A stretch of DNA of 22,897 nucleotides from a virus: the IMG/VR virus record IMGVR_UViG_3300017719_000226, positions 1-22,897 of that record, one strand, 5' to 3'. Shown piece by piece: positions 1-22,897 of the stretch; position 1 is the stretch's first letter, and every line of letters starts with the position of its first letter. A program made the translations under genes and the position numbers. The notes beneath the pieces were generated by a model that searched no databases, was not told the origin of the DNA, and saw nothing but the letters and a program-made list of their open reading frames with translations.

Positions 1-3000
1 CAGATCACGAATTAGGGTTTACTACAAACGGCGGCCAAAGATTAAAACTAAATTCTGCTGGTGCAGATATAACTGGTACACTTCTTACAAATAACAGTGT
101 AAAAGTGACAGGAACAGCTTTGACTAATAGCACACCTGCAACAGATGAAGTAGAATTCAGTGGTTATGGTATGATAGGCAATCGCGGCAACCTATATATT
201 ACTAACTCAAATGCAAGCGGTTTTGTGCAGGTTGGTATAGGTGGTAGTCATAATGCAAATCCAAAACTAACCGTTAACACCTCGGGGATTACTGTTGCAG
301 GAACTATCTCTAGTGGTGCTATTACATCTAGTGGACACATCCAAGCAGCGGGTGCACTAAAAGTAACAGAGACAGGCACAGCACAAGTCATAATGATTGG
401 CAACCAAGACAGTGGTGGTGTTAATACACCTGCAATGATAATGGGTGTTAATGGTGCTATCAGAATAGGACATGGAAGTAGTTGGAGCGGAGAAGGTGGT
501 ACATTTACAGAAAAAATAGCTATCTCAAGTAGTGATTTAAAAATTACTTCAGGTGGGTTAATCCTTGGATCAACAACAGTTATAGATTCCAATAGAAATG
601 CTACTTTTGTTGCTTCAAGTGGTCAAACTCTTGGTGTAGACAACACAAGCAGTACAACAAAAAAAGGATTATCACTTTATGGTGCTGCAGCTTCAGGAAC
701 TAACCCATCTTTTGGAATTATGTTTACTGGAACACCAGGCTCAGGAACTCATGGCTCTGTTACTGGGAATTGGGCTACATACTTTACAATGGATAATACC
801 ACTAATAGAGGTTGGATATTTAGAAACCAAACAACAGGTAATGTTGCTTCTATATCTAATACAGGTAATGCGAGATTTGATGGTAAAGTAGGTATAGGAA
901 TGACTCCTACAGAACTGTTAGATATTACTTCTGCTTCAGGCGATGCAAGAATAAGATTAGATGCTCCTAGTGGTTCTGATACAGAGGTTAAATTTTTTAA
1001 TGCGGGTGTTGCTCAATACACAATAGGACATGATGATGCAACTGATAACTTTGTTATTGGTGGTGCAAATGTTGATGCAGATCTTGTTAGTATTAGTAAA
1101 TCAGGTAACACCACTATGACCGGTAAGCTTACTCTTCCAGATGCTGGATTTTCAGTTTCAGATGCTTATCATTCATGGAAAAGAAACTATGTTGTAAGTT
1201 CATCTTCACCTCAAGAAATATTATACCACGACGGAACTTCTTTAGATACAGGTGGTAACTATAGATTTACTGCTCATATTTCAGGAACTGGAACTGATCA
1301 AAGTGCTACTGCAGTATTTTGGAATGAAAACGGAACTTGGAGAGTTAATGTAACAGGACAAAGTGGAACAAGTAGTAATCACCCAGAATTTATAATTAGT
1401 TCTTCAACAAATAAACCGACAATTCACATTGATCATACTAGTAATTATACTATTGTTATATATCACGAATGGTTACAATTAAATGAACAATTAACAGGTA
1501 CAGACAATGCTGGATATGCATTTGGAACCGATGCATTTTTAGGAAGTGTTGGAGATAAATTATATTTTACCCCTAATGGAACAACTGCTACAGGAGTCAA
1601 TCCTCACGATGATGGTGATGAAGTATATCACGAAGGACATAAACCAACATATTCCGAGCTCGGAACAATGGCATATTCCAATCTTACTGGTACTCCAACA
1701 ATTCCAACAAACAATAACCAATTAACAAATGGTGCTAGTTATATTACAGGTCTTGCATTTAGTAACCTTACAAATAAACTAGCAGGTACAGGTGACTATT
1801 CAACATCAGGTTCTTTAACTGCTGGTAGAGGAAGTGGTGGTGTATCACTTACCCATAATGATGGATACGGAAATGCAAACGTAACATTTAACCACAAAGC
1901 TGGTGTACCAGAACAAGCAGGTAACTGTGGTCGTATTGTAGTAAATACTGATTCTACTACTTCTCCTCAAATGAATATTGAATTAATTGCAAATGCCGGT
2001 ACATCTGCAATTAATACTCCATCTGCAATGGAAATAGAACCTAATGCAGTTGATATTCCAGAATATTTAAGACACTTAGGAGATACAGACACTTATATAC
2101 GATTTGAAGCCAATAGAGTAAGAATAGCTGCTGGTGGTACTGTTAAACTTGATACGAATAATACTTACTTAACAGGTATAACAAGTTCACAGGTTACAAC
2201 TGCATTAGGATTTACACCATATAATGCAACTAACCCAAGTGGATATACAACATACTCTTCAAACCAGGCAACTAATAATAACTCAAGTGTATCATTTAAT
2301 TCGGTAACCGCTACAAGTAATGGAAGTGGAACAAATTTTAAAGTTGGAGACGATGCTTGGATAGGTGATATTAATGTCGCTAATACAATTAGAGTTTCAG
2401 GTGTCCAAAATGCAAACAATGGTTATATTTCTTTTGGTAACTCTAGCAATACTGCATTAGGTAGAGCGGGAACGGGCCAATTAACTTGGGGCAGTGATGA
2501 AATATATCACGAAGGCCACAAGCCAACATATTCCGAACTTGGTGCAATGGATGCATCTAATATTGGAAGTGGAACACTAAGCAATTCACGTTTACCAATT
2601 GGATTATTAAACAATCATCTAATGGCAGGATCAAATGCAATCTTAAGGATGCAAGAAACTGATGTTACAAATTCACCTACTTGGTGGACTGTTGCAGACG
2701 GTGGAACTTGGTCAATAAGATTAAATAACACTGGTAATTATCCTATAAGTATTAGTACCAATGCTAATAATAATGCAGTTAACTATATAAATTTAGGATA
2801 TTTAACCACTTTTTCTGCAGGGATTGATGTCACAGGAAATGCTACTATTACTGGAAATCTTGACATTGGTACTAGTTCTGATGCAAGTAGATATCTTTAC
2901 TTTGATAAAGCAGCTACAGGTGAAAATGGAATTGTATTTAAAAATGCTGGAAATAATAAAATTAAGATATTACAGGATTCTAATGAACACTTAAGAATTT

Positions 3001-3923
3001 ACACTAATAATACTAATCTTGGTTTAAGTATTTTAGAAACTGGTGCTGTTCAAGTCGCTAGGCAATTAGAATTCACACAAACAACAACTACATTTGTAAA
3101 CCCAGGTATTACTTATCATACTAATAATAATCTTTATATAAAGGGTGGAAGTGCAGGATTAATTTTATCTGATGATGGTGGACAAAACACTATTCAAATT
3201 TCTGATTCATCTGATCATATTAAATTTGAAACTGGTGATGGGACACAAAGAGCTATTATTAATTCATCAGGACTTGATATTAAGAGTGGTGGATTATTAA
3301 TAGATGGTACTGAAAAAATTAATAGTAGCGGAAGATTGGCTGGTGAAGACCAAAGAGCACAAATAAGTGGTTCTTCAACTGGGTCATTATTTGGTAATTA
3401 TCCAACAGGTGGATCTAGTGGTACAGCATTTATAAGATTTATACAACAAAACTTTACAGGCATACCAGGTTCAATTAAGTATTACGTAAGTGGTGCAAGT
3501 ACTACAATAGCAGAATCAAATACATACTTAAAATTTGTTATGGAAGCAGATGGTGATTTTCACGCTGATGGCGATCTTATAGGTTTTTCAACAACCACTG
3601 GTTCTGATAGAAAGTTAAAAGAAAATATTAGGGATTTAGAAGGTTCATTAGATAAAACACTTAAACTTAGAGGTGTACAGTTTGATTGGAAAGATGAAAC
3701 CAAAGCTAATGATCAAATCGGTTTTATTGCTCAAGAAGTAGAAGAAGTATTACCAGAAGTTATAAAAGAAGTAAAAACACTTACAAAAGAAGATGAAACT
3801 CACTTAACAGTAAATTATCCCGCAGTAGTACCTTTACTTGTTGAAGCTATAAAAGAGCAACAAACCATTATAAATAGATTAGAGGAGAGATTAAATAACC
3901 TCGAAAATAAAGGAGAAGAATAG
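1..3923 (+). CDS. Long tail fibre protein with C-terminal S74 chaperone, 5'-truncated
   Basis: The reading frame is open from base 3 with no stop, so the gene begins outside the window; the GTG at 105 is just an internal codon. About 1,306 residues are visible. Most are Gly/Ser/Thr/Asn-rich, low-complexity beta-type sequence typical of trimeric fibres, with recurring modules such as SSGLDIKSGG and EGHKPTYSELG. The last ~106 residues match the Peptidase_S74 intramolecular chaperone: Ser (codon 3603-3605) and Lys five residues later (3618-3620) in GSDRKLKENI fit the Ser-Lys pair of endosialidase-type chaperones, followed by QIGFIAQEVEEVLPE and a terminal coiled coil. In that family the domain drives trimerisation and then cleaves itself off just before the Ser. 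The protein is probably the host-recognition fibre; receptor and exact T4 counterpart (gp34-37 class) cannot be told. It sits directly before the neck genes. Confidence 0.9.
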   Translation, partial: DHELGFTTNGGQRLKLNSAGADITGTLLTNNSVKVTGTALTNSTPATDEVEFSGYGMIGNRGNLYITNSNASGFVQVGIGGSHNANPKLTVNTSGITVAGTISSGAITSSGHIQAAGALKVTETGTAQVIMIGNQDSGGVNTPAMIMGVNGAIRIGHGSSWSGEGGTFTEKIAISSSDLKITSGGLILGSTTVIDSNRNATFVASSGQTLGVDNTSSTTKKGLSLYGAAASGTNPSFGIMFTGTPGSGTHGSVTGNWATYFTMDNTTNRGWIFRNQTTGNVASISNTGNARFDGKVGIGMTPTELLDITSASGDARIRLDAPSGSDTEVKFFNAGVAQYTIGHDDATDNFVIGGANVDADLVSISKSGNTTMTGKLTLPDAGFSVSDAYHSWKRNYVVSSSSPQEILYHDGTSLDTGGNYRFTAHISGTGTDQSATAVFWNENGTWRVNVTGQSGTSSNHPEFIISSSTNKPTIHIDHTSNYTIVIYHEWLQLNEQLTGTDNAGYAFGTDAFLGSVGDKLYFTPNGTTATGVNPHDDGDEVYHEGHKPTYSELGTMAYSNLTGTPTIPTNNNQLTNGASYITGLAFSNLTNKLAGTGDYSTSGSLTAGRGSGGVSLTHNDGYGNANVTFNHKAGVPEQAGNCGRIVVNTDSTTSPQMNIELIANAGTSAINTPSAMEIEPNAVDIPEYLRHLGDTDTYIRFEANRVRIAAGGTVKLDTNNTYLTGITSSQVTTALGFTPYNATNPSGYTTYSSNQATNNNSSVSFNSVTATSNGSGTNFKVGDDAWIGDINVANTIRVSGVQNANNGYISFGNSSNTALGRAGTGQLTWGSDEIYHEGHKPTYSELGAMDASNIGSGTLSNSRLPIGLLNNHLMAGSNAILRMQETDVTNSPTWWTVADGGTWSIRLNNTGNYPISISTNANNNAVNYINLGYLTTFSAGIDVTGNATITGNLDIGTSSDASRYLYFDKAATGENGIVFKNAGNNKIKILQDSNEHLRIYTNNTNLGLSILETGAVQVARQLEFTQTTTTFVNPGITYHTNNNLYIKGGSAGLILSDDGGQNTIQISDSSDHIKFETGDGTQRAIINSSGLDIKSGGLLIDGTEKINSSGRLAGEDQRAQISGSSTGSLFGNYPTGGSSGTAFIRFIQQNFTGIPGSIKYYVSGASTTIAESNTYLKFVMEADGDFHADGDLIGFSTTTGSDRKLKENIRDLEGSLDKTLKLRGVQFDWKDETKANDQIGFIAQEVEEVLPEVIKEVKTLTKEDETHLTVNYPAVVPLLVEAIKEQQTIINRLEERLNNLENKGEE
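1617..1670 (+). repeat. 54-bp direct repeat in fibre gene, copy 1
   Basis: This segment encodes DEVYHEGHKPTYSELGTM. It matches 2496-2549 at 46 of 54 bases by eye, in the same frame and 879 bp (293 codons) apart. Most differences are at third codon positions, so the peptide is conserved, as expected of a repeated structural module in a fibre shaft. Confidence 0.85.
2496..2549 (+). repeat. 54-bp direct repeat in fibre gene, copy 2
   Basis: Second copy of the EGHKPTYSELG module (DEIYHEGHKPTYSELGAM). See 1617-1670 for the comparison. The pair could support in-frame recombination that shortens or lengthens the fibre by 293 residues (inference). Confidence 0.85.
3869..3876 (+). promoter_or_regulatory. 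Possible T4-type late promoter TATAAATA inside fibre gene end
   Basis: An exact TATAAATA lies 49 bp before the 87-aa gene and would start transcription near 3882, feeding the neck-terminase unit. It lacks the ATAGT extension shared by the five intergenic copies. It lies in coding sequence of an AT-rich genome, where a few chance matches to this 8-mer are expected. Confidence 0.4.
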
Positions 3924-3924
3924 A

Positions 3925-4188
3925 ATGGCAATTACAAAAAACACTAAAGTAGAAAGAATAGATATTACTCCAGCTGTAGATTCATCAGCCGACAGTACTA
4001 CTAATGATGCATATCCTACTGTTTATGTAGTTTATCTAGATACTATTGATGATTCATCTGATGATGATTTACCTATAGTGCATACCAGAGGTAAAACTTT
4101 TTATAAGTTTAATAGCGATGGCGACGAAACTACATACAGTTCAGAAGATAGTTTAATACAGACAGTATTAGGCGCAATTTGGAGTTAA
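3925..4188 (+). CDS. Small acidic protein of unknown function before gp13
   Basis: 87 residues, rich in Asp, Ser and Thr (for example DTIDDSSDDDLP), with no signal peptide, membrane segment or catalytic motif. It starts one base after the fibre stop, with AGGAGAAG as ribosome binding site inside the fibre's last codons. It is followed one base later by the gp13 start, so it belongs to the late structural unit. The position between fibre and neck genes suggests a virion or assembly role. I do not recognise a T4 counterpart. Confidence 0.8.
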   Translation: MAITKNTKVERIDITPAVDSSADSTTNDAYPTVYVVYLDTIDDSSDDDLPIVHTRGKTFYKFNSDGDETTYSSEDSLIQTVLGAIWS

Positions 4189-4189
4189 G

Positions 4190-4939
4190 ATGGCAAAACC
4201 AAACAGTAAAGATACACTTAAAGATTATTGCTTAAGATCATTAGGTGCACCAGTCATTGAAGTAAATATTGATGATGATCAGCTTGATGACAGAGTTGAT
4301 GAAGCTTTACAGTTTTACCAACACTATCATCAAGATGCAATAGAAAAGTTTTTCTTAATACATACAGTTACATCAGATGATATTACTAATGGTTATATAC
4401 CAATAAATGATTTAATTACAGATGTAGTTAGAATGATGCCTTTAAATGATACTGAGTCAGGTGATAAAATGTTTGACGTAAGGTATCAAATACATATGAA
4501 TGATATGTATAACCTAGGGTTTATGGGAAGTCTATCTGAATATGTTATGAGTATGGAATACTTAAACTTATTAGATATGGTCGTCGATTCAGATGAAAAG
4601 CATATTAACTTTGAAAGACATAAAAACAGATTAACGATTCATATGGATTGGTCTGAAGAAGTCGAAGCTGGTAATAAGATTGTAGTAGAGTGTTATAGGA
4701 TTATTGATCCTGATACATATACAGATGTATATAACGATTACTATTTAAAGAAATATTGTACAGCACTCATAAAAAGACAGTGGGGTTTAAACTTATTAAA
4801 GTTTGAAGGAATGCAAATGCCAGGAGGTGTTACATTCAACGGAAGACAATTATATGATGATGCTTTAACAGATTTAGAAAGATTAGAAGAAGAAGCAAGA
4901 CTTAACTGGGAAGCACCAGTTGATTTTTACACAGGATAA
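4190..4939 (+). CDS. 13: Neck protein gp13
   Basis: 249 residues, against 309 in T4. The opening (KDTLKDYCLRSLGAPVIEVN, then DDQLDDRVDEALQFYQHYH) is the conserved N-terminus of marine T4-like gp13, which with gp14 forms the ring joining the DNA-filled head to the tail. A conserved tail segment (YYLKKYCTALIKRQWGLNL, then LEEEARLNW) supports the call. GGAG lies six bases before the ATG. gp14 starts three bases after the stop. Identification rests on recalled family sequence and on the 13-14-15-16-17 order. Confidence 0.88.
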   Translation: MAKPNSKDTLKDYCLRSLGAPVIEVNIDDDQLDDRVDEALQFYQHYHQDAIEKFFLIHTVTSDDITNGYIPINDLITDVVRMMPLNDTESGDKMFDVRYQIHMNDMYNLGFMGSLSEYVMSMEYLNLLDMVVDSDEKHINFERHKNRLTIHMDWSEEVEAGNKIVVECYRIIDPDTYTDVYNDYYLKKYCTALIKRQWGLNLLKFEGMQMPGGVTFNGRQLYDDALTDLERLEEEARLNWEAPVDFYTG

Positions 4940-4942
4940 TAT

Positions 4943-5875
4943 ATGCCAAGAAATGTATATTTCAGTCAAGCGGTAAAGTCAGAGCAGAATTTATATGAAG
5001 ATTTAATTATTGAATCTTTAAAAATATATGGACAAGATGTCTATTATATACCTCGTACTTTAGTTAACCGTGATAATATTTTAGGAGAGGATCCTGCCTC
5101 TAGTTTTGACGACGCTTATTTAATTGAAATGTATTTTGAAAATGTTGAAGGGTTTGAAGGAGACGGGGACTTATATTCTAAGTTTGGATTAGAGATTAGA
5201 GACGAAGCTACATTCGTGGTATCGCGTAAAATGTGGAATCAGTCTATTGGTAGATTTGACACAAGAATAAGTCCTAGGCCACAAGAAGGCGATCTAATAT
5301 TCTTACCTATGACTAATTCATTCTTTGAGATTTCGTATGTTGAAGATGATTCACCATTCTTCCAGCTATCAAATTTACCTACTTATAAAATGAATTGTAG
5401 ATTATTTGAATACAGTGACGAAGAATTTGAAACTGGTGTAGATGCTATTGATGATAAGATATCACAAAGCAGTTTTCAAATTGTATCAGATATATCTGTG
5501 ACAGGTGGTAACCATCCTAAAGTAGGAGAAGTGTTAAGACAAACTCAAGTAGCTGCGGTAGGAGATACTCCAGCAATCGTTGTATTTGGAGAAGTTGCTT
5601 CTAGAGATAAAGTATCAGATACAGTAGGTAAACTATATTTACAAAACGTAGGTGTTACTGGTTCCAATGATGCAAGAGATTTTATTGTATCAGCTACACA
5701 ACCATTAGTAGGTGATGAGTCAGGATATAGTGTTAATATAACTAAGATATATGGATTAAATGATACATCAGGCGAGGCATTTATATCAGATGGTGCTGCG
5801 GATAATATAGCCTTTGAAGCATTTGAATCTGGGTTTATGGACTTTAGTGAAAGTAATCCATTTGGAGAACCATAA
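4943..5875 (+). CDS. 14: Neck protein gp14
   Basis: 310 residues, somewhat longer than T4 gp14 (256). The N-terminus (YFSQAVKSEQNLYEDLIIES, then YGQDVYYIPRTLVNRDNILGE) is the conserved gp14 signature. gp14 completes the head-tail connector with gp13. The extra length lies in the C-terminal third, which is Gly/Ser/Asp-rich. ACAGGAT before the ATG is a modest ribosome binding site. The stop overlaps the next start as TAATG, suggesting coupled translation with gp15. Confidence 0.88.
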   Translation: MPRNVYFSQAVKSEQNLYEDLIIESLKIYGQDVYYIPRTLVNRDNILGEDPASSFDDAYLIEMYFENVEGFEGDGDLYSKFGLEIRDEATFVVSRKMWNQSIGRFDTRISPRPQEGDLIFLPMTNSFFEISYVEDDSPFFQLSNLPTYKMNCRLFEYSDEEFETGVDAIDDKISQSSFQIVSDISVTGGNHPKVGEVLRQTQVAAVGDTPAIVVFGEVASRDKVSDTVGKLYLQNVGVTGSNDARDFIVSATQPLVGDESGYSVNITKIYGLNDTSGEAFISDGAADNIAFEAFESGFMDFSESNPFGEP

Positions 5876-6624
5876 TGTTTGGAGATCATTTTTATCACGC
5901 AACAATGAGAAAGTCCGTGGCGGTCTTTGGTACTTTATTTAATAATATTAAAGTAATCAGAAAAGCTTCAGGCGGTGGTGTATTAAATCAAGTTAAGGTA
6001 CCATTATCTTATGGACCAAAACAAAAATTCTTAGCAAGATTAGACCAAGAAACCGGGATTGATGCTCCATTAGCAATTAAGTTACCACGTATGGCTTTTG
6101 AGATTACTGGCCTAGAATTAGACACGGCTCAAAAATTACAAAAAAGAAATGTTATTAGTGAATCACATGGCAGTGATATAACTAAAAAGAAAACAATTAA
6201 ACATTATACATCATATAATATAGGTATGTCATTATATGTAATGGTAAAAAATCAAGATGATGGGCTTCAAATAGTAGAACAGATATTACCATTTTTTCAG
6301 CCCGAATACGCAGTAAGCATTAAGCCAGTAGATGGCTTTGATCATAAACAAGATGTACAAGTAATTCTAGGTGGTGTAAATATAGATGATCAATACGAAG
6401 GTGCGTTTACTGAAAGAAGAGTTTTAATATATCAAATGGACTTTACAATGAAAATGAAATTTTATGGTCCAACTGCAGATGTTAATGTTATTAGAGAAGT
6501 TAATGTTGATTTCCATGATAAAGAAAATGCTACAAAAACATTTGAACAAATGGACTTTACAGTAGGTAATACAGACACTGCTGATAATTATACTATAACA
6601 AAAACAATTACTGAAGGTGAATAA
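5875..6624 (+). CDS. 15: Tail sheath stabiliser / tail terminator gp15
   Basis: 249 residues (T4: 272). The start MFGDHFYHATMRKSVAVFGT and the stretch KVPLSYGPKQKFLARLDQ are characteristic of gp15, the hexameric ring that caps the finished tail and binds the neck. A conserved region follows (MAFEITGLELD, then VQVILGGVNIDDQYEGAF). The ATG overlaps the gp14 stop, and its own stop overlaps the gp16 start (TAATG), so four genes in a row are packed for coupled translation. Confidence 0.9.
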   Translation: MFGDHFYHATMRKSVAVFGTLFNNIKVIRKASGGGVLNQVKVPLSYGPKQKFLARLDQETGIDAPLAIKLPRMAFEITGLELDTAQKLQKRNVISESHGSDITKKKTIKHYTSYNIGMSLYVMVKNQDDGLQIVEQILPFFQPEYAVSIKPVDGFDHKQDVQVILGGVNIDDQYEGAFTERRVLIYQMDFTMKMKFYGPTADVNVIREVNVDFHDKENATKTFEQMDFTVGNTDTADNYTITKTITEGE

Positions 6625-7031
6625 TGGATAAAGATAAGATGATGAAAAACTTAGAAAAGAATGTCCCAACGAAAATACAGGATAGACCAATTAAGCTTGA
6701 TAAAGATGTGAAAGATGATTATGATTTTTCTAGAAGAACATATAGAGATTTAATACATACTGGCACTAGGTCCTTAGATGTTTTAGCTGAGCTCGCACGC
6801 GAGAGCGAGCACCCGAGAGCCTTTGAAGTTCTATCAAAAACTATTAAAGATATAGGTGATACTACTGAAAAGTTAATGAAACTTCAAAAAGATAAAGCAG
6901 ATATTACAAAAGAAGAGCGAGATGAAGCTAAAAAGATAACTAATAATAATGTATTTGTAGGTAGCACAACGGATTTACAAAGAATGTTATTGCAAAAAGA
7001 TACAGTAATTGATGTCAGCAATAAAGAATAA
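6624..7031 (+). CDS. 16: Terminase small subunit gp16
   Basis: 135 residues (T4: 164), mostly charged helix, in the conserved place before gp17. The central DLIHTGTRSLDVLAELARES with HPRAFEVLSKTIKDIGDTT is the helical core of T4-like small terminases, which form rings, recognise DNA and regulate the gp17 ATPase. Codons for LARESEHPRA are unusually GC-rich and form a palindrome (see 6791-6810). The C-terminal codons overlap the gp17 start by 20 bases. Confidence 0.85.
   Translation: MDKDKMMKNLEKNVPTKIQDRPIKLDKDVKDDYDFSRRTYRDLIHTGTRSLDVLAELARESEHPRAFEVLSKTIKDIGDTTEKLMKLQKDKADITKEERDEAKKITNNNVFVGSTTDLQRMLLQKDTVIDVSNKE
6791..6810 (+). other. GC-rich inverted repeat in gp16, candidate packaging-recognition site
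   Basis: GCTCGC (6791-6796) pairs with GCGAGC (6805-6810) around an 8-base loop. The 30 bases 6791-6820 contain 22 G or C by count, in a strongly AT-rich gene, and use codons such as CGC, CAC and CCG that are rare nearby. T4 gene 16 is reported to contain a pac-like site; the link here is inference. Confidence 0.4.
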
Positions 7032-8625
7032 CGAATTAGGGTACTTAGGAAATCCTAACGTCAAAAGAGATGGTGTCGAAACATCATTTACTAAAGACGA
7101 AATTTTAGAGTATCAAAAATGTATGGAGGATCCTTCGTACTTTGCAGAAAAATATGTAAAGATTATTTCACTAGATGAAGGGTTAATACCATTTCAGCTA
7201 TATGACTATCAGCGTAATATGTTTGAGCAGTTTAAAGAAAACAGATTTAATATCGTTTTAGCTTGTAGACAAAGTGGTAAATCAATATCATCAGTTGTGT
7301 TTTTACTATGGTATGCTATATTTTATCCAGAAAAAACTATTGCTGTATTGGCTAACAAAGGTGCAGTTGCTAGAGAGATGCTATCCAGAATAACATTAGC
7401 ATTAGAGAATTTGCCATTCTTTTTACAGCCTGGCTGTAAGTCACTTAATAAAGGTTCATTAGAGTTTAGTAATAATTCAAAGATTTTAGCATCAGCAACA
7501 ACTGGTAGTTCTATCAGGGGTCTTTCTATTAACTTATTGTTCTTAGATGAGTTTGCTTTTGTGGAGAATGATGCACAATTCTATACATCAACTTATCCAG
7601 TAGTATCAGCAGGTTCTGATACTAAAGTTATTATTACATCAACGGCAAATGGTATAGGTAATGTATATCATAAACTATGGGAAGGTGCTACTCAAAAAAC
7701 TAATGAATTTATACCATTTAGGGTTGATTGGTGGGATGTACCAGGAAGAGATGATAAATGGAAAGAAACAACAATAGCTAATACATCCGAATTACAATTT
7801 GACCAAGAGTTTGGTAATACATTCCATGGCAGAGGTAATACTCTAATAGATGCATCTACGCTATTAGCACAACAAAGTAGAAGTCCATTATATTATAAAG
7901 AAAATATTAATGTGTATGTTGAGCCAGAAATTGGTCATAACTATGTAATGACTGTTGATGTTTCAAAAGGTAGAGCTCAGGACTATAGTACATTTACAAT
8001 TATAGACGTAAGTACAACTCCTTTTCAACAAGTTGCTACTTTTAGAGATAATAATATATCACCAATGCTAATGCCTGATATAATATATAAGTATGCAAAA
8101 ACATATAATGAAGCATACGTTATTATAGAAAGTAATGACCAGGGCGGCATAGTGTGTAATGGGCTATATTACGAAATAGAATACGAAAATATGTTTGTAG
8201 AATCTACAATTAAAGCTAATGCTTTAGGTTGTACAATGACCAAAAGAGTAAAAAGAATTGGTTGTTCATCTATAAAAGAATTATTAGAACAGAAAAAGTT
8301 AATGATTTACGATTCAAATACTATAATTGAAATGAGTACATTTGTATCTAAAGCAAATTCTTGGTGTGCAGTACCACCAAATCATGATGATTTAATGATG
8401 AATTTAGTTATGTTTGGATGGTTTACAACTACTGATATATTCCAAACAATTACAAATATAGATATGAAAACTATGTTATATAATGAAAGACTAAAAGCTA
8501 TACAAGACGACATGTTACCTTTTGGACTTGTAGACAATGGAGATTCAGAAACTAATAAATATATAAAAGATGACGACGGAAATATATGGTTTGAAACAGA
8601 ATGGAAAAGTTCACAGAATATTTAA
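7012..8625 (+). CDS. 17: Terminase large subunit gp17 (packaging ATPase-nuclease)
   Basis: 537 residues from the ATG at 7012, preferred over the TTG at 7009, which directly follows a TAA in frame. The ATPase half has the adenine-contacting region PFQLYDYQRNM, Walker A CRQSGKS (residues 85-91), Walker B LLFLDE with Asp179 and Glu180, and coupling motif ITSTANG near 208-214. The nuclease half has the three acidic positions of the RNase H fold: Asp316 in VDVSKGRAQDYS, Glu373 in IIESNDQG, and HDD near 458-460. It pumps DNA into the prohead through the gp20 portal and cuts the concatemer. It overlaps gp16 by 20 bases and the next gene by 25 bases. Confidence 0.96.
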   Translation: MSAIKNNELGYLGNPNVKRDGVETSFTKDEILEYQKCMEDPSYFAEKYVKIISLDEGLIPFQLYDYQRNMFEQFKENRFNIVLACRQSGKSISSVVFLLWYAIFYPEKTIAVLANKGAVAREMLSRITLALENLPFFLQPGCKSLNKGSLEFSNNSKILASATTGSSIRGLSINLLFLDEFAFVENDAQFYTSTYPVVSAGSDTKVIITSTANGIGNVYHKLWEGATQKTNEFIPFRVDWWDVPGRDDKWKETTIANTSELQFDQEFGNTFHGRGNTLIDASTLLAQQSRSPLYYKENINVYVEPEIGHNYVMTVDVSKGRAQDYSTFTIIDVSTTPFQQVATFRDNNISPMLMPDIIYKYAKTYNEAYVIIESNDQGGIVCNGLYYEIEYENMFVESTIKANALGCTMTKRVKRIGCSSIKELLEQKKLMIYDSNTIIEMSTFVSKANSWCAVPPNHDDLMMNLVMFGWFTTTDIFQTITNIDMKTMLYNERLKAIQDDMLPFGLVDNGDSETNKYIKDDDGNIWFETEWKSSQNI

Positions 8626-10025
8626 CAGAAGATGTAACTCCTGCTAAGGATTTACATGTAGTAATTATGGGCCTCGGCGATGAGGAGGGCACCTTTGCGG
8701 AATTAATGCAGAAGGTGTGTGATAAAAATAAAATTAAGAATACTTTAATTGATGTAGATGAAGCTTATATGGTTTCGAGTGATGTTGAAATTGGCTCAGT
8801 TAAGATACGTAATTATGATGGAAAAGATAATCAAATCAATATTAATATTCAAAATACTATTATATTTGTTAGAGCAGGAGCTCTTAAATCACTCACATCT
8901 CAAGCACTTGTGTCTACGTTACAGAATATTGGTTTCTTTTTAATAAACGATTTAGAGACAATGTTACTATGTGATAATAAAATGACATCTACATTAGCAC
9001 TTGAAAGAAATAATATATCAGTGCCTAGAACTGCAATAGTAAATAACGTTAAGTCAATAGAAGAAGCACATAAAAGAATAGGCGGTAAGTTTCCTGTAAT
9101 TATAAAAACATTACGGGGTACTCAAGGTATTGGTGTATCAAAAGTTAATGATATGAGCTCACTTGTATCTGTATGTCAATCTCTATGGAAATTTAAAGCT
9201 GATTTATTAATACAAGAATACTTTAAGTTAGAATCGGATATAAGAACTCTTGTAATAAATAATAAAATAGTTGGTTCAGCTGAAAGAAGAAAAAAAGAAT
9301 CAAAAGAATTTAGAAACAATGTACATTTAGGAGCTGAAACGCTTCCATATAGTTTATCAGATGAAGAAAAGAAATTAGTAATAGACGCAGCTAGATGTAC
9401 CGGAGCTTCGTATTGTGGAGTAGATCATTGTAAAGTAGATGACAAGTTTTACATATTAGAAGTAAATGGCAGTCCAGGAATACGATCACATTTCTTAGGG
9501 TATAATTTAGAGACAGGAAAGAAAACTAAAAAGATTTCAGATTTTGAAGTATTAGATGAAATACTATTATGGTTTAGTGATGACCACAATAGAAGGCCGT
9601 TAATGAGACAAGAAGTTGGATATATTGAGAGTATAAAACTCGATGGTATGAAAGATAATCTCATTAGAGCAAAATTTGATACAGGTAATTCAGCATCAGC
9701 AACTATGCTTCATGTTGATGAAATGAAATTAGATGGAGATATCGTAACTTGGAAAAAGAACGGTATTACATTTACTAGTGATATTATAGATATATCTGAA
9801 CCACGAAGAGGTCTTAAAGCTTTTGATAAAAGACCTGTTATAGAGCATGGAATCACATTCAATAATAAAAAATATATGATGGAAATAGGGTTAACTGAAA
9901 AGGATACAGCATCTGAAATGTTAGTTAATCGTAAAGATATGACCAAATTTAGAGTTAGTGTACATCCTAATAGATTATTTATGGTAAGTGATTACGCAGG
10001 AAAGGACGATAGCACAAACCATTAG
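8601..10025 (+). CDS. RimK-type ATP-grasp ligase fused to RimB-like protease domain
   Basis: 474 residues in two parts. Residues ~15-325 align with E. coli RimK: the nucleotide loop IIKTLRGTQGIGVS (167-180; RimK has KLVEGTQGIGV), LIQEYF...SDIRTLVI, SAERRKKESKEFRNNVHLG (226-244), and metal-binding GVDHCK...ILEVNGSPG (273-293). RimK adds glutamates to the C-terminus of ribosomal protein S6. Residues ~337-465 look like the 'ATP-dependent zinc protease' family (RimB), a retropepsin-like fold: FDTGNSAS (359-366), RPVIEHGI (411-418), then MLVNRKDM and VHPNRLFMV. The ATG overlaps gp17 by 25 bases with no visible Shine-Dalgarno, so it is probably translated by coupling and made late. T4 has no such gene here. 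The substrate is unknown: host S6, another host protein, or a virion protein. Confidence 0.88.
   Translation: MEKFTEYLTEDVTPAKDLHVVIMGLGDEEGTFAELMQKVCDKNKIKNTLIDVDEAYMVSSDVEIGSVKIRNYDGKDNQININIQNTIIFVRAGALKSLTSQALVSTLQNIGFFLINDLETMLLCDNKMTSTLALERNNISVPRTAIVNNVKSIEEAHKRIGGKFPVIIKTLRGTQGIGVSKVNDMSSLVSVCQSLWKFKADLLIQEYFKLESDIRTLVINNKIVGSAERRKKESKEFRNNVHLGAETLPYSLSDEEKKLVIDAARCTGASYCGVDHCKVDDKFYILEVNGSPGIRSHFLGYNLETGKKTKKISDFEVLDEILLWFSDDHNRRPLMRQEVGYIESIKLDGMKDNLIRAKFDTGNSASATMLHVDEMKLDGDIVTWKKNGITFTSDIIDISEPRRGLKAFDKRPVIEHGITFNNKKYMMEIGLTEKDTASEMLVNRKDMTKFRVSVHPNRLFMVSDYAGKDDSTNH
8669..8700 (+). other. Second GC-rich codon-atypical patch, just after gp17
   Basis: The codons for GLGDEEGTFAE use GGC, CTC, GAG, ACC and GCG, unlike the surrounding AT-ending codons. 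The segment also contains CCTC...GAGG, able to form a small hairpin (8672-8685). With the gp16 patch it brackets gp17. Any role is unknown. Confidence 0.3.
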
Positions 10026-10045
10026 TGCATTAAAAACAGTATTTT

Positions 10046-10053
10046 TATAAATA
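10046..10053 (+). promoter_or_regulatory. Late promoter for tail sheath (TATAAATA)
   Basis: Exact T4-type late -10 element in the 95-base gap before gp18, inside the shared block TATAAATAATAGT (10046-10058). By T4 spacing, transcription would start near 10059, giving a leader of about 62 bases that ends in the ribosome binding site AGAGGAT. Confidence 0.85.
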
Positions 10054-10120
10054 ATAGTAAGTGAATATAACCGTATTATGAATAACATATTAACTAACTC
10101 AATAAATAGAGGATAAAGCG

Positions 10121-11818
10121 ATGGCATTTCAAGTATCACCAGGCGTTTTAGTATCAGAGATTGATGCAACAAACGTCGTACCAGCGGTGGCCACCAATAT
10201 CGGTGGATTTGCTGGACAATTTAACTGGGGTCCGGTTAACAAAGTAATTCAAGTAAGTAGTGAAAACGAACTTGCTGAAAACTTTGGTAATCCCGACAAC
10301 AGTAACTTTGGGCACTTCTTAGTAGCAGCGTCATATTTAAAATATGGAAACGCACTAAAAGTGACTAGAGGAGCCGTTTCTGGAATGAAAAATTCTAGTA
10401 ATGGCGCTGGAATAGCGATTCAGAATGAAGATTTATTTACGGGTACTACTCTTACAGGCCATAACTGGATTGCAAGATATGCTGGAGCCTTAGGCGACAG
10501 TTTATCTATAGAATTCGTTACAGCTAAAGTAACTGATAGTGCTTTTAATAATTGGTCACATTCTGGATTGTTTGCTACAAAACCTGGAACATCTGACTAC
10601 GCAAAACCAATTGACACTGATTCTAACGATGAAATTCATTTGGTTGTGAAAGACACAGGTGGTTTAATAACAGGTACTAAAGGCAGTGTATTAGAAGTTT
10701 ATGAATATCTTTCAATGGCTTCTGATGCAAAAGACGGGGCAGGTAACTCTTTGTTTTTCAAAGATGTTATTAACCAAAAATCTAAATACATTTATGTAGG
10801 TATCATTGATGATACTGATGCAACTGCAATTCAAGATGCAGGAACATTAGTGTCAGCACATACTGGAGTAACAGGTGGATTTACAAGTTTAACTACTTTA
10901 CAAACTATTGTATTTAGTAATGGATCTGACGGCTCTTCAGCAATGACTGATTCAGAATTACAAACTGCTTATAATAATTTAGCTGATGCAGATACAGTGG
11001 ATATATCTTTACTGTTCTGTCCAAGTGCTGCTGTAGCTACAGCAAATCATGTAATTGGTATAGCTGAATCTAGAAAAGATTGTATAGCTTTTGTATCACC
11101 TGAAGTATCAGACACAGAAGGTCTATCATCATCTGCTCAACTTACTGCAGTAACTGGTTTTGCTACTGGTTTAGATTCAAGCTCATACGGCTCATGTGAC
11201 TCAAGTTCAGTATATGTATACGATAAATATAACGATGTTTATAGATACATTGCTGCTTCTGGACATATGGCTGGACTATGTGCTAAATCTGAAAGATTAG
11301 CAGATGCATGGTTCTCACCTGCAGGATTTAATAGAGGTAATCTATTAGGAATAACTAAATTAGCATTTAATCCAACATCTGGACAAAGAGATTCTCTTTA
11401 TAGTGCAAGAGTAAATCCAATTATATCAGCACCTGGTCAAGGTACTGTATTATTTGGAGATAAAACATTGCTGAAGAGACCATCTGCGTTTGATAGAATA
11501 AATGTAAGACGATTATTCATTGTCATGGAAAAAGCTGTAAGTACGGCTGCAAAATTCCAGTTATTCGAATTTAACGACGATTTTACAAGAGCCCAGTTCA
11601 AAAACTTAGTTGAACCGTTCTTAAGGGACGTAAAAGGAAGAAGAGGTCTAACAGATTTTTCAGTAATCTGCGATGACACTAATAACACATCAGCTGTAAT
11701 TGATAGTAATAATTTTGTTGCTGACATATTTGTTAAGCCAACAAGAAGTATCAATTTCATACAGTTGAATTTTATAGCAACAAGATCCGGAGTAGAATTC
11801 TCCGAGATATCTAGTTAA
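10121..11818 (+). CDS. 18: Contractile tail sheath protein gp18
   Basis: 565 residues, shorter than T4 gp18 (659), the difference fitting loss of outer decoration. The N-terminus SPGVLVSEIDATNVVPAV and GGFAGQFNWGPVNKVIQVSS are hallmark contractile sheath sequences. The C-terminal domain (FDRINVRRLFIVMEKAVSTA, LVEPFLRDVKGRRGL, FIQLNFIATRSGVEFSE) is the most conserved part of sheath proteins and mediates handshake contacts between subunits. It has its own late promoter and a good ribosome binding site (AGAGGATAAAGCG). The early codons are more C/G-ending than in neighbouring genes, consistent with high expression. Confidence 0.97.
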   Translation: MAFQVSPGVLVSEIDATNVVPAVATNIGGFAGQFNWGPVNKVIQVSSENELAENFGNPDNSNFGHFLVAASYLKYGNALKVTRGAVSGMKNSSNGAGIAIQNEDLFTGTTLTGHNWIARYAGALGDSLSIEFVTAKVTDSAFNNWSHSGLFATKPGTSDYAKPIDTDSNDEIHLVVKDTGGLITGTKGSVLEVYEYLSMASDAKDGAGNSLFFKDVINQKSKYIYVGIIDDTDATAIQDAGTLVSAHTGVTGGFTSLTTLQTIVFSNGSDGSSAMTDSELQTAYNNLADADTVDISLLFCPSAAVATANHVIGIAESRKDCIAFVSPEVSDTEGLSSSAQLTAVTGFATGLDSSSYGSCDSSSVYVYDKYNDVYRYIAASGHMAGLCAKSERLADAWFSPAGFNRGNLLGITKLAFNPTSGQRDSLYSARVNPIISAPGQGTVLFGDKTLLKRPSAFDRINVRRLFIVMEKAVSTAAKFQLFEFNDDFTRAQFKNLVEPFLRDVKGRRGLTDFSVICDDTNNTSAVIDSNNFVADIFVKPTRSINFIQLNFIATRSGVEFSEISS

Positions 11819-11832
11819 GGGAGGAATATAAC

Positions 11833-12360
11833 ATGGCAATTTTAGGAGTAGACGATTTTAAATCAAAACTCGTTGGTGGCGGTGCTAGAGCCAACCTTTT
11901 CAAAGTAACGCTCAACTACCCATCATACGTGAATGGTGATGTTGAACTAACATCATTTATGTGTAAAGGATCACAATTACCTGCATCAATAATTGCACCT
12001 GTACCTGTATTATTCAGAGGCAGACAATTACAATTAGCGGGTGATAGAAGTTTTGAACCATGGGGTGTTACCGTTATTAATGACTCAGGAATGGAAGTCA
12101 GGAACGCTATGGAAAGATGGATGAACGGCATGAATTCTAATGTAAGTAATGTAGGGTTATCAAATCCTATTGATTATATGGCAGATGCAGTAGTCGAACA
12201 GTTGGATAAAGCTGGTAACGTAACTAAGAAATATGACTTTAGAGGAATATTTCCAACAAACGTTAATGCGATCGATCTTTCATACGATAACGAAAACGCT
12301 ATTGAAGAGTTTGCAGTAGAGTTCCAAATTCAATATTGGGAATCTAACACAACTTCGTAA
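11833..12360 (+). CDS. 19: Tail tube protein gp19
   Basis: 175 residues (T4: 163). Family features are ARANLFKVTLNYPS, the central LP...VPVLFRGRQLQLAGDRSFEPW (around 54-78), and the C-terminal DFRGIFPTNVNAIDLSYDNE followed by FAVEFQIQYWE, which align with T4 gp19 end to end. It polymerises into the inner tube inside the sheath. GGGAGG nine bases before the ATG is a strong ribosome binding site. It sits 14 bases after gp18 and probably shares that transcript. Confidence 0.95.
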   Translation: MAILGVDDFKSKLVGGGARANLFKVTLNYPSYVNGDVELTSFMCKGSQLPASIIAPVPVLFRGRQLQLAGDRSFEPWGVTVINDSGMEVRNAMERWMNGMNSNVSNVGLSNPIDYMADAVVEQLDKAGNVTKKYDFRGIFPTNVNAIDLSYDNENAIEEFAVEFQIQYWESNTTS

Positions 12361-12363
12361 GTG

Positions 12364-12371
12364 TATAAATA
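12364..12371 (+). promoter_or_regulatory. Late promoter for portal gene (TATAAATA)
   Basis: TATAAATAATAGT (12364-12376) begins three bases after the gp19 stop. The predicted start is near 12377, about 42 bases before the gp20 ATG, and the resulting mRNA would begin almost at once with the hairpin at 12380-12399. Confidence 0.85.
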
Positions 12372-12379
12372 ATAGTAGA

Positions 12380-12399
12380 GGAGGGGCAATAGTCCCTCC
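12380..12399 (+). promoter_or_regulatory. 5'-terminal hairpin in the portal-gene leader
   Basis: GGAGGG (12380-12385) pairs with CCCTCC (12394-12399), extended by a G-T and a C-G pair around the loop AATA. No T-run follows, so it is not a simple terminator. About three bases would precede it in the late transcript, a position known in other systems to protect mRNA from decay (inference). Its GGAGGG could also hide a false ribosome binding site. Confidence 0.6.
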
Positions 12400-12418
12400 A
12401 ATATTATAGGATTGAAAT

Positions 12419-13900
12419 ATGGCAGAAATTTTCGGATTTGAAATAAAGAGAAAAACAGATGAGCCTTTAAGGCCTTCATTTGTACCAAAGAGTGAAGATG
12501 ATGGTGCTGGTGTTATTAAAGCTGGTGGCCACTTTGGAGCTTATATCGATATGGACGGTGACAAAGCAAAAACCGATGTCGATTTAATATACAAGTATAG
12601 AGATATAGCAACTCAACCAGAATGTGATCAAGCTATAGAGGATATTATTAATGAAGCAATTGTAGGAGATTATGACGAAGCTCCTGTAGATGTTATACTA
12701 GACAAATTAAAAATTAGTGATAAAATTAAAGAAAACATTCGAGCAGAATTTAAGTATATATTAACCCTTTTAAATTTTAATCAATATTCACATGATATAT
12801 TCAGAAAGTGGTATGTTGATGGAAGATTACCTTATCACATTATATTAGATGGTGATAATCAAAAAGCAGGTATAAAAGAATTAAGATATATTGATCCTAC
12901 TTGTTTACGTAAAGTGAAAGAAGTAGAAGAAAAGAAAGACCAGAAAACTGGCGCAAATGTAATAACTAAAATAGATGAATACTTTTTGTATCAAGACAAT
13001 AAGTTAGGAAAATATAACCAAGGCGTTAAAATATATCCTGACTCAATAGCATATTGTACATCAGGTGTTATGGATCCTCAAAAGAAAAGGATCTTATCAT
13101 ATTTGCAAAAGGCTGTTAAACCAGTCAACCAATTAAGAATGATGGAAGACTCACTTGTTATATACAGAATAAGTAGAGCTCCAGAAAGAAGAATTTTTTA
13201 TATTGATGTAGGTAACTTACCAAAAGGTAAAGCTGAAGAATACCTCAAAGGTATTATGAATCAGTATCGTAATAAATTAGTTTATGATGCTACTACAGGT
13301 GATATTAAAGATACTAAAAAACACATGTCAATGTTAGAAGACTTTTTCTTACCTAGAAGAGAGGGCGGAAGAGGTACAGAAATATCAACATTGCCAGGTG
13401 GTGAAAACCTAGGACAGATTGAAGATATTATATATTTCCAAAAGAAATTATATAGAAGTTTAAATGTTCCTGTTGATAGATTAGAACAAGAGTCAGGATA
13501 TACATTAGGTAGAACCACTGAAATAACAAGAGACGAAGTTAAGTTTAAAAAGTTTGTAGATAGATTAAGAAAAAGATTTTCTGATTTGTTTATGCAGTTA
13601 TTAAAAACTCAACTTATACTTAAAGGTATAATTACTAAAGATGATTGGCATCAGTTTAAAGAGAAGATACACTTTGACTTTATAGAAGATAACTACTTCT
13701 CAGAACTGAAACAATCGGAAATGATTAGGGAAAGGTTTGAATTATTAGGCTCTGTACAAGAATTTGTAGGTAAGTTTATTTCTATAGAATGGGCTACTAA
13801 AAATATTCTAAATATGGACGAAGATGATAAAAAACAGATGGATGCACAGATTGCTAAAGAAAAATCTGCTGGTTTATACCCGGCAGAAGATGAATTCTAA
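12419..13900 (+). CDS. 20: Portal vertex protein gp20
   Basis: 493 residues (T4: 524). The dodecameric portal nucleates prohead assembly and is the channel for gp17-driven DNA entry and for ejection. Conserved signatures are DVDLIYKYRDIATQPECDQA followed by IEDIINEAIV (52-84), the wing/stem region RISRAPERRIFYIDVGNLPK, MEDSLVIYRISR, and the clip/crown part SGYTLGRTTEITRDEVKF followed by FVDRLRKRF. The ATG has only a weak AGG upstream and follows a structured leader. The gene opens the head module 20-67-21-22-23, in the same order as in T4. Confidence 0.96.
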   Translation: MAEIFGFEIKRKTDEPLRPSFVPKSEDDGAGVIKAGGHFGAYIDMDGDKAKTDVDLIYKYRDIATQPECDQAIEDIINEAIVGDYDEAPVDVILDKLKISDKIKENIRAEFKYILTLLNFNQYSHDIFRKWYVDGRLPYHIILDGDNQKAGIKELRYIDPTCLRKVKEVEEKKDQKTGANVITKIDEYFLYQDNKLGKYNQGVKIYPDSIAYCTSGVMDPQKKRILSYLQKAVKPVNQLRMMEDSLVIYRISRAPERRIFYIDVGNLPKGKAEEYLKGIMNQYRNKLVYDATTGDIKDTKKHMSMLEDFFLPRREGGRGTEISTLPGGENLGQIEDIIYFQKKLYRSLNVPVDRLEQESGYTLGRTTEITRDEVKFKKFVDRLRKRFSDLFMQLLKTQLILKGIITKDDWHQFKEKIHFDFIEDNYFSELKQSEMIRERFELLGSVQEFVGKFISIEWATKNILNMDEDDKKQMDAQIAKEKSAGLYPAEDEF

Positions 13901-13920
13901 AGTATTGAAGGCGTCTTTTT

Positions 13921-13928
13921 TATAAATA
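13921..13928 (+). promoter_or_regulatory. Late promoter for prohead core/protease genes (TATAAATA)
   Basis: TATAAATAATAGT (13921-13933) lies 20 bases after the portal stop. Start is predicted near 13934, which makes a very short leader of about 12 bases carrying GAGGA (13934-13938) just before the ATG at 13946. Confidence 0.85.
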
Positions 13929-13945
13929 ATAGTGAGGAATAAATA

Positions 13946-14110
13946 ATGTCAGTAGAAAATTTAGTTAACCATTTAAAAGATGGTAATAACAATAAAGCTA
14001 ATAAAGAATTCAATGGTGTCTTAGGTCAGAAAATAACTGACGCACTTGACGCTAAGAAGATTGAATTAGCATCTACTTTGATTCAGAGAAACAAAGAAGA
14101 ACAGGAATAA
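13946..14110 (+). CDS. Small prohead core protein, gp67/gp68 position
   Basis: 54 residues (MSVENLVNHLKDGNNNKANK at the start, LGQKITDALDAKKIELAST in the middle), helical and charged with no membrane segment. In T4 the small prohead core proteins gp67 (80 aa) and gp68 (141 aa) lie between portal and protease; this gene occupies that exact slot, has its own late promoter and a GAGGA ribosome binding site. The DALDAKKIELA pattern is what I recall from small core proteins of marine T4-like phages. Assignment is mainly by position. The gp21 ATG follows after one base. Confidence 0.7.
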   Translation: MSVENLVNHLKDGNNNKANKEFNGVLGQKITDALDAKKIELASTLIQRNKEEQE

Positions 14111-14111
14111 A

Positions 14112-14771
14112 ATGAAACTTATTACTGAACATATAGATCAGGAGTTAGATATCATATGTGAGGCCAAGAAAGACGGTGGAAAGGATTATTTCATCGAAGG
14201 CGTCTTTATGCAATCTAACCAAAAGAATAGAAATGGTCGTATTTACGAAAAGAAAACGCTTGAAAAAGCTGTAGAGAAATACGTTACCGAACAAGTTAAA
14301 ACGGGGAGAGCTGTTGGTGAGTTAAATCATCCTGAGGGTCCAACAGTTAACCTTGATAAAGTTTCACACAAAATCAATAATCTGCATTGGCAGGGTAATG
14401 ATGTTGTAGGAAAGGCATCAATACTTAAAACCCCTATGGGCAAAATAGTCGAAGGACTGCTCGAAGGTGGTGTTAAGCTTGGTGTATCAAGTCGTGGTAT
14501 GGGAAGTCTTGTAGCAAAGAATGGTGTCCAATATGTGGGGTCTGACTTTATGTTAGCCACAGTTGATATAGTTCAAGACCCTAGTGCTCCATCTGCATTT
14601 GTAAATGGAGTTATGGAAGGTGTTGAATGGGTATGGGATAATGGAATCATTAAGCCACAAGATATTGAATTAATTGAGACTGAAATAAAAAGTACTTCGA
14701 GTAGAAACCTTCCAGAGGTTGAAATTCGAGCATTTAAAAATTTCCTCTCTAAACTAAACTCTCAAAAATAG
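14112..14771 (+). CDS. 21: Prohead maturation protease gp21
   Basis: 219 residues (T4: 212). It has the herpesvirus-assemblin-like prohead protease motifs: GELNHPEG with the likely catalytic His73, GVSSRGMG with the nucleophile Ser at 126 or 127, and ATVDIVQDPSAPSAFV (149-164) with conserved Asp. FIEGVFMQSNQKNRNGRIYE at the N-terminus is another family signature. It removes scaffold and trims capsid proteins, typically after (L/I)-X-Glu. It lies directly between the core protein and the scaffold gene, as in T4. Confidence 0.95.
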   Translation: MKLITEHIDQELDIICEAKKDGGKDYFIEGVFMQSNQKNRNGRIYEKKTLEKAVEKYVTEQVKTGRAVGELNHPEGPTVNLDKVSHKINNLHWQGNDVVGKASILKTPMGKIVEGLLEGGVKLGVSSRGMGSLVAKNGVQYVGSDFMLATVDIVQDPSAPSAFVNGVMEGVEWVWDNGIIKPQDIELIETEIKSTSSRNLPEVEIRAFKNFLSKLNSQK

Positions 14772-14782
14772 GAGAATAAATT

Positions 14783-15922
14783 ATGTCAGAAGACGCTATT
14801 AGAAATGAACTAGCAGAAGACATAGCTACAGAAGAGGTAGTACTTTCAGAAGAGGAGAGTTCAGAAGAAGAGAACGTTGTAGTCAACGAGGAAACTGAAG
14901 AACTTGAAGAAGCTTCTAAGAAAGAAGACGCTCATGGTGAAGAGGAAGAAGAAGAGGAGAAGAAAGAATCTGTAAAAGAAGAAACTCCTTCTGTTAATAT
15001 TCCTAAAACTAAAGCTGGAGTAATCCAAGCTGCTGTAGAAATGCTTAAGAAAGCTAGAAAAGAAGACGCGCAGAAACTTTATGCTAAAATGGCAAAAGTC
15101 GACGAAACTTCTGAAGAAGAATCAATCGCATCAGTAGATGCTGCTTTAAAGAAAGCTAAAAAGGCCGTAGATCCTAAAGCTAAAGCTAAAGTAGAATCTG
15201 TTGATTTTGATGAAGATTTAGACGCATTAGTTAAAGAGGAAGCAACCCTTTCTGAAGAATTCAGAGGAAAGGCGGGGTTAATCTTTGAAGCTGTATTAAC
15301 ATCTAAGTTAACACAGGAAGTTGAAAGACTTGAAAGCGAATACGCGCAAAACCTTGAAGAAGAAGTATCTGACCTACAATCTTCACTCGTAGAAAAGGTA
15401 GATTCATACCTTAACTATGTTGTTGAAAATTGGATGAAAGAGAATGAAGTTGCAATTCATAACGGATTACGTACTGAAATTGCTGAAGACTTCATGAATT
15501 CTTTACAAGGTGTGTTCAAAGAGCACTACATCGAAGTACCTGAAGGTAAGGTTGACTTAGTTGATGAACTCAACGAATCAGTCACTGAACTAGAAGAAAC
15601 TTTAAACAAAACCACAGAAGATAATATCGAACTACACAATAAAGTTCAAGTTTTAGAAAGAGCTGAAGTTGTGAGAGAATTATCTGAAGGGCTTGCTGAA
15701 ACTGAAGCTGAAAAATTAGCATCTTTGGTTGAAGATATTGAATTTGATAACAAAGAAAACTTTGAAACAAAAGTACAAGTTGTTAAAGAATCATACTTCA
15801 AACAAGACGTTAGCGAATCAGTTGATGAAGTAGATAGTCTATTAGGTGAAGATAATGTCGAAGTCGACTTATCAGATTCTATGGCTAAATACACACAAGC
15901 TATAACAAACTTTACTAAATAA
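14783..15922 (+). CDS. 22: Prohead scaffold (core) protein gp22
   Basis: 379 residues, longer than T4 gp22 (269). Residues ~1-70 are extremely acidic with an EEEEEEEKKE run. The rest is heptad-like charged helix, including LVDELNESVTELEETLNKTT near 255-275, and the C-terminus MAKYTQAITNFTK matches the conserved scaffold tail that binds capsid protein. It fills the prohead and is later degraded by gp21. The extra length is mostly the acidic N-terminal part. AGGAG precedes the ATG. The call rests on composition, C-terminus and place between 21 and 23. Confidence 0.9.
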   Translation: MSEDAIRNELAEDIATEEVVLSEEESSEEENVVVNEETEELEEASKKEDAHGEEEEEEEKKESVKEETPSVNIPKTKAGVIQAAVEMLKKARKEDAQKLYAKMAKVDETSEEESIASVDAALKKAKKAVDPKAKAKVESVDFDEDLDALVKEEATLSEEFRGKAGLIFEAVLTSKLTQEVERLESEYAQNLEEEVSDLQSSLVEKVDSYLNYVVENWMKENEVAIHNGLRTEIAEDFMNSLQGVFKEHYIEVPEGKVDLVDELNESVTELEETLNKTTEDNIELHNKVQVLERAEVVRELSEGLAETEAEKLASLVEDIEFDNKENFETKVQVVKESYFKQDVSESVDEVDSLLGEDNVEVDLSDSMAKYTQAITNFTK

Positions 15923-15942
15923 ATTATAAGGGGAAAACAGAA

Positions 15943-17274
15943 ATGTTTAATGCAGACGCAAAACTTATGGAAAAATGGGGTCCAGTTCTAGAGCACGAAG
16001 GTGCACCAGAAATTAACGACCGTTACAAGAAGAGTGTAACAGCTCGCTTGTTAGAAAACCAGGAAGTTGCTCTAAAAGAAGAAAGACATCAAGCACAAGG
16101 GAATATGATTTCAGAAGCCGCACCAGTTAACCAAACAGGTTCAGGCATCGATAATTTTGACCCAGTACTTATTTCTTTAGTCAGAAGAGCAATGCCTAAC
16201 TTAATTGCTTACGATATCGCTGGCGTTCAGCCAATGAGTGGTCCTACAGGACTTATCTTTGCAATGAAATCAAGATACACTAACCAGACAGGTACTGAGG
16301 CTTTACATAATGAAGCTGATACAGACTTCTCAGGTGTGGGTACTCACGAAGCAGATCCAACAGGTTTGGGTTCAGCTGCTGATACTGACTCTAATGACGG
16401 TATCTTTGATGAAGCTGAATCAACAATCACATCAGACTTTGGTGTTGGTATGGCTACTTCAAGAGCAGAACAATTAGGAAACACTTCAGGTGTTGACTTT
16501 GGTCAGATGGCATTCTCAATCGAGAAGGCAACTGTAACTGCTAAATCAAGAGCTTTAAAAGCTGAATACACAATGGAACTTGCACAAGATCTTAAAGCTA
16601 TCCACGGATTGGATGCTGAAGGTGAACTTGCTAATATCCTTTCATCTGAAATCTTAGCTGAAATCAATAGAGAAATGGTGAGAACTATTTTAGATAAAGC
16701 TAAAATCGGTGCTAGACAATCAAACGTAACTGTTAAAGGTGTGTTTGATGTTGAAACTGATTCAGACGGTAGATGGATGGTTGAGAAGTTCAAAGGTCTT
16801 ATCATGCAAATCGAAAGAGAAGCAAACGTTATTGCTAAAGAAACAAGAAGAGGTAAAGGTAACTTTGTCTTATGTTCTTCAGACGTAGCATCTGCTTTAG
16901 CTGCAGCTGGTCTATTAGACTACACTCCTGCTTTAAGTGCTAACTTAAATGTTGATGACACAGGTAATACTTTTGCTGGTGTTCTTAACGGTAGATTAAA
17001 AGTGTATATAGATCCATATGCAACTACTGATTTCGTATGTGTTGGTTACAGAGGTACTAACCCATATGACGCTGGTATGTTCTATTGTCCATACGTTCCA
17101 CTAACAATGGTTAAAGCCGTTGGTGAGAACGATTTCCAACCAAGAATCGGATTCAAAACTAGATACGGTATGGTTGCCAACCCATTTGTTGGTGCCTCCG
17201 CTGGTAATGATACTGGTGCAGCAAGAGCTAACCAATATTACAGAATCTTCAGAGTTGACGGAATCATGGAGTAA
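15943..17274 (+). CDS. 23: Major capsid protein gp23
   Basis: 443 residues, shorter than T4 gp23 (521). FDPVLISLVRRAMPNLIAYD and IAGVQPMSGPTGLIFAMKSR (about 71-109) are the classic gp23 marker sequence; later parts (RALKAEYTMELAQDLKAIHG, YVPLTMVKAVGENDFQPRIG) are equally conserved. It forms the HK97-fold hexamers of the head. The N-terminus contains I-S-Glu58 followed by AAPVN, a good candidate gp21 cleavage site. AGGGGAAAA is its ribosome binding site. C-ending codons such as AAC and TTC are more common than in neighbouring regulatory genes, fitting very high expression. A strong terminator follows. Confidence 0.98.
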   Translation: MFNADAKLMEKWGPVLEHEGAPEINDRYKKSVTARLLENQEVALKEERHQAQGNMISEAAPVNQTGSGIDNFDPVLISLVRRAMPNLIAYDIAGVQPMSGPTGLIFAMKSRYTNQTGTEALHNEADTDFSGVGTHEADPTGLGSAADTDSNDGIFDEAESTITSDFGVGMATSRAEQLGNTSGVDFGQMAFSIEKATVTAKSRALKAEYTMELAQDLKAIHGLDAEGELANILSSEILAEINREMVRTILDKAKIGARQSNVTVKGVFDVETDSDGRWMVEKFKGLIMQIEREANVIAKETRRGKGNFVLCSSDVASALAAAGLLDYTPALSANLNVDDTGNTFAGVLNGRLKVYIDPYATTDFVCVGYRGTNPYDAGMFYCPYVPLTMVKAVGENDFQPRIGFKTRYGMVANPFVGASAGNDTGAARANQYYRIFRVDGIME

Positions 17275-17296
17275 GGATAGTTTTTAACTATTTTTT

Positions 17297-17325
17297 AAGG
17301 GGGTTCTTCGGAACCCCTTTTTTTT
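17297..17325 (+). terminator. Rho-independent terminator after gp23, UUCG loop
   Basis: AAGGGGGTTC (17297-17306), loop TTCG, then GAACCCCTTT (17311-17320) pair with one G-T, closing as the very stable C(UUCG)G tetraloop. A long T-run follows (from 17318). It lies 22 bases after the gp23 stop and just before the next promoter, ending the capsid transcript. Confidence 0.95.
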
Positions 17326-17328
17326 ATG

Positions 17329-17336
17329 TATAAATA
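17329..17336 (+). promoter_or_regulatory. Late promoter abutting the start codon of the second tube-fold gene
   Basis: TATAAATAATAGT (17329-17341) is followed immediately by ATG at 17342. With T4 spacing, +1 falls on or next to the A of the ATG, so the mRNA would have no leader. There is no Shine-Dalgarno sequence. Confidence 0.82.
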
Positions 17337-17341
17337 ATAGT

Positions 17342-17812
17342 ATGAGTACATTAACAACAAATAAGAACTTTTTAAGTCCAGTTGGATTTCAATTTAAAAT
17401 CAATAGTGGTAAATATGCCAATGTTGAATACTTTTGTATAGCTGCCTCATTACCATCTGTCAATTTACCACCGGTCTCTGTACCATATAGAGGTGTTAAT
17501 TTAACAGCAACAGGTGATAAACTACAGTTTGAAGATTTGACCCTTCGTATAAATGTTACTGAAAATATGGAAAACTATATTGAAACATTTAATTGGTTAG
17601 ATACTATATTACAAAGTGGTACTGCAGAAGATCATAAAGAAGATGCTACATTAATGATATTGAGCTCACATAATAACGTAAATAAACAAATAGAATTTAA
17701 AGGTATATTCCCAACAGGAATTACTGGTGTAGATTTTAATACACAGTCTACTGATATTGAATTTGTTCAAGTAGACATTACATTCTCATACACTTACTTT
17801 GAAGTAAAATAA
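17342..17812 (+). CDS. Second tail-tube-fold protein (gp19/gp54-like, gp3 position)
   Basis: 156 residues that align with gp19 of this same window: CIAASLPSVNLPPVSVPYRG followed by LTATGD (against CKGSQLP...VPVLFRG...LAGD), and the C-terminal FKGIFPTGITGVDF...VDITFSYTYFE (against FRGIFPTNVNAIDL...VEFQIQYWE). This shows a tube-type fold directly by internal comparison. It could be a baseplate tube-initiator (gp48/gp54 type), a tube cap, or the gene often labelled gp3 between gp23 and uvsY in marine T4-like phages; I cannot choose. It has its own late promoter, separate from the capsid transcript, and probably a leaderless mRNA. Confidence 0.75.
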   Translation: MSTLTTNKNFLSPVGFQFKINSGKYANVEYFCIAASLPSVNLPPVSVPYRGVNLTATGDKLQFEDLTLRINVTENMENYIETFNWLDTILQSGTAEDHKEDATLMILSSHNNVNKQIEFKGIFPTGITGVDFNTQSTDIEFVQVDITFSYTYFEVK

Positions 17813-17815
17813 CTA

Positions 17816-17844
17816 TTTACATTTTGATAAAACTATAGTATAAT
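17816..17844 (+). promoter_or_regulatory. Sigma70-type promoter of uvsY
   Basis: TTTACA (17816-17821), 17-base spacer, TATAAT (17839-17844). The flanks AACTATTTACATT and GTATAATATAT are shared with the gp55 promoter. The start is predicted at about 17851, at the uvsY ATG (17852). Confidence 0.88.
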
Positions 17845-17851
17845 ATATAAT

Positions 17852-18298
17852 ATGAATAATTTGCAACAAATTTTAGAAATGTGGAAAGAAGACTCAGAAA
17901 TAGATGAAATGAATCTTGATGAATCTTCTAGACAATCCGCCAAACTACACTCCAAGTATTTAGAAATATATTCAGTTCATAAGATGAGACTGAAAAGAGC
18001 TGAAGCTGAATTTAAAGTGCTACTTAAAGACAAATGGCTACATTATAACGGCAAGTTAACACAAGAACAAATTGATGAAAAAGGATGGGATTACGACCCA
18101 TTAAATGGTCTTACAGTATTAAAAGGCGATATGAATTACTACTATGATTCAGATTCTCATATACAAGAAGCACAAGGTAAAATCGATTACCTTAAAGAGA
18201 CATGTGATACTCTTAAAGAAATAATGGAGAATATTAAATGGCGACATCAGAATATTAAAAACATGATTGAATGGAGAAAGTTTACTAGCGGAATCTAA
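17852..18298 (+). CDS. uvsY: Recombination mediator UvsY
   Basis: 148 residues (T4: 137), helical and charged. The start aligns with T4 UvsY (MNNLQQILEMWKEDSEIDEM against MRLEDLQEELKKDVFIDSTK), and the order HSKYLEIYSVHKMRLKRAEA, LKDKWLHYNGKLT and the C-terminal KWRHQNIKNMIEWRKF is conserved. UvsY loads the UvsX recombinase onto gp32-coated single-stranded DNA. No Shine-Dalgarno is present and the promoter reaches the ATG, so a leaderless mRNA is predicted; the N-terminal alignment supports this ATG. UvsW starts two bases after the stop. Confidence 0.9.
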   Translation: MNNLQQILEMWKEDSEIDEMNLDESSRQSAKLHSKYLEIYSVHKMRLKRAEAEFKVLLKDKWLHYNGKLTQEQIDEKGWDYDPLNGLTVLKGDMNYYYDSDSHIQEAQGKIDYLKETCDTLKEIMENIKWRHQNIKNMIEWRKFTSGI

Positions 18299-18300
18299 TA

Positions 18301-19803
18301 ATGGACTCTATAACTATACAAAAAAAGAATGAAGTCTTTATGCATATTAAATGCGAAGCTTCTATAGAAAAAGAGTTATCAGAACACTTTTGTTTTTTTG
18401 TACCTGGTTACAAATTTATGCCAGCATATCGTAACCGTATGTGGGATGGCAAAATTAGGTTATACGATCTTAGAAAGAAAACATTATACTGTGGTTTGTT
18501 TAAATACTTACAGGAGTTTTGCACTATAAGAAATTATACTCTAAATGAGGTCGAGAGTGAAAAATATAGTACCGTATATCAATTAGATACACATGACATA
18601 AATTCCTTTTTATCCCAATTAGTCCTTTCTGTGAAGGGTAGTGATATAACCCCTAGGGATTACCAATTAGATGCACTCTCGCAGTGTTTATCACAGAATA
18701 AATCTTTATTATTATCACCAACAGCTTCTGGTAAGAGTTTAATCATATATTTAGCTGTTAGATACTTTTTAGATCACTATAATCAAAATGTTTTAATAAT
18801 TGTACCAACTACATCATTAGTAGAACAGATGTATTCTGATTTTGCTGATTATTCAGAAAAGGATAGTTGGGACGTAGCAGAAAATTGCCATAGGATATAT
18901 TCAGGAAAAGAAAAATTTGGATTAAAACAAAGAATACTAATTAGTACATGGCAATCAATATATAAACTGCCAGGACATTGGTTTCTAGACTTTGGTATGG
19001 TTCTTGGTGACGAAGCCCATAATTTTAAAGCTAAATCCTTAACGTCTATAATGGAAAAATGTACAGAAGCTAAGTATCGTATAGGAACAACAGGAACACT
19101 TGATGGCTCACAAACTCATCAGTTAGTATTAGAAGGGTTATTTGGTCCAGTGTATCAGGTAACAACTACTAAAGAACTTATTGATAATAACGATTTATCA
19201 CAATTAGATATTAAGATATGCTTACTTAAATATAGTGATGAAGTGTGTAAGATTGTGTCAAGATTAAAATACCAAGATGAATTAGACTTTATAGTACGAT
19301 ACGAAGAAAGAAACGAGTTTATTGTTAACTTGGCTGATAAAACATGTAAAGATGGTAATACATTAATACTATTTCAATACGTAGAAAAACATGGTAAACC
19401 ATTGCATTCTCTATTACAAGAAAGAATAAATAATAATAGAAAATTATTTTATGTATCAGGGGAAACAGATGTCGATACAAGAGAACAGATCCGTGAGATT
19501 ACCGAGACCCAAAAAGATGCGATTATTGTTGCTTCCATGGGTACTTTTTCTACAGGTATTAATATTAAGCGTTTACATAACATCATTTTTGCTTCACCAA
19601 GTAAGTCTCAGATTAGGGTTCTCCAAAGCATCGGAAGAGGATTAAGAAAGAGTGATGATGGTATTAATACTACTGTATATGATATTGCAGATGATTTACA
19701 TTGGAAATCTAAAAAGAACTATACATTACAACATGCAGCTGAAAGAATTAAAATATACAGTAAAGAAAAATTTAATTACAAACTATTCGATTATAAGTTA
19801 TAA
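18301..19803 (+). CDS. uvsW: DNA/RNA helicase UvsW
   Basis: 500 residues, nearly the T4 length. Superfamily 2 motifs in order: DITPRDYQLDAL (115-126), Walker A SPTASGKS (139-146), LIIVPTTSLVEQM (165-177), DEAH (237-240; T4 has DECH), GTTGT (262-266), YVSGETDVDTR (384-394), ASMGTFSTGINIKRL (411-425), and QSIGRGLRKS (442-451). The N-terminal RNRMWDGKIRLYDL matches the T4 double-stranded-DNA-binding domain. UvsW unwinds branched DNA and R-loops, moving the phage from origin-dependent to recombination-dependent replication. The final codons and stop overlap the late promoter of the next gene. Confidence 0.96.
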   Translation: MDSITIQKKNEVFMHIKCEASIEKELSEHFCFFVPGYKFMPAYRNRMWDGKIRLYDLRKKTLYCGLFKYLQEFCTIRNYTLNEVESEKYSTVYQLDTHDINSFLSQLVLSVKGSDITPRDYQLDALSQCLSQNKSLLLSPTASGKSLIIYLAVRYFLDHYNQNVLIIVPTTSLVEQMYSDFADYSEKDSWDVAENCHRIYSGKEKFGLKQRILISTWQSIYKLPGHWFLDFGMVLGDEAHNFKAKSLTSIMEKCTEAKYRIGTTGTLDGSQTHQLVLEGLFGPVYQVTTTKELIDNNDLSQLDIKICLLKYSDEVCKIVSRLKYQDELDFIVRYEERNEFIVNLADKTCKDGNTLILFQYVEKHGKPLHSLLQERINNNRKLFYVSGETDVDTREQIREITETQKDAIIVASMGTFSTGINIKRLHNIIFASPSKSQIRVLQSIGRGLRKSDDGINTTVYDIADDLHWKSKKNYTLQHAAERIKIYSKEKFNYKLFDYKL

Positions 19804-19806
19804 ATA
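19799..19806 (+). promoter_or_regulatory. Late promoter overlapping the uvsW stop codon
   Basis: TATAAATAATATT (19799-19811) shares 12 of 13 bases with the other late promoters. It overlaps the uvsW TAA (19801-19803). Predicted start is near 19812, two bases before the ATG at 19814, so the leader is almost nil and there is no Shine-Dalgarno. Confidence 0.75.
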
Positions 19807-19813
19807 ATATTAT

Positions 19814-20215
19814 ATGGACACAAATATTCAATCTTTAAATATCAGACACTTTAAACTTGTTAACGGAGATGAGATTGTCGCACTAGTATCAGTGAATAAC
19901 GACAGTAATTGGATTCTTGAGCGACCACTAGTAGTATCTTCTAATATACTCGGGTCATATGAGTTTGCACCATGGTTTCCATTTTCAGATGCTAAAGTGT
20001 TTAAAATATTAAAGAATCATATTATTCAGCATGTTCCTATTTCAGATTCAGCTAAAGAGAGTTATGTTAAGCTAGCTCTGACTGCTAAGCAATCGGTTCC
20101 CGAGAAACAGCGTTCTGAACAGGAAATACTTGAAGAGTACGAACAACAAATGATTGAAAAGTATTCGGACGATGGAGTGGACATTAAACCTAATGTTCCT
20201 AAGATAGTACATTAA
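19814..20215 (+). CDS. Conserved-looking 133-aa protein of unknown function
   Basis: 133 residues. The first ~65 are predicted beta-rich: RHFKLVNGDEIVALVSVNND, then ILERPLVVSS and FAPWFPFSDAKVFKI, then NHIIQHVPISDSAKESYVKL. The 'NGDEIVA...' followed by '...RPL' pattern is reminiscent of Sm-like small beta barrels, but this is only an impression. The last ~35 residues are a charged helix (EKQRSEQEILEEYEQQM). No signal or membrane segment. It lies between uvsW and gp55, has its own probable late promoter, and faces an antisense promoter at its 3' end. I do not recognise a T4 counterpart; a nucleic-acid-related role is a guess from context. Confidence 0.8.
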   Translation: MDTNIQSLNIRHFKLVNGDEIVALVSVNNDSNWILERPLVVSSNILGSYEFAPWFPFSDAKVFKILKNHIIQHVPISDSAKESYVKLALTAKQSVPEKQRSEQEILEEYEQQMIEKYSDDGVDIKPNVPKIVH

Positions 20216-20249
20216 TTGTATATACTCCCCTCCTCCGGATATCTATATT

Positions 20250-20278
20250 ATTATACCATACTTTTTCACATATGTAAA
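20250..20278 (-). promoter_or_regulatory. Leftward sigma70-type promoter, antisense to the 133-aa gene
   Basis: Read on the minus strand: TTTACA (20278-20273), 17-base spacer, TATAAT (20255-20250), in the same context as the two rightward copies (CTATTTACAT...GGTATAAT). The start is predicted near 20243, so RNA would run antisense into 19814-20215. It passes a GGAGGAGGGG stretch (20234-20225), but no convincing ORF follows. Confidence 0.65.
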
Positions 20279-20322
20279 TAGCTAAAGTGAAATTAAATGA
20301 AATTAATTAAAGAAATTAACTA

Positions 20323-20351
20323 TTTACATTAGACTTAAACTGTGGTATAAT
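20323..20351 (+). promoter_or_regulatory. Sigma70-type promoter of gp55
   Basis: TTTACA (20323-20328), 17-base spacer, TATAAT (20346-20351), with flanks nearly identical to the uvsY promoter. The start is predicted near 20358, leaving a short leader with the strong ribosome binding site GGAGG (20363-20367) before the ATG at 20375. Confidence 0.9.
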
Positions 20352-20374
20352 ATATCTATTATGGAGGAATTATA

Positions 20375-20932
20375 ATGGCTAAGAATAAAGCACATTATGT
20401 AAACAACAAAGAGTTTTCACAAGCAGTATATGATTATGCTGTATTGGTTCAGGAAGCTCGTTCTAAAGAACAACCTATACCTAAAGTAACTGATTATATC
20501 GCAAAATGCTTTATTAAAATATCAGAAGGGCTATCTCATAGACCGAACTTCGTGAGGTATACTTATCGTGAAGAAATGGTAATGGATGCGGTTGAAAACT
20601 GTTTAAGAGCTATTGGTAATTATAAAATCGAAACAGCTACAAGAACAGGTAAACCAAATGCGTTCTCATACTTTACTCAAATTTGTTATTTCGCTTTTAT
20701 ACGTAGAATTACTAAAGAGAAAAGACAACAGGATATTAAGTTTAAGTTTATTGAGAAAATGGGTATTGAAGACTTTACTCAAATGGGTATGGACGATGCA
20801 GGAGCTCAAGAGACTATGGCTTATGTAGATACTTTAAGACAAAGAATTGGTCAAATAAGACACAAGGATGAAGCTATTAAAGTATTTGCTAAAGAAGAAA
20901 AGAAAAAAGAAAAACTAGAACTATTTATGTAA
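20375..20932 (+). CDS. 55: Late-transcription sigma factor gp55
   Basis: 185 residues, the T4 length. The sigma region-2-like core is DAVENCLRAIGNYKIE (71-86) and PNAFSYFTQICYFAFIRRIT followed by KEKRQ (94-118), which aligns with T4 gp55. gp55 replaces host sigma70 on RNA polymerase and recognises the TATAAATA boxes found in this window. The C-terminal EKLELFM could be the clamp-binding tail known for T4 gp55 (inference). It is driven by a sigma70-type promoter and a strong GGAGG site, fitting early or middle expression before late genes. Its stop overlaps the next ATG (TAATG). Confidence 0.95.
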   Translation: MAKNKAHYVNNKEFSQAVYDYAVLVQEARSKEQPIPKVTDYIAKCFIKISEGLSHRPNFVRYTYREEMVMDAVENCLRAIGNYKIETATRTGKPNAFSYFTQICYFAFIRRITKEKRQQDIKFKFIEKMGIEDFTQMGMDDAGAQETMAYVDTLRQRIGQIRHKDEAIKVFAKEEKKKEKLELFM

Positions 20933-21099
20933 TGAAAAAATTAACTACTAAACAAATATTAAGAGCAGAAAAGAGAAGAAAGAAACTTTTTGCTAAAGAA
21001 ATTAAACGTAAAGCTAAAAGAGTATATGTAAAACAATATTACCGTGAAATGGCTCTTAAGTATAGAAAAGCAATCAGAAAAGCTAGAGCTGGATTATGA
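20932..21099 (+). CDS. Very basic 55-aa protein of unknown function
   Basis: 55 residues, of which 14 are Lys and 9 Arg with only 3 Glu and no Asp (for example RAEKRRKKLFAKEIKRKAKR). It is probably one or two long helices with no membrane segment. The ATG overlaps the gp55 stop (TAATG) and its TGA overlaps the gp47 ATG (ATGA), so it is held in frame-coupled position between two essential genes and is very likely a real gene. The charge suggests binding to DNA, RNA or RNA polymerase. I do not recognise a family. Confidence 0.8.
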   Translation: MKKLTTKQILRAEKRRKKLFAKEIKRKAKRVYVKQYYREMALKYRKAIRKARAGL

Positions 21100-22157
21100 A
21101 AGTAGCTATTCTTAATGATACACATTGCGGTGTAAGGAATTCATCGGATATCTTTTTAGAATACCAAGGTAGATTTTATACTGAAGTATTTTTCCCATAT
21201 TGTAATGAACACAATATTAAAAATGTATTACACTTAGGTGATTATTACGAACATCGTAAGTTTGTAAACTTTAAAGCATTAAATACAAATCGTAAACACT
21301 TTTTAGAACCACTCAAACAGTATGGTATGACTATGGATATAATCCCTGGTAATCATGATGTATATTATAAAAATACAAATGAGTTATGTTCTTTAAAAGA
21401 GTTATTAGGTTACTTTACTTCAAATGTAAATATATGTATGAAACCAACAGTATTAGATTACGATGGTTTAAAAGTAGCTGTTATCCCTTGGATTAATAAT
21501 AGTAACTATAAAGATTATGTTGATTTTGCTATGAAGTGTGAAGCACCTATTCTTGGAGCTCATTTAGAACTTAAAGGGTTTGACATGATGGCTGGAATAC
21601 CAAATCCTCATGGAATGAATGCTGATATCTTTTCAAGGTTTGAGTCCGTATTAAGTGGCCACTTCCATACTAAATCACATCAAAGTAATGTTCAGTATCT
21701 TGGTTCTCAAATGGAATTTACTTGGGCAGATGTTGATGATCCAAAATACTTTCATGTATTAGATACAGAAACAAGAGAGATTGAAGCAGTTAGAAATCCT
21801 ATTACTATATTTAAAAAGGTAGTATATGATGATACAAAAACTGATTATGATAAAGTTGATATGAAACAATTTGAAAAGAAATTCATTAAACTAATTGTAA
21901 TAAATAAAAACGATTTGTATATGTTTGATAAGTTTGTAGATAGATTACAAAATACAGATACATACGAACTCAAGATAGCAGAGTCATTTGAAGAATATCT
22001 AGGCGAAAGTGTTGAAGATGATAAAGTCTCTTTAGAAGATACTACCGAATTATTAGATTCTTATGTAGAAGCTGTTGATACAGATTTAGATAAAGAACAT
22101 TTAAAAATTGAATTGAGGAAGCTTTATACAGAAGCTCAAAACCTAGAGGTATTATAA
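21096..22157 (+). CDS. 47: Recombination nuclease subunit gp47 (Mre11-like)
   Basis: 353 residues (T4: 339). Metallophosphoesterase motifs in order: NDTHCG (Asp8, His10), HLGDYYEHRK (Asp49), PGNHDVYY (Asn86, His87), LGAHLE (His156) and SGHFHTKS (His189, His191), the two-metal site of SbcD/Mre11. With gp46 it forms the complex that resects DNA ends to start recombination-dependent replication. The C-terminal ~130 residues are acidic and probably hold the gp46-binding and capping parts. The ATG overlaps the stop of the 55-aa gene, and its TAA overlaps the next ATG. Confidence 0.96.
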   Translation: MKVAILNDTHCGVRNSSDIFLEYQGRFYTEVFFPYCNEHNIKNVLHLGDYYEHRKFVNFKALNTNRKHFLEPLKQYGMTMDIIPGNHDVYYKNTNELCSLKELLGYFTSNVNICMKPTVLDYDGLKVAVIPWINNSNYKDYVDFAMKCEAPILGAHLELKGFDMMAGIPNPHGMNADIFSRFESVLSGHFHTKSHQSNVQYLGSQMEFTWADVDDPKYFHVLDTETREIEAVRNPITIFKKVVYDDTKTDYDKVDMKQFEKKFIKLIVINKNDLYMFDKFVDRLQNTDTYELKIAESFEEYLGESVEDDKVSLEDTTELLDSYVEAVDTDLDKEHLKIELRKLYTEAQNLEVL

Positions 22158-22228
22158 TGGAATTAACGTACATAATCATAGCTATGGTAGTACCAACTAT
22201 TGCTATTGCAATAATGTGGTATAAATGA
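22157..22228 (+). CDS. 23-aa membrane peptide between gp47 and gp46
   Basis: 23 codons plus stop. The peptide is one hydrophobic stretch (YIIIAMVVPTIAIAIMWY) after a short acidic start and ends in Lys, so it would span a membrane once. The ATG overlaps the gp47 stop (TAATG) and the TGA overlaps the gp46 start (ATGA). The overlap at both ends argues for real, coupled translation; it could also act only to carry ribosomes from gp47 to gp46. Function unknown. Confidence 0.6.
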   Translation: MELTYIIIAMVVPTIAIAIMWYK

Positions 22229-22897
22229 TACATTTTAAATCATGTGAATGGCAGAATTTCCTATCAACAGGAACTGACCCTATAAAAGTATTATTAGATA
22301 AATCACCGACTACATTAATCGTAGGTCAAAATGGTGCTGGTAAGTCAACCTTATTAGACGCACTATCTTTTGGTTTATTTGGTAAAGCTCATAGAGATAT
22401 TAATAAAATGCAATTAGTGAATTCTATAAACGGTAAAGGTTCATTAGTTACCGTTGAGTTTTCTACTGGTGGTTCTGATTTTAAAATAGTTAGAGGTATT
22501 AAACCAAACAAGCTAGAGATTTGGCAAAATGGTAATATGATTAACCAAGCTTCTAATGTCAGAGATTTCCAACAGTTCTTAGAGCAAAATATATTAAAAC
22601 TTAATCATAAATCTTTTCATCAGGTAGTTGTACTTGGCAGTAGTTCTTTTATACCATTTATGCAATTACCAGCATGGTCAAGAAGACAAGTTATCGAAGA
22701 TCTTTTAGATATTAATATATTTTCTAAAATGAATATGTTATTAAAAGAAAGAAACGCTAAGATTAAAGAAGAACTAAACGATATAAACCATCAGATTGAT
22801 ATAGCTAAAACTAAAATAGATTCACAAAGTAAATATATAAAGAGTTTACAATCGTTAAATAAAGATCAAGTTGAAGGTAAACAATCTTCTATTGATA
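22225..22897 (+). CDS. 46: Recombination nuclease subunit gp46 (Rad50-like), 3'-truncated
   Basis: 224 complete codons are visible before the window ends, with no stop. Walker A is GQNGAGKS (34-41) followed by TLLDALSFGLFGK, and the Q-loop region VVVLGSSSFIPFM with RRQVIEDLLDI matches T4 gp46 closely. From about residue 165 the sequence turns into a charged coiled coil (MLLKERNAKIKEELNDINHQ). This is the ATPase partner of gp47 in the end-resection complex. Start chosen at the ATG overlapping the small peptide's stop (ATGA); MIHFKSCEWQNF matches the usual gp46 opening. Confidence 0.95.
   Translation, partial: MIHFKSCEWQNFLSTGTDPIKVLLDKSPTTLIVGQNGAGKSTLLDALSFGLFGKAHRDINKMQLVNSINGKGSLVTVEFSTGGSDFKIVRGIKPNKLEIWQNGNMINQASNVRDFQQFLEQNILKLNHKSFHQVVVLGSSSFIPFMQLPAWSRRQVIEDLLDINIFSKMNMLLKERNAKIKEELNDINHQIDIAKTKIDSQSKYIKSLQSLNKDQVEGKQSSID

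Follow-up and report, generated by a model that had tools for sequence, protein, structure and literature searches.

The window, that is, the whole stretch of 22,897 nucleotides of the virus record IMGVR_UViG_3300017719_000226, contains a gene designated here as rimKB, which lies between the genes for the terminase large subunit gp17 and the tail sheath protein gp18. Its product combines a RimK-type ATP-grasp ligase and a RimB/RloA-type retropepsin domain in one polypeptide (Table 1). The frame starts with ATG and is uninterrupted by stop codons. Its first 25 bases (8601-8625) are shared with the gp17 frame, as had been noted in the sequence-only reading, and 95 bases separate its end from the start of gp18. 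In T4, gp17 ends at 98504 and gp18 starts at 98536 with nothing between them, which agrees with the earlier statement that T4 has no such gene at this place. The prohead protease gp21 and the scaffold protein gp22 are encoded alongside rimKB. No RimA was found in the window.

The motif TATAAATA occurs six times in the window, always on the plus strand (3869, 10046, 12364, 13921, 17329, and 19799) and mostly just 5' of genes. These sites are probably T4-type late promoters; their count is at chance level, and it is their placement that is suggestive. The proposed late-operon position of rimKB is supported by the sites at 3869 and 10046. Downstream, a second small protein is encoded after gp23 (17342-17812); it resembles a tail tube paralogue, and a "tail tube" gene is found at the same place in the phages Mosig and C48C1.

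Table 1. Features of the rimKB locus and related genes in the window.
Feature	Positions	Strand	Basis or remark
Late-promoter-like site TATAAATA	3869..3876	+	Upstream of the operon ending with rimKB
gp17 terminase large subunit (Terminase_6N/6C)	7009..8625	+	Covers the start of rimKB
rimKB, RimK-type ATP-grasp ligase with C-terminal RimB/RloA-type retropepsin domain	8601..10025	+	474 aa; domain searches, AlphaFold, Foldseek
Predicted capsid-targeting leader MEKFTEYLTE	8601..8630	+	F4/Y7 targeting and L8/E10 prohead-protease positions; predicted cut after E10
RimK-like N-terminal alpha/beta domain	8655..8950	+	Residues ~19-116; predicted secondary structure; TIGR00768 match from residue 40
RimK ATP-grasp domain	8973..9488	+	Residues 125-296; PF08443
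RimB/RloA-type retropepsin domain	9615..9980	+	Residues 339-460; PF05618, PDB profile matches, Foldseek
DTG catalytic aspartate motif	9678..9686	+	Residues 360-362
Late-promoter-like site TATAAATA	10046..10053	+	Site of the following gp18 unit
gp18 tail sheath (Phage_sheath)	10121..11818	+	Downstream neighbour of rimKB
gp21 prohead core protease (Peptidase_S77)	14112..14771	+	PF03420, 1.1e-42; expected cutter of the leader
gp22 prohead scaffold (T4_CASP)	14783..15922	+	PF25623, 8e-63; in T4, capsid-targeting leaders join this core

The two enzymatic halves

The ATP-grasp domain matches PF08443 with an E-value of 1.8e-37 (129.2 bits; Pfam cutoff 21), and the protein passes the cutoff of the subfamily model TIGR00768 (149.7 bits; cutoff 143.4). 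Its best PDB sequence matches are RimK enzymes. The N-terminal part of the AlphaFold model was placed by Foldseek on the RimK structures of E. coli and Pseudomonas, with TM scores of 0.81-0.83 by target; RimK enzymes account for the nearest structures, including one crystallised together with RpsF, and ArgX, LysX, and RiPP ligases follow at lower rank. The residues K169, R215, R238, D275, E287, and N289 correspond to the nucleotide- and metal-binding site of RimK, where they have Mg/ATP-site roles. None of the six varies among the 81 sequences compared, a set that includes the far relatives from Mosig, GN1, and Melnitz. The score against NF007764, the equivalog model specific for S6-modifying RimK, is 94 bits and lies below the cutoff of 331; the product is therefore not filed as an S6 ligase.

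The C-terminal half is barely above the gathering score of PF05618 (27.5 bits versus 27), and the same family is recognized at E ≤ 0.01 in 28 of 30 homologues. A profile built from the C-terminal domains of 15 relatives retrieved 9g59 (RloA2, 1.3e-6), 2pma, and 9g58 from PDB. The AlphaFold model of the isolated domain gave the same three structures as leading Foldseek matches, namely 2pma (Legionella Lpg0085) and the Pseudomonas proteins 9g59 (RloA2) and 9g58 (RloA), followed by Ddi1 and HIV-1 protease. The DTG motif is invariant in all 78 sequences that have the protease domain. The label "zinc protease" attached to PF05618 is outdated, since both RimB and RloA belong to the retropepsin-like aspartic peptidases (PMC11957791, PMC12239564). 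The model of RimB proper (NF052261) scores 11.7 bits, far from its equivalog cutoff of 200, and the RloA2 model scores 25.8 bits; judged by these scores, the domain is closer to RloA than to RimB.

Polyglutamate is contacted in RloA by the basic residues K46, R114, and R137 (PMC12239564). When these residues were aligned by spacing to 9g59 and 2pma, the first two were found to be kept in the rimKB product as K358 and R411. The equivalent of R137 is K434 in the clade of the window and E, D, Q, R, or H elsewhere, being acidic or Q in a distant lineage. Because two contacts are kept but the third varies, polyglutamate cutting by the C-terminal half is likely, not certain.

Both modules proposed in the sequence-only reading are thus present, and their fusion in one intact frame recurs in about 80 independent contigs, far beyond chance. 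That reading had also named a C-terminal half unlike retropepsins, or degenerate sites in homologues, as evidence that would count against it; the half matches retropepsins and the sites are intact.

The N-terminal leader and its controls

The N-terminal ten residues of the T4 protein IPIII are sufficient for packaging into the head, with residues 4 and 7 acting in targeting and residues 8 and 10 in cutting by gp21 (PMC9026906). The IPIII leader reads MKTYQEFIAE in the T4 record. The first ten residues of the rimKB product fit the T4 rule (aromatic residues at positions 4 and 7, I or L at 8, and E at 10) with F4, Y7, L8, and E10. The cut sites of T4 Alt are ITE-6 and LTE-619 (PMC5694885), and the rimKB product reads LTE-10. 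A point against the proposed processing is that the residue after E10 is charged (D, K, or E), unlike the A behind the IPII and IPIII cut sites. Residues 1-10 have a mean pLDDT of 37 in the AlphaFold model, a low confidence that is expected for a detachable tag.

The pattern F4-[FY]7-[LI]8-x-E10 is kept in 63 of the 65 relatives at the gp17-gp18 site, among which 23 different leaders occur with changes outside the key positions. F is invariable at position 4 of these N-termini, F or Y stands at position 7, L or I at position 8, and E at position 10, and seven different residues are found at position 9. In the two exceptions, F4 and F/Y7 are retained, but ITE or LTE is shifted downstream by a few residues. 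The homologue of Pelagibacter phage Mosig, which is about 28% identical and occupies a different genome site, starts with MQVQPFKNYLEE. All 79 Mosig-like relatives obey the rule (26 variants), a count in which a slight bias is possible, one of the six search peptides lying within the leader; the Melnitz-like RimK proteins, which have no protease domain, obey it in 59 of 67 cases and were collected with no such peptide. The relatives L073-L081 and L082-L084 have a different leader, which counts against the packaging proposal. Most of L073-L081 retain L-x-E, typically within GFxMVRKARGTL[TVA]E, and this type could represent a different targeting signal.

A strict motif derived from the T4 rules recovered exactly IPII and IPIII from positions 60-110 kb of T4, and none of 231 internal Met codons there. 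In the 103-kb sister contig G001 (IMGVR_UViG_3300017739_000004), the motif recovered six unrelated proteins in addition to the RimK-RimB protein. With the RimK-RimB gene set aside, it was present at 6 of 140 start-region ATGs versus 0 of 435 internal Met (P = 1.9e-4). On the strength of these internal-Met controls and the conservation across leaders, a chance motif was rejected. Dual coding with gp17 was also rejected as an explanation of the conservation, because the leader persists in L047 and L056, where no more than 4 nt are shared with gp17, as well as with an overlap of 14 nt in another frame and at loci without an adjoining gp17. The predicted packaging of the rimKB product in the head is well supported by these sequence comparisons.

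The six leader-bearing genes of G001 are located at 11896, 13965, 15217, 18265, 19907, and 34047. Their products, a DUF6267 protein, a cytidylyltransferase-like protein with DUF5824, a HAD-type protein, and three proteins of unknown kinds, are a predicted set of injected head cargo. In another contig (L071:4693-7245), a frame of 851 aa, open at the contig end, has a leader-bearing cytidylyltransferase with the RimK-RimB protein fused behind it, and a second leader-like stretch, LKSFSQFTE, lies at the joint.

Relatives and known systems

In 56 of 80 IMG/VR relatives, the gene is flanked immediately by gp17 on its upstream side and by gp18 on its downstream side; one of these two neighbours is present in eleven further relatives. 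Other lineages occupy other sites. In Mosig, the gene lies between a regA-type translation repressor and DNA polymerase, adjoining them or nearly so, and the same holds for L073-L081 (about 50% identical), with the neighbours assigned by sequence resemblance. The RimK-only version of Melnitz lies two genes before DNA polymerase. In L082 and L084, the RimK-RimB gene is close to a cytidylyltransferase gene and a DUF6267 gene, the latter identified by resemblance. The Mosig-type relatives alone are found in at least 220 IMG/VR stretches.

No bacterial fusion of the same order was found in a shallow scan of genome contigs; the only hit was a phage contig that had been assigned to an archaeal bin. 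The contig L106 (NZDU01000031.1), recorded as a Pacearchaeota MAG, agrees with the phage contig L073 in length and in match position and very likely represents a phage fragment binned in error. A match on a Vibrio plasmid was rejected as such a fusion, as it spans a separate rimK frame of 301 aa and stop codons.

The RimK and RimB proteins of the Pseudomonas rimABK system belong to the same families as the two halves of the rimKB product, the ATP-grasp alpha-L-glutamate ligases and the DTG retropepsins; RimB trims polyglutamate and stimulates RimK (PMC7343187, PMC11957791). Unlike that system, the phage enzyme is fused, has a capsid-targeting leader and a protease half nearer to RloA, and is not accompanied by RimA. 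RimK and RimB domains are also joined in the bacterial RimBK hybrids, such as Desulfotalea psychrophila DP2392, which occur mainly in Flavobacteriales and Rhodobacterales; there the RimB domain is N-terminal, whereas it is C-terminal in the phage protein (PMC11957791). The "S6 glutaminyl transferase" of the Kyanoviridae cyanophages S-RIM8, S-RIM12, S-RIM32, and S-CAM8 (phrog_2599) is a RimK ATP-grasp ligase too, but of a separate kind, with about 292-296 aa and neither leader nor protease domain.

A counterpart in another phage group is the "ribosomal protein modification protein" g112 of Yersinia phage YerA41, which is listed as identified by LC-MS/MS in purified particles (PMC7354516). It was equated with the record YerA41_066 ("structural protein") because both have the same neighbours, ribonucleotide reductase genes. 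Its GN1 homologue, ORF105, is a full RimK and DTG fusion in the same order as rimKB. These proteins differ from the rimKB product in their location beside ribonucleotide reductase genes and in the N-terminus, which is not T4-like in YerA41. Since the YerA41 particle list includes many replication enzymes (PMC7354516), carry-over is possible for g112. By analogy, the detection supports packaging of the rimKB product without proving it.

The N-terminal leader, with its ten residues and shared key positions, and the presence of gp21 and gp22 link the rimKB product to IPI-III and Alt of T4 (PMC9026906, PMC5694885). Its packaging and injection are proposed by analogy with these internal head proteins. 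The cargo is different: T4 delivers a nuclease inhibitor (IPI) and an ADP-ribosyltransferase (Alt), and here it would be a glutamate ligase-protease. RimK, RimB, the bacterial RimBK hybrid of opposite order, and the T4 capsid-targeting leaders are already known. Their combination did not turn up in the openly accessible literature: beyond the YerA41 table entry, neither a packaged RimK in a T4-like phage nor this phage fusion was found there.

Proposed role and alternatives

From the observed leader, fold, catalytic residues, and gene context, we infer how the product may be packaged, cleaved, injected, and active. It would be made late and drawn by its first ten residues into the prohead core, freed by a gp21 cut after LTE-10, retained when the head fills, and delivered into the host along with the DNA; the presence of gp21 and gp22 counts for packaging. 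In the new host, the RimK half would use ATP to add glutamates through alpha-peptide bonds to the acidic C-terminus of a protein, and the RimB/RloA-like half would trim or end the growing chain, perhaps also stimulating the ligase in the way that RimB stimulates RimK. The enzyme probably both adds and trims glutamate chains. The packaged T4 protein Alt modifies the RNA polymerase of the host (PMC9026906), and by this analogy the purpose is most likely immediate host reprogramming. An Alt-like, head-packaged, and injected polyglutamate ligase/protease acting on a protein C-terminus is considered the probable function, with a substantial share of doubt. The identities of both halves, their fusion, the intact sites, and the late operon stand as first read from the DNA; the earlier idea that the enzyme works during virion production is not supported in that form, and the match to the T4 capsid-targeting signal points to head packaging and the next infection.

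An unpackaged late enzyme that modifies S6 or another host protein in the cytosol of the producing cell, its leader being accidental or unrelated, would suit the late-operon position and the leaderless standalone RimKs of cyanophages. It is improbable, as the leader rule matches the T4 targeting residues, is kept in three lineages at different genome sites, and is common to unrelated proteins. Slightly less probable is a head-delivered ligase with another substrate, similar to LysX, ArgX, or peptide-maturation enzymes and serving, for example, anti-defence or metabolism. The diverse acceptors of ATP-grasp relatives, the lower-ranking Foldseek matches to such ligases, the score below the S6-ligase equivalog cutoff, and the variable R137 equivalent speak for it; the RimK nature of the nearest structures, one with bound RpsF, and the partner domain from the polyglutamate-cutting RimB/RloA family speak against it.

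The least favoured explanation, which is given little weight, is an enzyme whose glutamylating or clipping action falls on the scaffold or on other head proteins while the head is assembled, and which is dispensable after injection. It gains from the predicted co-localisation with gp22, from runs of seven Glu in gp22 of the window (residues 53-59) and eight in that of the phage G002, and from the ability of RimB to cut internal polyglutamate (PMC11957791). However, the long run is missing from gp22 of G003 and G004, both of which carry the fusion, and as an unconserved feature it was rejected as a target; RloA requires at least eight Glu, and the single genome-encoded acidic stretch tested with it stayed uncut (PMC12239564). 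Moreover, the core is already processed by gp21.

For the preferred function, the packaged and injected ligase-protease, ribosomal protein S6 is tentatively the leading candidate target. It is favoured as the established acceptor of RimK, and also because the bS21 genes of these phages suggest an investment in the host ribosome. S6 and bS21 both lie on the 30S platform. The weight given to S6 is kept well below even, because the NF007764 cutoff is not reached and because the only bacterial RimBK hybrid tested left P. fluorescens RpsF, the sole RpsF tried, without glutamylation (PMC11957791). Genes for bS21 are located at 7775 in G001, 45644 in G002, 43986 in G003, 9983 in Mosig, and 35461 in Melnitz-3; the phages that encode bS21 carry a leader-tagged RimK, with a variant leader in G003. 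Phage-encoded targets were also considered. No S6 is encoded in ten related phage records. Phage bS21, present in five of seven records, was rejected since the four sequences from G001-G003 and Mosig have basic or uncharged C-termini without Glu.

Few phage proteins are known that are packaged and change the host ahead of phage gene expression. That T4-like marine phages inject a ligase-protease which rewrites the C-terminus of host S6 within minutes, before phage gene expression, is rather doubtful; if true, this enzyme would be the ribosome counterpart of T4 Alt, acting on translation. The leader rule would provide a searchable motif by which the head cargo of T4-like marine phages could be predicted and many unknown genes would become testable, and the fusion would offer a single polypeptide for studying the joint action of a glutamate ligase and a trimming protease. 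If the proposed role is true, polyglutamylation of protein tails or of the ribosome would join the host changes made by packaged proteins before phage gene expression, in phages that are widespread and abundant in the ocean.
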